Shown: positions 1-64,000 of the stretch, one piece after another | Layout: each line of letters starts with the position of its first letter | Position numbering within the stretch: the first letter of the stretch is position 1 | NCBI RefSeq assembly: GCF_014858005.1 | Contig: NZ_JACYOT010000020.1 | Span: 1 to 64,000, forward strand | Direction: 5' to 3' | DNA: 64,000 nt | DNA from: Propioniciclava soli | GTDB lineage: Bacteria > Actinomycetota > Actinomycetes > Propionibacteriales > Propionibacteriaceae | Translations under genes and position numbers: made by a program | Notes under the pieces: generated by a model | The model's input: the letters and a program-made list of their open reading frames with translations, nothing else | Databases searched by the model: none | Told to the model about the DNA's origin: nothing

Positions 1-110
1 CCTCCTCCAAAACCCACCACTCCACGGGACTCACACCACGTCGTTCTAAACCGCGAGTGAACCGTGCCGGGTTTGATGGAGGGTCGTGACCAGTTTGAAA
101 GGCTGGAGTC

Positions 111-506
111 ATGCCCGCACCGAGGAAGTACAGCGATGAGTTGCGTGAGCGCGCCGTGCGCATGGTTGAGGAAGCCCTGAGGGAGGATCCCAGGCTGGCG
201 CACAAACGCGCCTGCTCCCAAGTCGGTGAACGGCTGGGGATCCCCGGGGGGACGATCCGGAACTGGATCCGACAAGGCGTGGCCGGTGGCAGGGCGCCGT
301 TGGCGGTGACCGTGACCGACGACCCGGCGGGTCGGATCGCTCAGCTAGAGCGCGAGAATCGGGAACTGCGTCGGGCGAACGCGATCCTGAAGAGCGCGTC
401 GGCTTTCTTCGCGGCGGAGCTGTCCGCCCCTCGACTCGTTGATCGCCTACATCGACAGCCACAAGGAGGAGTTCGGGGTCGAGCCGATCTGCGCCGTGTT
501 GAGTGA
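111..506 (+). CDS. IS3-family transposase OrfA
   Basis: This 131-residue frame has the usual OrfA layout. A helix-turn-helix region (about residues 8-55) starts with the family pattern RKYSDELRERAV, and a leucine-zipper stretch follows (about 75-97, IAQLERENRELRRANAIL). OrfA binds the element ends and, fused to OrfB by ribosomal frameshifting, forms the active transposase. The family ending ILKSASAFFAAEL is present, after which the frame runs on into orfB sequence in the wrong phase. The downstream orfB frame is offset by +1, whereas most IS3 elements use a -1 shift, so a small indel may have occurred here. The element is probably inactive because orfB is split. Confidence 0.85.
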   Translation: MPAPRKYSDELRERAVRMVEEALREDPRLAHKRACSQVGERLGIPGGTIRNWIRQGVAGGRAPLAVTVTDDPAGRIAQLERENRELRRANAILKSASAFFAAELSAPRLVDRLHRQPQGGVRGRADLRRVE

Positions 507-1095
507 CGCGAACGCCAAGATCGCCCCGAGCACCTATTACGCCGCCGTCGCCCGACCGCCGTCGAAGCGCGCGGTAGCCGATGGCGAACTCGACGAACGG
601 ATCACCGACTTGTTCGAGGCGAACTACGGCGTGTACGGGGTCCGCAAGATGTGGAAGGCGCTCAACCGGCAAGTCCGGCTCGACGAGCACGGCCACCCGG
701 CCGACGAGCCCTACCCGGGGGTGGCCCGCTGCACGGTGGCCCGCCGGATGAAAGCACTCGGCCTGACCGGGGCGGTCGCCGGCGACCACAAGCGGGCGCG
801 GACCACGATCCCTGGGCGTGACCATCGCCCCGAGGATTCCCTGAACCGGGACTTCACCGCACAGCGCCCGAACCAGCGCTGGGTGGCTGACATTACCTAT
901 GTGCCGACCTGGTGCGGGTTCGTGTACGTCGCGTTCGTGCTCGACCTGTACGCCCGCCGGATCGTGGGCTGGCGGGTCGCTTCGACCTTGCGGACCGGCC
1001 TGGCCCTGGACGCTCTCGAACACGGCATCTGGACCCGCCAGCAAGGAGGCCGCGACCTGAGTGGCCTCATCCATCACAGCGACCGAGGCGTGCAG
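439..1095 (+). pseudogene. IS3-family transposase OrfB, 5' part (interrupted)
   Basis: This is the first two thirds of an IS3 OrfB (rve/integrase core). The frame opens at TTG 439, overlapping orfA. It contains the early conserved block EEFGVEPIC, the first catalytic Asp in QRWVADITYV, and the second in HHSDRGVQ. Right after GVQ (CAG at 1093-1095) the reading changes abruptly to unrelated sequence, which is the left end of the IS30 element. The remaining part, from YLSISYTERL onward with the catalytic Glu, lies at 2589-2909. Joining the two halves with a single CAG restores the family sequence GVQYLSI. Confidence 0.9.
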
Positions 1096-2585
1096 GGCGG
1101 ATTCAACTGGTCGTCGCAACACCTTGATCGTGGAGGTGAGTGGTGGCGAGTTCGAGGAAGCCGTGGCCGGAGGTTCCGGTGGGTGCGCGGCGGCAGTGGC
1201 GTGCGGATCGCGCGTTGCGGCCGCCGATGCGCTCGCCCGGGCGGCCGGAGCCGTCTGGAGCGGTGCAGCGTGATTTCTGGCGTCTGATCGCGACCGGTGT
1301 CACGACGGTCGAAGCGTCGGAAGCTGTGGGTGTGTCGTCGCCCGTCGGGATCCGTTGGTTCCGTCACGCTGGCGGGATGCCGCCGCTGAGCTTGGTCGAG
1401 CCCTCGGGCCGCTACCTGTCGTTCGCCGAACGGGAGCAGATCGCGCTGCTGAAGGCCCAGGGCCACGGGGTACGCGAGATGGCCCGCGCGATCGGACGTG
1501 ACCTGGGCACGATCTCGCGCGAGTTGCGTCGCAACGCCGCGACCCGGAGTGGGAAGAGCGAGTATCGGGCGCTGGTGGCGCAGTGGAAGGCGCAGCAGGC
1601 AGCGAAACGGCCCAAGACCGCCAAGCTGGTGTCGAACCCGCAGCTTCGCGAGTACGTGCAGGAACGACTCACCGGGAGTGTCCGCCGACCCGATGGCACG
1701 ACCGTCAGCGGACCGAAGCCACCGCCGTGGAAAGGGCTGAACAAGGCGCGCCGGCAGGATCGCCGCTGGTCGCTGGCGTGGAGCCCGGAACAGATCTCCC
1801 ACCGGCTACGGCTCGACTTCCCCGATGATGAGTCCATGCGGATCAGCCACGAGGCGATCTACCAGTCGCTGTTCATCCAGGGACGCGGTGCGCTCAAGCG
1901 CGAACTGGTCGCCTGCCTGCGCACCGGACGAGCGCTGCGGGAACCTCGAGAACGGTCACGGAACAAGCCGCAAGGCCACGTGACCGCCGACGTCGTGCTC
2001 GCCGAGCGGCCCGCCGAGGCTGCCGACCGGGCCGTGCCCGGGCACGGGGAAGGCGACCTGATCATCGGCACCGACCGGTCCGCGATCGGCACCCTCGTGG
2101 AACGCTCCAGCCGCTCCACGCTGCTGGTTCACCTACCACGGTTGGACGGGTGGGGCGAGCAGCCCGTGGTGAAGAACGGCCCCGCGCTCGGCGGCTACGG
2201 TGCCGCCGCGATGGACGCCGCGCTGGCCCTGTCGATGACCCGCCTGCCCGAGCAACTGCGCAGGACCCTGACCTGGGACCGTGGCAAGGAACTCTCCGGC
2301 CACGCACAGTTCGCGCTCGACACCGGCACCAAGGTGTACTTCGCCGACCCGCACAGCCCCTGGCAGCGGCCCAGCAACGAGAACACTAACGGGCTGCTGC
2401 GCCAGTACTTCCCCAAAGGGCACGGACCTCTCACGCTGGTCTGCCGAGGACCTCGAAGCAGTCGCCCTCGCGCTCAACAACCGGCCCCGCAAAGAGCCTC
2501 GACTGGAAGACCCCGGCCGAGGTGTTCGCAGAGCAGCTACGCTCGCTTCAACAACCCAGTGTTGCAACGACCGGTTGAGCTCGCC
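1096..2585 (+). mobile_element. IS30-family insertion sequence nested in IS3 orfB
   Basis: The boundaries are set by inverted repeats and a target duplication. The left end (1096-1122) and the reverse complement of the right end (2559-2585) agree at 22 of 27 positions, sharing TCAAC, GGTCGT and GCAACAC blocks. The trinucleotide CAG flanks both ends (1093-1095 and 2586-2588). A 2-3 bp duplication is typical of the IS30 family. The element carries one transposase gene (1140-2578) that now has frameshifts. The clean target duplication and easily read ends suggest a fairly recent insertion. Confidence 0.9.
1140..2578 (+). pseudogene. IS30-family transposase with two frameshifts
   Basis: The protein has an IS30-type N-terminal HTH (FAEREQIALLKAQGHGVREM, then GRDLGTISRELRRN) and an integrase core with the Asp in GEGDLIIG, the Asp in LTWDRGKEL and the Glu in RPSNENTNGLLRQ. 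After RQYFPKG (about 2415-2420) the family sequence (TDLSRWSAEDLEAVALALNN) continues one base later in frame. After NNRPRK (about 2490) it shifts again by one base to LDWKTPAEVF and ends at TGA 2578. Both shifts look like one extra base beside an AAAG run. Read without correction the frame fuses into the IS3 orfB tail, giving a chimera that should not be treated as a protein. It is either a decayed gene or contains sequencing errors. Start is GTG 1140 or GTG 1143. Confidence 0.85.
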
Positions 2586-2588
2586 CAG

Positions 2589-2909
2589 TACCTGTCCATC
2601 AGCTACACCGAGCGGCTCGACGAACTCGGCATCACCGCCTCGGTCGGCAGCAAGGGCGATTCCTACGACAATGCCGCCGCTGAGGCCCTCAACCGGCTGT
2701 TCAAGACAGAGGTCATCCACCGGCTCGGGCCTTGGCGCACCCTCGAACACGTCGAGCTCGAGGTGCTCAAATGGGTGGATTGGTACAACCAGCGCCGCCT
2801 ACACAGCTGGTGCGGCGACCTCCCACCCATCGAATACGAGAACATCTACTACGCTGCCCACCACGAGTCCCCGACACCCGTCGAGGAACACCGTCTGACC
2901 CTCCACTGA
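2589..2909 (+). pseudogene. IS3-family transposase OrfB, 3' part
   Basis: This is the C-terminal third of the OrfB begun at 439. It opens with YLSISYTERLDELGITASVG and includes the third catalytic residue in GDSYDNAAAEALNRLFKTEV (Glu of the DDE triad), followed by the family ending WYNQRRLHSWCGDLPPIEYE. The natural stop is TGA at 2907-2909, 16 bases before the right inverted repeat. It has no start of its own and is separated from its 5' part by the IS30 insertion. Confidence 0.9.
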
Positions 2910-2924
2910 AGTCGGGGCGGTTCA

Positions 2925-3487
2925 CATTCGTCGTTTGCGAACAGCTCGCGGATGCACTCGCTTCGCGGGTGGGGCACTTCGATGCGGCGCTCTCTGACCT
3001 CGGTGATGATGCGCTCCACGACTTGCACCTGCACTGCACCGTCGCGGTGGGCTCGGCGGTCTTCGTACGCAGCCTTGCGGCAGGCCGATGAGCAGTAGAT
3101 GCGCGGCCTGCCCGTCTGCTTCACATCCTTGAGCTTGCTACCGCAACGAGCACACTTCGTCGGCAGTTCAACCGTGCGCGAAACGCGGGTGGTGCGGTTG
3201 AGACGCCGTTGCCTGGCCTTATGCAGTTCACGGAGCCGGGCCGCTTCGTGGGGGCGAAGCTCACTGAGGAGCACTATCAGGCGTTGCTCCATCGCCCGCT
3301 GCCCAGGCCTCCCAAGCGCGTCGCTCGGCGCGGCGAAGAACCTATCGAGCACCCGGCTATTCAGGGTGGGGATCGCCGCCGTGGCTTCGAGGAGCTCGGT
3401 CTCGTCACCGGATTCGAGCGCGGCAAGCCATCGCTGGTAGCGGGCATCGAACTCCACCTCGTCGGGATCGTAGCGTTTGAGAGCCAT
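2925..3487 (-). pseudogene. zinc-ribbon hypothetical protein, 3' end removed by the IS3 element
   Basis: A minus-strand frame starts at ATG 3487 and runs into the IS3 right end, so its C-terminus is lost. Native sequence ends near ECIRELFAND; residues after that are coded by the insertion sequence. About residues 112-138 hold a four-cysteine module (CARCGSKL ... YCSSACRKA) resembling a small zinc ribbon. The preceding part is helical and charged. I do not recognise the family. It may have been a cargo or accessory gene of the element that carries the serine recombinase. Whether the original continuation survives outside the window cannot be seen. Confidence 0.6.
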
Positions 3488-3594
3488 GCTTCACGGTACG
3501 CCTGTTTCGTCACCGACGTAAGTGGCGAATCCTCAATCTGCAAGACGCGTGTTGTCTCTGTGAGGAACGGTCCTGGAGCAGGATTTCGTGCATC

Positions 3595-3870
3595 GTGCGG
3601 GTGGGCGTGCACCTGTCCTTCATGGCGAGTGAGACGGCGAATCTGCGGCTGCGGGTGACGCGGCGGGATGAGCCTGATCTGGCCAGGCTTGTCAAGTGGG
3701 TGCTCGGCATCGCCGATGCTCGGCACCGCGCCTGGGTCGCTGGAGAGGCCGACCCCTACGACCTTCCACCGCCAGACAGCCTCGCTGAGTCGCCCTCGCC
3801 CCTTCGGTTTGTCAGGGGTGCGCGAGAGAATCGAGGTCAAGCATCACTCCCACAAGGAGACCCACCATGA
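3595..3870 (+). CDS. small hypothetical protein coupled to the serine recombinase
   Basis: A 91-residue frame (GTG 3595; ATG 3622 is an alternative, beginning MASETANLRL) ends in TGA at 3868-3870. It overlaps the ATG of the recombinase by the ATGA pattern, which suggests translational coupling and is the main argument that it is real. The recombinase also has its own AAGGAGA ribosome site inside this frame. The protein is basic at the front (RLRVTRRDEPDL) and has no motif I recognise. Small genes next to large serine recombinases sometimes encode directionality factors or helix-turn-helix proteins, but nothing here proves that. Confidence 0.5.
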   Translation: MRVGVHLSFMASETANLRLRVTRRDEPDLARLVKWVLGIADARHRAWVAGEADPYDLPPPDSLAESPSPLRFVRGARENRGQASLPQGDPP

Positions 3871-5696
3871 GCACCACAGTCACCACGGACGCCAGCACTG
3901 AGGTGGATGCTCCGGTACTGCTCGCGGTGTCCTACCTGCGCGTCTCGACGCGCGAACAGGCCGAACGCGGCGGCACCGAGGAAGGCTTCTCGATCCCTGC
4001 GCAGCGGGAGGCCAACACGCGGAGGGCTGCTGAGCTGGGCGCCAAGGTCGTGCGCGAGTTCGTGGACGCCGGAGAGTCCGCACGGTCTGCGGATCGTGAC
4101 GGGCTCAAGGACATGCTCGCGTTCATCACCGCTTCCCGGGTGACCTTCTGCATCGTGCACAAGCTCGACCGTCTCGCTCGCAACCGTGCCGACGATGTGA
4201 AGATTCACGAGGCTCTGCTTGCTGCCGGTGTCACGCTGGTGTCGGCGACGGAGTCGATCGACCAAACGCCATCCGGGATGCTGGTGCACGGCATCATGTC
4301 GTCCATCGCGGAGTTCTACAGCCGCAACCTCGCCACCGAGGTCACGAAGGGCTTGACGCAGAAGCTCGCGCAGGGCGGCACGCCGATGCGCGCGCCGGTC
4401 GGTTACCTCAACGTGCGCCGCACCGACGAGCAGAGCCGCGAGATTCGCACCGTCGAGGTCGATCCCGAGCGTGCGCCGCTCGTTCGGTGGGCGTTCGAGA
4501 CCTACGCCAAGGGCGGGGCCTCCGTCACCGGCCTCCTGCGTGACCTCACGGCCCGCGGCCTGACGACCGTGCCGTCGCCGAAGCGGCCGTCGAAGCCTTT
4601 GGGGAAGAACACGCTCTACAAACTGCTCACGAACCCGTACTACGCAGGCGTGATCCGCTACAAGGGCGCCCTGCATCCCGGTGCACATGAACCGTTGATC
4701 GAGCCCGCGCTGTTCGATCAGGTGCAATCGCTACTGAAGGCGCGCAACGCGAAGATGACGCGGCACGTCCAGCACGCGCACCACTTGAAAGGTCTGCTGC
4801 ACTGCGGGTCGTGTGGGTCGCGGATGCTGCTGGACTTCGCGACGAACCCGCGCGGCACCACCTACGCCTACTTCATCTGCTCCGGCCGCGCCGCGAAGAA
4901 GACCACCTGCACCCGCCGTGCCATGCCCGTACAAGTCGCCGAACGCCTGGTCGAGGACTCCTACCGCGAGATCACGATCAGCGAGGACGACTACCGACAC
5001 CTCGCCGCCGAAGTCGACGCCGCCTTCGATGAGCAGAGCGCGGGGCGGGATCAGGAGTTCGCCGACCTCACTGCCAACCGAGCACGCCTCGAAGCAGAGA
5101 GCGACAAGCTGCTCGCGGCGCACTTCTCCGACGCCATCGACTTGCCGACGCTGAAGCGGCACCAAGACCGCATCCGCGCAGGCCTCGCCGATATCGAGCA
5201 ACGCCTCGCCCAGCACGACGAGCACCACTCCGGGGCGCGGGCGTTCCTCCACGACTCCTTGCGGCTGCTCACCGACGCCCACCGCGCCTACGCGCACTCC
5301 GACGACGGGAACCGCAGGCTCGCAAACCAGGCGTTCTACACGCAACTGGAGATCACCGACGACGAGCAGCTACGCCCACGCTTGGCGGAGCCGTTTGCCA
5401 CCATCGTCACCCAAGCGAGCACGCTCACCGGAGGCAAGGAAGCCAAACGGGAACACCCAACATCTTCCGATGTCGCGTGTTCCCGTAAGACACTTTGGGT
5501 GGAGCTAAGGGGATTCGAACCCCTGACCTTCTCATTGCGAACGAGACGCGCTACCAACTGCGCCATAGCCCCCGGCTCATCGAGCGGGTGCCACCCTACC
5601 AGCTGCCCCCGCGCGGCGAAAACCGCCGCGTCCGCCTCCCGTGCCCGACATCCCCCACGACCACATGTATCAGCGCCCACCCCTGTCGCCTCCTGA
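3867..5696 (+). CDS. large serine recombinase / integrase
   Basis: The N-terminal resolvase domain carries the catalytic Ser in SYLRVSTREQ (Ser27) and later family blocks such as HKLDRLARNR. A recombinase domain follows (PVGYLNVRR ... KNTLYKLLTNPYYAG). A zinc ribbon (HCGSCGSRM ... FICSGR ... TTCTRRAM) and a coiled-coil-rich C-terminal region (about residues 390-470) complete the large-serine-recombinase layout. Such enzymes integrate and excise phages and integrative elements without a transposition complex. The ribosome site AAGGAGA precedes ATG 3867. The open frame passes through the whole tRNA-Ala gene on the other strand before stopping at 5696, so the last 60-80 residues are probably host sequence joined to the gene by integration. 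The original end would be near residues 515-540. Confidence 0.85.
   Translation: MSTTVTTDASTEVDAPVLLAVSYLRVSTREQAERGGTEEGFSIPAQREANTRRAAELGAKVVREFVDAGESARSADRDGLKDMLAFITASRVTFCIVHKLDRLARNRADDVKIHEALLAAGVTLVSATESIDQTPSGMLVHGIMSSIAEFYSRNLATEVTKGLTQKLAQGGTPMRAPVGYLNVRRTDEQSREIRTVEVDPERAPLVRWAFETYAKGGASVTGLLRDLTARGLTTVPSPKRPSKPLGKNTLYKLLTNPYYAGVIRYKGALHPGAHEPLIEPALFDQVQSLLKARNAKMTRHVQHAHHLKGLLHCGSCGSRMLLDFATNPRGTTYAYFICSGRAAKKTTCTRRAMPVQVAERLVEDSYREITISEDDYRHLAAEVDAAFDEQSAGRDQEFADLTANRARLEAESDKLLAAHFSDAIDLPTLKRHQDRIRAGLADIEQRLAQHDEHHSGARAFLHDSLRLLTDAHRAYAHSDDGNRRLANQAFYTQLEITDDEQLRPRLAEPFATIVTQASTLTGGKEAKREHPTSSDVACSRKTLWVELRGFEPLTFSLRTRRATNCAIAPGSSSGCHPTSCPRAAKTAASASRARHPPRPHVSAPTPVAS
5447..5486. 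other. imperfect palindrome between recombinase and tRNA-Ala (terminator or att candidate)
   Basis: Arms ACGGGAACAC (5447-5456) and GTGTTCCCGT (5477-5486) are exact complements. An inner stem ACATC/GATGT (5460-5464, 5469-5473) closes a TTCC loop. It lies 13 bases downstream of the tRNA-Ala 3' end on the minus strand, so it may terminate that transcript. It also sits at the 3' end of the recombinase gene, where serine-integrase attachment sites (imperfect inverted repeats around a short core) are often found. Confidence 0.45.
5500..5572 (-). tRNA. tRNA-Ala (anticodon CGC)
   Basis: On the minus strand 73 nt fold as a cloverleaf. The acceptor is GGGGCTA/TAGCTCC (one G-U) with discriminator A, the D arm contains GCGCAGTTGGTAGCGC, the anticodon loop is TTCGCAA (anticodon CGC), and the T arm reads GGGGTTCGAATCCCC. 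CCA is not encoded. The plus-strand recombinase frame reads through it. tRNA genes are common integration targets, so this may mark the host-element junction. Confidence 0.93.
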
Positions 5697-5719
5697 CCGA
5701 CGTGGAGTTCAATGACCTC

Positions 5720-6304
5720 ATGTCGGACGCGCCCCCCACGAGCCGGGCAGGCGGCGTCCCCACCACGTGGGACGCCGCGGCGTCCGCCCATGCGCGTTGG
5801 GCCAACGGCGAACGGCAGGCGCTCGACGAGCTCGTCCGCGTCCTGACCCCCGTGCTGTGGCACACCGTCCGCTCCTACGGGCTCTCGGCCGAGGCGGCGC
5901 AGGACGTCCTGCAGAACGCCTGGCTCTGCCTGGTGCGCGACCCCGGTCAGGTGCGCGACTCCCAAGCGGTGACCGGGTGGATGATGACCACCGCCCGGCG
6001 CCTGGCGTGGCGCTCGACGCGGACCCGCGAGATCCCCGTCGACGAACTCGCCCCCACGGCCCCTGTCCAGCTACCCACCCCCGAGGACGCCGCCATCGCC
6101 GGATTCGAGGCCCGTCGGCTCTGGCAGGCGGTGTCCTCGCTGAACGCCCGGTGCCAACGCCTGCTGCGCATCATCGCGTTCGCCGACCGGCCCGACTACG
6201 CGGCCTTCTCCGCGGCCACCGGCACGCCCATCGGCAGCATCGGCCCGACGCGCCGCCGCTGCCTCGACAAGCTCCGCTCTCTCCTGGAAGGGGCCTCCGC
6301 ATGA
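5720..6304 (+). CDS. ECF-like RNA polymerase sigma factor
   Basis: The roughly 194-residue protein has a region 2-like domain (about residues 20-90: LDELVRVLTPVLW, AEAAQDVLQNAWLCLV, GWMMTTARRLAWRSTR) and a region 4-like HTH near the C-terminus (PIGSIGPTRRRCLDKLRSLL). Both are typical of extracytoplasmic-function sigma factors. It would direct transcription of a small regulon, probably including its own operon. The start chosen is ATG 5720 with GGAG at 5704-5707; GTG 5702 is an alternative. Its stop overlaps the next start (ATGA at 6301). It heads a four-gene unit with a small protein, a subtilase and a CHAT protease. No classical zinc anti-sigma factor is present, so the 6301 product is the obvious candidate for its control. 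Confidence 0.85.
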   Translation: MSDAPPTSRAGGVPTTWDAAASAHARWANGERQALDELVRVLTPVLWHTVRSYGLSAEAAQDVLQNAWLCLVRDPGQVRDSQAVTGWMMTTARRLAWRSTRTREIPVDELAPTAPVQLPTPEDAAIAGFEARRLWQAVSSLNARCQRLLRIIAFADRPDYAAFSAATGTPIGSIGPTRRRCLDKLRSLLEGASA

Positions 6305-6789
6305 CCGGCACGCCCGCGCCCGAGCCCCTCTTCGCCACCCTGCGCAGCGCGTGGGACCGGTGGGATCCGCCCCCGCCCGACCTGGCCGAGACCATCCTCG
6401 TGGCCCTCGCGATGGAGGACCTGGACGCCCAGTACGAACTCCTCACCCTCGTCAACCGCCATGACCACCTGGCCGGTACCCGCACGGGGGCCGGCGACGC
6501 GGGCCGCGTCCTCATCGAGTTCCGGTCCGCGTCGCTGGCCGTGCTGGTGCGGGTCTCGAGCGAGGGCGGGGCGCAGCGGATCGACGGCTGGGTCACCCCG
6601 GCCACCGGCGGCACGGTCACGGTGGTGCAGGGCGAGGCGTCCACCACCGCCACCCTCGACGCCCACGGCCGCTTCGACGTCCCCAGCTCCGGACGCGGCC
6701 TCACCCGGCTCGTCGTCAGCCCCACCTCGGACGCCGACGCCCCCGAAAGCGCCGGTGCCGAGTTCCGCACCACCCTCTTCGAGATCTGA
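6301..6789 (+). CDS. hypothetical protein of the sigma/subtilase/CHAT operon
   Basis: This 162-residue protein has two halves. Residues about 8-55 are helical and acidic (LFATLRSAWDRWDPPPPDLA, then ILVALAMEDLDAQYELL). Residues about 65-162 look like a beta-sandwich, with alternating hydrophobic strands and glycine turns (VLIEFRSASLAVLVRV, IDGWVTPATGGTVTVV, GRFDVPSSGRGLTRLVV). There is no signal peptide or membrane segment. It overlaps the sigma gene by 4 bp and sits 6 bp before the subtilase, so it is clearly co-translated. The position suits a sigma-binding regulator or an adaptor or substrate for one of the two proteases. I do not recognise an assigned family. Confidence 0.8.
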   Translation: MTGTPAPEPLFATLRSAWDRWDPPPPDLAETILVALAMEDLDAQYELLTLVNRHDHLAGTRTGAGDAGRVLIEFRSASLAVLVRVSSEGGAQRIDGWVTPATGGTVTVVQGEASTTATLDAHGRFDVPSSGRGLTRLVVSPTSDADAPESAGAEFRTTLFEI

Positions 6790-6795
6790 GGCACC

Positions 6796-8325
6796 ATGAC
6801 CACCTCCTGGCACGACTTCGACCGTCAACCCACCCTCCTGCCCGGCGGGCTGCTGGACGACCTGCGCGGCAAGGTCCTCGACCCCCAGGGCGACGTCGTC
6901 CTGGCCGGCCAGGACGTCCGCGCGACCGCGTACATCCCCGACACCCTGCTCGTCCCGGCCAACGACGCCGCCAGCATCGACGCGCTGGGAGACGTGGCCA
7001 TCGGTCACGCCTGGCAGCCCGAACCCGAGGCCGAGCCCGACCCACGGCCGTGGCGCTCCATCAAGCGGGTGAAGATCGCGCCACGCCCCGGCGTGGCCGC
7101 CCAGGCCCCCGACGCCTGGGACCTCCTGCAGAACGTCCGCCTCACCCAGCCCGAGCTGGCGGCGCGGGCGTCGCTGAACCACATCCTCACCCTCTCGCCG
7201 TTCACCGAATCCAGCCCCTTCACCCACTCCAGCCCGTTCACCGAGTCCAGTCCTTTCACCGAATCGAGCCCGTTCACCCACTCCTCGCCGCTGGGCGGCT
7301 ACGCCACGCCGGGGTGGGGCGGACGCCAACCGGTCGCCTATGTGGGCCGCCCGCCGCACCGGCGCGCGAAGCTGACGCGGCGGCGTCCGGTGGTGGCCCT
7401 ACTGGACTCGGGTTGCGGCCGACACCCGTGGCTGGACGACGTGGTCACCTGCAACCGGACCATCGACGGCCTGCCGATCGGCCTCGACGCCGCCCACGGC
7501 CCCGAGATGCTGCCCGACACGGTCGGGCCCCTGGATGGCGGGTTGGACGCCTACGCCGGGCACGGCACGTTCAGCGCCGGGCTGGTGCACCAGGCGGCGC
7601 CGGACGCCGACATCCACGCGTGGCGCATCCTGCCCGCCGAGGGGGCCCTGGTGGAGGCCGACCTCATCGACGCGCTCGACGACCTCGCCGAGCTGGTTCG
7701 CCGGGGCCGGGAGGGAGCCCCGGACGGACTGCTCATCGACGTGCTCAGCCTCTCGGTTGGGTACTACCACGAGCTGCCGGACGACCCGCTGTTCGACGGC
7801 CCGCTGTGGTCGTCGCTCGCGCGGTTGCTGGCGCTCGGCGTGGTCGTCGTCTGCGCCGCCGGCAACGACGCCACGGCGCGGCCCCGCTTCCCCGCGGCCT
7901 TCGGGCCGTGGGAGGGCGGCGGCGGGCCGATCCCGTGGGACGACTCCTCGGACGCATCTTGGGCCCCACTGGTCAGCGTCGGCGCGCTCAACCCGAACGG
8001 AACCTGCGACGCGCTCTTCAGCAACGTGGGCCCGTGGGTGCGGACCCACGCGCCCGGGGCGGCGGTGGTGAGCACCATGCCGACCACGTTCCAGGGCGGC
8101 ATGCAGGCGCAGGCGGAGTCGATGGCGTTCGGCCGGAAGCGGGCATCGGTCGACCCGGACGACTTCAGCGCCGGCTTCGGCGTGTGGAGCGGCACGTCGT
8201 TCGCCGCGCCGCTGCTGGCGGGCAGGATTGCCGCCGAGCTGCTCGACGGCCGGCGCCTGCCCGAGGATCCGGTCGCCCGGGCCCGCGAAGCGGTGGCGCG
8301 CGTGACGGGGCTGGTGTCACCCTAG
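6796..8325 (+). CDS. subtilisin-like serine protease (S8) with SPFT(E/H)S repeats
   Basis: The 509-residue S8 protease has all three catalytic residues: Asp204 in VVALLDSGCG, His256 in GHGTFSAG and Ser468 in GTSFAAPLLAG, plus the oxyanion Asn region CAAGNDA. There is no signal peptide or membrane helix, so it should act in the cytoplasm. About 190 residues precede the catalytic Asp; they include five tandem six-residue repeats SPFT(E/H)S (residues 134-163) that could serve as a linker or an autoprocessing site. The gene follows the small protein at 6 bp and precedes the CHAT gene by 4 bp. Cytoplasmic subtilase plus CHAT protease suggests a proteolytic cascade controlled by the sigma factor; that is inference from composition and order. 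Confidence 0.9.
   Translation: MTTSWHDFDRQPTLLPGGLLDDLRGKVLDPQGDVVLAGQDVRATAYIPDTLLVPANDAASIDALGDVAIGHAWQPEPEAEPDPRPWRSIKRVKIAPRPGVAAQAPDAWDLLQNVRLTQPELAARASLNHILTLSPFTESSPFTHSSPFTESSPFTESSPFTHSSPLGGYATPGWGGRQPVAYVGRPPHRRAKLTRRRPVVALLDSGCGRHPWLDDVVTCNRTIDGLPIGLDAAHGPEMLPDTVGPLDGGLDAYAGHGTFSAGLVHQAAPDADIHAWRILPAEGALVEADLIDALDDLAELVRRGREGAPDGLLIDVLSLSVGYYHELPDDPLFDGPLWSSLARLLALGVVVVCAAGNDATARPRFPAAFGPWEGGGGPIPWDDSSDASWAPLVSVGALNPNGTCDALFSNVGPWVRTHAPGAAVVSTMPTTFQGGMQAQAESMAFGRKRASVDPDDFSAGFGVWSGTSFAAPLLAGRIAAELLDGRRLPEDPVARAREAVARVTGLVSP
7195..7284 (+). repeat. 18-bp in-frame tandem repeat inside the subtilase gene
   Basis: Five 18-bp units encode SPFTES, SPFTHS, SPFTES, SPFTES and SPFTHS. Synonymous codons differ between units (TTC/CCG/CCC/CCT, GAA/GAG), so the protein pattern rather than the DNA appears to be kept. 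It lies between the N-terminal domain and the protease domain. Confidence 0.9.
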
Positions 8326-8329
8326 GAGC

Positions 8330-10750
8330 ATGCTGGGCGCTGCTGAATTGCACGCCCGGGCGCGGACGGCGACCAACGCCGGCCACCACACCCGGGCGTG
8401 CTCGTGGGCGCGCCAGGGGCTGGAGCGCCACCCCACCCCCGTCGAACGCGCCCTGCTGCTCACCACCCTCGCCTACGCCGAGGCGGAGCTCGGCCACCTC
8501 GACCTGGCCGACGGCCTGTGCCGCGACGCCCTCGCGCTCGCGGGCGTCGACGACCACACCCGCGGCACGGCGCACGGCCAGCGCGCTGTCGTGCTGCTGC
8601 GGCTGGGCCTGCCCTCGGACGCCCTGGCCGAGTTCAGCTCCGCCATCCGCACCCTGGCCGCCGACGACGAGGCACTGGGCCGCAACCTGCTGAACCGCGG
8701 CAACCTCCGCCTCGAGGCGGCGGACGCCCGCCGGGCGTTGGTCGACTTCGAGCGCGCCGCCGCGCACGCCGAGCGGACGGGCAACGCGTCCCTGCTGGCC
8801 AAGGCCCGCCACAACGCCGGTTACGCCGCCTTCCTGCTGGGCGACCACGTCCGCGCGCTCACGGCCATGGACTCCGTGGCCTCATTCTTCGCGGGCCAGG
8901 CCCCGGCCCTGCACGCCGTCTGGCTGCAGGACCGGGCCGAGGTGCTGGCTGCGGCGGGGCTCCGCGACGACGCCGTCGCCGACCTGCGGCGTGCCATCGA
9001 CCAGTTCCGCGCGGGCCGCGCACGGCGCGCGGCGGCATCCGCCGAGCTGCTGCTGGCCCGGTTGGTGGTCACCGACGATCCGGCCGAGGGGCTGCGGCTC
9101 GCGCGCCACGCGGCGTCCCGGTTCGCCGCCATGGGTGCCGATCTGTCCCGGCTGCGGGCGGACGCCGCCGCCGCGGTCTGCGCGTGCGCGGCAGGCCGTC
9201 GCCGGCTGCCCGATGTCGAGCGCCTCCTGGCCGAGCTCCGCGCCCGCGGGCTCGCCGATGAGGCCCGCCGCCTCGCGATCGCCTGGTGCGGCTGGCTGCT
9301 CGCCCAGGGGCGGTTGACGGAGGCCCGGCGCGTGCCGCTGCCCCCGTCGACGCCCCGGCGTTACGAGCCGTGGGCCGCCGCGGTGGCCGCGCAACGCCAG
9401 ATCGCCCTGGGACGCCGCGCCGACGCCCTGCGCACGCTGCGCACCACGCTCGACGGCGTCCAAGCCCTCGCCTCGACCCTGGGCAGCCTGGAACTGCAGA
9501 CCTCACTCTCCGGCGCGCTGACCCGGCTCGGACAGCTGGGGTTGTCGGTGGCGCTGGCGCGACCCGACGTCGACCTGGTGCTCGAGTGGTCCGAGCGGAC
9601 GCGGGCGGCGTCCTCCCGCGTGGTGGGCGTCCGGCCACCGACGGACGCCGCGCAGGCCGACGACCTGACCGAGCTCCGCGCCCTGCACGCCTTCGGCGGC
9701 GACCCCGCCCGGCAGCGCGAGCTGCGCCGCCGCATCCGGGAGCGGGCCTGGCAGGCGGGCGGCTCCGGCGCGACGCAGCCCGTCGCGACGCGGGACGAGT
9801 TGGGCGCCGCGCTCGCGGCCGCAGACGCCACGTCGGTGTGCCTGTTCGTCAGCGACGCCGAGCTGGACGCCGTCGTGGTGGACGGCGCGGGTGGGGGGAC
9901 GCTGGTGCGGCTCGGGCCGCTCGGCGGGCTGGCGTCCGAACTGGCGGGGCTGCGGGCCGATCTCGACGTGGCGGCGGCCGACCTCCCCGCCCCCTTCGCG
10001 CCCCGCGTCCGGGCCGGGCTCGTCCAGCGGCTGGCCCAGCTGGACGCCACCTGGCTCGCCCCGGCCCTCGCCCGCGTGACCACCCGCCGCGTGGTGCTGG
10101 TCACCCCCGGTCTGTTCTCCTTGGTGCCGTGGCCGCTGCTCCCGAGCCTGCGCGACCGAGCGGTCACCGTGCCGCGGAGCGCCACCGCCTGGGCCCGGCC
10201 CCCGGCGCGGCGCGCCCTGACCCGCCCCCTGCTCGTGGCCGGGCCATCGCTGCGCCGGGCCGCCGATGAGGTGGGCGCCTGCGCGACCCACTGGGGCGAT
10301 CCGGAGGTGCTCACCGGCCCGGACGCCACCGTGGAGGCGGTGGGCACGGCCACACTGCGCAGCGATGTGGTGCACGTCGCCGCCCACGGCCACCACCATG
10401 CGCTCAACCCGCTGTTCAGCCACGTCGACCTCGCCGACGGCCCCGCCTTCGGCTACGAGCTGGACCGGCTGGTGACGCTGCCCGACACGGTGGTGCTGTC
10501 GGCCTGCGAGCTGGGGGCGGTCGGCGCCGGCGATGACCCGTTGGGGCTGGCGACGGCCCTGCTGCACGCGGGCGTCCGCACCGTGCTGGCCTCCCCCGTG
10601 GCCCTGTCCGACGACGCCGCCGCGCGGCTCATGCCCGACCTGCACGCGCGGTTGGCGTCCGGCAGTCCGCCGGCGGACGCCCTCGCCGCGAGCGTCGCGG
10701 CGTTCGGGCCCGACGCGCCGCCGCTGGTGTGCTTCGGGGCCGGGTGGTGA
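8330..10750 (+). CDS. TPR-repeat protein with C-terminal CHAT protease domain
   Basis: The 806-residue protein begins with helical repeats (about residues 1-400) of the TPR type: Ala/Leu-rich pairs such as LTTLAYAEAELGHLDLADGL and ALVDFERAAAHAERTG. The C-terminal third is a CHAT domain (caspase-like, clan CD) with catalytic His686 in HVAAHG and Cys726 in LSACELG, followed by the family pattern LATALLHAGVRTVLAS. CHAT enzymes with TPR sensors include the Craspase-type and gasdermin-processing proteases, which stay inactive until a partner engages the repeats. The ATG follows GGAG at 8325-8328. Being last in an operon with a sigma factor and a subtilase, it may cleave the small operon protein, the subtilase or the sigma control module; the target is unknown. 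Confidence 0.9.
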   Translation: MLGAAELHARARTATNAGHHTRACSWARQGLERHPTPVERALLLTTLAYAEAELGHLDLADGLCRDALALAGVDDHTRGTAHGQRAVVLLRLGLPSDALAEFSSAIRTLAADDEALGRNLLNRGNLRLEAADARRALVDFERAAAHAERTGNASLLAKARHNAGYAAFLLGDHVRALTAMDSVASFFAGQAPALHAVWLQDRAEVLAAAGLRDDAVADLRRAIDQFRAGRARRAAASAELLLARLVVTDDPAEGLRLARHAASRFAAMGADLSRLRADAAAAVCACAAGRRRLPDVERLLAELRARGLADEARRLAIAWCGWLLAQGRLTEARRVPLPPSTPRRYEPWAAAVAAQRQIALGRRADALRTLRTTLDGVQALASTLGSLELQTSLSGALTRLGQLGLSVALARPDVDLVLEWSERTRAASSRVVGVRPPTDAAQADDLTELRALHAFGGDPARQRELRRRIRERAWQAGGSGATQPVATRDELGAALAAADATSVCLFVSDAELDAVVVDGAGGGTLVRLGPLGGLASELAGLRADLDVAAADLPAPFAPRVRAGLVQRLAQLDATWLAPALARVTTRRVVLVTPGLFSLVPWPLLPSLRDRAVTVPRSATAWARPPARRALTRPLLVAGPSLRRAADEVGACATHWGDPEVLTGPDATVEAVGTATLRSDVVHVAAHGHHHALNPLFSHVDLADGPAFGYELDRLVTLPDTVVLSACELGAVGAGDDPLGLATALLHAGVRTVLASPVALSDDAAARLMPDLHARLASGSPPADALAASVAAFGPDAPPLVCFGAGW

Positions 10751-10760
10751 GGGCCGGTGA

Positions 10761-11510
10761 CTATTCGCCGACCGCGCGACGCAGGTCGGCTTCCTCGCGA
10801 GTGTCTTCCGCCGGAGCGTCGGAGGGCAGGTCCGCGGTGACGGGAAGGGCGGCCGTGGTGGGGGCCGGCATCGAGAGGTCGATGGTGCGCACGGTGCGGG
10901 GGGCCAGCGGGCGGCTGACGTAGGTGGGGGCGGTGATCGGCACCGGATCCCACAGCGAGCCGGTGGATTCGACGGGCACCGACAGCTCGACCGACGCATC
11001 GTCGGCGTCCGGGGCCTCGTCGGTGAGGACGAGGGCGATCGTGTCCTCCTCGGCGTCCGCGCCGCGGATGATGCGGGCACGGCGGTCGAGGTCACGCCGC
11101 ATGGCGCGCACCGAGAAGCGCGCCACGCCCAGGAACGCGACCACGAGGGCGACCGGCACCAGCACCCCCCACCACGCGGTGAGGCCGAAGGCGGCGAACG
11201 CGACCACGGTGAGCGTGGCCAGCACGAGGAAGGTCAGGACGCGGCGCCGGCGGCGGGCGGCGCCGGCGTCGATGGCGGCCAGCTCACGCAGCGCGGCCCG
11301 GCGGTTGAGGGGCGTCGAGACGACGGCGTTGGCGTCCTCCGCCGAGTCCAAGGGGGTGCCGCGACGCACGATCGTGACGGTGCCGGTGAAGGGGTCGCCG
11401 GGCTCGACCTCGTCCATGAGCCCGTTGTCGCGGCGGTTGAGGAACAGCGGAATCAGGTAGATCAGCCAGAAGGCCGCCACGAACCCGAAAACCAGACCCT
11501 CCACACCCAT
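10761..11510 (-). CDS. sepX: SepX/GlpR-like membrane protein (cell-division receptor)
   Basis: This 249-residue protein has an N-terminal membrane helix (GLVFGFVAAFWLIYLIPLFL, residues 4-23) followed by the signature NRRDNG. Two more hydrophobic segments lie at about residues 88-125, and a long acidic, proline-rich disordered tail follows. This matches the actinobacterial SepX/GlpR family, which anchors the gephyrin-like protein Glp or other divisome parts to the membrane. Its neighbours support this: rimJ and the degenerate MoeA homologue (glp) lie directly upstream on the same strand, the order seen in mycobacteria. The start is ATG 11510. The gene converges with the CHAT gene, leaving only 10 bases between the stops. 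Confidence 0.75.
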   Translation of the reverse strand: MGVEGLVFGFVAAFWLIYLIPLFLNRRDNGLMDEVEPGDPFTGTVTIVRRGTPLDSAEDANAVVSTPLNRRAALRELAAIDAGAARRRRRVLTFLVLATLTVVAFAAFGLTAWWGVLVPVALVVAFLGVARFSVRAMRRDLDRRARIIRGADAEEDTIALVLTDEAPDADDASVELSVPVESTGSLWDPVPITAPTYVSRPLAPRTVRTIDLSMPAPTTAALPVTADLPSDAPAEDTREEADLRRAVGE

Positions 11511-11613
11511 GCGTCGAGGGTAGGGGGCGGCTCGGCGGGCGCTCCGGGCGACGCGCCGCGTCCCGTCCGATCCAGGACGCAGGTCAGAGCGGGGGCGCTG
11601 CTGGCGCGCGATC

Positions 11614-12234
11614 TCAGGGGCCGGCGAGGCGTCCGATGACCCCCTCGGGCTCGACCTCCTCGGCGTGCAGCACGTAGACCGCGTGGTCGCGCCAGGCACC
11701 GTCCACGTGCATGAAGGCGGGCCGGATGCCCTCCAGCCGCAGCCCGAGCTTCTCCACCACCCGGATGGACTTGGTGTTCTCGGGGCGGATGGCCACCTCG
11801 AGGCGGTGCAGCTCGAGGGCCTCGAACATGTGATCGGCGGCCAGGGCGAGCGCCGTGGGGGCGATGCCGCGGCCCGCGAGCCCCTGGGCGACCCAGTAGC
11901 CGGCCATGCCCCAGCGCGCCGAGCCGTGGACGATGCCGGTGATCGACATCTGCCCCGCCAGGCGGGGGCGCTCCCCCTCCGGCGCCCACATGATCGCCCA
12001 CGGCAGCGAACGGCCGGCGCGGGCGTCCGCGGCGAAGCTGCGCACCATCTCGGCGTAGGTGATGCCTTGACCGGACGACCCGGGCGGTCGGGTGGAGTCC
12101 CACGGCCGGGTCCACTCGGTGTTGAGCGCGCGGACGGCGTGGTACTCGGCCTCGTCGCGGCGGCGCAGCGGGCGCAGCAGCACCGGGCCGTGCCGCAGCG
12201 TGACGGGCCAGCGGCGCGACCCGAAGAGGGTCAC
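11614..12234 (-). CDS. rimJ: GNAT acetyltransferase, RimJ-like
   Basis: The 206-residue protein is of the RimJ/RimL type (N-alpha-acetylation of ribosomal or other proteins). It shows the acetyl-CoA binding region in GYWVAQGLAGRGIAPTAL and the family blocks LHRLEVAIRPENTKSIRVVE and KLGLRLEGIRPAFMHVDGAW. The start is GTG 12234, overlapping the glp stop as GTGA, so translation is probably coupled. The longer frame reading back to 12282 lies inside glp and is not used. Conserved linkage between glp and sepX suggests a role tied to envelope growth, although its substrate is not evident. Confidence 0.85.
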   Translation of the reverse strand: MTLFGSRRWPVTLRHGPVLLRPLRRRDEAEYHAVRALNTEWTRPWDSTRPPGSSGQGITYAEMVRSFAADARAGRSLPWAIMWAPEGERPRLAGQMSITGIVHGSARWGMAGYWVAQGLAGRGIAPTALALAADHMFEALELHRLEVAIRPENTKSIRVVEKLGLRLEGIRPAFMHVDGAWRDHAVYVLHAEEVEPEGVIGRLAGP

Positions 12235-13550
12235 CGGACCGCTTCGTCGCCCCGCGCGCCGGCGTCGTCGAGCACGATGCACTCCACCTGGGAGCCCGCG
12301 TCGGCCCCGGCCCAGCCCTCGGGAATGACGAGCAGCACGTTGGCGCGCGCCAGGTCCCAGGCCAGCTCGGAGTCCACGCCGCTCACGGGGCGCACCGTCT
12401 GGTCCGACGACCAGACGGCCGGGATGTACTGCGTGATGCCGTCCGGCACCTCGAGGCGCTCGGCGACGAAGCCATCGACGCGCGGGGCCGCGAGCGGGTC
12501 GGACTCGTTGAGCTTGTGGATCACCGGACGCACGAAGGCGTGGTAACCGACATAGGCGCTGACGACCCCGGCGGGCAGGATCACCATGGGCGTCCGGTCG
12601 TTGCCCAGCGCGGCGAACGCGTACCGCGATTCGCGGTTGAGGGCCACGACGGCCTCATCGAGCTCGCCCATGCCCTCGGCGACCTCGCGGATCAGCTCGC
12701 CGCCACCGACCGCGACGATCAGGTCGGCGCGGATCTGCTGGTCGGCGATCGTCTGGCGGATCTCGCGGGCGTCGCTGCTGATGATGCCGAGCGGGTAGAC
12801 CGTGGCGCCGTCCGCGCGGGCCGCCGCCGTGATGAGCGTGGTGGCGGCGTCGTAACGCTGCTGCGGCTGGGTGAGCGCCTGGCCGGGCGCGACGAGACCG
12901 TCGCCCACCGTGAACACCACGATGCGCGGACGCGGGCGCACCAGCACCTTGTCGAGGCCCACCTCGGCGAGCACCGCCACCGACCGCGGCGTCAGCACGT
13001 CGCCGGCCGCCAGCAGGGGCGTCCCGTCGGCCAGCTCGGAGCCGGCACGGCGGAGGTTGTCGTACAGCCGGGTCTCGGTGCCGATGCGCACGTAGCCGTC
13101 CTCACCCAGGACGCCGTACGCGTCGGGCACGACCGCGTCGACCCCCTCGGGGATCATGCCGCCCTCTTCGATGCGAATCGCGGCGCCCGCGACGAGCGGG
13201 GCGCCCGGCGCCTCGCCGGCGGCGATCTGGTCGACGACGTAGAGCTCCTTGGGCACCTCCGGGGTGGCCCCCACGAGGTCGGAGCCGCGGACGGCCCAGC
13301 CGCCGACGCGCGCCGTCGTGACGAGCGGCAGGTCGAGGTCGGAGCGGATGTCCTCACACAGCGTGAGCCCGGGGACGTCAAAGATCTGCATGCCGAACGG
13401 ACGGATCGCCCCGACCTGGTCGAGCAGGAACGCGCGCTGCTCGGTCACCGACCGACGGGTGATCTGGGGAACAGGTGCGGCAGGGGTCTCGGCAGCCGGC
13501 GCGGCGTCCGCGTCGGTCTCCGAGGTCTTCTTGCGTCCGAAAAGGGCCAT
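12231..13550 (-). CDS. glp: Glp, gephyrin/MoeA-like division protein with degenerate active site
   Basis: The 439-residue protein has the MoeA fold but lost its enzymatic motifs. The loop that reads NSAMDGFA in the MoeA at 20455 reads TTARVGGWA here. GDELVPPG is replaced by GDGLVAPGQ, SGGVSVGD by VGGGELIRE, and PGNPLSA by PAGVVSAY. A short charged N-terminus (MALFGRKK) and an acidic linker precede the fold. In Corynebacterium and Mycobacterium this gene in the glp-rimJ-glpR order encodes a gephyrin-like scaffold for FtsZ and the membrane receptor GlpR/SepX. The start is ATG 13550; the longer frame upstream overlaps the divergent 5-FCL gene. The paralogue in the molybdenum cluster presumably does the cofactor chemistry. 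Confidence 0.8.
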   Translation of the reverse strand: MALFGRKKTSETDADAAPAAETPAAPVPQITRRSVTEQRAFLLDQVGAIRPFGMQIFDVPGLTLCEDIRSDLDLPLVTTARVGGWAVRGSDLVGATPEVPKELYVVDQIAAGEAPGAPLVAGAAIRIEEGGMIPEGVDAVVPDAYGVLGEDGYVRIGTETRLYDNLRRAGSELADGTPLLAAGDVLTPRSVAVLAEVGLDKVLVRPRPRIVVFTVGDGLVAPGQALTQPQQRYDAATTLITAAARADGATVYPLGIISSDAREIRQTIADQQIRADLIVAVGGGELIREVAEGMGELDEAVVALNRESRYAFAALGNDRTPMVILPAGVVSAYVGYHAFVRPVIHKLNESDPLAAPRVDGFVAERLEVPDGITQYIPAVWSSDQTVRPVSGVDSELAWDLARANVLLVIPEGWAGADAGSQVECIVLDDAGARGDEAVR

Positions 13551-13567
13551 GAAACTACGATAAACGG

Positions 13568-14311
13568 GTGACTGGGCAGCCGAGCGGAGCGACCCGGCGA
13601 GCCCGGGCAAATGGCAACCCGATCGGCAACCCTGCCCCGGGTGCTGCCCCCGGTGCGCCCACGCCGGTGGGCATGCCGTCGAAGGCTGCCCTGCGGGCCG
13701 AGCTCCGCGCAGCTCGTGAGCGCGCGACACCCGCCGAGCGGGCGGCGCGCGACCGGGCGCGCCTGACCCATTTGCTGCAGCTGGCCAGCGGTCACAGTGC
13801 CGTCGCGTGCTATCTCTCCGTGCCGCCGGAGCCCGACACCACCGTGTTCGTCGACGCCCTCCACGCCCGGGGGGTGCGGGTGCTGTTGCCCCTGCTGCGC
13901 GGACGCCGCACGCCCGCCTGGGCGTGGTACGCCGGCCCGGGGACGCTGGTGCCCGGGTGGCGCGGGATTCCCGAGCCGGGGCCGGACGCGTCTGCGTCGG
14001 CTGGGCTCGCGGGGCCGGCGTCGGAGAGGCCGGTGGCGCTGGAGCCGGTGTCGTTGGGGTCGGTGTCGTTGGGGTCGGTGTCGCTGGTGGTGACGTCGGC
14101 GCTGGCCGCGACCGTCGAGGGCGTGCGGCTGGGGGTCGGCGGCGGCTGGTACGACCGCGCCCTGCCCAGCGCCGCCGCGGGCTGCGTCACGGCGGCGGTG
14201 CTGGACGCCGCGGCCGTCCTTGACACTCTGCCCCGTGACCCGTGGGACGTCACGGTCGACGTGCTCGTCACCGAACACGGGCTCGTGCCGACCCGACCCG
14301 CGGGCCGCTGA
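13568..14311 (+). CDS. 5-formyltetrahydrofolate cyclo-ligase
   Basis: The 247-residue protein converts 5-formyl-THF to 5,10-methenyl-THF using ATP. Family features are the N-terminal KAALRAELRAARERATPAE, then ACYLSVPPEPDT and the C-terminal signature GVRLGVGGGWYDRAL. GTG 13568 is the first start; ATG 13673 (MPSKAALRA) matches the usual length better because the first 35 residues are proline- and glycine-rich. Residues about 158-176 contain a tandem SLGSV repeat produced by a 15-bp DNA repeat just before the conserved core. The gene is divergent from glp, separated by only 17 bp, as in other actinobacteria. Confidence 0.85.
   Translation: MTGQPSGATRRARANGNPIGNPAPGAAPGAPTPVGMPSKAALRAELRAARERATPAERAARDRARLTHLLQLASGHSAVACYLSVPPEPDTTVFVDALHARGVRVLLPLLRGRRTPAWAWYAGPGTLVPGWRGIPEPGPDASASAGLAGPASERPVALEPVSLGSVSLGSVSLVVTSALAATVEGVRLGVGGGWYDRALPSAAAGCVTAAVLDAAAVLDTLPRDPWDVTVDVLVTEHGLVPTRPAGR
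14047..14091 (+). repeat. 15-bp tandem repeat in the 5-FCL gene
   Basis: Two identical 15-bp units (GGTGTCGTTGGGGTC) and a partial third encode SLGSV-type repeats in a surface loop. Slippage could change the length without shifting the frame. Confidence 0.75.
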
Positions 14312-14399
14312 CTCACCTGCCGGCGGGGCGGACCGGGAATGGCGGGGGCGCCCGGCTTCGTTATCATCGGCGGTTGTTCCGTCCGCGAAGGAAGCGCCC

Positions 14400-14774
14400 A
14401 TGCCCACGTACCAGTACCGCTGCGCCGACTGTGGCGCCGAGCTCGAGGCCGTCCAGGCCTTCACCGACGACGCCCTGACCGTGTGCCCGCAGTGCGACGG
14501 GAACCTCCGCAAGGTGTTCAGCGCCGTCGGTGTGGTGTTCAAGGGCTCGGGCTTCTACGCCACCGACAGCCGCACCCGCGGCAAGAACGAGACCGCCAAG
14601 GGTTCCGGGGCCGAGGGCGGCTCGGGTGGCTCAGAGTCTTCGGCCTCGTCGGGGTCGGCGAAGGACAAGGCCAGCTCACCCTCCGGCACAGGCCAGGCCA
14701 CGGCGTCGGGTTCGGGGTCGTCGGGTTCAGGCTCGTCGGGTTCGGGCAGTGGGTCCGGGAGCGGGTCGCGCTGA
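14400..14774 (+). CDS. FmdB-family zinc-ribbon protein
   Basis: The 124-residue protein starts with the FmdB signature MPTYQYRCADCGAELE and a CxxC pair repeated at CPQC (about residues 25-28), giving a single zinc ribbon over the first 50 residues. FmdB-type proteins are putative regulators; their function is mostly undefined. The last 60 residues are low-complexity Gly/Ser (GSGSSGSGSSGSGSGSGSGS), longer than in most relatives and probably disordered. It lies between 5-FCL and the SAF-domain gene in the conserved order that also leads to mscL. Confidence 0.85.
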   Translation: MPTYQYRCADCGAELEAVQAFTDDALTVCPQCDGNLRKVFSAVGVVFKGSGFYATDSRTRGKNETAKGSGAEGGSGGSESSASSGSAKDKASSPSGTGQATASGSGSSGSGSSGSGSGSGSGSR

Positions 14775-14848
14775 CCTCCAGGCCAAGCACCCTCGCGGGG
14801 GCCATTCCGCTCTGACAAGGTGTGACACCGGCGTCCTAATGTCTGGGC

Positions 14849-15472
14849 GTGAGACGACCCGGAATGTCCCGTGCGGTGGTTCCTTGGCCGCTGCGCCGCT
14901 TCCTGCACCTGCGGCGCCGATCGCTGGCTGCGCTGGCGGCCGCCGTCGCGGTGCTGGCGACCCTGTCGGTGCTGGCCCCACGCCCACCGGAGCTGACGTC
15001 CGTGGTGGTCGCCGCCCGGGACCTGCCGGGCGGAACGGTGCTGGTCGCGTCCGACCTCACCACCCTGCCCGTGGCGCCGGGCACCTTTCCGGATGACGTG
15101 CTGCTCGACCCCGCCACCGCCGTGGGGCGCACGCTGAACGGGCCCGCCTCGGCACGGACGCCGATCACCGCGACGGCTCTGGCCGAGGGCCAGCGGCTGG
15201 CCCGGGACGGCTTCGTCGTGACCGCCCTGCCCCTGGCGGACGCCGCGATCGCACCGCTCGTCCAGCCGGGCACCCGGGTCGACCTGTTCAGCACCGGCGG
15301 TGATGCCGAGTCCTTGGCCCAGAACGTCCGCGTCGTGGCGGTGCCCGCTCCGGCGACGGGTGCGTTCGGGGCGTCCGGCGCGGGGGCAGCGCTGGTCGAG
15401 GTGACGCCGGACGTGGCGGCCCGCCTCACCGTGGCCGCCCAGACCGGCGGAGTTGCCATCGCCCTGCGCTGA
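14849..15472 (+). CDS. SAF-domain (CpaB-like) membrane protein
   Basis: The 207-residue protein has one N-terminal membrane helix (about residues 25-47, LAALAAAVAVLATLSVLAPR) followed by a SAF domain (VVVAARDLPGGTVLVASDL). A second domain resembles CpaB of Flp pilus assembly (DAAIAPLVQPGTRVDLFS). The start is GTG 14849, with ATG 14864 as an alternative. No pilus genes are nearby. The position before mscL is typical of actinobacteria, where this protein has no defined role. Most of it should be extracytoplasmic. Confidence 0.75.
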   Translation: MRRPGMSRAVVPWPLRRFLHLRRRSLAALAAAVAVLATLSVLAPRPPELTSVVVAARDLPGGTVLVASDLTTLPVAPGTFPDDVLLDPATAVGRTLNGPASARTPITATALAEGQRLARDGFVVTALPLADAAIAPLVQPGTRVDLFSTGGDAESLAQNVRVVAVPAPATGAFGASGAGAALVEVTPDVAARLTVAAQTGGVAIALR

Positions 15473-15672
15473 GGCGTCACAGGGTCCTGCGGTGTTAAGG
15501 GGCTAGTCCTGCGGCGGTTGCGCCCCCACCGCGACTGCAAGCTCTGTGAATCTGTTGCGCAACAATGTTACTTGAATTCGCAACCTTTGCGCTCGGATCG
15601 CTACTGTTCTCGTGTGGCAGCCCCACGCCTCACCCAGGCACTGCCCCCAACCATGAGAGGTGTGAAACAACC

Positions 15673-16053
15673 ATGAAGGGTTTCAAGGACTTCCTGATGC
15701 AGGGCAACCTCATTGAGCTTGCCACCGCCGTCATCATCGGCACGTCGTTCGCGACGGTCGTCTCCACGTTCACCAACATCCTGCTGAGCTTCGTCGGCAT
15801 GTTCGGCGGCGTGCCGGACTTCAGCGCCTGGGCGCCGGCCGGCCTGCCGCTGGGGATCTTCCTCAACGCGGTGATCTCGTTCGTGATCGTCGCGGCCGTG
15901 ATCTACTTCCTCGTGATCAAGCCGTACCAGGCCGTCAAGGCCGCCGCGGACGCGCGCCTCAAGGCTGACTCGGACGCCGTCGCCCCGGCCCCGACCACCG
16001 ACGAGCTCCTCGCCGAGATCCGCGACCTGCTCAAGGCCAACCGCGCACTCTGA
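15673..16053 (+). CDS. mscL: large-conductance mechanosensitive channel MscL
   Basis: The 126-residue protein is of typical MscL size. The first membrane helix follows the conserved start FKDFLMQGNLIELATAVIIG, the periplasmic loop is short, and the second helix is FLNAVISFVIVAAVIYFLVI (about residues 66-86). A cytoplasmic helical tail follows (TTDELLAEIRDLLKAN). It opens on membrane tension to release solutes after osmotic downshock. The start is ATG 15673, after GAGAGGTG. A strong terminator hairpin follows at 16067-16095. Confidence 0.95.
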   Translation: MKGFKDFLMQGNLIELATAVIIGTSFATVVSTFTNILLSFVGMFGGVPDFSAWAPAGLPLGIFLNAVISFVIVAAVIYFLVIKPYQAVKAAADARLKADSDAVAPAPTTDELLAEIRDLLKANRAL

Positions 16054-16066
16054 GCCACCGCACACG

Positions 16067-16095
16067 AACCCCGCCGCCCCCCGGGCGGCGGGGTT
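16067..16095 (+). terminator. I-shaped terminator after mscL
   Basis: A perfect 13-bp stem (16067-16079 with 16083-16095) closes a CCC loop, 14 bases after the mscL stop. There is no clear T-run, as often seen in actinobacteria. Confidence 0.8.
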
Positions 16096-16125
16096 CTCGC
16101 TGCCCCGGCTGCGCCGGTTGCCCCG

Positions 16126-16195
16126 CGACACGCACACTTCGGTCTCAAACTCCGGGTTCGGAGGCGGAGTTTGAGCCATGAAGTGGAGTTTGAGC
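16126..16195. repeat. family B palindromic repeat, copy 1 (diverged)
   Basis: It starts with CGACACGCACACTTC and contains CTCAAACTCC paired with GGAGTTTGAG, then a further GGAGTTTGAG at about 16185. The same CGACACGC and CTCAAACTCC/GGAGTTTGAG blocks make up the better preserved copy at 57039-57106. Both copies sit in convergent intergenic spaces. Confidence 0.7.
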
Positions 16196-16300
16196 ACCGA
16201 GACGCGGTGCGAATCCGGCCCGGCGCCGCCCTCCGACTCGGCGGTTCCCTCCTGGCCCCCGGTGGGACGCCGACCCGATCGACACCGCGCGTGACCAGCT

Positions 16301-16560
16301 TTACCCGGCGCAGCTCTGCATGACTTGGCGCAGCGTGGCTCCACCTGGCGCAGCTCTGCTTGACCTGGCGCAGCGTGGCTTCACCTGGCGCAGCGTGGCT
16401 CACGTCACGGGCCGTGCAAGGGCCTCCACGTGAGCTGCACTGCGCCACGTGAGCTTGCACTGCGCCACGTGAGCTTGCACTGCGCCACGTGAGCGTGCAC
16501 TGCGCCACGTGAGCGTGCACTGCGCCACGTGCGTCCCCGGTGCGCAACGTACGGACCCAG
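16301..16560. repeat. inverted array of about 20-bp CACGTG-type units, locus 1
   Basis: The left half has units of the form xACCTGGCGCAG every 20 bp (starts at 16301, 16321, 16341, 16361 and 16381). The right half has units TGCGCCACGTGAGC in the opposite sense (CCACGTG at 16426, 16445, 16465, 16485, 16505 and 16525, with a decayed unit at 16545). The 32-bp centre (16401-16432) starts with CACGT, has GGGCC at core positions 9-13 and 20-24, and ends with CCACGTG. The steps next to the core are 19 bp, all others 20 bp. A second locus at 41321-41480 repeats this plan exactly. It lies in a 645-bp space between convergent genes; no gene is visible in it. Confidence 0.85.
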
Positions 16561-16698
16561 TGTCCTCACAGCACCCGGACGCCGACTCACCGGGACACCA
16601 ACCCCTCGGACGCCTCGCCTCACCCCCGAGGCCAAGCCCGCCAAGACAACCCGGCCAGCCAGAGTGACCCAGATCGCCCCGGCCCACCCGGGCCACCC

Positions 16699-17049
16699 TC
16701 ACCAGTGCGGCGGTACGTCGGCGCGGAGGCGCCGCTCGTCGGCCGTGAGGGTCGTGCGCCGCGAGGGCGGCAGGACGGCCAGTACGTCCAATCCCAGCTC
16801 CGTCCGGGCACTGCCGATGGCGGCGTGGAGCTGCGCGGCACCGAGGCCGCGGCGCAGCGCGTCCGGCACGACGAACGGCCACCCCGCCGCAGCAGCACCA
16901 CGGGCCAAGTCAGCGATCCGGCCGCCCGTCCAGCCACGCGACGCCAACTCCCTCAGCAGCGCCGGCACATCGGGACGCGCCTGGAGCCCCAGCTCCAGAT
17001 CCTCCCCCACCAGGGCATACGCGATGGCGCGGTGCCAGGGTTCCGTCAC
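16699..17049 (-). CDS. hypothetical protein downstream of the UGPase gene
   Basis: The 116-residue protein starts at GTG 17049 (beginning TEPWHRAIAYALVGEDLELG), 4 bases after the UGPase stop on the same strand, so it is co-transcribed. It is helical (VPALLRELASRGWTGGRIAD, then LRRGLGAAQLHAAIGSART) with no membrane segment or signal peptide. The pattern GWTGGRIADLARGA could be a small helix-turn-helix, but this is uncertain. I do not recognise the family. Its longer upstream frame overlaps the UGPase gene and is not used. Confidence 0.65.
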   Translation of the reverse strand: MTEPWHRAIAYALVGEDLELGLQARPDVPALLRELASRGWTGGRIADLARGAAAAGWPFVVPDALRRGLGAAQLHAAIGSARTELGLDVLAVLPPSRRTTLTADERRLRADVPPHW

Positions 17050-17053
17050 GAGG

Positions 17054-18430
17054 TCAGTCCCCGAGGACGCCGCCCGGGACGGTGGCCGGGGCGCCGGCGT
17101 CCTCGAGATGCGCGTCGCCGACGACAGTGACCTCGGACGCGAACGTCCAGTCACCCTCCACCGTCAGCGAGGACGCGCCGACCAGCGACGGCACCACCTG
17201 CACCCGGGCGTCGAAATCGGGCAGCAGCGTGTAGTGCCGCTTGTCGAGCGACACGGTCGGCAGCTTCTCGACCGCGGCGACCAGGCGCGCGTCGGCGTCC
17301 AGCTCGAAGGCGTCGGAACGCACCAGCAGCAACTCGTTGGTCGTCTTCACCGGCAGGAAGCGGTCGCGCGGCACCGCGATCGCCTGCGCCCCCGGGAACA
17401 CCTCGATCGCCGCGCCCATGGCGGTCTCCAGCTGGATCACCGGGGTGGACGCCTTGTCGCTCGGGTCGACCGTCTTTTCGTTGCGGATGAGCGGCAGGCC
17501 GAGCACGTTCTTGCGCTCCTCCATCAGGTTCTTCAGCGCCGCGAGGTCGACCCACAGGTTGTTGGCGTGGAAGTACGGGTGGCGGTGCTCGTCGGTGAAG
17601 TAGTCCATCTCCTCGGGGCGCGTCTGCGCCGTGTCCCGCAGGATGAGCTGCCCGTCCGCCTTGCGAACCGCGAGATGCCCGCCCTTGCGGTCGTTCGCCG
17701 TGCGCGTGCAGACCTCCGCGGCATACGGCGCACCGGACGCCGCGAACCAGCCGGCCAGCGTGGCGTTCGGACCGGCGCCCAGGTTGTCCCCGTTGGCGAT
17801 GCTGACGTAGCGGAAACCGCGCTCGAGCAGCGCGTCCAACAACCCGGTGCCGACCAGCGAGGTGTAGATGTCACCATGGCCGGGCGGGCACCACTCCAGG
17901 TCGGGGTCGGCCGGCCACTCCACGGGCTCCAGGGTGTCCGCGGTCAGCTTCGGCTCGAAGCCCTGCAGGAAGTCGACGGGCAGGCCGTCCACGGCCAGGT
18001 CGGGGTAGCGCTCCAGGTGCGCCAACGTCGCCTCACGGGTGCGGAAGCTGTTCATGAACAACAGCGGCAGCCGCGCACCGGTCTCCCGGCGGGCCCGCAA
18101 CACCTGCTCGACCAGCACGTCGAGGAACGTCATGTCACCGCGCACGGGCAGCAGCGTCTTGGGGCCGTCCAGGCCCATCGAGGTGCCCAGCCCACCGTTC
18201 AGCTTGATGATGACGGTCTTTTCGAGTGCCTCACGCGCGGCGTCGGCGTCCACCTGCACGGACGCGAGCTGCGGCGGCTCGAGCAGGGGGTCGATCGAGT
18301 CCTCCTCGATGTAGAAGCCCCCGCTCCCTTCCGCGACGAGACGGTAGTAGTGGCTGAACACGTCGATGGCGGCGCCGGACGCGCCGGCGTCCTGCATCTT
18401 GGTGCGTGCACGGTCGAGTCCGTTGGTCAT
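17054..18430 (-). CDS. UTP-glucose-1-phosphate uridylyltransferase (eukaryote-type UDPGP family)
   Basis: The 458-residue enzyme is of the UDPGP family rather than the short bacterial GalU. It shows the nucleotide-binding signature LNGGLGTSMGLDGPK, the substrate block WCPPGHGDIYTSL and the family sequence YVSIANGDNLGA. It makes UDP-glucose from UTP and glucose-1-phosphate for cell-wall polymers, glycogen-type or trehalose pathways. The family is present in Bifidobacterium, some propionibacteria and eukaryotes. Its place on the chromosome, close to glp and 5-FCL, is where many actinobacteria keep galU, so it may be the functional replacement. The start is ATG 18430. Confidence 0.9.
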   Translation of the reverse strand: MTNGLDRARTKMQDAGASGAAIDVFSHYYRLVAEGSGGFYIEEDSIDPLLEPPQLASVQVDADAAREALEKTVIIKLNGGLGTSMGLDGPKTLLPVRGDMTFLDVLVEQVLRARRETGARLPLLFMNSFRTREATLAHLERYPDLAVDGLPVDFLQGFEPKLTADTLEPVEWPADPDLEWCPPGHGDIYTSLVGTGLLDALLERGFRYVSIANGDNLGAGPNATLAGWFAASGAPYAAEVCTRTANDRKGGHLAVRKADGQLILRDTAQTRPEEMDYFTDEHRHPYFHANNLWVDLAALKNLMEERKNVLGLPLIRNEKTVDPSDKASTPVIQLETAMGAAIEVFPGAQAIAVPRDRFLPVKTTNELLLVRSDAFELDADARLVAAVEKLPTVSLDKRHYTLLPDFDARVQVVPSLVGASSLTVEGDWTFASEVTVVGDAHLEDAGAPATVPGGVLGD

Positions 18431-18509
18431 GACTCAAGGCTAGGCCCGGACGCCGCACCCGGGCGCACCGGTTGCCACGATTCGCCTGGCGAGGGGGGCT
18501 GAGAACACA

Positions 18510-18600
18510 GAGCGAGAGCGACGCCGGTCGAAGGGCTGAAAAGCCGTCTACCCACCCCCAGGAGACATCAACAACCTGGCGTCGCTCTCGTGGGTAGAAC
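18510..18600 (+). ncRNA. candidate structured RNA with pseudoknot-compatible arms
   Basis: Stem 1 pairs 18513-18525 (CGAGAGCGACGCC) with 18578-18590. Stem 2 pairs 18547-18555 (TCTACCCAC) with 18590-18598. The order A-B-A'-B', with the two 3' arms adjacent, is that of an H-type pseudoknot or of two mutually exclusive hairpins. A GGCT/AGCC hairpin with a GAAA loop lies between (18534-18545). Two further small hairpins follow (18627-18644 and 18647-18664). No open frame fits the 343-bp gap. The strand is assumed plus because tRNA-Arg follows. I considered the actinobacterial 6C RNA because of C-rich loops, but could not confirm it. Confidence 0.5.
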
Positions 18601-18774
18601 TATAGCCCTATCGTCACGGAGCACCAGTCCCCCAAAAGGGTGACTTCTCGTACTTTAGGACGAGTAGCCCCTTCACTTTTCCTCGGCGCCTGCTTCTCCC
18701 GTCGGGTCCCGGACCACGCAGACCGGCCGCCCTCGGGCTCGCCGTACACTGTTCATCGTCAACACGAGACCGCT

Positions 18775-18850
18775 GGCCTCGTAGCTCAGGGGATAGAGCA
18801 GTAGTTTCCTAAACTATGTGTCGGAGGTTCGAATCCTCCCGGGGCCGCCA
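18775..18850 (+). tRNA. tRNA-Arg (anticodon CCT)
   Basis: The cloverleaf has acceptor GGCCTCG/CGGGGCC, discriminator G and an encoded CCA (76 nt). The D arm contains TAGCTCAGGGGATAGAGCA, the anticodon loop is TTCCTAA (anticodon CCT) and the T arm reads GGAGGTTCGAATCCTCC. Confidence 0.95.
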
Positions 18851-18933
18851 GCAAGACTCCCCACCCCTCGTGACGCCGAACTGAGGGGTGAGAGCCTCCG
18901 GCGACCCGGCCGGGCGTGACTAGGGTGGGCCGG

Positions 18934-19194
18934 GTGACCCGACCACCCGTCGACCAGGCGCTCTGGCAGCCGTGGCTCGACCACGTCTGCGCGGCGCTGG
19001 AGCTGGATCCCACCCGCGTGGACGTCGACGCGATCCTGTCGTTGGCGGGCGAGGTGGCGGACGCCTCCACTCGGCCGCTGGCTCCCGTCGCCGCCCACCT
19101 GTGGGGCCTGGCCGGGGCCGGGATGCCCGGCGTGGACGCCGCCGCGCTGCACGATGCGATCCTCGACGCCGCCCACCGGAGCGGACGCCCGTGA
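18934..19194 (+). CDS. DUF6457-type protein of the molybdenum cofactor cluster
   Basis: The 86-residue protein (GTG 18934; GTG 18916 also possible) contains WQPWLDHVCAALELDPTRVD and RPLAPVAAHLWGLAGAG. The same pattern (WRAFVEDFCARLGLDAARVD ... RPMAPVAAHLWGSAL) forms the C-terminal domain of MobA at 22160 in this window, so the two are paralogous. DUF6457 domains occur in molybdenum cofactor contexts; their role is unknown. The stop overlaps the moeB start as GTGA at 19191, making it the first gene of the operon. Confidence 0.8.
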   Translation: MTRPPVDQALWQPWLDHVCAALELDPTRVDVDAILSLAGEVADASTRPLAPVAAHLWGLAGAGMPGVDAAALHDAILDAAHRSGRP

Positions 19195-20420
19195 CGCCCA
19201 CCGAGCCCACGACACCCACCTCCGGGACACCCGACGCTCCACTCCCCCCAATCCCCCCACTCCCCCCACTCGTCGACCCCGGCCCCCCGCTGGATCGGGG
19301 GGCCACTGAGCGGTACGCCCGGCACCTGTTGCTGCCCGCCGTGGGTGAGCTCGGCCAACGCCGCCTCCGCGCGGCGCACGTGGCCGTCATCGGCGTCGGT
19401 GGGCTCGGGTCCCCGGCGCTGCTCTACCTCGCCGCCGCCGGGGTGGGGCGGCTCACGATCATCGACGACGATGTGGTCGACGTCACGAACCTGCAGCGGC
19501 AGGTGATCCACCCCGACGCCGCCGTCGGCCAGCCCAAGGTCGACTCCGCGGCGGCGGCCGTGCGCGCGCTGAACCCCGACGTTGACGTCATCACCCACCG
19601 CGCCCGGCTCACCCCGGGCAACGCCGCCGAACTCCTCGCCGGCGCCTACCTCGTCCTCGACGGCTCGGACAACTTCGAGACCCGCTACGCCGTCAACGAC
19701 GCCTGCGCCGCGCTCGGCCTGCCCTGCGTGTGGGCGTCGGTGTACCGCCTGCAGGCCCAGGTGTCGGTCTTCTGGGCCGACCCGCCCGCCCCCCACCGGG
19801 GCACCGACCTGCGCGACCTCTTTCCCGCCCCGCCCGCCCCCGGCACCGTGCCCACCTGCGGGGACGCCGGCGTCCTCGGCGCTCTGACCGGCCAGGTCGG
19901 CTCGATGATGGCCGGCGAGGCCGTCAAGCTGATCTGCGGCATCGGCACGCCTCTGCTGGGCCGCGTGGCGTTCGTCGACCTGGCGGACGCCACCGTCACC
20001 CACCTGCCCCTCGCCCCCCGCCCCCGCTCCCACTCCCGCCCCCGTTCGGGACCCCCGGAAGCCACCGCCGCGCCCGCAACGCCCCCCACCCACCAGCACC
20101 CGCTCGTCACCCCCACGGACCTCGCCGCCGAGCTCACCTCCGAAACCCCGCCGGTGGTGCTCGACGTCCGCGAACCCGCGGAGGTGGCGATCGCCGCGAT
20201 CCCGGGATCGCTGCGCGTCCCCCTCGCCGACGTCCTCGCCGACCCCACCGCCATCGGCCTGGCCCCGGACGCCGACGTGGTCGTGCACTGCAAGGTCCAG
20301 CCGCGCGCCGAGGCGGCCGCGGCCGCGCTGACGCAGGCGGGGGCGTCCCGCGTCCGGGTGCTCGCCGGCGGCATCCTCGCGTGGGTGCGCGAGGTCGACC
20401 CGTCCCAACCCGCATACTGA
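19191..20420 (+). CDS. moeB: MoeB/ThiF-type adenylyltransferase fused to a rhodanese domain
   Basis: The 409-residue fusion resembles MOCS3. The N-terminal 265 residues are an E1-like adenylation domain with GVGGLGSPALLYLAAAGVG, the DDDVVDVTNLQRQVIH block and CGDAGVLGALTGQVGS. It activates the C-terminal GlyGly of MoaD. After a Pro/Arg/Ser-rich linker (about residues 270-303) comes a rhodanese domain (VVLDVREPAEVAIAAIPGS) with a Cys in HCKVQPR, where the usual loop is CxxGxRS. It should transfer sulfur to MoaD to form the thiocarboxylate. The start GTG 19191 overlaps the preceding stop. The first 40 residues are proline/threonine-rich. Confidence 0.88.
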   Translation: MTPTEPTTPTSGTPDAPLPPIPPLPPLVDPGPPLDRGATERYARHLLLPAVGELGQRRLRAAHVAVIGVGGLGSPALLYLAAAGVGRLTIIDDDVVDVTNLQRQVIHPDAAVGQPKVDSAAAAVRALNPDVDVITHRARLTPGNAAELLAGAYLVLDGSDNFETRYAVNDACAALGLPCVWASVYRLQAQVSVFWADPPAPHRGTDLRDLFPAPPAPGTVPTCGDAGVLGALTGQVGSMMAGEAVKLICGIGTPLLGRVAFVDLADATVTHLPLAPRPRSHSRPRSGPPEATAAPATPPTHQHPLVTPTDLAAELTSETPPVVLDVREPAEVAIAAIPGSLRVPLADVLADPTAIGLAPDADVVVHCKVQPRAEAAAAALTQAGASRVRVLAGGILAWVREVDPSQPAY

Positions 20421-20454
20421 ACACCTGTCCACCCGGCGGAAGGCACACGCTCCC

Positions 20455-21684
20455 ATGGCGCTGACGAACACCCGGGCCCTGCTGACGGTCGAGGAGTACC
20501 TCGCCGAGGTCCTCGCGCTGATCGAGCCCTTCGGCGCCGCCGACGTCGACGAGCTGCCCCTCCGCGAGGCCGCCGGCCGCACGTTGGCCGCGCCCGTCGT
20601 GGCCCGCGGCGACGTCCCGGCGTTTGCGAACTCCGCGATGGACGGCTTCGCCGTCCGTTCGGCCGACCTTGCACCACCCACCGTGCTGCGCATCGACGCC
20701 GAGGTGCTGGCCGGCTCGTCCGCCGACCCCGCATTCGGCCCGGGCGCCTGCGTCCGCATCATGACGGGTGCCCCGCTGCCCACGGCGGCGGACGCCGTCG
20801 TGCCGGTCGAGCAGACCACCCTCCTGCCCCAGGGCGTCCGCATCGACGCCCCCGTGGCGGCGGGCCAGCACGTGCGGGCCGCGGGCGAGGACGTCCGCCA
20901 AGGCGCCATGGTGCTGGACGCCGGCGTCCGGCTGGGCGCCCGAACCCTGTCCGCCGCCGCCGGCGCGGGCCACGCCACCGTGCGCGTCGTGCGGCGCCCG
21001 CGGGTGGGCGTGATCGCCACCGGTGACGAGCTCGTCCCACCCGGCGGGGATCTGGGCCGGGGGCAGATCTTCGAATCCAACGCCACGTTCCTGGCCGCCG
21101 CGCTCACCCGCGACGGCGGCGAGGCGACCGTGCTGCCGGCCGTCCGTGACACCGACGCGGCGCTGGCCGGCGCGCTCGACGACCTGGCCGCCACCTGCGA
21201 CCTCGTCGTCGTCTCCGGCGGGGTCAGCGTCGGGGACGCCGATGTGACCCGCATCGTCCTCGAGCGCGCCGGGGCCCGGTTCCGCCACGTGCGCCTGCAG
21301 CCGGGCAAGCCGCAGGGCTGGGCGCGCTGGGGGGCGCGCGGCCTGCCCGTGATCGCCCTGCCCGGCAACCCGCTCTCGGCCGCCGTCAGCTACGAGACCT
21401 TCGTCGCCCCGGTGCTGGACCGGTTCCACCGCCGCCCAACCCCGGCCTGGACGCCCGCCGTCGCGGCCGCCGCGTGGTCGTCCCCGGCGGGGCGCCGGCA
21501 GCTCGTGCCTGTGCTGCTCGACGTGGACGCGTCCGGACGCCAGCTCGTCCGGCCCGCCCACCGGCACGGGTCGGCGTCCCACATGATCACCTCGCTCGCG
21601 GCGGCGGACGCCCTGGCCGCCGTCGCCGAGGACGTCACCGCCGTCGCCGTCGGCGACCTCGTCGCCATCAGGAGGCTCCCGTGA
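20455..21684 (+). CDS. moeA: molybdopterin molybdenumtransferase MoeA
   Basis: The 409-residue enzyme inserts molybdate into adenylated molybdopterin. All expected motifs are present: PAFANSAMDGFAVRSAD, the PTAADAVVPVEQ block, GDELVPPGGDLGRGQIFESN, SGGVSVGDADV and LPGNPLSAAVSYETFV. These are just the motifs lost in the Glp paralogue at 12231. The gap after moeB is 34 bp and the stop overlaps moaC (GTGA at 21681). The C-terminal domain IV is present (residues about 335-409). Confidence 0.95.
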   Translation: MALTNTRALLTVEEYLAEVLALIEPFGAADVDELPLREAAGRTLAAPVVARGDVPAFANSAMDGFAVRSADLAPPTVLRIDAEVLAGSSADPAFGPGACVRIMTGAPLPTAADAVVPVEQTTLLPQGVRIDAPVAAGQHVRAAGEDVRQGAMVLDAGVRLGARTLSAAAGAGHATVRVVRRPRVGVIATGDELVPPGGDLGRGQIFESNATFLAAALTRDGGEATVLPAVRDTDAALAGALDDLAATCDLVVVSGGVSVGDADVTRIVLERAGARFRHVRLQPGKPQGWARWGARGLPVIALPGNPLSAAVSYETFVAPVLDRFHRRPTPAWTPAVAAAAWSSPAGRRQLVPVLLDVDASGRQLVRPAHRHGSASHMITSLAAADALAAVAEDVTAVAVGDLVAIRRLP

Positions 21685-22163
21685 CCCAGCACCCCTTCAC
21701 CCATCTCGACGAGGCCGGGGCCGCCCGGATGGTCGACGTCACGACCAAGCAGCCCACCGCCCGCGCGGCGACGGCGGCCGGCACCGTGCGGGTGGCTCCG
21801 GCGGTGGTGGCCCTGCTGCGCTCCGGCGAGGTGCCCAAGGGCGACGTGCTCGCCGTCGCCCGCATCGCCGGCATCCAGGCGGCCAAGCGGACGCCCGACC
21901 TGCTGCCCCTGGCCCACGTGATCGGCGTCCACGGCTGCGAGGTCGCGCTCACGATCGCCGACCACGGCGTCGACATCACCGCCACCGTCCGGACCGCCGA
22001 CCGCACCGGCGTCGAGATGGAGGCCCTGACCAGCGTCGCCGTGGCCGCCCTCGCGGTGGTCGACATGGTGAAGGGCATCGACCGGTCCGCCCACATCACC
22101 GACGTCCGCCTCCTGGAGAAGCAGGGCGGCCGCTCGGGCCACTGGCGCCGGGAGGACGCATGA
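21681..22163 (+). CDS. moaC: cyclic pyranopterin monophosphate synthase MoaC
   Basis: The 160-residue protein catalyses the second half of cyclic pyranopterin phosphate formation after MoaA. It has HLDEAGAARMVDVTTKQPTA, KGDVLAVARIAGIQAAKRT and LLPLAHVI, plus the catalytic-lysine region DMVKGIDR. The start GTG 21681 overlaps the moeA stop, and its own stop overlaps the mobA start (ATGA). moaA lies in the minus-strand half of the cluster. Confidence 0.95.
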   Translation: MTQHPFTHLDEAGAARMVDVTTKQPTARAATAAGTVRVAPAVVALLRSGEVPKGDVLAVARIAGIQAAKRTPDLLPLAHVIGVHGCEVALTIADHGVDITATVRTADRTGVEMEALTSVAVAALAVVDMVKGIDRSAHITDVRLLEKQGGRSGHWRREDA

Positions 22164-22990
22164 CGACGCCACCCCACGACGCCGTCATCCTGGCCGGCGG
22201 CCGCGGCGCGCGGCTCGGCGGGGTCAGCAAGGCCGACCTCCGCATCGGGGGCGAGCGCCTGCTCGACCTCGCGCTGCGCGCCGCGTCCGGGGCGGCCACG
22301 ACCGTGGTCGTCGGCGACGTCGCGGTGCCCCCCGGCGTGCTGCTCACCCGCGAACGGCCCCCGCTCGGCGGGCCCGCCGCCGGCCTGCTCGCCGGGCTCG
22401 ACGCCGTGGCCGAGCCCGCCCCCTGGACGCTCGTGCTGGCCTGCGACCTCCCCGACGCCGTCGCGATCACCGCCCGCCTGCGCGCGGCGTTGCCCCCCGC
22501 GCCGCCGGACGCCGACGGGCTCGTGCTCACCGACGCGACCAGCACCCCGCAGCACCTGGCCGCCCTCTACCGCACCGCGTCCCTGCGGCGCGCCTACGCC
22601 GCCGCGGGTGACCCGACCGGCCGCTCGCTGCGCAGCGTGCTCGATGGGCTGACCCTGCTGCCGGTCGCGCCCGGTGCCGCGCGCCCCGAGGACGTCGACA
22701 CGCCCGAGCAGCTCGCCCGCTGGGAGGCGTCGGTGGCCGAGCCGGCCGCGTGGCGGGCCTTCGTCGAGGACTTCTGCGCCCGCCTCGGGCTCGATGCGGC
22801 GCGCGTCGACGAGCGAGCGGTGCTCCGCCTGACGCGTCGGGTCGCCCACGCTGGGGCCCGCCCGATGGCCCCCGTGGCCGCCCACCTGTGGGGCAGCGCG
22901 CTGGCCACCCACCCGGACGCCGACCCGTCCGCCCTCGCCGCCCGCCTGGCGGACGCGCTGGCGTCCGCCCCGATCCCCGAGGAGCCCTGA
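22160..22990 (+). CDS. mobA: molybdenum cofactor guanylyltransferase MobA with C-terminal DUF6457 domain
   Basis: The 276-residue fusion begins with a MobA nucleotidyltransferase domain: the ILAGGRGARLGGVSKADL loop, the RPPLGGPAAGLLAGLDAV block and LACDLPDA. It attaches GMP to molybdopterin to give the bis-MGD type cofactor. From about residue 192 it continues as a DUF6457 domain (WRAFVEDFCARLGLD ... MAPVAAHLWGSAL) homologous to the whole product of 18934. The domain may help protein-protein contacts in cofactor assembly; that is inference. It overlaps moaC upstream and shares one base with moaD (TGATG). Confidence 0.9.
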   Translation: MTTPPHDAVILAGGRGARLGGVSKADLRIGGERLLDLALRAASGAATTVVVGDVAVPPGVLLTRERPPLGGPAAGLLAGLDAVAEPAPWTLVLACDLPDAVAITARLRAALPPAPPDADGLVLTDATSTPQHLAALYRTASLRRAYAAAGDPTGRSLRSVLDGLTLLPVAPGAARPEDVDTPEQLARWEASVAEPAAWRAFVEDFCARLGLDAARVDERAVLRLTRRVAHAGARPMAPVAAHLWGSALATHPDADPSALAARLADALASAPIPEEP

Positions 22991-23229
22991 TGCCCCAGGT
23001 CCGCTACTTCGCCGCCGCGGCCGAGGCCGCCGGGGTGGCGTCCGAGACGCTCGACGCACCCACGCTCGGCGCCCTGCGCGCGACCCTGGTCGCCGCCCAC
23101 GGTGCCGGGTTCGAGCGCGTCCTGGCCCGCTGCTCGGTGCTGGTCGACGGCGTCCACACCGAGGATCCGACGACGCCGCTGACGCACGCCGCGCTGGTTG
23201 ACGTCCTGCCCCCCTTCGCCGGCGGATGA
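22990..23229 (+). CDS. moaD: molybdopterin synthase small subunit MoaD
   Basis: The 79-residue ubiquitin-like sulfur carrier starts with QVRYFAAAAEAAGV and ends in the required GlyGly (PPFAGG), which MoeB adenylates and thiolates. With MoaE (26965) it forms molybdopterin synthase. It starts at ATG 22990 overlapping the mobA stop, and its own stop overlaps modA (ATGA at 23226). Confidence 0.92.
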   Translation: MPQVRYFAAAAEAAGVASETLDAPTLGALRATLVAAHGAGFERVLARCSVLVDGVHTEDPTTPLTHAALVDVLPPFAGG

Positions 23230-24005
23230 GCCGCCCCCAGCGGGCCCGCCGGGCCATCCTCGTCGCGGCGCTGGCGACGGCCACCGCCCTGGCCGGCTGC
23301 GCGGCCGGCCCCTCCCCCGCCGACCCCGCGGCCCCGTCCGACGCCCCCGCCCCCGTGACCGTGTTTGCCGCCGCGTCGCTGACGGCCGCGTTCACCGAGA
23401 TCGCCGCGCTCGACCCGGCCCTGGCCGTCACGCTGAGCTTCGACGGCTCCCCCACGCTGGTCGACCAGGTGGCCGCGGGTGCCCCCGCCGACGTGCTCGC
23501 CACCGCCGACGTCACCACCATGACCCGCGCCCGCGACGCCGGGCTGCTGGCGGGCGAGCCCGTCACGTTCGCCGCCAACACCGCCGTGCTCATCGTGCCG
23601 CGCGGCAACCCCGGCGCCGTGACCGGCCTGGACGCCTCGCTCGAGGGCCGGCGACTCGTGGTGTGCGCGCCCACGGTCCCCTGCGGCGCCACCGCCCACG
23701 CGATCGCGGACGCCGCCGGCGTCACCCTGCGGCCGGTGTCGGAGGAACAGAAGGTCACCGACGTGCGCGGCAAGGTGGCCTCCGGCGAGGCCGACGCCGG
23801 CATCGTGTTCGCCACCGACGCCCTGGCGGCCGGCGACGCCGTCGAGACGCTCCCCCTCCCCGGCGCCGCGCAGGCGGCCACGACCTACCCGATCGCGGTC
23901 GTCCACGACGCCCCCCACCCGGACGCCGCCGCCGCGTTCGTCGCCCTGGTCACCGGGCCGGACGGGCGCGACGTCCTCGCCGCCCACGGGTTCACGCTCC
24001 CGTGA
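23226..24005 (+). CDS. modA: molybdate-binding lipoprotein ModA
   Basis: The 259-residue periplasmic-type binding protein has a lipoprotein signal (AILVAALATATALAGCAAG, lipid Cys about residue 19-20 of the mature cut). Its ModA motifs are VFAAASLTAAFTEIA and LSFDGSPTLVDQVAAGAPAD, and near the end YPIAVVHDAPHPDAAAAFV. It captures molybdate outside the membrane for ModB/ModC. ModA follows moaD with a 4-bp overlap, so uptake and cofactor synthesis appear to be one transcript. Confidence 0.93.
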   Translation: MSRPQRARRAILVAALATATALAGCAAGPSPADPAAPSDAPAPVTVFAAASLTAAFTEIAALDPALAVTLSFDGSPTLVDQVAAGAPADVLATADVTTMTRARDAGLLAGEPVTFAANTAVLIVPRGNPGAVTGLDASLEGRRLVVCAPTVPCGATAHAIADAAGVTLRPVSEEQKVTDVRGKVASGEADAGIVFATDALAAGDAVETLPLPGAAQAATTYPIAVVHDAPHPDAAAAFVALVTGPDGRDVLAAHGFTLP

Positions 24006-24787
24006 CGCCGCGCTGGCTGTACCTGCCCGCCGCCGCCGCGCTGGCGTTCCTCACCGTGCCCCTGCTCGGCATCCCGCTGCGCGTGGCGTGGGCCGACCTC
24101 CCGGCGCTGCTCACCACCCCCGCCGCCCTCGACGCCCTGGGTCTCAGCCTGGTCACCTGCCTCGCCGCGACGGCCGTGAGCGTGCTGCTCGGGCTGCCGC
24201 TGGCGCTGCTGCTCGCGCGCAGCGACGGCCCCCTGGCCGGGGTGGTGCGCACCCTGGTGACGCTGCCGATGGTGCTGCCCCCGGTCGTCGCCGGGCTCGC
24301 CCTGCTCATCACCTTCGGACGCCGCGGCACCGTGGGCGCGCCCCTGTCGGCCCTCGGCATCGAGATCGGGTTCACCACGCTGGCCGTCGTGCTGGCCCAG
24401 GTGTTCGTCGCCATGCCGTACCTCATCACGTCGGTCGAGGGGGCGGTGCGCACCGCCGGTTTCGCCCGCGAGCGGGTCGCGGCCAGCCTGGGGGCGTCCC
24501 CCACCCACACGCTGCTGCACGTCACGGTGCCCGTGACCGCGCCGGCCCTGGCCACCGGCACCGCGCTCACGTTCGCCCGCGCGCTCGGCGAGTTCGGCGC
24601 CACGATCACCTTCGCCGGCGCGCTGCAGGGGGTGACCCGGACGCTGCCGCTGGAGATCTACCAGGTGCGGGAGCTCGACACCGCGTCGGCGCTCGCGCTC
24701 TCCCTCGTGCTCGTGGCCGTCGCCGCCGTCACCGTCGCGCTCACCGCCTGGCTCTCCCGCCGGACGCCGCGCCGGGGCGTCGCGTGA
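24002..24787 (+). CDS. modB: molybdate ABC transporter permease ModB
   Basis: The 261-residue permease has five to six hydrophobic helices, the first at LYLPAAAALAFLTVPLLGI, and the EAA-like loop VEGAVRTAGFARERVAASLG that contacts ModC. The ending ALGEFGATITFAGALQG is typical of ModB/CysT permeases. It starts at GTG 24002 overlapping modA, and stops overlapping modC (GTGA at 24784). Confidence 0.93.
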   Translation: MTPRWLYLPAAAALAFLTVPLLGIPLRVAWADLPALLTTPAALDALGLSLVTCLAATAVSVLLGLPLALLLARSDGPLAGVVRTLVTLPMVLPPVVAGLALLITFGRRGTVGAPLSALGIEIGFTTLAVVLAQVFVAMPYLITSVEGAVRTAGFARERVAASLGASPTHTLLHVTVPVTAPALATGTALTFARALGEFGATITFAGALQGVTRTLPLEIYQVRELDTASALALSLVLVAVAAVTVALTAWLSRRTPRRGVA

Positions 24788-25917
24788 CCGCCGTCACGGT
24801 GGCCGCGCAGGTCGCCGACCGCTCCGCCGACCTCCACTTCAGCGCCGAGCCGGGCTCGATCACCGCGGTGGTCGGGCCGAACGGCGCCGGCAAGTCCACC
24901 CTGCTCCAACTCGTCTCGGGGCAACTGCGCCCCAGCGCGGGCGAGGTGCGCCTCGGCGACACGCTGGTGGCCGGCCCCGGCGTCCACGTGCCCACCCACC
25001 GGCGCCGCGTCGCGGTGCTCGAGCAGCGCGCCCTGCTCTTCGACCACCTCGACGTGCTCGACAACGTGGCCTTCGGGCCCCGCGCCCGTGGCGTCCGGCC
25101 TGCTGCGGCCCGGCGCCGCGCCCGGGCCGAGCTGGACGCCGTGGGGTGCGGCGATCTCGCGGCGCGACGCGCCTGGGAGGTCTCCGGCGGGCAGGCCCAG
25201 CGCATCGCGCTCGCCCGCGCCTTGGCCACCGACCCCCAGGTCGTGCTGCTCGACGAGCCCCTGGCCGCTTTGGACGCCTCCGTGGCGGCCGCGATGCGCT
25301 CCCTGCTGCGCGAGCGGCTGCGGGCCGAGCACCGCACCACCCTGCTGGTCACCCACGACGCCCTCGACGCCCTCGCCCTCGCCGACGCGCTCGCCCTCGT
25401 GGAGGACGGCCGGGTGGTGGACGCCGGCCCCGTCGTCGACCGGCTGACCCGGCCCCGGGGCTCCTTCGTGGCCGACCTCGTGGACGTCAACCTGCTGCCC
25501 GGCCGCCTTTGTGCCCCCGACCGGCTCGACCTGCCGGGCGGCGACCACGTGACGGGGCTCGCGTCCGGGCCGGGCCCCCACCCGGGCCCCCACCCGAGCC
25601 CAGGGCCGGGCTCCCAGCTGGGCAACGCGCCGGACGCCGCGCAGGCCCCTGGCGCGACGGGCTTCGCCTGCTTCGCGCCCGCCGCGGTGGCGGTGCACGC
25701 CGACCCGCCCGGGGGCAGCCCCCGCAACCACTGGGCGGCCACGGTCGCCACCGTCGAGCCCCGCGGCGCGCTGGTGCGGTTGCGGTGCGTGCTGGCCGAC
25801 GGCTCCCCCGTCGCCGCCGACCTCACCCTCGCCGCCGCCGCGGAGGGCGGGCTGGCCCCCGGCCGGCGGGTGTGGCTGGTGGTCAAGGCCGCCCAGGTCA
25901 CGCTCTACGCGCGCTGA
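24784..25917 (+). CDS. modC: molybdate ABC transporter ATPase ModC
   Basis: The 377-residue ATPase has Walker A GPNGAGKST (about residues 36-44), signature VSGGQAQRIALARAL, Walker B VVLLDEPLAALDA and the switch His in LLVTHDALD. The C-terminal region is a Mop/TOBE-type molybdate-binding domain (NHWAATVATVEPRGALVRLR). It is joined by a Gly/Pro/His-rich linker (about residues 260-290) that is unusually repetitive. It ends the plus-strand operon and converges with moaA, 25 bases apart. Confidence 0.93.
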   Translation: MTAVTVAAQVADRSADLHFSAEPGSITAVVGPNGAGKSTLLQLVSGQLRPSAGEVRLGDTLVAGPGVHVPTHRRRVAVLEQRALLFDHLDVLDNVAFGPRARGVRPAAARRRARAELDAVGCGDLAARRAWEVSGGQAQRIALARALATDPQVVLLDEPLAALDASVAAAMRSLLRERLRAEHRTTLLVTHDALDALALADALALVEDGRVVDAGPVVDRLTRPRGSFVADLVDVNLLPGRLCAPDRLDLPGGDHVTGLASGPGPHPGPHPSPGPGSQLGNAPDAAQAPGATGFACFAPAAVAVHADPPGGSPRNHWAATVATVEPRGALVRLRCVLADGSPVAADLTLAAAAEGGLAPGRRVWLVVKAAQVTLYAR

Positions 25918-25942
25918 GCGCCCTGCCGCCCACCCCCTGCGA

Positions 25943-26968
25943 TCAGCCCCCGATCGCGCTCATGGGCCGGGGCGGCTGCAGGAAGCCGGGGTCGTTGATG
26001 CCGTGGCCCGGCAGCTTGGCGGCCAGCCCGGCGCGGATCAGCCCGGCCAGCTCCTCCTCGGACGCCCCGGCGCGCAGCGGCGTCCGCAGATCGGTCTCGG
26101 TCGTGGCGAACAGACAGGTGCGGAACTGGCCGTCCGCGGTGAGCCGCAACCGGTCGCAGGTGCCGCAGAACGGGCGGGTCACCGACGCGATGATGCCGAC
26201 CGTCCCCAGCGGATCGGCGTCCGGACGCCCGTGCGGCCGCACCGCGTAGCGCTCGGCCGGGGCGGCGCCCCGGCCCGGCAGCGGGGTCAGGTGGTAGACC
26301 GCCTCGAGCAGCGCCTGGGTCTCCTCGGCGGTGACCATGCCTTCCCGCGTCCACGTGTGCCCCGCATCCAGCGGCATCTGCTCGATGAAGCGGATCTCCG
26401 CGTCCCGCGCGAGGGCGAAGCCGAGCAGGTCGACGGCCTCGTCGGTGTTCACCTCCCGCAGCAGCACGGCGTTGAGCTTGAGCGGCCCCAGGCCGGCCGC
26501 CCGGGCGGCCTCGATGCCCGCCAGGGTGTCGTCGAGCCGGTCGCGGCGGGCCAGCTGGGCGAACCGGTCGCGGCGCAGCGTGTCGAGGGAGATGTTGACC
26601 CGGGCGAGACCCGCACCGGCCAGGTCGGCCGCCAGCCGCTCCAGCCCGATGCCGTTGGTGGTCATCGACACCTCGGGGCGCCCAGCCGGCCCCTCGAGGG
26701 CGGCCAGCCCCTCCACCACGGCGACGATGTCGGTGCGCAGCAGCGGCTCCCCGCCGGTCAATCGCAGCTCGGTGACGCCGGCGCGCACCGCACAGCCGGC
26801 CAGCACGAACAGCTCCGCGCGGGTCAGCAGGGTCGGCTTGGGCAGCCACGGCACGCCCTGGGCCGGCATGCAGTACGTGCAGCGCAGGTTGCAGTGGTCG
26901 GTCAGCGAGATCCGCAGGTCGCGGTGCTCGCGCCCATGGCCGTCCATGAGCAGCGGCAGGCTCCTCAC
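25943..26968 (-). CDS. moaA: GTP 3',8-cyclase MoaA
   Basis: The 341-residue radical SAM enzyme starts the molybdenum cofactor pathway from GTP. It has the SAM-cluster motif CNLRCTYC, the region LRLTGGEPLLR and the second cluster cysteines CGTCDRLRL ... CLF. The C-terminus ends in the conserved GlyGly (MSAIGG). The start chosen is GTG 26968, overlapping the moaE stop as GTGA, although ATG 26947 would also fit. It is the last gene of a minus-strand operon mogA-moaE-moaA facing the plus-strand cluster. Confidence 0.94.
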   Translation of the reverse strand: MRSLPLLMDGHGREHRDLRISLTDHCNLRCTYCMPAQGVPWLPKPTLLTRAELFVLAGCAVRAGVTELRLTGGEPLLRTDIVAVVEGLAALEGPAGRPEVSMTTNGIGLERLAADLAGAGLARVNISLDTLRRDRFAQLARRDRLDDTLAGIEAARAAGLGPLKLNAVLLREVNTDEAVDLLGFALARDAEIRFIEQMPLDAGHTWTREGMVTAEETQALLEAVYHLTPLPGRGAAPAERYAVRPHGRPDADPLGTVGIIASVTRPFCGTCDRLRLTADGQFRTCLFATTETDLRTPLRAGASEEELAGLIRAGLAAKLPGHGINDPGFLQPPRPMSAIGG

Positions 26969-27411
26969 GACTCCGCCAACCCGAGGCCGGACCAGACGCG
27001 GCGCCCCGTCGCCTCGGTCTGGTGCTTCCAGATGGGCAGGCCCGCCTTCACGGCCTCGACCACCGCACCGCACACCCCGAACGCCTCGGCACGGTGGGCG
27101 CTGGCGACGCAGCACACGAGGGCGAGCTCGCCGACGCCCAGGTGCCCCACCCGGTGCGAGACGGCCACCCGCGCCTCGCCCCCGGCATCGTGGGTGGCGA
27201 GCACCTCCTCCACCAGCCGCGCCAGGATCGCCGGGGCGTCCGGGTGGGCGGTGTAGTCGATGCCCGTGACGACGCCGGCGGCCTCGGGGTCGTGGTCACG
27301 GATCACGCCGTGGAAGGCCACGACGGCGCCGGCCGAGGGGCCGACGACCCACGCGTGGTGGGCGTCGGCGTCCAGCACCTCGGCGGTGACGGCGGTGTGC
27401 ACGGCCGGCAT
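26965..27411 (-). CDS. moaE: molybdopterin synthase large subunit MoaE
   Basis: The 148-residue catalytic subunit has GAVVAFHGVIRDHD near the N-terminus, then SHRVGHLGVGE and the Lys-containing active region CGAVVEAVKAGLPIWKHQ. It inserts two dithiolene sulfurs into cyclic pyranopterin phosphate, using thiocarboxylated MoaD. It starts at ATG 27411, overlapping the mogA stop (ATGA), and its stop overlaps moaA. Confidence 0.94.
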   Translation of the reverse strand: MPAVHTAVTAEVLDADAHHAWVVGPSAGAVVAFHGVIRDHDPEAAGVVTGIDYTAHPDAPAILARLVEEVLATHDAGGEARVAVSHRVGHLGVGELALVCCVASAHRAEAFGVCGAVVEAVKAGLPIWKHQTEATGRRVWSGLGLAES

Positions 27412-27905
27412 CAGTGGTCGCCCCCGTCGATCTGGTCCAGCAGGTGCGGCACCAGGGGCAGCAGGACGCCGAGCCCCTCGGTCACGGCCCGGGGCGAGCC
27501 GGGCAGGTTCACCACAAGCGCGGCACCGCTGACCCCCGCCAGCCCCCGGCTCAGCCACGCGTGCGGGGCGCCGGACGCGCTGCGCAGCAGCTCAGGGATG
27601 CCGGGAATCCTCAGGTCGAGCAGGCCGGCGGTGCCCTCGGGCGTCCGGTCGCGCGGGCCGACCCCCGTGCCGCCCGAGGTAACCACGAGCCGGGCGCCGG
27701 ACGCCAGCGCCTCCGCCAGGGCGGTGGCCACCGAGGCCTCACCGTCGCCGACGACGCACCCGGTGACCCGGAACCCCGCCGCCTCGAGGGCCGCCGTGGC
27801 GGCCGGGCCCGAGGCGTCCTCGCGCACGCCCGCGGCGCACCGGTCTGACACGGTCACGACGTGGGCGTGCCGCCGGGCCGGCTGCTGGGGGTCTGGGGAG
27901 CTCAT
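27411..27905 (-). CDS. mogA: molybdopterin adenylyltransferase MogA/MoaB
   Basis: The 164-residue protein adenylates molybdopterin before MoeA. It carries VVTSGGTGVGPRDRTPE and VVNLPGSPRAVTEGL, and the HAHVVTVSDRCAAG opening of the family. ATG 27905 is chosen as the start; the longer frame begins with unconserved sequence. It is the first gene of the minus-strand operon. Confidence 0.93.
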   Translation of the reverse strand: MSSPDPQQPARRHAHVVTVSDRCAAGVREDASGPAATAALEAAGFRVTGCVVGDGEASVATALAEALASGARLVVTSGGTGVGPRDRTPEGTAGLLDLRIPGIPELLRSASGAPHAWLSRGLAGVSGAALVVNLPGSPRAVTEGLGVLLPLVPHLLDQIDGGDH

Positions 27906-28006
27906 GGGGACCCATTGTTCCCCACGCCCCGACACCCCCCACCGGTTGCCCACCGGGCTGGGCCCGCGGCGACCGAGCCGCTGCGGCAGGCAGTAGGGTC
28001 GGCCGC

Positions 28007-28834
28007 ATGGCGCACCCCCGGGTCCGGCTCATCGCGAGCGACATCGACGGCACGCTGCTGCGCAGCGACCACACGGTCAGCGACCGCACCCGCGCCGCCG
28101 TGGCGGCCGCGCAGGACGCGGGCGTGCCGGTGGTGCTGATCTCCGGGCGGCAGGCGCCGGTGTTGGCCCCGATCGCCGCGCAGGCCGGGCTGAGCGGCCC
28201 GGCGATCTGCGCCAACGGCGCCGTGGGGTACCACCTTGGCCGGCAGGAGGTGCTGTTCGAGGAGCTGCTGGCGGTGGCGGCGCAGACCGAGCTGCTGCAC
28301 GCCGTCCGCGCGGTGTACCCCGGCGTCCGCTGCGTGTCGGTGCGCGAGGCGGGGTTCGTGTTCGTCCCCGAGCGCGGCTACACCGGCATGATGGATCCGG
28401 GCGACCACGGGCGTCCGCTCGACCAGCCGGACGCCGAGAACGACCTCGCCGCCGTGCTGGGGACGCCGTCGACCAAGTTCATCCTCCGCCAGCCGGGGCT
28501 CCCGCCCGAAGACCTGCTCGCCCTGGCGCTCGACCTGGCGATCCCGGGCACGCAGCCGACCATCTCGGGGGCGTCGTTCCTGGAGGTCGCGGCGGCTGGC
28601 GTCACGAAGTCCTCCGGCCTGGCCCGGCTGTGCAGCAGCCTCGGCATCGACGCGAGCGAGGTCGCCGCGTTCGGCGACCACCTCAACGACCTCGACCTGC
28701 TGCAGTGGGCCGGGCACAGCGTCGCCATGGGCAACGCGCTGCCCGAGGTGAAGGACGCCGCGGACGCCGTCACGGGCACCAACGACGACGACGGGCTCGC
28801 CGTGGCCATCGAGGCCCTGCTCGCGCGGGGCTGA
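28007..28834 (+). CDS. Cof-type HAD-IIB hydrolase
   Basis: The 275-residue HAD phosphatase has motif I IASDIDGTLL (nucleophile Asp about residue 12), motif II VLISGR, motif III Lys in VTKSSGL and motif IV FGDHLNDLDLL. The type IIB cap lies between residues about 85 and 195. These enzymes dephosphorylate sugar phosphates or cofactors; the substrate cannot be told. It converges with the GH13 gene, with 4 bases between the stops. Confidence 0.88.
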   Translation: MAHPRVRLIASDIDGTLLRSDHTVSDRTRAAVAAAQDAGVPVVLISGRQAPVLAPIAAQAGLSGPAICANGAVGYHLGRQEVLFEELLAVAAQTELLHAVRAVYPGVRCVSVREAGFVFVPERGYTGMMDPGDHGRPLDQPDAENDLAAVLGTPSTKFILRQPGLPPEDLLALALDLAIPGTQPTISGASFLEVAAAGVTKSSGLARLCSSLGIDASEVAAFGDHLNDLDLLQWAGHSVAMGNALPEVKDAADAVTGTNDDDGLAVAIEALLARG

Positions 28835-28838
28835 GCCG

Positions 28839-31085
28839 TCACTCGGAGGCCGGCAGGTCCTCCTTCACGATCAGCGCCGCGCCGCCGTAGGGCGGCAGGG
28901 TCACGGTGAAGCCCCCCAGGTCGTCCACCACGTCGACCTTGCGGCGCGTGGTGAGGTCGATGACCCGGCCGGTGGGAATGGCGTTGCTCTGCACCCGCGC
29001 CGACAGCCGCTCACCGGAGAAGTTCAACACCGTCACCTGCGTGGCGCCGATGGCAAGCTCGTTGACCATCACGAGCAGGGACTTGTGGCCCACCTCGGGC
29101 ACCGCGACGAGGCGACCGGTCGCTAGGCCGTGGCGCTTGCGCACCCGCAGGATCTTGGCCAGGCGCGACGCGAACGAGTCCGGATCCTCCAACTGCTCGG
29201 GCAGGGGCCCGTACAACGCCGTCGCCCGCGGCATGACAGCGGTCGACTGGTCGGCGTCCGGCACCCACCCCATCAGGTCATAGGAGCCCCGCTCGATCCA
29301 GCGCGTGTCGCCGGAGCTGATGAGCCGCTTCACCTGCGAGCGATCGAGTGGCAGGGCGCCCACGAGATCCCACCCCGACAGCGCGAACACCCCGGGCTGG
29401 AAGGCGTTGTACATGCTGATGAGCAGGTGCATGTCGCGGATCGTCGCGACGTCGGCGTCGGTGAGCGCGCTGAGGTCGGTGAGGCCCAACGTCGCCGTGA
29501 TGACGGACGCCGTGGTGCACGCGATGCCGTTCTGCGTGAACACCGCGTTGTACGGGCCCGCCTCGCCGGTGAGCCGGTCGCGCAGCGTCTGGCGGATCTG
29601 CTCGGCCAGTTCGCGGCCCGTCAACTCCTGCCCGCCGAAGCTGTAGGTGTCGTCGGCGTGCCGGGTCTCGAAGTGCACCAGCTCATAGGTGAGCTCGTCG
29701 TGGTTCTGCAGCGCGTGCACCAGGGACGCCTGGTCGACCCCCGCGAGCAGCGACTCGTTCAGCATCAGGCGCAAAAACTCCGAATCCCCCGTCGCCAGCG
29801 CGTACTGCGCCGCCGGGCGGGTGATGAAGTCATAGGACAGGTCCGGCCCCACCGCGCCGGTGTTCTTGATGTCGTCGACGGTGAGGTTGAGCTCCTGGAA
29901 CGTGAAGCCACCCACCTTGCGCACCATCGAGCCGATGAGCTGGTTGGCCGCCTGCGACAGCGGGTGGCCCTCCGACCACGCGGGCAGCATGCCGCCGACC
30001 GACTTCTCGACGCCCAGGAAGCCGTTCGCGTCCAGCCGCAGCCCGCCGGACCCGAGGTCGAGCAGGGAGTGCAGCGCGTCGCCCATCACCAGGCGCATGC
30101 CGGCAAACGTCGGGTCGAGCCAGTTGATCGACGGCTGGCCGTCCTTGAAGTAGTGCAGGTACACCCAGCGGCGCTCGACGCCGTCGGTGCCGTACACCGG
30201 ACGCGTCGCCGACCAGTTGGTCTCCTTGACACCCGGCTCGTAGAAGATGACGCGCTGCAGCGCGCCGATGATGTACCCGGCGTCGGCCAGGGCCCGCTCC
30301 GCCTCGCTGTCGAGGTTCACCGAGTCCTGACCCTCGGGCACGTCCGGCAGCAGGTGCCAGCCCTCCTTGGGGATGGCCACCATGTGGTAGACGCCCGGGT
30401 AGTCGCGGTAGTTCATCTCGGCGAGGCGGAAGTCCGCCCCCTTGCCGGTGTGACCCGGGACGATGTCGTCGATGATCGTGCCGCCGTGCGCCGCGGCGGC
30501 CTCGCACATGGCGCGGAACTCGTCCTCGGTGCCGAACAGCGGGTCGATGACCATGCTGATGCGGTCGAAGTGACCATCGACGCTCGGGGTGGGCTCCCAC
30601 TCCGAGATGCCCCCCGCGAGCTTCACGGGGCCCGTGTGGACGGCCTCGATCCCGATCTTGGCGAAGGCCGCCCAGAGATCCTCGGCCCCGAGCGCGGCGA
30701 GGAACGAGTGGCCGGGGCGCGTCATGAGCGACAGCGGGTAGGCCGTGTACCAGACCGACGCCGTGTCGACGGCCGAACGCGGGTCGGGCGCCGCATACGG
30801 GCTGGCCCACATCGCGTGGTCGCCGGTGAGCTGGCGGCCCATCATCTTCGCATCGCCCAACATCGACTGCTCGACCAGCCACGTGACGTAGGCGGGGTTG
30901 CGGCCGTCGGCGGCGAACGGCGGGGCGGGGACGACCTTCTCCAGCCGCCGACGCCGCGCGCGCGGGCGCAGCCGGGCGGGACGCGATTCGTAGCGTTGGG
31001 CGTCGTAGCTGATCTCGGGAATCACCTCTTCGAGGTCGCGATCGACCTCGTCGGGCGGCACCTGCGCGGAGTCCTTGGTCGCCAT
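28839..31085 (-). CDS. GH13 alpha-amylase-family enzyme, trehalose-synthase-like
   Basis: The 748-residue enzyme has the GH13 nucleophile region [14 protein letters not shown], the acid region FTFQELNLT and the third Asp region [11 protein letters not shown]. The last motif closely resembles that of trehalose synthase (maltose glucosyltransferase), which has NHDELTLE. The N-terminal 90 residues (arginine-rich [20 protein letters not shown]) and the region I sequence ([19 protein letters not shown]) are unlike typical TreS. The C-terminal about 100 residues form a beta domain ([15 protein letters not shown]). The substrate is probably maltose, trehalose or a related glucoside. ATG 31085 is preferred to ATG 31094. 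It converges with the HAD gene. Confidence 0.75.
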
Positions 31086-31451
31086 GGCAACCAACCGTAC
31101 CGAAAGCCGACCTCCCTCCGCTCACCCCCGCGCAACGGCGAATTGCGGCCGGACGGCGGCGGGCACCGAACGACTTCGCGGCCCGCGCTCCCCGGCCCCG
31201 CGTCCGGCCGGTAGCGGTGGCATCGATGCCGCGCCCGCCGCACCGGGCGGCCGCGCCCCCACCCGCGTCCGACCGGCGGCACACCGCTGGACGCCAACTC
31301 ATCGGGCAGGCAGCCGCCAAATCATCATGGACGAGACCACCAAGCGGGGCGTCACCACCTCGCTCCACGTCAGCGCGGGGCGCACCCCGTGCGACGCGCA
31401 GGTCGGCAACTCATCAGAACGACGCCGCTTTCGGGAGGTGATGGAACAGCA
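31086..31451. other. gene-free stretch upstream of the GH13 gene
   Basis: Between the GH13 start and the hairpin at 31452 there are about 365 bp without a convincing gene in either direction. Open frames are short and lack ribosome sites. It contains a 12-bp palindrome GGCATCGATGCC at about 31217-31228. It presumably holds the GH13 promoter on the minus strand; I could not assign -35/-10 elements. Confidence 0.5.
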
Positions 31452-31489
31452 ATGCGGTCCCTGCCCGGGGGGATGGGCAGGGACCGCAT
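31452..31489 (-). terminator. hairpin terminator downstream of trxA
   Basis: A perfect 15-bp stem (31452-31466 with 31475-31489) closes an 8-nt loop about 70 bases after the thioredoxin stop on the minus strand. It could work in both directions. Confidence 0.75.
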
Positions 31490-31560
31490 CAACTATGTTA
31501 CCCACACGGGGGACGTCCGCGCGAGACGGTTTCCGTCTTTTGGCCGTCGGACTTGCTCAA

Positions 31561-31938
31561 CTATTCACTCTCGTGCTGCGCCTTGGCCTGCTCGGCCTGG
31601 GCGCGAACCTCGTCGATGTCGAGTTCCTTGACGGCGTTGACGAGCTGCTCGAACCCCGCGGCGTTCATGGCGCCGGCGTTGCGGTAGACCAGGACGCCCC
31701 CGCGGAAGGCCATCAGCGTCGGGATGGACGAGATCTCCAGGGCCGCCGCGATCTCCCCGTTCGCCTCCGTGTCGAGCTTGGCGAACGTCACGTCGCCGTG
31801 CTTCTCGCTGGTGGCCTCGAACACCGGGGCGAACATGCGGCACGGGCCGCACCAGGCCGCCCAGAAGTCGATGACGAGGGTGTCGCTGTTCTCGATGGTG
31901 GTGGCGAAGTTCTCGCTGGTCAGTTCAAGGGTGGCCAT
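31561..31938 (-). CDS. trxA: thioredoxin
   Basis: The 125-residue thioredoxin has the active-site AAWCGPCRMF (Cys30, Cys33), the cis-Pro region SSIPTLMAF and a C-terminal helix slightly longer than E. coli TrxA. It reduces disulfides in the cytoplasm. The start is ATG 31938 (MATLELT); the longer frame adds ERKRR-type residues without conservation. A terminator hairpin follows at 31452-31489. Confidence 0.93.
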   Translation of the reverse strand: MATLELTSENFATTIENSDTLVIDFWAAWCGPCRMFAPVFEATSEKHGDVTFAKLDTEANGEIAAALEISSIPTLMAFRGGVLVYRNAGAMNAAGFEQLVNAVKELDIDEVRAQAEQAKAQHESE

Positions 31939-32017
31939 GCGCCGTTTCCTCTCGATCGGTGTCACCGGTGCAACGGCTCGGACGCCTGCCGTATTCCGTC
32001 ACGGCGTCGCGTCCCGG

Positions 32018-32824
32018 TCACGCGGGAGGCGTCGCCTCGGGCGAAGTGCCCTGTTTCAGCGCCACGAAGCGTCGCATGGCGATCGAGATGCGAACGTCCT
32101 CGTCGCGCTCGGTGCGCTCCACCAGCCAGGCGACGGCGCGCTCCCGGCGCTCGGCGGTGGTGAGCGGCAGGTAGAGGGCATCGACGACGTCGACGGCATC
32201 CTGCGCGGTGCGCACCGCGAAGTGGTAGCGCTCGCGGGCGTCCTCGACCTTGCGCAGACCGGTGCCGACCAGGGCGGGGACGTAACCGGTGATCTCGGTC
32301 GGCCCCGGGAACCGGGGCAGGCTGCGCAGCCGGGCCACGACCCCCAGCGAGGTTGCGAGGTCGCGGGGGTGCAGCGGCACGACCGTGGGCGCCATGAACG
32401 CGAACATCCCGCCGGGGCGCAGCACCCGCCCCACCTCGGCAAAGAACTCCTCCACGGGCTGGACCACGATGGCACCCATCATGCTCACGACCGCGTCCAC
32501 CGAGCCGTCGGCCAGCGGCAGGGCCCGCGCGTCGGCGCACAGCCAGGGGCCAGGGGTCTTCCGCCGGGCCAGGCGCAGCTCGTCGGGGGACAGGCTGACG
32601 CCGATGACCGTCCGGTCGGGCCGGGCCAGCTCGCGGCCCATCGCCCCGGTGCCACACGCCACGTCGACGACGCGGTGGGCCCGCGGCGACACGGCGCGGG
32701 CCAGCCACCGGTAGGGCGTGTGCCCGCCGGACAGGGTGCGCTCCAGCACCCGCTCGGTGATCCCGGGGCGGTGGGCGTGGAAGGCGGCGAGATAGGCGGC
32801 CCAGTCGATCGGGTGCTTGGGCAT
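32018..32824 (-). CDS. class I SAM-dependent methyltransferase
   Basis: The 268-residue protein has SAM motif I VVDVACGTGAMGREL and the later block DARALPLADGSVDAVVSMMG, followed by VGRVLRPGGMFAFMAP. The substrate is unknown. It starts at ATG 32824, overlapping the dtxR stop (TGATG), so it is translationally coupled to the repressor; GTG 32827 is an alternative. A link with iron or with quinone/haem metabolism is possible but not shown. Confidence 0.85.
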   Translation of the reverse strand: MPKHPIDWAAYLAAFHAHRPGITERVLERTLSGGHTPYRWLARAVSPRAHRVVDVACGTGAMGRELARPDRTVIGVSLSPDELRLARRKTPGPWLCADARALPLADGSVDAVVSMMGAIVVQPVEEFFAEVGRVLRPGGMFAFMAPTVVPLHPRDLATSLGVVARLRSLPRFPGPTEITGYVPALVGTGLRKVEDARERYHFAVRTAQDAVDVVDALYLPLTTAERRERAVAWLVERTERDEDVRISIAMRRFVALKQGTSPEATPPA

Positions 32825-33504
32825 CACGGGGTGCGGACGAACAGCATGTGCGCGACCGCCGGGTCAACGGCCACGCGCTCCGCCGCGGTCAACCGGAGCC
32901 GCTGGGGCGTCCGCTCCACCCCCAGGGTGGTGCCGGGGCGCACGCCCGCCTCGGCCAGGACGGCGATCAACTCGGGGTCGGCCTGCGCGGCCTCGGTGAG
33001 GCGGGCCACGACGACCTCCACCGCCCCCGACGGGGGCAGGACGTCGGCGAGCAGCACCACGCCGCCCTCGGCCGGCGCCGGGGGCAGCCCCACGGCGTGG
33101 CGGGCGGGGATGGGGTTGCCGAACGGGGACTCCCCCGGGTCGTCCAGCAGCGCGACCAGCCGATCCTCCACCGCGTCGCTGATGACGTGCTCCCACCGGC
33201 AGGCCTCGTCGTGGACGAGTTCGTAGTCGAGCCCGATGACGCGGGTGAGCAGCACCTCGGCGAGCCGGTGCTTGCGCATCACGCTGGTCGCGCGCCGGCG
33301 TCCGAGCTCGGTGAGCTGGATGTGGCGGTCTTCTGCCACGACGAGCAGGCCGTCGCGCTCCATGCGCTGCACGGTCTGCGAGACGGTGGGCCCACTCTGC
33401 GACAGCCGCTCGGCGATGCGCGCCCGCAGGGGCGGGACGCCCTCCTCCTCGAGCTCGTACACGGTGCGCAGGTACATCTCGGTCGTGTCGATCAGGTCGC
33501 TCAC
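32824..33504 (-). CDS. dtxR: DtxR/IdeR-type iron-dependent repressor
   Basis: With GTG 33504 the protein has 226 residues, the DtxR length, and the metal ligands fall on the DtxR numbering: Met10, His79, Glu83, His98, Cys102, Glu105 and His106 (DEACRWEH). Cys102 indicates iron (DtxR/IdeR) rather than the manganese type MntR. The HTH is ARIAERLSQSGPTVSQTVQR, and a FeoA/SH3-like C-terminal domain follows (about residues 150-226). It represses iron uptake genes when Fe2+ is bound. It is co-translated with the downstream methyltransferase. Confidence 0.92.
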   Translation of the reverse strand: MSDLIDTTEMYLRTVYELEEEGVPPLRARIAERLSQSGPTVSQTVQRMERDGLLVVAEDRHIQLTELGRRRATSVMRKHRLAEVLLTRVIGLDYELVHDEACRWEHVISDAVEDRLVALLDDPGESPFGNPIPARHAVGLPPAPAEGGVVLLADVLPPSGAVEVVVARLTEAAQADPELIAVLAEAGVRPGTTLGVERTPQRLRLTAAERVAVDPAVAHMLFVRTP

Positions 33505-33590
33505 CCCGGCGCTCCTTCCCTCGGTCGGGCCCCAGCCTACGGCCAACCAGCCCGCCCCCGTGATCGCCCAGGCGGCCGGTCGTGCCGGGG

Positions 33591-34577
33591 TCACCGCCGC
33601 AGCAGCACCACCATGGCCGCCACAGCGCTCACGGCCAGGGCCGCCACGATCGCCGTGGTGGTGCCGGTCTGGGCGAAGGTGCGGGTGCTCTCTGCCTCGG
33701 TCTCCCCGTCGGTGGACGCGGCGGGCGCGGGCGGCTCGCGGGTGGGCTCGGCGGTCGGATCGGCCGGCGCGGGGCCCGGGACGTCGGTGGCGACGAGGGC
33801 GGTGTCGTCCGCCAGCCCGGTGAGGACGCGGCCGGACGAGACCGTCTCGGTCACGGCGTGACCGCTCTGCTCCCCCTCGATGCCCGCCCGGCCCAGTTCC
33901 GTCCAGGACGCCGGGTCGAGGGCGACCAGCTCGGTCGCCGTGCGAAGCACGACGCGGCCGTCGACGAGGGCCGTGGCGTCGGTGACGTCGGCGGGGGCGT
34001 CCGCCACCCGCGTGAGCCCGGCGGTCTGGCCCGCGGCTGCGCCCTCGTCGGCGAGATAGACGCCGGGGGCGTCACCCTGGGTGACGACGCCGATGCGGTG
34101 GTTCGCGTCCACGAAGAGGGCCGCGGCGTCGTGGGCGCCGTCGGGGTAGGCCAGGGTGAGCGCGGCCGCGTGGTTGATCTCGGTGCCGGGCCAGGGCTCG
34201 GTGACCCGGTAGACCACCACCTCCCCGCGGCTGCCGCCGATGTCGCCGACGTAGGCCTCGCCGTCGACGAACGCGAGGGCCTGGCCGTCCACCAACCGGT
34301 CGCGGGCGCTCATCGTGCCCTCGGCCTGCCCGTCGCCGGTGAACGCGTGCAGGCGCAGCGTGCCGGACTCCTCGGAGAGCACCCAGAACCGGTTGCGGGC
34401 GTGGTCGGTCGCCAGGCCGAGGGGGGCGTCGGCGTCGGTCAGGGTGATCGTCGGCTCCGCCGCGGCGGGCGGCGTGGCGCCCGGCACGGCCAGCCCCACC
34501 AGCGCGAGCGCGGCGACGGCCGCAGCGAGTCGCGCGCGGCGGGGGCAGCGGTCGTGGTGGGAGGGGTCGCGGGTCAC
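33591..34577 (-). CDS. secreted beta-propeller-like protein with C-terminal anchor
   Basis: The 328-residue protein has an N-terminal signal peptide (RLAAAVAALALVGLAVPG, cleavage near AAA-EP). A repeat-rich beta-propeller-like body follows (FWVLSEESGTLRLHAF; GEAYVGDIGGSRGEVVVY). After a Pro/Thr/Glu-rich stalk (about residues 268-300) it ends with FAQTG, a hydrophobic helix and RR, a variant of the LPxTG/LAxTG sortase signal. It is therefore probably displayed on the cell surface. The function is unknown. A 30-codon membrane-protein gene lies 9 bases upstream. Confidence 0.75.
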   Translation of the reverse strand: MTRDPSHHDRCPRRARLAAAVAALALVGLAVPGATPPAAAEPTITLTDADAPLGLATDHARNRFWVLSEESGTLRLHAFTGDGQAEGTMSARDRLVDGQALAFVDGEAYVGDIGGSRGEVVVYRVTEPWPGTEINHAAALTLAYPDGAHDAAALFVDANHRIGVVTQGDAPGVYLADEGAAAGQTAGLTRVADAPADVTDATALVDGRVVLRTATELVALDPASWTELGRAGIEGEQSGHAVTETVSSGRVLTGLADDTALVATDVPGPAPADPTAEPTREPPAPAASTDGETEAESTRTFAQTGTTTAIVAALAVSAVAAMVVLLRR

Positions 34578-34586
34578 GGGGTGAGC

Positions 34587-34679
34587 CTACTGCTGCTGGA
34601 GCAACGCGCCGATGCACACGATGAGGAGCAACGCCACCAGCGCGGACGTGACGATGACGTTCCGGGTGCGCTGCCTCAC
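34587..34679 (-). CDS. 30-residue single-helix membrane protein
   Basis: A GTG (34679) to TAG (34589-34587) frame encodes 30 residues: a basic start (RQRTRN), one hydrophobic helix (VIVTSALVALLLIVCIGALL) and QQQ at the end. It precedes the surface-protein gene by 9 bases on the same strand. The charge pattern and uninterrupted helix make it look like a real small membrane protein rather than chance, but there is no homology evidence. Confidence 0.5.
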   Translation of the reverse strand: MRQRTRNVIVTSALVALLLIVCIGALLQQQ

Positions 34680-34754
34680 CCCGCCAGCCTACGCGGCGCG
34701 GCGGCGTCCGGGGCGAGGGGGCGTCGTCGCGCCGGCTGCGCGTAGGCTCGCGAT

Positions 34755-35225
34755 GTGGCGACGGTGACGACCTGGTCGGTGGATCTCGACGACGTCCTCG
34801 CGCTGTTCTCCGGCTCGGACGCCGTCGCCGCCACCCTGCTCGGGCTCGCGGCGGCCGCGTGGCCGCCACCGCCGAAGCCGGCCCACGTCGGCAACCTCGA
34901 CCGGCTCGGGCCGTTCAGCCGCGACCCCGTGGGCGGCGCGCCCGTCGTCCGCCCGGGCGTCCCGACCCGCGGCGATGTCACCGACCTCGTCCACCGCCGC
35001 CCGATCGCCCCCGGACGCGTCAGCGCCGCGTGGGCGCTGGTCGAGCTGTGGCTGGACCATGTGGGCACGGCCCACGCCGTGCGCGAGGCGACGGACGCCG
35101 ACGACGGGCCGGGGGGTGGGCTGGGCGAGCCGGTGGAACTGCCGCTGCCGCCGCTGGCGGGTCAGCAGGTTGGGTACGCCGACGGCGTCCTGACGATCCG
35201 GCGGCTCAGCCGATCGCCGCGTTGA
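34755..35225 (+). CDS. hypothetical protein
   Basis: The 156-residue frame starts at GTG 34755 and is rich in Pro, Ala and Gly. It has a short helix-forming front (WSVDLDDVLALFSGSDAVAA) and a middle part with LVELWLDHVGTAHAVREATD; no motif is recognised. Its 3' end overlaps the last 20 bases of the convergent purine-permease gene. There is no strand competitor with better coding features in this stretch, which supports it as a gene, but no family can be named. Confidence 0.5.
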   Translation: MATVTTWSVDLDDVLALFSGSDAVAATLLGLAAAAWPPPPKPAHVGNLDRLGPFSRDPVGGAPVVRPGVPTRGDVTDLVHRRPIAPGRVSAAWALVELWLDHVGTAHAVREATDADDGPGGGLGEPVELPLPPLAGQQVGYADGVLTIRRLSRSPR

Positions 35226-36705
35226 CGAGCCCCTGGGCGAAGTAGAGGACGAACGCGGCGGCGACCACCCACAGCAGCGGGTGCACCTGGGAGGCCCGGC
35301 CGCGCACGACCTTGATGAGCACGTACACGATGAAGCCCGCGCCGATGCCCACCGTGATCGAGTAGGTGAAGGGCATCAGGACCAGCGTGAGGAAGGCGGG
35401 AATGCCCTCGTCCGGGTTCTCCCAGTCGACGTGGACGACCTGGCTCATCATGAGGAAGCCGACGAACACCAGCACCGGCGCGGCCGCCTCGGAGGGCACC
35501 ATGTTGACCAGGGGCGTCAGGAACATGGCGACCAGGAAGGCGAGGCCGGTGACGACGGACGCCAGCCCCGTCCGGGCCCCCTCACCGACGCCGGCGGCCG
35601 ACTCGATGTAGGACGTGTTGGACGACACCGACCCGAGTCCGCCCGCGACGGCGCCGAGGGAGTCGACCAGCATGATCTCGCGCGTGCGGGGCGGGTTGCC
35701 GTCCGCGTCGAGCAGACCCCCCTCGGCCCCGACGGCGACGATCGTGCCCATCGTGTCGAAGAAGTCGGCCAGCAGCAGCGCGAACACCGTCATCAGCATG
35801 GCGATGACCACCGTGGGGCCGCCGGCGAAGGCGCCGAGAAGGTCGACCCGGCCGAGCAGCGACAGATCCGGCAGCCGGAACAACCCCTCGGCGGGCACGG
35901 CCGGCACGTTCAGCGCCCAGCCGAACGTGTTGCCCTCGACCGCCGACGAGCCCACGGTGCGGAGGGCCTCGATCACCACCGCCACGACCGTCATGACGAC
36001 GATCGTGATCAGCATCGCGCCCCGCACGCGGTTGACGTACAGCACGATCAGCAGCAGCAGGCCGGTCACGAAGACGGCGACGGGCCACCCCATGAGCTGG
36101 CCGGTGGCGCCGAGCTGCAGCGGCGTGCCGCCGCCCCCGGTCACCACGCGGGCGTCCGCCAGCCCGACGAGGGTGATGAACAGGCCGATGCCGACGCTGA
36201 TGCCGATGCGCAGGGCGCGCGGCACGGCGCGGAACACCGCCTCGCGGAAGCCGGTGAACACCAGGATCGTGATGAGCAGGCCCTCCCACACGATCAGCCC
36301 CATGGCCTGGGGCCAGGTCACGCGGGGGGCGACCACGTAGGCGAGCATCGCGTTCAGGCCCAGGCCGGTGGCCAGACCGAGCGGGAAGCGGGCCACGACG
36401 CCCATGAGCGCGGTCATCACGGCGGCGATCAGCGCCGTCGCGGCCGCCACCGCCCCGATCGACGCGCCCACGTTGGCGTCGATCACGGTGCCGGCGGCGT
36501 CCAGCATCGGCTGACCGGTGATGAGGTTGCCGTTGACGTCAGCGGTCGTCCCGATGATCAGCGGGTTGAGGGCAATGATGTAGGCCATCGTGAAGAACGT
36601 CACGAGGCCACCGCGCACCTCGCGCGCGACGGTCGAACCGCGGTGGGAGATCTCGAACCACCGGTCCAACCCGGAGGACGGTGGCGTGACAGTGGAGGTC
36701 GACAT
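35206..36705 (-). CDS. NCS2/AzgA-type purine permease
   Basis: The 499-residue membrane protein has about 12 hydrophobic helices. The AzgA-type start EVRGGLVTFFTMAYIIALNP, the repeats GLGLNAMLAY and FTGFREAVF, and LLADFFDTMGTIVAVG in the middle are present. It probably imports hypoxanthine, guanine or adenine. The start is ATG 36705 (MSTSTVTPP); the longer frame upstream belongs to other sequence. No guanine riboswitch is recognisable in the 92 bases upstream. Confidence 0.9.
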   Translation of the reverse strand: MSTSTVTPPSSGLDRWFEISHRGSTVAREVRGGLVTFFTMAYIIALNPLIIGTTADVNGNLITGQPMLDAAGTVIDANVGASIGAVAAATALIAAVMTALMGVVARFPLGLATGLGLNAMLAYVVAPRVTWPQAMGLIVWEGLLITILVFTGFREAVFRAVPRALRIGISVGIGLFITLVGLADARVVTGGGGTPLQLGATGQLMGWPVAVFVTGLLLLIVLYVNRVRGAMLITIVVMTVVAVVIEALRTVGSSAVEGNTFGWALNVPAVPAEGLFRLPDLSLLGRVDLLGAFAGGPTVVIAMLMTVFALLLADFFDTMGTIVAVGAEGGLLDADGNPPRTREIMLVDSLGAVAGGLGSVSSNTSYIESAAGVGEGARTGLASVVTGLAFLVAMFLTPLVNMVPSEAAAPVLVFVGFLMMSQVVHVDWENPDEGIPAFLTLVLMPFTYSITVGIGAGFIVYVLIKVVRGRASQVHPLLWVVAAAFVLYFAQGLVNAAIG

Positions 36706-36797
36706 GGGCGGGACTGTAGGGCCGCCACGGTCGCGCACCCGCCCGTGTCCACCCACCGTACGCCGCGCACGCGGGACGCCGGATGTGCCTGCGGGCG

Positions 36798-37571
36798 TCA
36801 GTCGAAGAGGAGCTCCTCGGTCGTCACCGTGTCCCACACCGGACGCGGGAGGTCGACTCCGCGCTCGGGCTCGACGGCGTCGCTGTGGGCGCCGCAGCCG
36901 TGATCGACGGACACGACCTGGGCGTCGGACGGCGAGAACCCGTTGGCGCACGCCCCGAACTGGCGGCCGAGGCTGCCGGAGAGCCGCACGAAGTAGGCGC
37001 AGGTCTGGCACGGCCCCGGGGCCTGCTTGGTCATCGGGTTGTGCGGGCCGCCGTCGCCGTCGATCCACCGGTCGGCGGCCTCGTCGCGGCCGTACCCGCT
37101 CATCACCCGCTCGCGGCCGAGTCCCAGCTCCGCCACCACCGCGCGGGTCTGCTGCCACTCGGCCGGATCGGCCTCGCGGGCCGCGTCACCGCCGGTGAAG
37201 CCGGCCTCCAGGCGCGGGTCGTCGTCGGCGGTCGGCCGCATGATGCCGGGCGTGACGTCGCCCGCCTCGACGCGCTCGGCCCACGGCACCCACGCCGGGG
37301 CCACCAGGGCGCCGTCACCGGGGAGGAGACAGATCTCGCTCACGGTGACCACGCGCGCCCGGGCGGCGCGCACCACGGTGACGGCCCACTGCCACCCGGT
37401 GTACCCGGGGTGCTCGGAGGCGAAGAGGTGGGTGGCCACGCGGGAATCCTCGGCGCGGACGCCGAGGTGCTCCCCCACCGCGATGACGCCCGCCTGGGCG
37501 ATCGCGGCCTCGCGGGCCAGGTCGACGGCCTCGACGCAGGCGGCGTCCAGCTCCAGGGCACGTACCGGCAT
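36798..37571 (-). CDS. DUF3027 family protein
   Basis: The 257-residue protein has the family features EHPGYTGWQWAVTVVRAA, VTVSEICLLPGDGALVAP and PCQTCAYFVRLSGSLG ... ACANGF. The last includes conserved cysteines that may bind a metal. DUF3027 proteins are actinobacterial and of unknown function. The gene follows the cold-shock protein gene by 3 bases, a conserved actinobacterial pair. Confidence 0.88.
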   Translation of the reverse strand: MPVRALELDAACVEAVDLAREAAIAQAGVIAVGEHLGVRAEDSRVATHLFASEHPGYTGWQWAVTVVRAARARVVTVSEICLLPGDGALVAPAWVPWAERVEAGDVTPGIMRPTADDDPRLEAGFTGGDAAREADPAEWQQTRAVVAELGLGRERVMSGYGRDEAADRWIDGDGGPHNPMTKQAPGPCQTCAYFVRLSGSLGRQFGACANGFSPSDAQVVSVDHGCGAHSDAVEPERGVDLPRPVWDTVTTEELLFD

Positions 37572-37574
37572 GGC

Positions 37575-37961
37575 TCAGAGCTCCAGCTCGGCGGCGACGG
37601 CGCGCAGCACCTGGGCGGTCTTCTCGGCGTGCCGGGCGTCGGGGTGGCGGCCGTGGCGGTAGCCGTTGCCGATGCCGTCGAGCATCTTGATCAGGTCCTC
37701 CACGATGACGGCCATGTCCTCCGGCTTCTTGCGCGTGGCCTTCGACAGGGACGCGGGCGCGTCCAGCAGACGCACCGAGAGCGCCTGCGGGCCCCGCTTG
37801 CCGTCCACGACCCCGAACTCCACCTTCTGGCCGCGCTTGAGGGTGGTCACTCCCTCGGGCAGCGCGGTGGTGCGGACGTAGACGTCGTCGCCCCCCTCGT
37901 CGCTGGAGAGGAAGCCAAAGCCCTTCTCGGCGTCGAAGTAACGCACGCGGCCTGTCGGCAT
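37575..37961 (-). CDS. cold-shock domain protein with C-terminal extension
   Basis: The first 65 of 128 residues form a cold-shock domain with RNP1 KGFGFLSSD and RNP2 DVYVRTTAL, binding single-stranded RNA or DNA. The extension (ATRKKPEDMAVIVEDLIKML, then HAEKTAQVLRAVAAELE) is helical and typical of the longer actinobacterial type. It starts at ATG 37961 and is followed after 3 bases by the DUF3027 gene. Confidence 0.92.
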   Translation of the reverse strand: MPTGRVRYFDAEKGFGFLSSDEGGDDVYVRTTALPEGVTTLKRGQKVEFGVVDGKRGPQALSVRLLDAPASLSKATRKKPEDMAVIVEDLIKMLDGIGNGYRHGRHPDARHAEKTAQVLRAVAAELEL

Positions 37962-38022
37962 GGTCAGAACTCCTGGATCGGTCTCGATGGCGCCCCAAGC
38001 CTACCGGGTTAGCATGGGAACC

Positions 38023-38973
38023 ATGGCCAGCTGGACCGACGGACCCGAGTACGCCCCCCTGGCGCGGCCCGAGGTGTTCGTCGCGCCGGACGCCGCCCCG
38101 CTCCCCACCGAGCCCCCACCCCCCGCGTCTCCCAGCGAGCCCGACCTGCGCCCGACGCCCGGTTTCACCGCGGACGCCGCAGGCGTCGCCCTGGCGTCCC
38201 TCGCCCCGCCCGCGCCGCCCAAGCGCGACCCCCGCGAGCCGTTCGACGTGGTCAGCACGCCCGTGACGTCCTGGGCGCCCCCCACGTCGTTCGATGCCGC
38301 CCCGCCCGATGGTGTTCCACCCGGCGCCGTCCCACCCAGTGCCCTTCCACCCGGTGTTGTTCCACCCGGTGTCCTTCCACCCGGTGCACCCGTCGACGGC
38401 CCGCCCCCGGGGCTGCCGCACGCGCCGACCCCCTCGGCGTGGGGTGCGGCACACGCGTCCACCACGGGTCCCCACCCCGGGGCGGTACGGACGCCGCACC
38501 AGCCCTTCCCGGCCGCCGCGCCACAGCCGACCCAGCACCTGCCCGGGCCGTCCTCGACGTGGCTGCCGCCCCACGCCCCGGCGCCCTGGGAGCCCCCACC
38601 CGGCCCACCGGCGCTGCGCCCGGTGACGCTGGCCGACATGGCGCGGGCCGTGACCCCCGGCGTCCTGATCTGCCTCGTCGTGGGCGGCCTGGTGCCGGTG
38701 CTGGCGCTGCCGCTCTACGTCGTCGCGTCGGTGCTGGCTCAGCGCATCGACCACCGCCGGGAGCGCATCGCCCGGGCGTTCAGCATCGGGGTGTTCCTGA
38801 TCTTGGCCGCAGGTCTCGTCAGCACCCTGCTGGCCTACGGGTCGTGGGACCCGTTCCGTTGGTACGACGCGATCCTGGGCTGGGCCGGGTTGGCGTGCTG
38901 GGTGATGGTTGCGTTCACGCTGTTGACCGTCGGCGACGCCCTGCGCCGGGGTGAGCGGCCAGACCCGCGGTGA
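38023..38973 (+). CDS. proline-rich membrane protein
   Basis: The 316-residue protein has a 190-residue Pro/Ala-rich cytoplasmic or exposed region with a five-residue repeat (GVPPG, AVPPS, ALPPG, VVPPG, VLPPG). Three hydrophobic helices follow at about residues 213-310 (GVLICLVVGGLVPVLALPLY, AFSIGVFLILAAGLVSTLLA, LGWAGLACWVMVAFTLLTV). ATG 38023 is chosen; ATG 38014 lies just before. It overlaps the Nudix gene by 4 bases (GTGA at 38970). The family is not recognised. Confidence 0.75.
   Translation: MASWTDGPEYAPLARPEVFVAPDAAPLPTEPPPPASPSEPDLRPTPGFTADAAGVALASLAPPAPPKRDPREPFDVVSTPVTSWAPPTSFDAAPPDGVPPGAVPPSALPPGVVPPGVLPPGAPVDGPPPGLPHAPTPSAWGAAHASTTGPHPGAVRTPHQPFPAAAPQPTQHLPGPSSTWLPPHAPAPWEPPPGPPALRPVTLADMARAVTPGVLICLVVGGLVPVLALPLYVVASVLAQRIDHRRERIARAFSIGVFLILAAGLVSTLLAYGSWDPFRWYDAILGWAGLACWVMVAFTLLTVGDALRRGERPDPR
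38323..38390 (+). repeat. 15-bp minisatellite coding for proline-rich repeat
   Basis: Units of about 15 bp containing TCCACCCGGTG recur in tandem (CCACCCGGTGTTGT and CCACCCGGTGTCCT among them) and code for the GVPPG-type pentapeptides of the membrane protein at 38023. Copy number may vary by slippage. Confidence 0.7.
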
Positions 38974-39533
38974 GCGAGCCCTTCCGCACCCGCACGTTCG
39001 TCCCGACCGCACCCCAGGACCGGCCGCGTCGGACGCGGCGAGGTGTCCGCGTGGTCGTCACCGACGGCGAGGCGGTGCTCCTGTTCGCCGACACCGACCC
39101 GGGGCTGCCCGGCTCGCGCTGGTGGACGACGCCGGGGGGCGGGCTCGACCCGGGTGAGACCGAGCGGGACGCGGCCGTCCGCGAGCTGGCCGAGGAGACG
39201 GGCCTGGGCGTGCGGGCCGACGATCTCGTCGGCCCGGTGATGCGCCGCGTGGCCGTCCACGGGTACTCCGACCAGATCTGCGCGCAGACCGAGTCGTTCT
39301 ACGTCCTCACCACCGACCGGTTCACGGTCGACACGGCCGGGCACACCGCCGACGAACAACTGACCCTGGCCGGCCACGCCTGGGTGCCGCTGGCCGGGCT
39401 GGCCGACCTGACCGACCCCGTGTGGCCCGCCGTGCTTCCCGAGCTCATCGCACGGGCGGCCGACCCCACCCGGGTCGGCGACATGCCGGTGTGGGACATG
39501 GGCGAGGTCGAGGAGTCCACCGTCCCGGTGTGA
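38970..39533 (+). CDS. Nudix hydrolase
   Basis: The 187-residue protein carries the Nudix box in GGLDPGETERDAAVRELAEE followed by TGL, matching GX5EX7REUXEEXGU. It hydrolyses a nucleoside diphosphate linked to another moiety; the substrate cannot be told from sequence. It starts at GTG 38970 overlapping the membrane-protein gene, so the two are coupled. The C-terminal about 30 residues contain an acidic tail. Confidence 0.9.
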   Translation: MSEPFRTRTFVPTAPQDRPRRTRRGVRVVVTDGEAVLLFADTDPGLPGSRWWTTPGGGLDPGETERDAAVRELAEETGLGVRADDLVGPVMRRVAVHGYSDQICAQTESFYVLTTDRFTVDTAGHTADEQLTLAGHAWVPLAGLADLTDPVWPAVLPELIARAADPTRVGDMPVWDMGEVEESTVPV

Positions 39534-39612
39534 AACCGGCTCCCCTGGTCCGGGCCATCCTGCCGGGAGTGGCGGAGTACCCTTGTCGGGCCCGAGTGAA
39601 AGGACCTTCCCC

Positions 39613-40575
39613 ATGGCACACGCCGCGTCCGCCCAACCGCTCCCGGCGACCCCGGTGGGCGGGGCGTTCCTGCTGCGGTTCCTGTACCTGTCGCTCGCCA
39701 CCGCGGTCGCCACCGTGGTCATCAAGGGCGTGGCGGCGCTGCTGACCGGCTCGGTGGGCCTGCTGTCCGATGCGCTGGAGTCGACGGTGAACCTGGTCGC
39801 AGCGGCCGTCGCCATCTGGGCGCTGCGGCTCTCGGACAAACCCGCCGACCACAACCACGACTTCGGCCACGGCAAGGCCGAATACATGAGCGCTCTGGTC
39901 GAGGGGGCGCTGATCTTCGTCGCTGCGGCCGCCATCATCGCCACCGCCATCGGCCGCTTCATCGACCCCCAACCGGTGGAATCCCTCGGCATCGGCCTGC
40001 TGCTGTCGCTGGGCGCCTCGGTGCTGAACCTCGTGGTGGGGCTCGTGCTGGTGCGCCAGGGCAAGGCCCATCGCTCCCTCACCCTTGAGGCGGACGGGCA
40101 CCACCTGCTCACCGACGTGTGGACGTCGGTCGGCGTCCTCGTGGGGATGGGGCTGCTGCTGCTGACCGGTTGGCACTGGGTGGATCCTCTCGTCGCGCTC
40201 GTCGTCGGGCTCAACATCCTGCTCACCGGATCACGCCTGCTGCGTCGCTCCACGGTGGGGCTGTTGGACGCCGCCCTCCCCGCCGAGGAGGTGGCGATCA
40301 TCCGCACCAGCCTCGACGAGGCGATGGCCGACGACCCCCGCGTCATCGTCACCGAGCTGCTCACCCGCGAGTCGGGACGCCAGCGCTTCGTGCAGGTGAC
40401 CGCGGTCGTGCCCGGTCACTGGACCGTGCAGCGCAGCCACGACCTCGCCGACGAGATCGAGCTGGCCGTCGCCCGCGCCCTGCCCGAGACGGTCACCGTG
40501 GTCCACCTGGAACCCGGGCCGTCCGACCTGCCGACTGCAGCCGGGCCGACCGATCCGGATCACCCGAGCATCTGA
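39613..40575 (+). CDS. cation diffusion facilitator (CDF) transporter
   Basis: The 320-residue protein has six hydrophobic helices and the metal-site motifs in helix 2 (LLSDALESTVNL) and helix 5 (HHLLTDVWTSVG), plus HNHDFGHGKAEY in the first loop. A cytoplasmic C-terminal domain is present (about residues 215-305). It exports divalent metals such as Zn2+, Fe2+ or Mn2+ by proton exchange. It starts at ATG 39613. It converges with cutC, with two bases between the stops. Confidence 0.9.
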   Translation: MAHAASAQPLPATPVGGAFLLRFLYLSLATAVATVVIKGVAALLTGSVGLLSDALESTVNLVAAAVAIWALRLSDKPADHNHDFGHGKAEYMSALVEGALIFVAAAAIIATAIGRFIDPQPVESLGIGLLLSLGASVLNLVVGLVLVRQGKAHRSLTLEADGHHLLTDVWTSVGVLVGMGLLLLTGWHWVDPLVALVVGLNILLTGSRLLRRSTVGLLDAALPAEEVAIIRTSLDEAMADDPRVIVTELLTRESGRQRFVQVTAVVPGHWTVQRSHDLADEIELAVARALPETVTVVHLEPGPSDLPTAAGPTDPDHPSI

Positions 40576-40577
40576 GA

Positions 40578-41279
40578 TCAGCGGGCGTGGGTGACCTCGG
40601 TGTCGATGAGCCGACGCCAAGACCCGACGAGCGCCTCGTCGGCCCACGCCTTGCGGGAACCGCCGGGGCGCACCTGGTCGTCCACGTGGAACTGCCGGAC
40701 GCCCGCGCGCGCCAGCCAGGGCACATGGTCGGGGTGGAGGTCGCCGTCGGCGACGACGAGGGCGGCCACGGCGGCGTCCGCCGAGGCGCGCCGGACGAGG
40801 TCGTCCAAGCCGTGTTCCAGCGAGCGGGCCGAGCCCGCCGTGCGCACCGAGTCGAGCCCGGGGAGGCGGCGCAGGACGTCCCAGGCGTCGTCGGTGGACA
40901 AGCAGGAGTCGACGGCGCGAGAGAAGGTCCAGGGGCCCGGGGTGTCCTCGAGCAGGGTGCCGAGCACCTCGACGTCGACCTCCCCGAGCCCGTTGACGAA
41001 GCCGAGCACGAAGCCGTCGGCGCCGGCGTCCCGGTAGGCGGAGATCAGCCCGCGCAGCCGGACGGCCTCGCCGCCGTCGGTCGAGAACCCCTCCCGCAGC
41101 CGGAGGACGGGGCGCACCGGCAGCGTCGTCCGCGACCGCACCGCGGCCATCTCGCGCGGCTCGGGCGATAGTGCCTCCTCGCCGTCGAGGGTCACCAGCT
41201 CCAGCCGGTCGGCCCCGCCCGCCTCGGCCGGGGCGGCGTCGTGGGCGCCCAGGATCCGCACCTCCAGCAGCCCGCTCAT
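40578..41279 (-). CDS. cutC: copper homeostasis protein CutC
   Basis: The 233-residue TIM-barrel protein shows the CutC features GADRLELVTL, PVRPVLRLREG and GADGFVLGFVN, and ends in the barrel part VRQFHVDDQVRPGG. CutC was named for copper tolerance, but its biochemical role is unsettled. ATG 41279 is chosen; ATG 41288 lies just upstream. Its promoter side contains the repeat locus at 41321-41480. Confidence 0.85.
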   Translation of the reverse strand: MSGLLEVRILGAHDAAPAEAGGADRLELVTLDGEEALSPEPREMAAVRSRTTLPVRPVLRLREGFSTDGGEAVRLRGLISAYRDAGADGFVLGFVNGLGEVDVEVLGTLLEDTPGPWTFSRAVDSCLSTDDAWDVLRRLPGLDSVRTAGSARSLEHGLDDLVRRASADAAVAALVVADGDLHPDHVPWLARAGVRQFHVDDQVRPGGSRKAWADEALVGSWRRLIDTEVTHAR

Positions 41280-41320
41280 GGGCCCCATGATGTCAGGTGG
41301 CACGGCCCGGGGGTGCGCGG

Positions 41321-41480
41321 CACACGTGGCGCACTCCGGCGACACCTGGCGCGGCGAGCGATCACGTGGCTCAGTGGAGCTCACGTGGCGGGCCTTCGGC
41401 GGGCCGCCACGTGAGCTGCGCTGCGCCACGTGGAGTCCCCGTGCGCCACGTGGGTTCAAGCTGCGCCACGTGCGACTCAA
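41321..41480. repeat. inverted array of about 20-bp CACGTG-type units, locus 2
   Basis: Left units have CACGTGGCGCA, CACCTGGCGCG and CACGTGG at 41323, 41343 and 41363, then CACGTGG at 41382 (19-bp step). Right units have CCACGTG at 41407, 41426, 41446 and 41466. The core 41382-41413 is 32 bp, the same length and layout as at 16401-16432: CACGT, GGGCC at core positions 9-13 and 20-24, CCACGTG at the end, followed by AGCTGC in both. It lies between the groEL 3' end and the cutC start. The palindrome at 41497 follows after about 20 bp. Confidence 0.85.
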
Positions 41481-41496
41481 GCGCTCCCCGGGGGCG

Positions 41497-41544
41497 TTTG
41501 GACCCGAGGAAATGGCGCCATGGCGCCATTTCCTCGGGTCCAAA
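41497..41544. repeat. family A perfect palindrome, copy 1 (48 bp)
   Basis: Starting TTTGGACCCGAGGAAATGGC, the 48 bp are an exact palindrome centred between 41520 and 41521. An identical 48-bp core occurs at 54475-54522. As RNA it would form a 22-bp hairpin. Confidence 0.92.
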
Positions 41545-41621
41545 AGCCACTTCGGGGGGCCCGCCGCCCGCACCAACACCTCCCCGCACCACCAGCTGCC
41601 GGGCACGCGCCCCGCCCAGCA

Positions 41622-41655
41622 CCGAGGGCGCCCCGCGTGTGCGGGACGCCCTCGG
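41622..41655 (-). terminator. hairpin terminator downstream of groEL
   Basis: Arms 41622-41636 and 41641-41655 pair at 14 of 15 positions around a GTGT loop, 34 bases after the groEL stop on the minus strand. No T-run follows. Confidence 0.75.
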
Positions 41656-41688
41656 GCTGGGGTGTGTGGTGCTGTCGGTGCCTCGGGC

Positions 41689-43389
<1,701 letters not shown>

Positions 43390-43405
43390 TCACCGCACCG
43401 GACGG

Positions 43406-43432
43406 GTAGCACTCAACACAGTCGAGTGCCAA
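43406..43432. promoter_or_regulatory. CIRCE element 1 (HrcA operator)
   Basis: GTAGCACTC, 9 bases, then GAGTGCCAA, close to the consensus TTAGCACTC-N9-GAGTGCTAA. It lies 89 bases upstream of the GroEL start and would bind HrcA. Confidence 0.9.
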
Positions 43433-43439
43433 TCCATGT

Positions 43440-43466
43440 TTAGCACTCGATGCAGGCGAGTGCAAA
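43440..43466. promoter_or_regulatory. CIRCE element 2 (HrcA operator)
   Basis: TTAGCACTC, 9 bases, then GAGTGCAAA. It lies 7 bp from the first CIRCE; paired CIRCE boxes give strong heat-shock repression by HrcA. Confidence 0.92.
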
Positions 43467-43516
43467 CGATCCGACCGCTGCTTGAGCGATCCGGACCCAT
43501 CCCCCACCATGGGCCC

Positions 43517-43984
43517 ATGCCCATGACCGCCACCCACCGCGTCCGCGCCGCGGCGAACTGGCTCAACCTCACCACGCCGCTCGGGCTCGCGGTGGCGCTC
43601 ACGGGCCGCGCCCGGCTGCGTCGCGGGCCCGAGGGCATCATCGTCGCCGAGGGCTACCGGCTGCGGTACCCGCTGGCCGGGGCCTTCACGGTGGGCAACG
43701 TGGTGGCCACGGCGTCCGACATCGCGACCCTGGAGGCGCGCGTGCCCGGCACGTGGGGCCACGAGGGACGCCACGCGTGGCAGTACGCGGTGGGCGGGGT
43801 CTGGTTCTTCCCGACCTACGCGCTGGCGTCCGGCTGGTCGTGGCTGCGGACAGGCAACCCGGCGCTGCGCAACCCGCTGGAGCGCCATGCGGGCCTGGTG
43901 GCCGGCGGCTACGTCCACCCGGTCACGGGCCAGCCGACGGGACGCGTCCGCGCCCGGAAGTTCAGCCGCCGACGCGCACCGTGA
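43517..43984 (+). CDS. small membrane-associated protein with HExxH motif
   Basis: The 155-residue protein starts at ATG 43517 (ATG 43523 is an alternative). It contains [11 protein letters not shown], that is HExxH at residues 82-86. Two hydrophobic or amphipathic segments precede ([15 protein letters not shown]) and follow ([15 protein letters not shown]). NPLERHAG further on supplies a possible third zinc ligand. HExxH suggests a zincin-like metal site, but without a family assignment protease activity is not shown. I recall similar proteins in other actinobacteria with no known role. Its 3' end overlaps the convergent DUF3263 gene by 23 bases. Confidence 0.65.
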
Positions 43985-44252
43985 GGTGCCGCGCCGAGCG
44001 GCTCTGCTGCCGGGACGCCCGCAGGCGGGCCAGGCGGCGCACCAGCAGGGGCTTGTGGGCCAGCGCGTCCTCTCGATCGAGCAGCGCGTTGAGGATCTGG
44101 TAGTAGCGCGGCGGGGTGAGCCCGAACCGTGCGTGGATCTCGGCGTCCTTGGTGCCGTCGGCCGCCCACCAGGCGTCCTCGAAGTCGAGGATGCCGGCCT
44201 CCAGCTTGGTGAGGCCGCCAGCGGTGGGGCTGCTCTGCAAGGCATCGGACAT
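43962..44252 (-). CDS. DUF3263 family protein
   Basis: The 96-residue protein shows [19 protein letters not shown], then [20 protein letters not shown], a helix-turn-helix-like region conserved in this actinobacterial family. DUF3263 proteins are small putative DNA-binding proteins of unknown role. It starts at ATG 44252. The frame extends upstream, but those residues are not conserved. Confidence 0.85.
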
Positions 44253-44419
44253 GGCGTCAGCGTACCGGCGAATCACACGGCTGTCATTCACTGGCTCTCC
44301 CCCATCGATCGGTTGACGCCTCACCGAAGGCGCCGAGTCACCCGCGCGGGCGGTTGCCCGCGTGGGGCTCCGCAGGTTCAATGGGTGGGTCCGTCACCCC
44401 ATCCAACGCCGGAGGCAGC

Positions 44420-45625
44420 ATGCAGTTCCTGGAGGGCACGCTCATCCGCTACCCCTGGGGCACCTACGACGCCATCGCCGGCATCCTGGGGAAGGAGCCC
44501 GACGGCCAGCCGCTGGCCGAGCTGTGGCTCGGCGCCCACCCCTCGGCTCCGGCGCGGCTGGGCGACACGACGTTGGACGCCGCCCTGGCAGCCGACCCGT
44601 CCGCGCTCGGCGAGGCCTCGCAGGCCGCGTTCGGACCGCAGCTGCCGTTCCTCATGAAGATCCTCTCGGCGCGCCACGCCCTCTCGCTGCAGGCGCACCC
44701 GTCGCGCGACGAGGCCGAGCGCGGCTTCGCCGCCGAGGAGGCCGCCGGCATCGCCCGGGACGACCCCCACCGGACCTACCGCGACGACTGGCCCAAGCCG
44801 GAGATCCTCGTGGCGCTGGAGCCGTTCCACACCCTGTTCGGCTTCCGCAGCCCGCTGCTCACCTGGCACCTGTTCCACCAGCTCGGCGTCGGCGCCGACA
44901 CCCTGCGGCTGCTCGGCCCGCTCAACGCGCGCGGCGGCGAGGCGGCGCTGCAGGAGGTCTTCCTCGACGTCCTCACGATCGAGGGTGACCGCATGGGCAT
45001 CGTCACCGACGTGCTGGCCTGCGCCCGCGAACACGCCCGCGACGAGGGCCCCGTGGGTGATCTCGCCCGCACCGCCGTGGAGCTGGAGGCCGTCTTCGGC
45101 ACCGACCGCGGCATCCTCGCCGCCCTGTTGATGAACCGGCTGATCCTGGCACCGGGCGAAGCGGTGTACGTGCCCGCCGGCGTGATGCACGCCCACCTGG
45201 CCGGCACGGGCATCGAGGTCATGGCGTCGTCCGACAACGTCTTGCGCGGCGGGCTCACGAGCAAGCACATCGCCGTCGACGAGCTCGTGCGCGTGGTGGA
45301 CTTCGCCTGGTGCACCCCCGAGGTGCTCCACGGCGACGAGACCGCCCCCGGCGTCTTCGACTACCCCACGCACTGTGACGAGTTCGACGTGTGGCGCCTC
45401 GAGGCGACCTCCGGGCGTTCGCTGCGCGTCCCGGCCGACGGTCACGCGCGCATCGCGTTGGTCACGCGGGGGGACGCCCACCTCTCCTCCGCCGCCGGCG
45501 ACCTCACCCTGGCCCGCGGCGAGGCGGCCTTCCTCGGCGCGGCGGACGCCGACGTGACGCTCCGCGGGGACGCCCAGGTGTTCCTCTCCGCTCCCGGTCT
45601 GGCCACGGCGCGTCCCGCGAGCTGA
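44420..45625 (+). CDS. manA: mannose-6-phosphate isomerase, class I
   Basis: The 401-residue zinc enzyme interconverts mannose-6-P and fructose-6-P. It has the type I features LIRYPWGTYDAIAGILG, the metal region LPFLMKILSARHALSLQAHP, the EILVALEPFHTLFGF block and YVPAGVMHAHLAGTGIEVM. The start ATG 44420 follows GGAGG at 44411. It supplies mannose units for glycoconjugates or channels mannose into glycolysis. The C-terminal domain continues to residue 401. Confidence 0.92.
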   Translation: MQFLEGTLIRYPWGTYDAIAGILGKEPDGQPLAELWLGAHPSAPARLGDTTLDAALAADPSALGEASQAAFGPQLPFLMKILSARHALSLQAHPSRDEAERGFAAEEAAGIARDDPHRTYRDDWPKPEILVALEPFHTLFGFRSPLLTWHLFHQLGVGADTLRLLGPLNARGGEAALQEVFLDVLTIEGDRMGIVTDVLACAREHARDEGPVGDLARTAVELEAVFGTDRGILAALLMNRLILAPGEAVYVPAGVMHAHLAGTGIEVMASSDNVLRGGLTSKHIAVDELVRVVDFAWCTPEVLHGDETAPGVFDYPTHCDEFDVWRLEATSGRSLRVPADGHARIALVTRGDAHLSSAAGDLTLARGEAAFLGAADADVTLRGDAQVFLSAPGLATARPAS

Positions 45626-45742
45626 CGCCCCGGGCGCCGGGTGGGTCACGGCCCCTCGGAGCCGGGCGTGGCAGACTACCTGCGGGCCGACGACGTCGGC
45701 GGAGTGAGCCCCGGCGGGGGCACGGACGAAACGGGGACACCG

Positions 45743-46774
45743 ATGGCCGGCGGACTGGCAGCCCTTCTGGACGACATCGCCGCGATGGCGCGCCTGGCCG
45801 CGGCGTCCGTGGACGATGTGGCCGCCGCAGCGGGCCGCGCCAGCGCCAAGGCCGCAGGAGTGGTGGTCGACGACGCCGCCGTGACGCCGCGCTACGTGAC
45901 CGGTTTCAACCCCGCCCGCGAGCTGCCGATGATCCAGAAGATCGCCGTAGGATCGCTGCGCAACAAGCTGCTGTTCATCCTCCCCCTCGCCCTCGCGCTC
46001 AGCCAGTGGGCTCCCTGGGTGCTCACCCCGCTGCTCATGGTGGGTGGCACCTACCTCTGCTTCGAGGGCGCCGAGAAGTTGTGGGAGAAGGTCTCCGGGC
46101 ACGACAAGCACGCCCCCGTGACGCCGGCCCCCCTCCAGGGTGGCGACCACGAGAAGACGATGGTGGCCTCCGCCATCCGCACCGACTTCATCCTGTCGGC
46201 CGAGATCATGGTGATCGCCCTCAACGAGGTCGCCGACGAGACCTTCTGGTCCCGACTCATCATCCTCGTCGTCGTCGGCATCGCGATCACCATCGGCGTC
46301 TACGGCGTCGTGGCGCTCATCGTGAAGATGGACGACATCGGCCTGCACCTCATCGAGAACGGCCGTGGCTTCGGGCGACGCCTCGGTGACGGCCTCGTGA
46401 AGGGGATGCCGATCGTGCTGACCGCGCTGTCCTGGATCGGCATGATCGCCATGCTCTGGGTGGGCGGTCACATCCTGCTCGTGGGCGTCGACGAGCTCGG
46501 CTGGCATGCCCCGTACGGCTTCGTGCACCACCTCGAGGAGCAGGTCGCGCACGCGACCGGCGCCCTGGGCGGCTTCCTCGGCTGGCTCACCAACACCTTC
46601 TTCTCGTTCCTCGCCGGCCTCGCGGTGGGTGCCGTCATCGTCGCCGTGATGCACCTCATCCCCCGCCGGGGCGGCACGCACGCCGCCGACCCGCACCCCA
46701 CGGCGTCCGACCTGGCCGACGGCGCGGGCCACCCCAACGGCGCGGCGCATCCCGACGGTACCGGGCACCCGTGA
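45743..46774 (+). CDS. DUF808 (YedI-like) inner-membrane protein
   Basis: The 343-residue protein opens with AGGLAALLDDIAAMARLAA and RLSAAS-like sequence, then SLRNKLLFILPLALALSQWAP and LGGTYLCFEGAEKLWEK-like blocks of the family. It has several helices, including MVIALNEVADETFWSRLIIL and IVLTALSWIGMIAMLWVG. DUF808 (YedI) members are multipass inner-membrane proteins of unknown function. The C-terminal tail (about residues 320-343) is rich in His, Gly, Pro and Asp. It overlaps the kinase-like gene (GTGA at 46771). Confidence 0.88.
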   Translation: MAGGLAALLDDIAAMARLAAASVDDVAAAAGRASAKAAGVVVDDAAVTPRYVTGFNPARELPMIQKIAVGSLRNKLLFILPLALALSQWAPWVLTPLLMVGGTYLCFEGAEKLWEKVSGHDKHAPVTPAPLQGGDHEKTMVASAIRTDFILSAEIMVIALNEVADETFWSRLIILVVVGIAITIGVYGVVALIVKMDDIGLHLIENGRGFGRRLGDGLVKGMPIVLTALSWIGMIAMLWVGGHILLVGVDELGWHAPYGFVHHLEEQVAHATGALGGFLGWLTNTFFSFLAGLAVGAVIVAVMHLIPRRGGTHAADPHPTASDLADGAGHPNGAAHPDGTGHP

Positions 46775-47331
46775 GACCCGCCGGCTGGGCCCGCGTCCGG
46801 GACGCCCTTGCGGCGCCCGCGCGCCCGGTCGTGCTCATCGACGGGGGTTCGGGCGCCGGCAAGACGAGCCTCGCCCGCGCGCTCGCCGACGACTGGCCCG
46901 GCCCGGTACGGCTCGTCAGTCTCGACGACATCTACCCGGGCTGGGAGGGTCTGCGCGCCGGCTCGGACGCCGTGGCGCGCGACATCCTGCACCCGCGGCG
47001 TCCGGGCTTCGAGCGGTGGGACTGGGAGCGGGGCCGGGCTGCCGGCTGGGTCGACCTCGACCCGGCGGAGGCCCTGATCGTCGAGGGCTGTGGCACCCTC
47101 ACCCCGGCCAACCGGGCGCTGGCCACCGGCGGGCTGTGGGTCAGCGCGCCCCCGGCGCTGCGGCGCGCCCGCGCCCTCGGCCGGGACGGCGAGACCTTCG
47201 CGGCCCACTGGGCGATCTGGGCCGCCCAGGAGCGCGCCCACTGGCGCGAGCACCGGCCCCGCGCGCTGGCGGACTGGATCTGCACCCGTGACACAATGGT
47301 CCGCGGACCCTTCCGGGTCACGCCTCCGTAG
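46771..47331 (+). CDS. P-loop kinase, uridine-kinase-like
   Basis: The 186-residue P-loop protein has Walker A GGSGAGKTS (about residues 26-34), then LVSLDDIYPGWEGL and ALIVEGCGTL, resembling uridine kinase-type small-molecule kinases. The start GTG 46771 overlaps the DUF808 stop. Its TAG stop (47329-47331) lies inside the first 10 bases of the tRNA-Thr gene, so the two products share DNA. The substrate cannot be stated. Confidence 0.85.
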   Translation: MRPAGWARVRDALAAPARPVVLIDGGSGAGKTSLARALADDWPGPVRLVSLDDIYPGWEGLRAGSDAVARDILHPRRPGFERWDWERGRAAGWVDLDPAEALIVEGCGTLTPANRALATGGLWVSAPPALRRARALGRDGETFAAHWAIWAAQERAHWREHRPRALADWICTRDTMVRGPFRVTPP

Positions 47332-47394
47332 CTCAGTTGGTAGAGCGCCCGCCTTGTAAGCGGATGGTCGCGGGTTCGAATCCTGTCGGAGGCT
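47322..47394 (+). tRNA. tRNA-Thr (anticodon TGT)
   Basis: The 73-nt cloverleaf has acceptor GCCTCCG/CGGAGGC, discriminator T, D arm TAGCTCAGTTGGTAGAGCG, anticodon loop CTTGTAA (anticodon TGT) and T arm CGGGTTCGAATCCTG. CCA is not encoded. Its first 10 bases overlap the end of the kinase gene. Confidence 0.93.
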
Positions 47395-47395
47395 C

Positions 47396-48094
47396 GTGGA
47401 TCCACGCTCAATCGCCCCGACCTCCCTCGGCGTCCGCGCCGCCGCCGCCGTCGCGGGCGGGCTGCGCAGCCGCTGGGCCGACGCCACCGCGGCCAACCCC
47501 GACCACTCGCGCTGGTACGTCGAGCGCTTCCGGGCGCTGGCGGCGTCCGGCGCCGACCTGGTGGGCGAGGCCCGCCTCGTCGACGCCATGGCGCCGCGCG
47601 GGGCCACCATCCTGGACGCCGGCTGCGGACCCGGCCGTCACGCCGGCCACCTCCACCGCGCGGGGCACACGGTGGTGGGCGTCGACCTCGACCCGATCCT
47701 CCTCGAGGCCGCCGAGGCCGACGACCCCGGCCCGACCTACGTGGTGGGCGACCTCGCCGCCGTCGAGCTGCCGGCCGAGGGGCCGCAGCGGTTCGACCTC
47801 ATCCTGTGCGCGGGGAACGTCCTGACGTTCCTCCACCCCGGCACGCGCCGCCCGGTGCTGGCCCGCTTCGCCGGCTGGCTGGCCGAGGGCGGTCGCGCCG
47901 TCGTCGGTTTCGGCCTCGCGCGGGGCTACGCGCAGGCAGACTTCGAGGCGGACGCCGCGGCAGCGGGGCTCGCCGTCGAGCAGCGCTGGTCCACGTGGGA
48001 CCTGCGACCCTTCTCGGCCTCGTCGGAGTTCCTCGTGGCGGTGCTGACCGCGTCGGCGCCGGCCACCGCACCCGCGGGGGCGGACGCCGGCTGA
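47396..48094 (+). CDS. class I SAM-dependent methyltransferase
   Basis: The 232-residue protein has motif I ILDAGCGPGRHAGHLHRAG, the acidic residue block VVGVDLDPILLEAAEA and motif LILCAGNVLTFLHPG. The substrate is unknown. GTG 47396 begins only one base after the tRNA-Thr gene, so its mRNA probably arises from the tRNA transcript or a promoter upstream of it. The last 169 bases overlap the PQ-loop gene on the other strand; both frames look genuine, so the overlap is either real or one C-terminus is mis-set. Confidence 0.82.
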   Translation: MDPRSIAPTSLGVRAAAAVAGGLRSRWADATAANPDHSRWYVERFRALAASGADLVGEARLVDAMAPRGATILDAGCGPGRHAGHLHRAGHTVVGVDLDPILLEAAEADDPGPTYVVGDLAAVELPAEGPQRFDLILCAGNVLTFLHPGTRRPVLARFAGWLAEGGRAVVGFGLARGYAQADFEADAAAAGLAVEQRWSTWDLRPFSASSEFLVAVLTASAPATAPAGADAG

Positions 48095-48687
48095 GCCGCA
48101 CCGCGCTCACGCACCACACGGCTCAGGTAGAGCGCCAGGTTCACCAGCGAGACCACCGTCACGACACCGTTGGTGATGACGGGAGCCGGATCGCCGACCA
48201 GGAAGCCCCAGGTGCCCCACAGGGCGAAGTTGACGCTGGCCAGCACCAGGAAGAACCCCGAGACGCCCTCCACGCTGGGGGCCCGCACGAGCTCCATGCC
48301 CTGGGTCACCAGGCCCCACACGCCCGGGATGATCGCGACCAGCCCGAACGCCTCGCTGCCCAGCAGCACGGCGACGGCCACCATCGCGAGACCCATCGCC
48401 AGGCCGGGCGCCAGCACCGCCGCGACCGAGCGCCGGTTGCCCCGGGCCAGCAGGACCAGGATGGTGAGCGTGACCGCGATGCTGAGGACGTTCACCACAA
48501 TGAGGTTCGCCTGACCCGTCCGGAGGCCGTGGATGCCCCACGCCAGGTTGATGCCGAGGATGGTCTGCCACGTCCACACCGAGACGCCCTCCACCTCGCG
48601 GGTGCGCCCGATGCGCCACGCCTGGGGGATGCCGAGGATCACGCCGGTGACGGTGGCGATCCAGCCGACGAGGAGGGTCCAGTCCAT
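47926..48687 (-). CDS. PQ-loop family membrane protein
   Basis: The 253-residue protein contains two PQ-loop-type repeats, each with a helix pair. The first reads IATVTGVILGIPQAWRIGRT with WTWQTILGINLAWGIHGLRT; the second has AIIPGVWGLVTQGMELVRAP with GFFLVLASVNFALWGTWGFL. SWEET/SemiSWEET and related transporters share this unit. The soluble tail (about residues 200-253) is Ala/Ser-rich and overlaps the convergent methyltransferase gene by 169 bases, so the true stop may be questioned. The substrate is not known. Confidence 0.82.
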   Translation of the reverse strand: MDWTLLVGWIATVTGVILGIPQAWRIGRTREVEGVSVWTWQTILGINLAWGIHGLRTGQANLIVVNVLSIAVTLTILVLLARGNRRSVAAVLAPGLAMGLAMVAVAVLLGSEAFGLVAIIPGVWGLVTQGMELVRAPSVEGVSGFFLVLASVNFALWGTWGFLVGDPAPVITNGVVTVVSLVNLALYLSRVVRERGAAQPASAPAGAVAGADAVSTATRNSDEAEKGRRSHVDQRCSTASPAAAASASKSACA

Positions 48688-48817
48688 GCGTGACTCGCTT
48701 CGAAGAAGGGGCGGGAGGGGTCATCTCCCAGTGTGAGGCCCCCGCGCGGTGCACACCAACCGGTTGCCTTCCGCTGCCACGGAAACCCGTGCCGGGCGGG
48801 GCCTCACCGGTGGGTCT

Positions 48818-49480
48818 TCACTGGGCCAGGCCGGCGTCGTGGACGCGGATCGCGACCTGGACGCGGTTGTCCACACCGAGCTTGTAGAAGATGCGCGTCA
48901 CGTACGCCTTCACCGTCGCCACGCTCATGTACAGCTCGGCGGCGATGTCGGCGTTCGCCTTGCCCTGGCCGATCGCGACGGCCACCTCCCGCTCCCGTTC
49001 GGTCAGCTGGGCGAGCTGGGCGCGGGCCTCGTCACCCCGGGTGTCCCCCGCCGCCCGGGTGGCGACGGCGACGACCTGGGCGACCACGCTCGGCGACAGG
49101 ATCGTCTCGCCGGCGTCCACCGCGACGATGGCCGCGACCATCTGGTCCGGCGGAGTGTCCTTCAGCAGGAACCCGGACGCGCCGGCCTGCAGGGCCCGCA
49201 ACACCATGTCGTCGGAGTCGAACGTCGTCAGCACGATGACGCGGGGCGCATCCGGGCGCGCGAGGATCTCGGCGGTGGCGGCTAGGCCGTCCAGACGCGG
49301 CATCCGGATGTCCATGAGGACGACGTCGGGCCGCTGCCGGGCCACCACTTCCAGGGCTGCCTGGCCGTCACTGGCCTCCTCGACGACGCTGAGCGACGGC
49401 GCGCCCCCCAGGATCAGCCGGAGCCCGGCGCGGACGAGCGGGTCGTCGTCGACGAGCACGATGCGGATGGTGTCGGTCAC
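48818..49480 (-). CDS. NarL/LuxR-type response regulator
   Basis: The 220-residue regulator has a receiver domain (VLVDDDPLVRAGLRLILGG) with phospho-acceptor Asp at about residue 57 in VLMDIRMP and switch Lys in GFLLKDTPP. The C-terminal LuxR HTH is LTEREREVAVAIGQGKANAD and MSVATVKAYVTRIFYKLGV. It pairs with the histidine kinase 21 bases upstream on the same strand. The stimulus and targets are not given by the sequence. Confidence 0.92.
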   Translation of the reverse strand: MTDTIRIVLVDDDPLVRAGLRLILGGAPSLSVVEEASDGQAALEVVARQRPDVVLMDIRMPRLDGLAATAEILARPDAPRVIVLTTFDSDDMVLRALQAGASGFLLKDTPPDQMVAAIVAVDAGETILSPSVVAQVVAVATRAAGDTRGDEARAQLAQLTEREREVAVAIGQGKANADIAAELYMSVATVKAYVTRIFYKLGVDNRVQVAIRVHDAGLAQ

Positions 49481-49501
49481 GGTTCCTCCTGGTGTGGTGT
49501 C

Positions 49502-50776
49502 TCAGCGTCGATGGTCCCAGGGCAGCCATGCGTCGAGCACGAACCGTCCTTCGTGGACGCCGGCGTCGACGCGTCCGCCCAGCATCTGCACCCGCTCCGT
49601 GACGCCCACGAGCCCCAGGGCGGCCCCCGGGACGCCACCGCCCACCTGGGTCACGTCGTTGGTGACCCGGAGGTGGACGCCGCTGGCCGGGGCGCCCTCC
49701 AGCAGCATCGCGACGCGCGCCCGGGGGGCGTGCTTGCGGGCGTTGGTGAGCGCCTCCTGCGCGATGCGGAACAGGTGGCGCTGCTGCACGAGCGGCAGGC
49801 CGGGAGCGAGCGTGCCCCGCAGGTCGACGACCTGGCCGAGGGCGCGGGCGTCCGCCAGCAGGCCGGGCAGGTCGCCCAGGGTGGGCTGGGGGGCGACCGG
49901 CTGGGCCGCGTCGCCGGGCAGGCTCGGCCCCTCGCGCAGCGTCGAGAGCACGCTGCGCAGCTCGGTGAGCGAGGCGTGGGCGTTCTCCTGGATGACCCGG
50001 GCGATCTCCTGGGTCTGTTCGGGCGGCAGATCGGTGCGGTAGGCGAGGGCGCCCGCGTGCATGGAGACCAGCGAGATGCGGTGGGCGAGCACGTCGTGCA
50101 TCTCGCGGGCGATGCGGTTGCGCTCGGCGAGGACGGCGAACTCGCGGTCGCGGTCGGCCTGTTCGACCCGTGCGTGGAAGGACGCCTGCCGGTCGCGGCG
50201 GACGCCGAGGTACGCGCCGAGCAGCGCGAACAGGGCCTGACCGACGAACGCCGCCACGATCACCGGCGCGCTGAGGGCGGCCGACCACGGCCACAGGTAC
50301 GAGCCCAACGCGACCGCCAGTCCGACGCCGAGGGCGATCAGCGTGCGCGGCAGTTGGCGCCGTGAGGCGAGGGAGATGAGCGCCCACCCGCCCACCGGGG
50401 CGCTGGTGGCGGAGATCAGCATGAACCCGTGGATGACGAGGCAGATCGCGAGGGGGAAGCGGCGCCGCAGGTGGATGATGGCCAGGCTGACGACGCCGAG
50501 GACGCCGTCGAGCGCCATGACGACCGCCGGGAGGCGCAGGTCGGCCAGCTCACCCTCGGCCGGGATCGGGGCGGCCGCATCCCCGGTGCCCGTGCCCACC
50601 TGATGGGCGAGCGCGTAGGCCAGCGCGGTCAGCGCGAACCACGCCAGGCAGAGCAGGTACCGCCACGCCAACGACGCCCCCGACAGGCGCGGGGGCGGGT
50701 ACCGCTCGGGCTCGAACATCGCCAGCCACGTCGCGCGGGCCCGGCGGGCGGGCGTGCGGGCGGCGGCGGGGGTCAC
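49502..50776 (-). CDS. sensor histidine kinase (HisKA_3 type)
   Basis: The 424-residue kinase starts at GTG 50776 (ATG 50719, MFEPERY, is an alternative). It has about five hydrophobic helices (residues 40-175), then the HisKA_3 box RIAREMHDVLAHRISLVSMH with the phosphorylated His. A degenerate HATPase region follows (LFRIAQEALTNARKHAPRAR and GLVGVTERVQMLGG). No extracellular sensor domain is evident, so the membrane part may sense the envelope. It is co-transcribed with the response regulator. Confidence 0.88.
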   Translation of the reverse strand: MTPAAARTPARRARATWLAMFEPERYPPPRLSGASLAWRYLLCLAWFALTALAYALAHQVGTGTGDAAAPIPAEGELADLRLPAVVMALDGVLGVVSLAIIHLRRRFPLAICLVIHGFMLISATSAPVGGWALISLASRRQLPRTLIALGVGLAVALGSYLWPWSAALSAPVIVAAFVGQALFALLGAYLGVRRDRQASFHARVEQADRDREFAVLAERNRIAREMHDVLAHRISLVSMHAGALAYRTDLPPEQTQEIARVIQENAHASLTELRSVLSTLREGPSLPGDAAQPVAPQPTLGDLPGLLADARALGQVVDLRGTLAPGLPLVQQRHLFRIAQEALTNARKHAPRARVAMLLEGAPASGVHLRVTNDVTQVGGGVPGAALGLVGVTERVQMLGGRVDAGVHEGRFVLDAWLPWDHRR

Positions 50777-50865
50777 GCCGACCAGCCTAGGGAGCCGCGG
50801 CGCCGGCGTCCGCCGCCGCAGGTCGCGGCGGGCGCGACTTTGGTCGAGAACGCGTGGTGCGCGGG

Positions 50866-51648
50866 TCAGGAGGCCGGCCCGGCCCCCTGGGTGCGCTGCC
50901 GCCAGAAGTAGCTGACGAGCATGGCGACCAGCAGCACCACCGAGATGATCCACAGCACCCAGGCGTAGGTCTCGACGACGGTGACGGCGGGCTCACCGAT
51001 CCAGTACCCCAGCGCGAGCCAGCCTCCCTTCACGGCCAGCGCGCCGAAGGCCGCCACCGGCGCGAACGTCCGAAACCGGACGCCGGCCGCGCCGACCGCG
51101 ACGAGGATGATGTTCATGGGGAGGGGCAGCGGCAGGAACGACACGAGGGTGGCCGGGATGGCGAACCGGTGCGTGACGTCCCACGCCCTGTCCCACCGGC
51201 GCTGGGTGCGCGGCGACTTGGCTGATGACCACACGTCCACGATGCGCCGGCCCCACAGCCGCCCGGCCCAGTAGTAGACCGACGCGATCGCGAGCGAGAA
51301 GAGCGTCCCCGTGACCCAGACCAGCGGCCACCACGGGCTGCCCGTCGCGGCCAGCGCTCCCACGTAGGCCAGCCCGGCGCCATAGCCGAGGCCGGCCAGC
51401 AGGAAGGGCGCGGACGTGAGCAGCACGGGCCGCAGCGGAATCATCGCCAGGGAGTACAGCCCCAGCACGCTCATCGCCACGAGGCAGGCGAGGTCGGCGC
51501 GGGTCGGCTTGGTCTGCCACGGCATCGACGGGTCGGCCCACCACTCCTGCTCGCCGTCGCCGTCGCCCTCGCCCGGGCCGCCACCGGGGGCGGCGAGGTC
51601 GGGGGGGACGCGGTCGCGGTCGACGCGGTCGGGATCGGGCTGGGTCAC
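50866..51648 (-). CDS. VTT-domain (DedA-like) membrane protein
   Basis: The 260-residue protein (GTG 51648) has a soluble acidic N-terminus of about 55 residues followed by five or more hydrophobic segments (LACLVAMSVLGLYSLAMIPL, TGTLFSLAIASVYYWAGRLW, LPLPMNIILVAVGAAGVRFR). They include the VTT-type pattern of hydrophobic and Gly/Pro residues before the last helix. DedA proteins have been linked to lipid flipping and membrane-potential homeostasis. It is divergent from the MsiK-type gene. Confidence 0.75.
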   Translation of the reverse strand: MTQPDPDRVDRDRVPPDLAAPGGGPGEGDGDGEQEWWADPSMPWQTKPTRADLACLVAMSVLGLYSLAMIPLRPVLLTSAPFLLAGLGYGAGLAYVGALAATGSPWWPLVWVTGTLFSLAIASVYYWAGRLWGRRIVDVWSSAKSPRTQRRWDRAWDVTHRFAIPATLVSFLPLPLPMNIILVAVGAAGVRFRTFAPVAAFGALAVKGGWLALGYWIGEPAVTVVETYAWVLWIISVVLLVAMLVSYFWRQRTQGAGPAS

Positions 51649-51760
51649 GGCCGCGAGCCTACCTGCGGGCCACCGTGGGACCGCCGCGCCAGGAGGGTTC
51701 GGCGCGGACAACCCGTGGCGAAGCAGTGCGCAAATCGGCACAGGGTGGTTCAATGGAAGC

Positions 51761-51835
51761 GGGTCGCAACGGTTGCGGCCCTTCCACTACGGATCGTCGG
51801 GCACGTACCTGCCCGTGGAAAGGGGGGTGGCCCCT
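51761..51835 (+). promoter_or_regulatory. structured leader of the MsiK-type gene
   Basis: Successive stems cover the leader. 51761-51781 is an imperfect inverted repeat around CGCAACGGTTGCG; TTCCAC (51782-51787) pairs with GTGGAA (51815-51820), enclosing GGGC/GCCC (51799-51802, 51811-51814). GGGG (51824-51827) pairs with CCCC (51831-51834) right before the ATG. The last stem would hide the purine-rich ribosome site AAGGGGGG. A family called msiK motif RNA is described from actinobacteria upstream of such genes, and this may be an example; identity is not proved. The CGCAACGGTTGCG part could also be a protein operator. Confidence 0.55.
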
Positions 51836-52933
<1,098 letters not shown>

Positions 52934-52954
52934 GTCGCTCCCGTTGACCGGGTC

Positions 52955-52982
52955 GGGGCCCGCGGCGCATGCCGCGGGCCCC
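52955..52982 (+). terminator. terminator after the MsiK-type gene
   Basis: A perfect 12-bp stem (52955-52966 with 52971-52982) closes a GCAT loop, 22 bases after the stop. No strong T-run follows. Confidence 0.85.
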
Positions 52983-53042
52983 GCTCGTTGTGGCCACCTG
53001 AGGCTGATGCCTCGCCGCGGGTCACGGTGCGACAATGGGGAG

Positions 53043-54422
53043 GTGCCTCGCTTCCTGTCGGCCCAGCCGGACGCCCGCCTCATCCCCCTGCCGTGGAGTG
53101 TGCCCCTGGCGGCGTGGCCGACCGAGCACCTCGTCGCCCTGCCGCGCGGCATCTCGCGGCACGTGGTGCGGTTCATCCAGGTGGGGGACGGTGTGCTGGC
53201 CGCCAAGGAGGTGCTGGAGAGCCCTGCGGTGCACGAGTACCGCACCCTGCAGGAGCTGCACCGGGTGGGCGCGCCGGCCGTCGAACCCGTGGCGGTGGTG
53301 ACGGACCGGGTGGGTCCGGACGGCCAGCCGCTCGACCCGATCCTGCTCACCCGGCACCTGCAGTTCTCGCTCCCCTACCGGTCGCTGTTCTCCACAGGGG
53401 TCCGCCCCGAGACGGTGTCGCGCCTGCTGGACGCGATGGTGGTGCTCCTGGCCCGGCTGCACCTGATCGGCTTCCTGTGGGGGGACGTGTCGCTGTCCAA
53501 CATCTTGTTCCGGCGCGACGCGGGTGAGTTCGCCGCCTACCTCGTGGACGCCGAAACGGCAGAGATGCACGACGTCCTCACCACCGGCCAGCGCGCCCAC
53601 GACCTCGACATCGCCATCGTGAACCTGTTCGGCGAGTTCTCCGACCTGGAGGCCGGCAAGCTGCTCGACGAGAGCCTCGACCCGCTGGAGCTGGTGCAGC
53701 AGATCGAGAGCCGCTACCACGCCCTGTGGCGGGAGCTGACGGGTGTCGAGGAGTTCTCCGGCGACGAGTTGTTTCGCATCGAGTCGCGCGTGCGCCGGCT
53801 CAACCAGCTGGGCTTCGATGTGGCGGAGCTGGACATCCGCACGGCCCGCGACGGCTCGAGCGTGACGATCCAGCCCAAGGTGGTGGACGCGGGCCACCAC
53901 AGCCGACGCCTGCTGCGGCTCACCGGCCTCGACACCGAGGAGCACCAGGCCCAGCGGCTGCTCAACGACCTGGACACCTATCGGGCGCGCTACGGCCTGG
54001 GGCACGTCGAGGAGTCGGTCGTCGCCCACCGCTGGCTCACCGAGTCGTTCCAGCCGGTCGTCCACGCCGTGCCGCCCGAGCTGACGGGCAAGCGGGAGCA
54101 GGCCCAGATCTTCCACGAGGTGCTGGACTACCGGTGGTACGCCAGCCAGCGCGCCCAGCGTGAGGTGCCGCTCACGGAGGCGGTGCACGGCTACATCCAC
54201 GACGTGCTCGCCGTGTTGCCCGACGAGGTGATCTCGAACGAGTTCGTCGGCGCGGGCTCCCGGACGCTGCTCAACCCCTACGACCCGTCCCAGGGGTTCG
54301 CCGACGACGAGGAGGAGGAGGAGGCCCCGTTCGACCCGTGGGAGGCCGCGGCGTCCGACCCGGACTTCGAGAGCCTGCCCGCCGTGTTCGACATCGACGC
54401 GCTGCGCAAACTGAAGGGCTGA
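53043..54422 (+). CDS. DUF4032 protein with kinase-like fold
   Basis: The 459-residue protein (GTG 53043) has a protein-kinase-like part in the first 200 residues: the ATP-loop-like [20 protein letters not shown], then [20 protein letters not shown] (catalytic-loop-like) and [13 protein letters not shown]. The middle carries DUF4032 sequence ([32 protein letters not shown]). The C-terminus is acidic ([21 protein letters not shown]). The family is actinobacterial, described as lipopolysaccharide-kinase-like, with unknown substrate. GTG 53043 is used since the upstream frame is not conserved. Intergenic sequence after it contains the family A palindrome. Confidence 0.85.
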
Positions 54423-54471
54423 TCCCACCCGCCCGTGGGGCGCGACGGCTGGCGGCGGCGCCCCCTGACTG

Positions 54472-54525
54472 GCATTTGGACCCGAGGAAATGGCGCCATG
54501 GCGCCATTTCCTCGGGTCCAAATGC
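54472..54525. repeat. family A perfect palindrome, copy 2 (54 bp)
   Basis: It contains the same 48-bp palindrome as 41497-41544 (54475-54522), extended by GCA/TGC on each side to a perfect 54 bp. It lies between the DUF4032 and cysS genes. Confidence 0.92.
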
Positions 54526-54586
54526 GCGGCGGGGGGTCGGTGGTGGGGTGAAACACGGGTCTCCGGGGCACCGATACGATGGGGCC

Positions 54587-56032
54587 GTGAGCTTCCACCT
54601 GTACGACAGTCGCACGCGGACGAAGACGGAGTTCCGGCCCCTGGTGCCGGGCGAGGTCTCGATCTACGCGTGTGGCCCGACCGTGCAGAAGGCCCCCCAC
54701 CTCGGTCACGTGCGCAAGGAGGTCAACTTTGACGTCCTGCGCCGGTGGTTGACGGCGTCCGGCTACGCCGTGACGTTCGTCGCGAACGTCACCGACATCG
54801 ACGACAAGATCCTGGCCGTCGCCGAGGAGGCCGGTGAGCCCTGGTGGGCGCTGGGGCACCGCGTCGAGGCCGAGTTCCACGCCGCGATGGCCGCGCTCGG
54901 CAACGCCCCGGCCACCTACCAGCCGCGCGCCACCGGGCACATCCCCGAGATGATCGCCCTCATCGGCGAGCTCATCGAGGCGGGCCACGCCTACGCGCCC
55001 GCCGACGGTTCCGGCGACGTCTACTTCGACGTGGCGAGCTGGCCGGCGTACGGCTCGCTGTCGGGTCAGAAGGCGTCCGAGATGGAGCCGGACGCCGACG
55101 TGGACGTCCGCGGCAAGAGGGATCCGCGCGACTTCGCGCTCTGGAAGGGCGCCAAGCCCGGCGAGCCCGAGACCGCGATCTGGGACGCGCCGTGGGGGCG
55201 GGGGCGTCCGGGCTGGCACATCGAGTGCTCCGCGATGGCGGGCAAGTACCTCGGGCCGGCGTTCGACATCCACGGCGGCGGCATCGACCTGCGGTTCCCC
55301 CACCACGAGAACGAGATGGCGCAGAGCCAGGCGGCGGGGCGTCCGTTCGCCACCTACTGGATGCACAACGCGTGGGTGACGATGGCCGGGGAGAAGATGT
55401 CGAAGTCCCTGGGCAACACCGCCGACGTGCACGAGGCCGTGGCCCGCCACGGCGGCCGGGCCGTCCGGCTGTACCTGGCCGGGCCGCACTACCGCAGCGC
55501 GATCGAACTCAGCGAGGAGTCCCTGGCCGAGGCGTCGGCCCAGCTCGAGCGGATCGACTCGTTCCTCACCCGCGCCGCAGAGACGCTGGGCGCCGGTCGC
55601 GCGCCCCGGGTCGGTGCGACCGGCGGCGACGCGACCGATCGCTGGGCGCGGTTCGCAGCCGCCATGGACGACGACCTGGGCACGCCCGGGGCGCTCGCCG
55701 TGCTGTTCGGCGCCGTCCGCGAGGGCAACCAGGCGCTCACCGACGGCGACACCGACGCGCTCGCGGAGGTGGACGCCGACGTCCGCGCGATGCTGGCCGT
55801 CTTCGGCCTCGCGCCGGACGCCCCGGAGTGGGCGGCGGCGTCCGCGTCCGCTGCCGACGACCTGACCGGCGTCGTGGACGCCCTCGTCCGCACCCTGCTC
55901 GACCAACGGGCCGAGGCGCGCGCCCGCAAGGACTGGGCGAGCGCGGACGCCATCCGCGACGCCCTCGCGGCCGCCGGCCTGCAGGTCACCGACACCAAGG
56001 ACGGGGCCCGCTGGTCCCTCGAGAGGAACTGA
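54587..56032 (+). CDS. cysS: cysteinyl-tRNA synthetase
   Basis: The 481-residue class I enzyme has the HIGH-type motif [11 protein letters not shown], the zinc-binding Cys in YACGPTVQK and HIECSAM, the block [20 protein letters not shown] and the KMSKS motif [10 protein letters not shown]. It attaches cysteine to tRNA-Cys. The start is GTG 54587, ahead of MSFHLYDSR-type family starts. rlmB follows after 4 bases in the same operon. Confidence 0.95.
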
Positions 56033-56036
56033 TCCG

Positions 56037-57032
56037 ATGCCGGGCAACAGTCAGCGCAAGGGAGCCGTCCGCAAGCGCGGCAAGGGCGTCGGGAACACCG
56101 GCCGCACCGCCGGGTCGGGCGGACGCGTCCGCCGCGGGTTGGAGGGCAAGGGGCCGACCCCCAAGGCCGAGGATCGTCCGTACCACAAGGCCTATCGGAA
56201 ACGGAGGGCGAGCGAGTCGCCCATCTCCGACGAGCGTCCGCGCGGGCGCCGCACCCCGCCCGGGGAGCAGCGCGTCCGAGAGAACACCAAGGGTGCGGGC
56301 GCGGAGTGGATCATCGGGCGCAACCCCGTCCACGAGGCCCTGCAGGCCGGGCTGCCGATCCGCCGCGCGTTCATCGCCGAGGGCACCGAGCGCGATTCGC
56401 GGGTCACCGAGATCCTGCGGCTGGCGGCCGAGCAGGGGATGACGCTGCTGCAGGCGTCCCGCCGCGAGCTCGACCGGCTGACCGGCGGGGCCGTGCACCA
56501 GGGCGTTGCCCTGCAGATGCCGGAGTACGAGTACGCCCACCCCGGCGACCTGCTGGCCGAGGCGCTGGAGACCGACGACCCGATCGTGGTGGCCTGCGAC
56601 TCCATCACCGACCCGCGCAACCTGGGCGCGATCATCCGCTCCTCTGCCGCCTTCGGCGCGCTGGGCGTCATCGTGCCGGAGCGCCGCTCGGCCCACATGA
56701 CGGCGACGGCGTGGAAGGCCTCGGCCGGGGCCGCGGCGCGCGTGCCGGTCGCGCTGGCCGGCAACCTCAACCGGGTGCTGCGCGAGTACGCCGAGGCGGG
56801 GTTCACGGTGGTGGGCCTGGCCGGCGAGGCCGAGATCGACATCGCGGACGTCCCCGGAGCGGACGGGCCGGTGCTGCTCGTGGTTGGCTCCGAGGGCGAC
56901 GGGCTGGCCCGCCTGGTGCGCGAGAACTGCGACGTGCTCGCGTCCATCCCGATCGGCGCCGACACCGAGAGCCTCAACGCCTCCGTGGCGGCCTCGATCG
57001 CGCTGTACGAGCTGGCCCGCTTCCGGGGCTGA
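56037..57032 (+). CDS. rlmB: 23S rRNA 2'-O-methyltransferase RlmB (SpoU family)
   Basis: The 331-residue enzyme shows the three SpoU motifs DSITDPRNLGAIIRSSAAFG, LVVGSEGDGLARLV and IPIGADTESLNASVAASIAL, preceded by a substrate-binding domain (WIIGRNPVHEALQAGLPIRR). Its first 85 residues are a basic, Arg/Lys/Gly-rich extension, longer than in E. coli RlmB, and suit RNA binding. It methylates a G in 23S rRNA in E. coli. It starts at ATG 56037, 4 bases after cysS, and ends before a strong terminator. Confidence 0.93.
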   Translation: MPGNSQRKGAVRKRGKGVGNTGRTAGSGGRVRRGLEGKGPTPKAEDRPYHKAYRKRRASESPISDERPRGRRTPPGEQRVRENTKGAGAEWIIGRNPVHEALQAGLPIRRAFIAEGTERDSRVTEILRLAAEQGMTLLQASRRELDRLTGGAVHQGVALQMPEYEYAHPGDLLAEALETDDPIVVACDSITDPRNLGAIIRSSAAFGALGVIVPERRSAHMTATAWKASAGAAARVPVALAGNLNRVLREYAEAGFTVVGLAGEAEIDIADVPGADGPVLLVVGSEGDGLARLVRENCDVLASIPIGADTESLNASVAASIALYELARFRG

Positions 57033-57038
57033 GCCCCG

Positions 57039-57106
57039 CGACACGCTCACTATTGGCTCAAACTCCACCTTGCAAGGTGGAGTTTGAGCCATCAGTGTGC
57101 GTGTCG
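57039..57106. repeat. family B palindromic repeat, copy 2 (well preserved)
   Basis: A perfect 38-bp palindrome (57054-57091, beginning TGGCTCAAACTCCACCTTG) sits between outer arms CGACACGCTCACT (57039-57051) and AGTGTGCGTGTCG (57094-57106), which pair at 12 of 13 positions. It lies right after rlmB and relates to the diverged copy at 16126-16195. Confidence 0.85.
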
Positions 57107-57135
57107 GCCCCCACGGGGCGCGCCCCGCGGGGGCC
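57106..57135. terminator. bidirectional terminator between rlmB and sppA
   Basis: Arms 57106-57119 and 57122-57135 pair at 13 of 14 positions. The hairpin lies between the convergent rlmB and sppA stops and probably serves both. Confidence 0.8.
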
Positions 57136-57146
57136 GGCTCTGTGCC

Positions 57147-58472
57147 TCAGCCGCAGAAGGACGCCGCCGCCTGGGGATCCCAGGCCAGCGGGGTCCGCGA
57201 GCTCGTGCACAGCGTCGAGGTGACCCGCGCGGGCTGGCCGTCCACCGGCTGGGCCGCCGGGGCGGTGCCGAAGGCCCGCTCGATGCCGAACAGCGACCCC
57301 CACATGTCCGGCCCGGCCGACTGCTCGACCTTCGTGTCGTCCGGATCCAGCCCCGCCGCCTCGGCGAAGTGCCGGAACGCCTCCGGGCGACCCATCACGC
57401 CGTCGATGTAGCCGACCTCCTGGGCACGCTCGGTGCCGAGCATCGCCGCGCCCAGGTCGTCCACGATGACGCTCGGCGCGATGTCGCGCGCGGTGGCGAC
57501 GTGGTCGACGAACGCGGCGTACTCCTGGTCGATGAACGACTGCAGGTCGGCTCGCTCCTCGTCGGTCAGCGGGCGGTAGGGGTTGCCCACGTCCTTGCCG
57601 CGGCCGGCGGTGATGTACTCCTGCGTGACGCCCCCGGTGGTGGTGACCCCACCGCCCAAGATGCCGCCGTCGACGGCCACCACATCGGTGTACTGGGCGA
57701 TCGGGCCCATGATGACGCCGACGCTGCCGACCAGCGAGCCATGGTCGGCGAGAATCTCGTCGGCCCCCGCCATCGTCCACATGCCGCCCGAGGCGGACAT
57801 GTCCTGCACGTAGGCGTACACCGGCTTGCCGGTGCGCTCCTTGTAGCGCTCCATGGCGGACGACATCGCCGCGGAACCGCTGATCGACCCGCCGGGGGTG
57901 TTCATCAGCAGCACCACGCCCCCCGCGTCCTCGGCGGTCAGGTCGTCGAGCAGGTCGGCCACCTCGTAGCCGTACGTGCCGCCGGTCAGCCCGAGCCCGT
58001 CGGACCCGTGCGCCATGATCGTGCCCTCAATGGGGATCGCCCGCAGCGTGTTCGTCGCCGTCTCCGGGCCCCACACGGTGTTCATGGTCTCGAGCTGCGT
58101 CTGGCCAACGCCCGCCATCGAGGACGCCATGCCGGCGAACGCCGCCATGCTGGCGACGCTGACGACGCCGCCGACGAGGCTCAGCGCCACGGCGGCCGCC
58201 CCCAGGCCGAGGCCGACGCCCGAACCGATGCCGAAGCCGCGCTTGAACCCGCCCTCGCGGCGTGGGGCCGGCGGCGCGGCGGCGTACGGCGGCGGGACGG
58301 GAGGCCGCCCGCCCGCGACGGCGGGCGCGGCACCACCGGGCGGGAACGGGGCGCCCGCGCGCGGATCACCGGCGCCGGGAACGCCCGGGGCCTGCGTGGA
58401 ACCCCCCGGAACGGCCTGCTCCGGCGCGGGTGTTCTCGGCGAGGTGGGCTGGGAAGGAGTCTGGTCCGACAT
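57147..58472 (-). CDS. sppA: signal peptide peptidase SppA-like (S49)
   Basis: The 441-residue protein starts at ATG 58472, with GAAAGG upstream. It begins with a Pro/Ala/Gly-rich cytoplasmic segment, then one membrane helix (GVGLGLGAAAVALSLVGGVV, about residues 85-104). The S49 domain has VVLLMNTPGGSISGSAAMSS and the catalytic Ser in YVQDMSASGGMWTMAGADEI, with the Lys-containing and structural blocks GSLVGSVGVIMGP downstream. It degrades signal peptides and membrane fragments outside the membrane. The frame can be followed upstream to 60356, but that part overlaps the next gene in another frame and is not real. Confidence 0.9.
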   Translation of the reverse strand: MSDQTPSQPTSPRTPAPEQAVPGGSTQAPGVPGAGDPRAGAPFPPGGAAPAVAGGRPPVPPPYAAAPPAPRREGGFKRGFGIGSGVGLGLGAAAVALSLVGGVVSVASMAAFAGMASSMAGVGQTQLETMNTVWGPETATNTLRAIPIEGTIMAHGSDGLGLTGGTYGYEVADLLDDLTAEDAGGVVLLMNTPGGSISGSAAMSSAMERYKERTGKPVYAYVQDMSASGGMWTMAGADEILADHGSLVGSVGVIMGPIAQYTDVVAVDGGILGGGVTTTGGVTQEYITAGRGKDVGNPYRPLTDEERADLQSFIDQEYAAFVDHVATARDIAPSVIVDDLGAAMLGTERAQEVGYIDGVMGRPEAFRHFAEAAGLDPDDTKVEQSAGPDMWGSLFGIERAFGTAPAAQPVDGQPARVTSTLCTSSRTPLAWDPQAAASFCG

Positions 58473-58579
58473 GGACAACCTTTCTCGAGGTGGTGTCCTC
58501 GAGGCTAGCGGGCGGCCCCCGGGGTCCGCGTCCTGCCAAGGTCGACCCGCCCGCGGCCCGGGGCAGCCGAAGGTCGATC

Positions 58580-60079
58580 TCAGGGGCGGACGATGACGAT
58601 CCGGTTCTCCTGCGGGTCGTGCAGCAGCCATCCCCGGCCCGGCACCTCGGCGACGACGCTGCGCCGCTCGAACGGCACCTGCCACAGCGTGTCGCCGGTG
58701 GTGAGGGCGTATCCGCGCAGCACCGGCATCTCGTTCTCCCACGTCAGCGCCAGCAGGCGGCGTCCGTCGCAGGCCGTGTCGACCAGCTCGCCATGCTGGG
58801 GCGCCTGCCACACCTCGGACCCGCCCTCCCGCTCCTGGGCGTGAAAGGTGCGCTGCGGGCTGACGGCGTCGTGCGTCACGAGCAGCCCACCGCAGACCAG
58901 CTGGGGGGTGCCCTGGCCCAGCGCTGCGGTCGCCCCGTTGGGCTGGACGCCGAGCAGCGTCGGCGGCTGCGGCGCCGTCTCGTCGGTGGAGGCGACGAGG
59001 CCGAGGGTGGGCGTCTCGGCCGAGGGGACGTCGCGCCCCGGCAGCGTCACCAGGCGCGCCGCGACGGGGAACAGCTCCTTGCCGCTGGCGTCGTAGAGGG
59101 TGGCGCTGTTCAGGTCCGTCCGGACGCCGAGGCGGCCGTCGGGCAGCACGGTGACGTCGAGGCCGTCCACCAGCGCGCCCACCCGCCCGAGGTCGGACTG
59201 GGTGCGGAGCAGCGTTGGGGTGGTCGGCCCGTACGGGGCGTCCGCCTGCGTCGTCACCGCGACCAGCGGCCCGGCGCCGTGCAGGCTCACCGGGGCCCCC
59301 GCGCGCGACGGCAGCGTGCCGGTCGTCGTCGCGAGCGTGACGCCGTCGTCCCCCACCCGCGTGAGCGTGACGCCCAGCTCGCGGACGCCCTCGCCACCGG
59401 GATCGACGTACGACAACACGAACAGCCCGCCGGTGGGTGAGACCCACACCTGCTGCGGCGCCTCGACGCTGCCGGTGTGGGTGGTGAGGACGGTGCCGTC
59501 GACGAGCCGGACGGTGTTGATGCTGCGATCCGACGACACGCAGACCACGGCGTCCAGCCGGTCGTGGTTGCAGACCAGGCGGCCGGTCAGCCGGGCCACC
59601 CACAGCACCGATCCCTGCGTCAGGCTGAGCCCGCGCACGTAGGACGCCTCGTCCGACGCCGACACGACCACGGCGAGATCGGCCCGCTCCGGGTTGAGCT
59701 CGCCGGGGAACACGAACACCGGGGCCGCGAACCCCTCCGGCTGCAACTCGGCCACGGACAGGGCCCAGCCCTCGGCCAGCGGCCGCTCCGCGGCGGGGAG
59801 GATCTTCTCGGTCGGCGGCTCGGCGGGGCGCTGCGGACCGGCAGGGGTGGGGGCGGCGTCCGGCACCACGAAGGCCTGGCTGGCGACCCCGAGCGCCAGG
59901 GCGAGATTCACCACCACGAGGAGCGCGCCGACCACCCACGGGGCCCGGCGTCGCCGACGCTCCTCGCCGAGCTCGGGACGCGCGGGCTCCGCCACCCGCA
60001 CCGACGGCTCGATGCGGCCGCAGTGCAGACACTGGTTCGAGCCCTCCAACAGGCGCGAACCGCAGTGCGAACAGAACAT
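58580..60079 (-). CDS. zinc-ribbon membrane protein with PQQ-type beta-propeller
   Basis: The 499-residue protein starts with a zinc ribbon ([10 protein letters not shown] ... CLHCGRIEP), followed by a basic stretch and one helix ([20 protein letters not shown], about residues 47-66). The rest is a beta-propeller (blocks [46 protein letters not shown]) like PQQ-repeat proteins, lying outside the membrane. No enzyme residues are recognised; it may be an assembly or sensor protein. The start is ATG 60079. Confidence 0.8.
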
Positions 60080-60225
60080 GGAACTCCTCGGGGCCACCGT
60101 CGGCCCCCAGCCTAGGGCCGACCACCGCCAGCACGCGCACCCACCGCCGGGGTGGTCGCCGGGCACGCCCCCGGCGGGTGTGCAATAGATTGGAGGCCTC
60201 GCGCCCTCGTGAAGGAGTCCGTTCC

Positions 60226-61665
60226 GTGCCCGATCTCACTGCCACCGCGTCCCGCGCCTTCAGCGACGCCCTCACCGTCATCGCCTCCGTGGAGCCCCGG
60301 ATCAGCGACGCCATCCGCGCCGAGCTGGCCGACCAGCGCGGCTCGCTGAAACTCATCGCCTCGGAAAACTACGCCTCGCTCGCGACGCTGCTCACCATGG
60401 GCAACTGGCTCTCCGACAAGTACGCCGAGGGCACGATCGGCCACCGCTTCTACGCCGGCTGCCAGAACGTCGACACCGTCGAGTCCGTGGCCGCCGAGCA
60501 CGCCCGGGAGCTGTTCGGCGCCGAGTACGCCTACGTGCAGCCGCACTCCGGCATCGACGCGAACCTCGTGGCCTACTGGGCCATCCTCAACGCGAAGGTG
60601 GAATCCCCGACCCTGCAGCGGCTCGGCGCCAAGACGGTCAACGACCTCGCCGAGAGCGACTGGGAGGACCTCAGGGCCGAGTTCAACCGCCAGCGCGTGA
60701 TGGGCATGAGCCTGGACGCCGGCGGCCACCTCACCCACGGCTTCCGCCACAACATCTCGGGCAAGATGTTCGCCCAGCACTCCTACGGCACCGACCCCGA
60801 GTCCGGTCTCATCGACTACGACAAGCTGCTGGCCGACGCCCGGGAGTTCAAGCCGCTGATCCTCGTGGCGGGCTACTCCGCGTACCCGCGCCGGGTCAAC
60901 TTCGCGAGGATGCGCGAGATCGCGGACGCCGTCGGCGCGGTGCTGTTCGTCGACATGGCGCACTTCGCCGGTCTGGTCGCCGGCAAGGTGTTCACCGGCG
61001 AGGAGAACCCGATCCCCTACGCCGACGTCGTCGCGACCACGACGCACAAGTCGCTGCGCGGCCCCCGCGGCGGGCTCGTGCTCGCCACGAAGGAGTTCAG
61101 CGACGCCGTCGACAAGGGCTGCCCCATGGTGCTGGGCGGCCCCCTGTCGAACATGATGGCCGCCAAGGCCGTCGCGCTCGCCGAGGCACGCACCACGGCG
61201 TTCCAAAGCTACGCCCAGGCCGTCGCCGACAACGCCCAGGCGCTCGCCGACGGGCTGCTGCGCCGCGGCGCACGCTTGGTGACGGGCGGCACCGACAACC
61301 ACCTCGTGCTCATCGACACCACCACGTTCGGCCTCACCGGGCGCCAGGCCGAGTCGGCGCTGCTCGAATCGGGCGTGGTCACCAACCGCAACTCGATCCC
61401 CGCCGACCCCAACGGCGCCTGGTACACCTCGGGCGTCCGCATCGGGACGCCGGCGCTCACCTCCCGCGGCCTCGGCGCCGACGACTTCGACGAGGTCGCC
61501 GACATGATCGTGGGCGTCCTGACGGGGGCCGAGCCGGTGACGGCGTCCACCGGCAAGCCCGGCAAGGCGAAGTACACGCTCCCCGACGGCCTGGCCGATC
61601 GGACGAGGGCGCGGGCCGAGGAACTCCTCGACCGGTTCCCGCTCTACCCGGGCCTCACCCTCTGA
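60226..61665 (+). CDS. glyA: serine hydroxymethyltransferase
   Basis: The 479-residue PLP enzyme has [40 protein letters not shown] and the Lys region [20 protein letters not shown]. It interconverts serine and glycine with tetrahydrofolate. It is about 50 residues longer than E. coli GlyA; an insertion of about 40 residues follows [13 protein letters not shown] ([20 protein letters not shown]). This long form occurs in several actinobacteria. The start GTG 60226 has GAAGGAG at 60211-60217. Confidence 0.95.
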
Positions 61666-61705
61666 GCTTCGGCCGGTTCGCGGAGTACACGACGTTGGCC
61701 CTCCC

Positions 61706-62287
61706 TCAGAAGGCCATCGCGTCCTCGTGCTCCAGGGGTGCGACGAGAACGCCGGTGACCTTGCCGGCGTGATTGACGGCCACGTGCCCGACCATCCGGC
61801 CGGCCTCGTGCTCCAGCACCAAGCGGGCCACGAGGGGGCCCGGCTGGGGTTCCAGCGGAAGGAGCTCCCCGGCGAGAGTGCGGACGCCGTGGCCCGAGTA
61901 GGACTCCACCTCGCCCACCGCTGCCAACACCTCACGCCACACGCCAGCCACCCGGCCGCGGCTCAGCTCGCGGGCGCAGTGGCTGGTCATGGCCGCGTGC
62001 AGGGCCGTGTAGTCGGCGGCCGCGATGCTTCGGAAGACCGCCTCGGCGAGGGCCGCGGGGTCGACGTGCGGGCCCGTGCCCAACGTCCGCCCCGAGTCGG
62101 GATCCACCGGGCGGCCGAACCGCTTGAACGCGGCCTGGCGGCTCACGCCCAGGACGTCCCCCAGCTCGGCCCATGAGCAGCCCGCCCCGCGGGCGTCCAG
62201 CACGGCGGCGGCCAGGGCACGGTCGGCCGCCAGGGCGGCGTCCCGGGCCGAGACCACCGCGGCCAACGGATCAGGAGTCTGTCCCAC
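61706..62287 (-). CDS. HTH regulator with C-terminal DUF3887-like domain
   Basis: The 193-residue protein has an N-terminal HTH (CSWAELGDVLGVSRQAAFKR) in the first 55 residues and a C-terminal alpha+beta domain (about residues 78-193, VFRSIAAADYTALHAAMTSH; HVAVNHAGKVTGVLVAPLE) similar to DUF3887. It starts at GTG 62287 and overlaps the end of the upstream membrane gene by 17 bases. The operator-like palindrome at 62662-62682 upstream of that gene makes an autoregulated two-gene operon plausible. Confidence 0.75.
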   Translation of the reverse strand: MGQTPDPLAAVVSARDAALAADRALAAAVLDARGAGCSWAELGDVLGVSRQAAFKRFGRPVDPDSGRTLGTGPHVDPAALAEAVFRSIAAADYTALHAAMTSHCARELSRGRVAGVWREVLAAVGEVESYSGHGVRTLAGELLPLEPQPGPLVARLVLEHEAGRMVGHVAVNHAGKVTGVLVAPLEHEDAMAF

Positions 62288-62633
62288 GGACCCGTTGCCT
62301 TGGTAGGGCTCCGACCATGATCGCGGCGACGATGCCCATCATCCCTGCCAGCCCCGGGCTCACGGGGAAGAAGAACGCCGCAACCACGGCGACCAGCGCG
62401 GCGACCACGACCTGGGTGAGCTTGCGGAGCTCCCACTCCTGCTGGGGCAGCTTGTCCTCCTCGGACGTCCGCCAGCGCGTCGGTGCGATCAGCGCACCCA
62501 CCAAGAGGGCCAGGGCGGAGAGGGCGGCGACCAGGATCGGGGACCATCCCAGGCCCTGTTCCAGCGATGCGAGGAACACGGCGGCGGTGAGAAAGGAGAT
62601 GCCGGCGAACAGGGACCACAAGCGCTTGTTCAT
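62271..62633 (-). CDS. small membrane protein, co-transcribed with the HTH regulator
   Basis: The 120-residue protein has four hydrophobic segments (LWSLFAGISFLTAAVFLAS, PILVAALSALALLVGALIA, TQVVVAALVAVVAAFFFPVS, GLAGMMGIVAAIMVGALPR) and a short charged loop RWRTSEEDKLPQQEWELRK. The start ATG 62633 has GGTGGAG just upstream. Its 3' end overlaps the regulator. The function is unknown; it may be the target of the regulator. Confidence 0.7.
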   Translation of the reverse strand: MNKRLWSLFAGISFLTAAVFLASLEQGLGWSPILVAALSALALLVGALIAPTRWRTSEEDKLPQQEWELRKLTQVVVAALVAVVAAFFFPVSPGLAGMMGIVAAIMVGALPRQRVRGTDS

Positions 62634-62661
62634 GGCTCCACCCTCGGCCACGCCCCCATTC

Positions 62662-62682
62662 ATGTCAACTTTTGGTTGACAT
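62662..62682. promoter_or_regulatory. operator-like palindrome upstream of the HTH operon
   Basis: ATGTCAAC (62662-62669) and GTTGACAT (62675-62682) are perfect arms around TTTTG, 29 bases upstream of the membrane-protein start and 17 from the DUF2207 gene stop. The dyad of 8-bp arms suits a dimeric HTH protein, perhaps the regulator at 61706. Confidence 0.6.
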
Positions 62683-62699
62683 TGCCCAGGCTGGTGGAC

Positions 62700-64000
62700 T
62701 CAGCGTTCGACGAGCGTGCCCTCGAGGGTCGTGACGAAGTTGCGCAGGGAATCCGGCAGGTCGGCGAGCTGCCACCCCTGCGGGCCGTGGTACCAGGCGA
62801 GGTCGACCTCGTCGGTGGCGTCGTCGATGTCGGTGGCCACCAGACCGTCGAGCCAGCGCTCGGTGCCGCCCAGCACCATGGCGAACGGCAGCACCTCGCT
62901 CAGCTCATCGACCTCGTGGCCGTGGGGCATCTCGTGGGTGGGCTGGGTCAGCAGCTGCCCGCGGAGCACCCCCAGCCCCGCCAGCACCGAGGAGCCCTCC
63001 GCGGTGCGGGCCGGCATCTCCTGACCGAGGATGCCCGCACCCAGGCTGAGCGCGATGAGCACCAGACCCAGCAGGCCGAACGACGTGAAGGCGACGAGCA
63101 CGACCGTCAGGAGCACGGCGACGACGAGGGCGATGCGGCTGCCCGTCGTCCAGAGGGTCCGGGTCTCGTCCGGGCGCTGGACGAACCAGCCACGCTCGAC
63201 GACGTCGTCGTACAGGGCGGACTGGACGTCGCCCAGGGCTCCGGCCACCTCGTGCCCCACCTCGGAGAGCAGTCCCACCCGTCCACCCGGCGTCACGGCC
63301 GCCAGGATCCGCTGCTCGAACGGCCGCAGCTCGGCCACACCGCCCCGCGGCACGAACTCCCAGTCCGTCCGGGCGAACGGCGTGGGCCGCGGCAGCTCGC
63401 GGATGAGCAGGGCACCGCGCACCGCGAGGTCGACCACCGTGGCCGCCACGTCCACCGGGTCGACGCGCTCGTCCACCACCGTGCCGACGTGGCCGGGCCG
63501 AATCTGCTCCTCGACCGTGAAGGCGCTCTGCCCCTCCCCCACGGGCCGGAAGGTCGCGACGGGGCGGGGGGCGGCGTCCGCACCACCCGCGTCCTGCCCC
63601 AGATGACGGTGCACGAGCCACAGTGCGGCGAACCCCAGCAGCCCCAGGCCGATGGCCAGCGCGAGCGGCAGGGGGCGCGTCGAGAAGGCCCGGTCGAGCG
63701 ACCACAGCGTCTCGAGATCCTCGTTCGGGGCGACGACCGCGGCGGGGTACCGGACGACCGTCTGCACGACCTCACCCGGGCCGCGCGGACCGTCGTGGAA
63801 GGCCGGCACCTGCTGGTCGTGGGTGCCGCCGCTGTACCAGCCACACGCCCCGGGGTTGGCGGGCGGCCCGGCCGCGCAGTCGACCATCACGAACGGGCCC
63901 GGGGCGGCCACGGTCGCGTCGAAGGAGGTCACGCCGACGTTCAGGCCCTGGAGGAGCCGCCAGGACACCGTCGTCGTGTCCTGCGTGGCGAAGGCGGCCC
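62700..64000 (-). CDS. DUF2207-like membrane protein (N-terminus beyond the window)
   Basis: At least 433 residues are visible; the frame is open to the window end (the readable start MSWRLLQGL at 63968 is only an internal Met/Val). The visible part has an extracytoplasmic beta-rich region, then a helix (LPLALAIGLGLLGFAALWLV) and a DUF2207-type cytoplasmic domain (VDPVDVAATVVDLAVRGALL; ELRPFEQRILAAVTPGGRV). Further helices follow (IALVVAVLLTVVLVAFTSFG, LVLIALSLGAGILG), and the end EVLPFAMVLGGTERWLDGLV is typical of the family. Function is unknown. Confidence 0.8.
   Translation of the reverse strand, partial: AAFATQDTTTVSWRLLQGLNVGVTSFDATVAAPGPFVMVDCAAGPPANPGACGWYSGGTHDQQVPAFHDGPRGPGEVVQTVVRYPAAVVAPNEDLETLWSLDRAFSTRPLPLALAIGLGLLGFAALWLVHRHLGQDAGGADAAPRPVATFRPVGEGQSAFTVEEQIRPGHVGTVVDERVDPVDVAATVVDLAVRGALLIRELPRPTPFARTDWEFVPRGGVAELRPFEQRILAAVTPGGRVGLLSEVGHEVAGALGDVQSALYDDVVERGWFVQRPDETRTLWTTGSRIALVVAVLLTVVLVAFTSFGLLGLVLIALSLGAGILGQEMPARTAEGSSVLAGLGVLRGQLLTQPTHEMPHGHEVDELSEVLPFAMVLGGTERWLDGLVATDIDDATDEVDLAWYHGPQGWQLADLPDSLRNFVTTLEGTLVER

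Follow-up and report, generated by a model that had tools for sequence, protein, structure and literature searches.

What is being kept in an intergenic stretch of DNA in which short units, arranged in two arms of opposite direction, flank a common core? The question is raised by locus 1, a 250-bp array (16302-16551; five units to the left of the core and six to the right) in a window of 64,000 nucleotides, the whole stretch of Propioniciclava soli DNA analysed here. A first-pass annotation had hesitated between a platform for an oligomeric protein and a very long hairpin RNA, and had remarked that no gene explains the array. That remark holds: the array has mscL on one side and a conserved ORF of the minus strand on the other, in the following order.

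15673-16053, plus strand: mscL, the left neighbour, named by sequence; its relatives are syntenic in genomes G001 and G005
16066-16096, plus strand: perfect 14-bp hairpin directly past the mscL stop, presumably the terminator of mscL itself
16127-16206, no strand assigned: copy of a dispersed hairpin (family a), in the gap that separates mscL from the array
16302-16392, minus strand: left arm, five 11-bp units of CACnTGGCGCA type at 16302, 16322, 16342, 16362 and 16382, in 20-bp steps
16399-16434, no strand assigned: core, CTCACGTCACGGGCCGTGCAAGGGCCTCCACGTGAG, 36 bp, an imperfect palindrome conserved in 38 arrays
16441-16551, plus strand: right arm, six TGCGCCAnGTG units at 16441, 16461, 16481, 16501, 16521 and 16541, in 20-bp steps
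16699-17049, minus strand: conserved ORF of about 116 aa, the right neighbour, convergent with mscL; it lies between mscL and a uridylyltransferase gene, and is found also in G001 and G005

Anatomy of the arrays

The two-armed layout in 20-bp steps, as first described, is borne out by the sequence and by direct repeats on both arms; so is a 19-bp step beside the core, from the core CACGTG at 16427 to that of the first unit at 16446. CACGTG itself had been taken as the unit of both arms, and here the description has to be changed: in locus 1 it is limited to the core and the right arm, the left units reading CACCTGG, GACCTGG, GACTTGG or TACCCGG, then CGCAG. The unit shared by both arms is CACnTGGCGCA, that is, TGCGCCAnGTG; the outermost one on the right, at 16541, is degenerate. 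The claim that every CACGTG falls on nearly the same helix face is approximate only: with 10.5 bp to the helical turn, each 20-bp step falls short of two turns by about 34 degrees, which adds up to about half a turn over six units, so that the sites trace a slow spiral rather than a single face.

Locus 1 belongs to a family. Pattern searches, blastn and extracted stretches together gathered 38 arrays with common anatomy and core in the 3.8-Mb P. soli genome, whose GC content is mostly above 70%, as well as three damaged ones that have lost a half or the core (L194, L061 and L071). The 38 hold 285 units, 4-13 per array. The first unit stands 6 bp away from the core on both sides in every one of them; units are 11 bp long (TGCGCCAnGTG), face outward and are separated by free spacers of 9 bp; of 209 steps, 174 (83%) measure exactly 20 bp and 95% fall within 19-21 bp. 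A two-unit pattern, GCGCCACGTG-N9/10-GCGCCACGTG, occurs 60 times genome-wide and its reversed control not once, far above chance. A second array within the window, locus 2 (41323-41472), has three units on each side:

41323-41373, minus strand: left arm, three units
41380-41415, no strand assigned: core, CTCACGTGGCGGGCCTTCGGCGGGCCGCCACGTGAG
41422-41472, plus strand: right arm, three units

Might the periodicity be a matter of chance minisatellites, or of assembly? The first-pass annotation had allowed for an assembly artefact, and for a core conserved nowhere else. Some database matches in other bacteria are indeed single perfect tandem arrays. The P. soli arrays are another matter: the core recurs in 38 of them, at a fixed distance from the arms, with differing spacers and on 12 contigs. 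Conservation across so many loci refutes the chance or artefact reading, to which we attach practically no weight. A CRISPR array was rejected as well; an 11-bp motif with 9-bp spacers in inverted arms does not resemble the CRISPR layout, in which repeats of about 25-40 bp are separated by unique spacers of comparable length.

Elsewhere in the genome, two stretches carry paired arrays with common flanking DNA (L078, arrays at 4164 and 5173; L079, arrays at 5038 and 5397); arrays can therefore be duplicated along with their surroundings.

Motif, spacers and core

Pairs of units taken from different arrays are 90% identical in the motif, with a spacer identity of 34.7%, against 35.2% expected from composition; within an arm, pairs of units with unlike spacers still show 88% motif identity. 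This is the signature of a constraint acting on the 11-bp motif and its spacing. Adjacent units of one arm do share spacers (0.515 vs 0.36), and so arms grow by unit duplication.

The core (36-bp consensus CTCACGTGGCGGCCCGTGCAAGGCCCTCCACGTGAG) gave the first impression of a perfect palindrome, which had to be abandoned, as three pairs of columns are kept non-complementary. Columns 12/23 carry C/C or G/G in 32 of the 38 arrays (P = 2.4e-5 against one half), and in most arrays columns 15/20 and 9/26 do not pair either. The core, then, is one asymmetric sequence that occurs in both orientations, 19 and 19 on the contigs; orienting cores by their mismatch columns exaggerates this asymmetry, whereas the count of 32 in 38 was made on unoriented cores and is unaffected. 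Inspection by eye of a few contigs gave no clear bias of core orientation with respect to replication direction. Common descent could account for part of the shared asymmetry.

By the calls of a simple codon-usage gene finder, the arrays are intergenic, five of them overlapping ORFs that are weakly called or over-extended; 15 of the 38 lie between convergent genes, 8 between divergent and 14 between tandem genes, and one at a contig end. Convergent gaps are mildly over-represented (12/31 vs 20/101, P = 0.053).

One way to account for inverted arms is a long hairpin RNA, or a cruciform, formed by pairing of the two and acting as a regulatory or protective RNA or as a bidirectional terminator. 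The mild excess in convergent gaps points in this direction, and the strand folds better than shuffles do (z = -5.0), but any inverted array must fold, and the score reflects the inverted motif only. The finer tests go the other way: opposite spacers are complementary at 0.323, compared with 0.359 when shuffled; arm lengths are uncorrelated (r = -0.01), being equal in 7 of 38 arrays; pairing and covariation, over 33 pairs in the core and first units, are at or below shuffles; and the core preserves its mismatches. A genuine hairpin family of this same genome, family a, does show compensatory changes in its stems. Some arrays, moreover, lie between divergent genes, and no T-run follows the array at locus 1, where mscL has a hairpin of its own, presumably making the array unnecessary as its terminator. 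Since spacers, arm lengths, covariation and core mismatches all disagree with it, a long hairpin or cruciform is not what is being kept, and we consider an RNA of this kind very unlikely as an explanation. Rfam covariance models give no match at the array; elsewhere in the window they match an msiK RNA and an ALIL pseudoknot, at 51771-51828 and 401-528.

A sequence-specific motif in intergenic DNA might also suggest operators through which an ordinary transcription regulator would control a regulon of some 40 loci. This too is unlikely, if a little less so. Many arrays occupy convergent gaps, where there is no promoter; ten scanned neighbours are assorted metabolic genes and regulators, with no common theme, and the genes that flank the arrays show no consistent orientation; distances from array to gene start range from 0 to more than 1 kb; and multi-unit, two-armed arrays far exceed the size of an operator. 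A role as promoter or terminator was also rejected, the array at locus 1 having no promoter-like sites and no T-tailed hairpin.

Between the two readings of the first-pass annotation, then, the hairpin RNA falls away and the protein-binding platform is favoured, because motif and spacing are kept and mirrored about a fixed centre, spacers are free and no RNA pairing is maintained. We give about an even chance to the proposal that each array is a double-stranded platform for a putative oligomerising, sequence-specific DNA-binding protein. That is, the slightly asymmetric core would set the geometry; copies of the protein, or dimers, would occupy the 11-bp sites at steps of about two turns; the two rows of occupied sites would mirror each other as they extend away from the core, letting a nucleoprotein filament or a wrapped complex grow in both directions; and the polar core may serve to start the complex or to give it its orientation. 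Binding, oligomerisation and cellular role are all inferred. Half-arrays and core-less arrays count against the platform, and are to be expected of decaying repeats too.

An empty site and the dispersed repeats

The array at locus 1 is present here and absent in relatives. In G001 the distance from mscL to the next ORF is 74 bp, compared with 645 bp here, where the gap contains the array and the family-a hairpin; G001 thus presents an empty site, and the array was most likely gained in the lineage of P. soli.

Gain of this kind is what a non-autonomous mobile or selfish intergenic repeat would produce, its core and units being recognised by a putative transposase or copying machinery and its units multiplying by slippage. 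We regard this account, the chief competitor of the platform, as possible, if doubtful. In its favour, the arrays are confined to one species of the family, half-arrays exist, and neighbouring units share spacers as described; at least two other dispersed palindromic families inhabit the genome, often beside arrays. It is harder to reconcile with the architecture: the number of units differs from one outer end to another around an unchanging centre, whereas in a transposon it is the ends that are conserved. Set beside MITEs, which have fixed terminal inverted repeats and target-site duplications, the arrays show these variable ends and this constant centre. Spacers, furthermore, have diverged completely, yet the motif and the core persist, for which selection or homogenisation is needed. 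The selfish and platform readings can be compatible: a dispersed repeat could be kept because a protein uses it.

REP elements and their BIME assemblies are imperfect palindromes, present between genes in many copies and with mismatches that are conserved, and the P. soli arrays are alike in their copy number between genes and in the conserved mismatches. We know of no REPs with 20-bp iterated outward arms. REPs are associated with a Y1 transposase (RAYT), and dispersal by such an enzyme was considered and rejected: no Y1 transposase was found in P. soli, nor in two genomes taken up below, an Acidothermales MAG and Bhargavaea (G000, G206 and G208, respectively), whereas five control genomes do match.

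In Streptococcus pneumoniae, BOX elements are scattered between genes as composite repeats whose tandem modules vary in number (PMC3049150). The P. soli arrays resemble them in all these respects, being dispersed, intergenic and variable in module number. They differ in that BOX has a predicted RNA fold and fixed ends, boxA and boxC, with boxB inside; the P. soli arrays have a fixed centre and varying ends, and RNA pairing is not maintained.

The other two dispersed families deserve a brief description. Family a is a hairpin of about 72 bp (GACACGC-CACT...CTCAAACTCC/GGAGTTTGAG...AGTG-GCGTGTC), often adjoining arrays. Besides the copy next to locus 1, there is one at 57040-57110 in the window, and others are found in L065, L080, L083, L084 and L153. 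A near-perfect 50-bp palindrome, ATTTGGACCCGAGGAAATGGCGCCATGGCGCCATTTCCTCGGGTCCAAAT, has copies at 41490-41545 and 54474-54523 in the window, and in L058, L059, L070 (three copies) and L085; the copies are nearly identical, and have therefore probably spread recently.

Distribution on the chromosome and among genomes

With dnaA on contig C3, flanking proteins of the arrays were placed on two complete congeners to give an origin-to-terminus map. The mean array position is 0.36 of the distance from origin to terminus, against 0.47 for random positions (P = 0.008), and the terminal third holds 7 arrays where 13.1 are expected (P = 0.02): depleted, not absent, by a measure that relies on synteny with the two relatives and on interpolation, several contigs being single-anchored. 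A role at the level of the chromosome is only suggested by this modest depletion. A replication-origin role is unlikely, because there are about 40 dispersed copies. If the platform reading holds, some 40 intergenic platforms round the chromosome, sparser near the terminus, would point to a function at the level of the nucleoid; our leading guess is architecture, anchoring or a spatial signal like that of Noc or SlmA.

The arrays are absent from 12 congeners, from 197 other genomes of the family (searched with a three-unit pattern) and from 295 other genomes sampled from the phylum (searched for GCCAnGTG at exact 20-bp steps). A housekeeping function for the chromosome would be odd, as the arrays are missing in those 197 family genomes. 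In a scan of about 85,000 species, one genome stands out, an Acidothermales MAG (JAFMQP) with about 22 arrays. Its units, GCGCCATGTGAA and TTCACATGGCGC, are related to the P. soli unit and follow the same design: the arrays are two-armed, with outward units at 20-bp steps and an inner gap of 41-42 bp in 13 of them, and the core has a fixed length and is likewise asymmetric, with a sequence differing from that of the P. soli core. Two other members of its family have no arrays. Genes next to arrays that are common to the MAG and P. soli belong to generic families only.

Other close parallels are known binding sites of chromosomes and plasmids. Noc of Bacillus subtilis has about 70 sites scattered round the chromosome and missing from the terminus, and spreads from them (PMC4331003). 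Noc sites, and the SlmA sites of E. coli, come like the arrays in scattered dozens, and near the terminus they are missing (PMC4331003). However, Noc and SlmA sites are single short palindromes, whereas in P. soli each site has 4-13 units set in two arms about a core, and the arrays are only partly depleted towards the terminus. A dedicated ParB/Noc protein is the obvious candidate for a CACGTG-centred site; no extra copy common to P. soli and the Acidothermales MAG was found. Each genome has one chromosomal ParB, as do relatives that lack arrays; for two further weak ParB/Noc matches there are equivalents in G005, and in the MAG there is just one. The parC site of plasmid R1 has direct-repeat iterons in two sets, to which a small protein binds (PMC4949242), and its two blocks recall the two arms. 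In the ParR-parC system, however, there is one copy per plasmid, beside the par operon, with 11-bp iterons; P. soli has about 40 chromosomal copies, 20-bp steps and inverted arms, and no par genes were found either at locus 1 or in the neighbourhoods that were scanned, where the genes are mscL, GroEL and a mixture of metabolic ones. Membership in the Noc/SlmA or parC class is not supported.

Tentatively, and with rather more doubt than confidence, one may propose an undescribed class of site: about 40 terminus-depleted, two-armed iteron arrays, onto which an oligomerising protein would be loaded outward from a polar core, and which would organise or anchor the chromosome; the design would have arisen among actinobacteria that are unrelated, or passed from one to another of them, its unit being related and its core new. 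If a protein does load on the arrays, they form a natural series of about 40 platforms with 4-13 sites each, ideal for testing nucleoprotein filament formation and its effects on the chromosome. The patchy distribution, in one species of a family of 198 genomes and one distant MAG, raises the question of how a binding system spanning the chromosome is acquired by a genome, or else of how a selfish repeat comes to mimic one.

Literature searches for such arrays returned nothing relevant. Plasmids and phages gave no match to the array pattern, and the single match among viral contigs is an irregular stretch, not an array. Outside the MAG and Bhargavaea, matches in the 85,000-species scan are mostly single perfect tandem arrays of 19-20 bp, probably chance minisatellites. 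Bhargavaea (Planococcaceae) has direct 20-bp arrays at several intergenic loci, with the unit GCCATGTG / GCCATGTGGCAA. These resemble the P. soli arrays in their 20-bp steps, but have a single unit direction, no core and no opposite arm that could be seen; the two could be convergent. In Bhargavaea and a related genome (L107, L113, L116 and L159-L168), the GCCATGTGGCAA units grade at the edges of the arrays into units of TTATTGCAA type.
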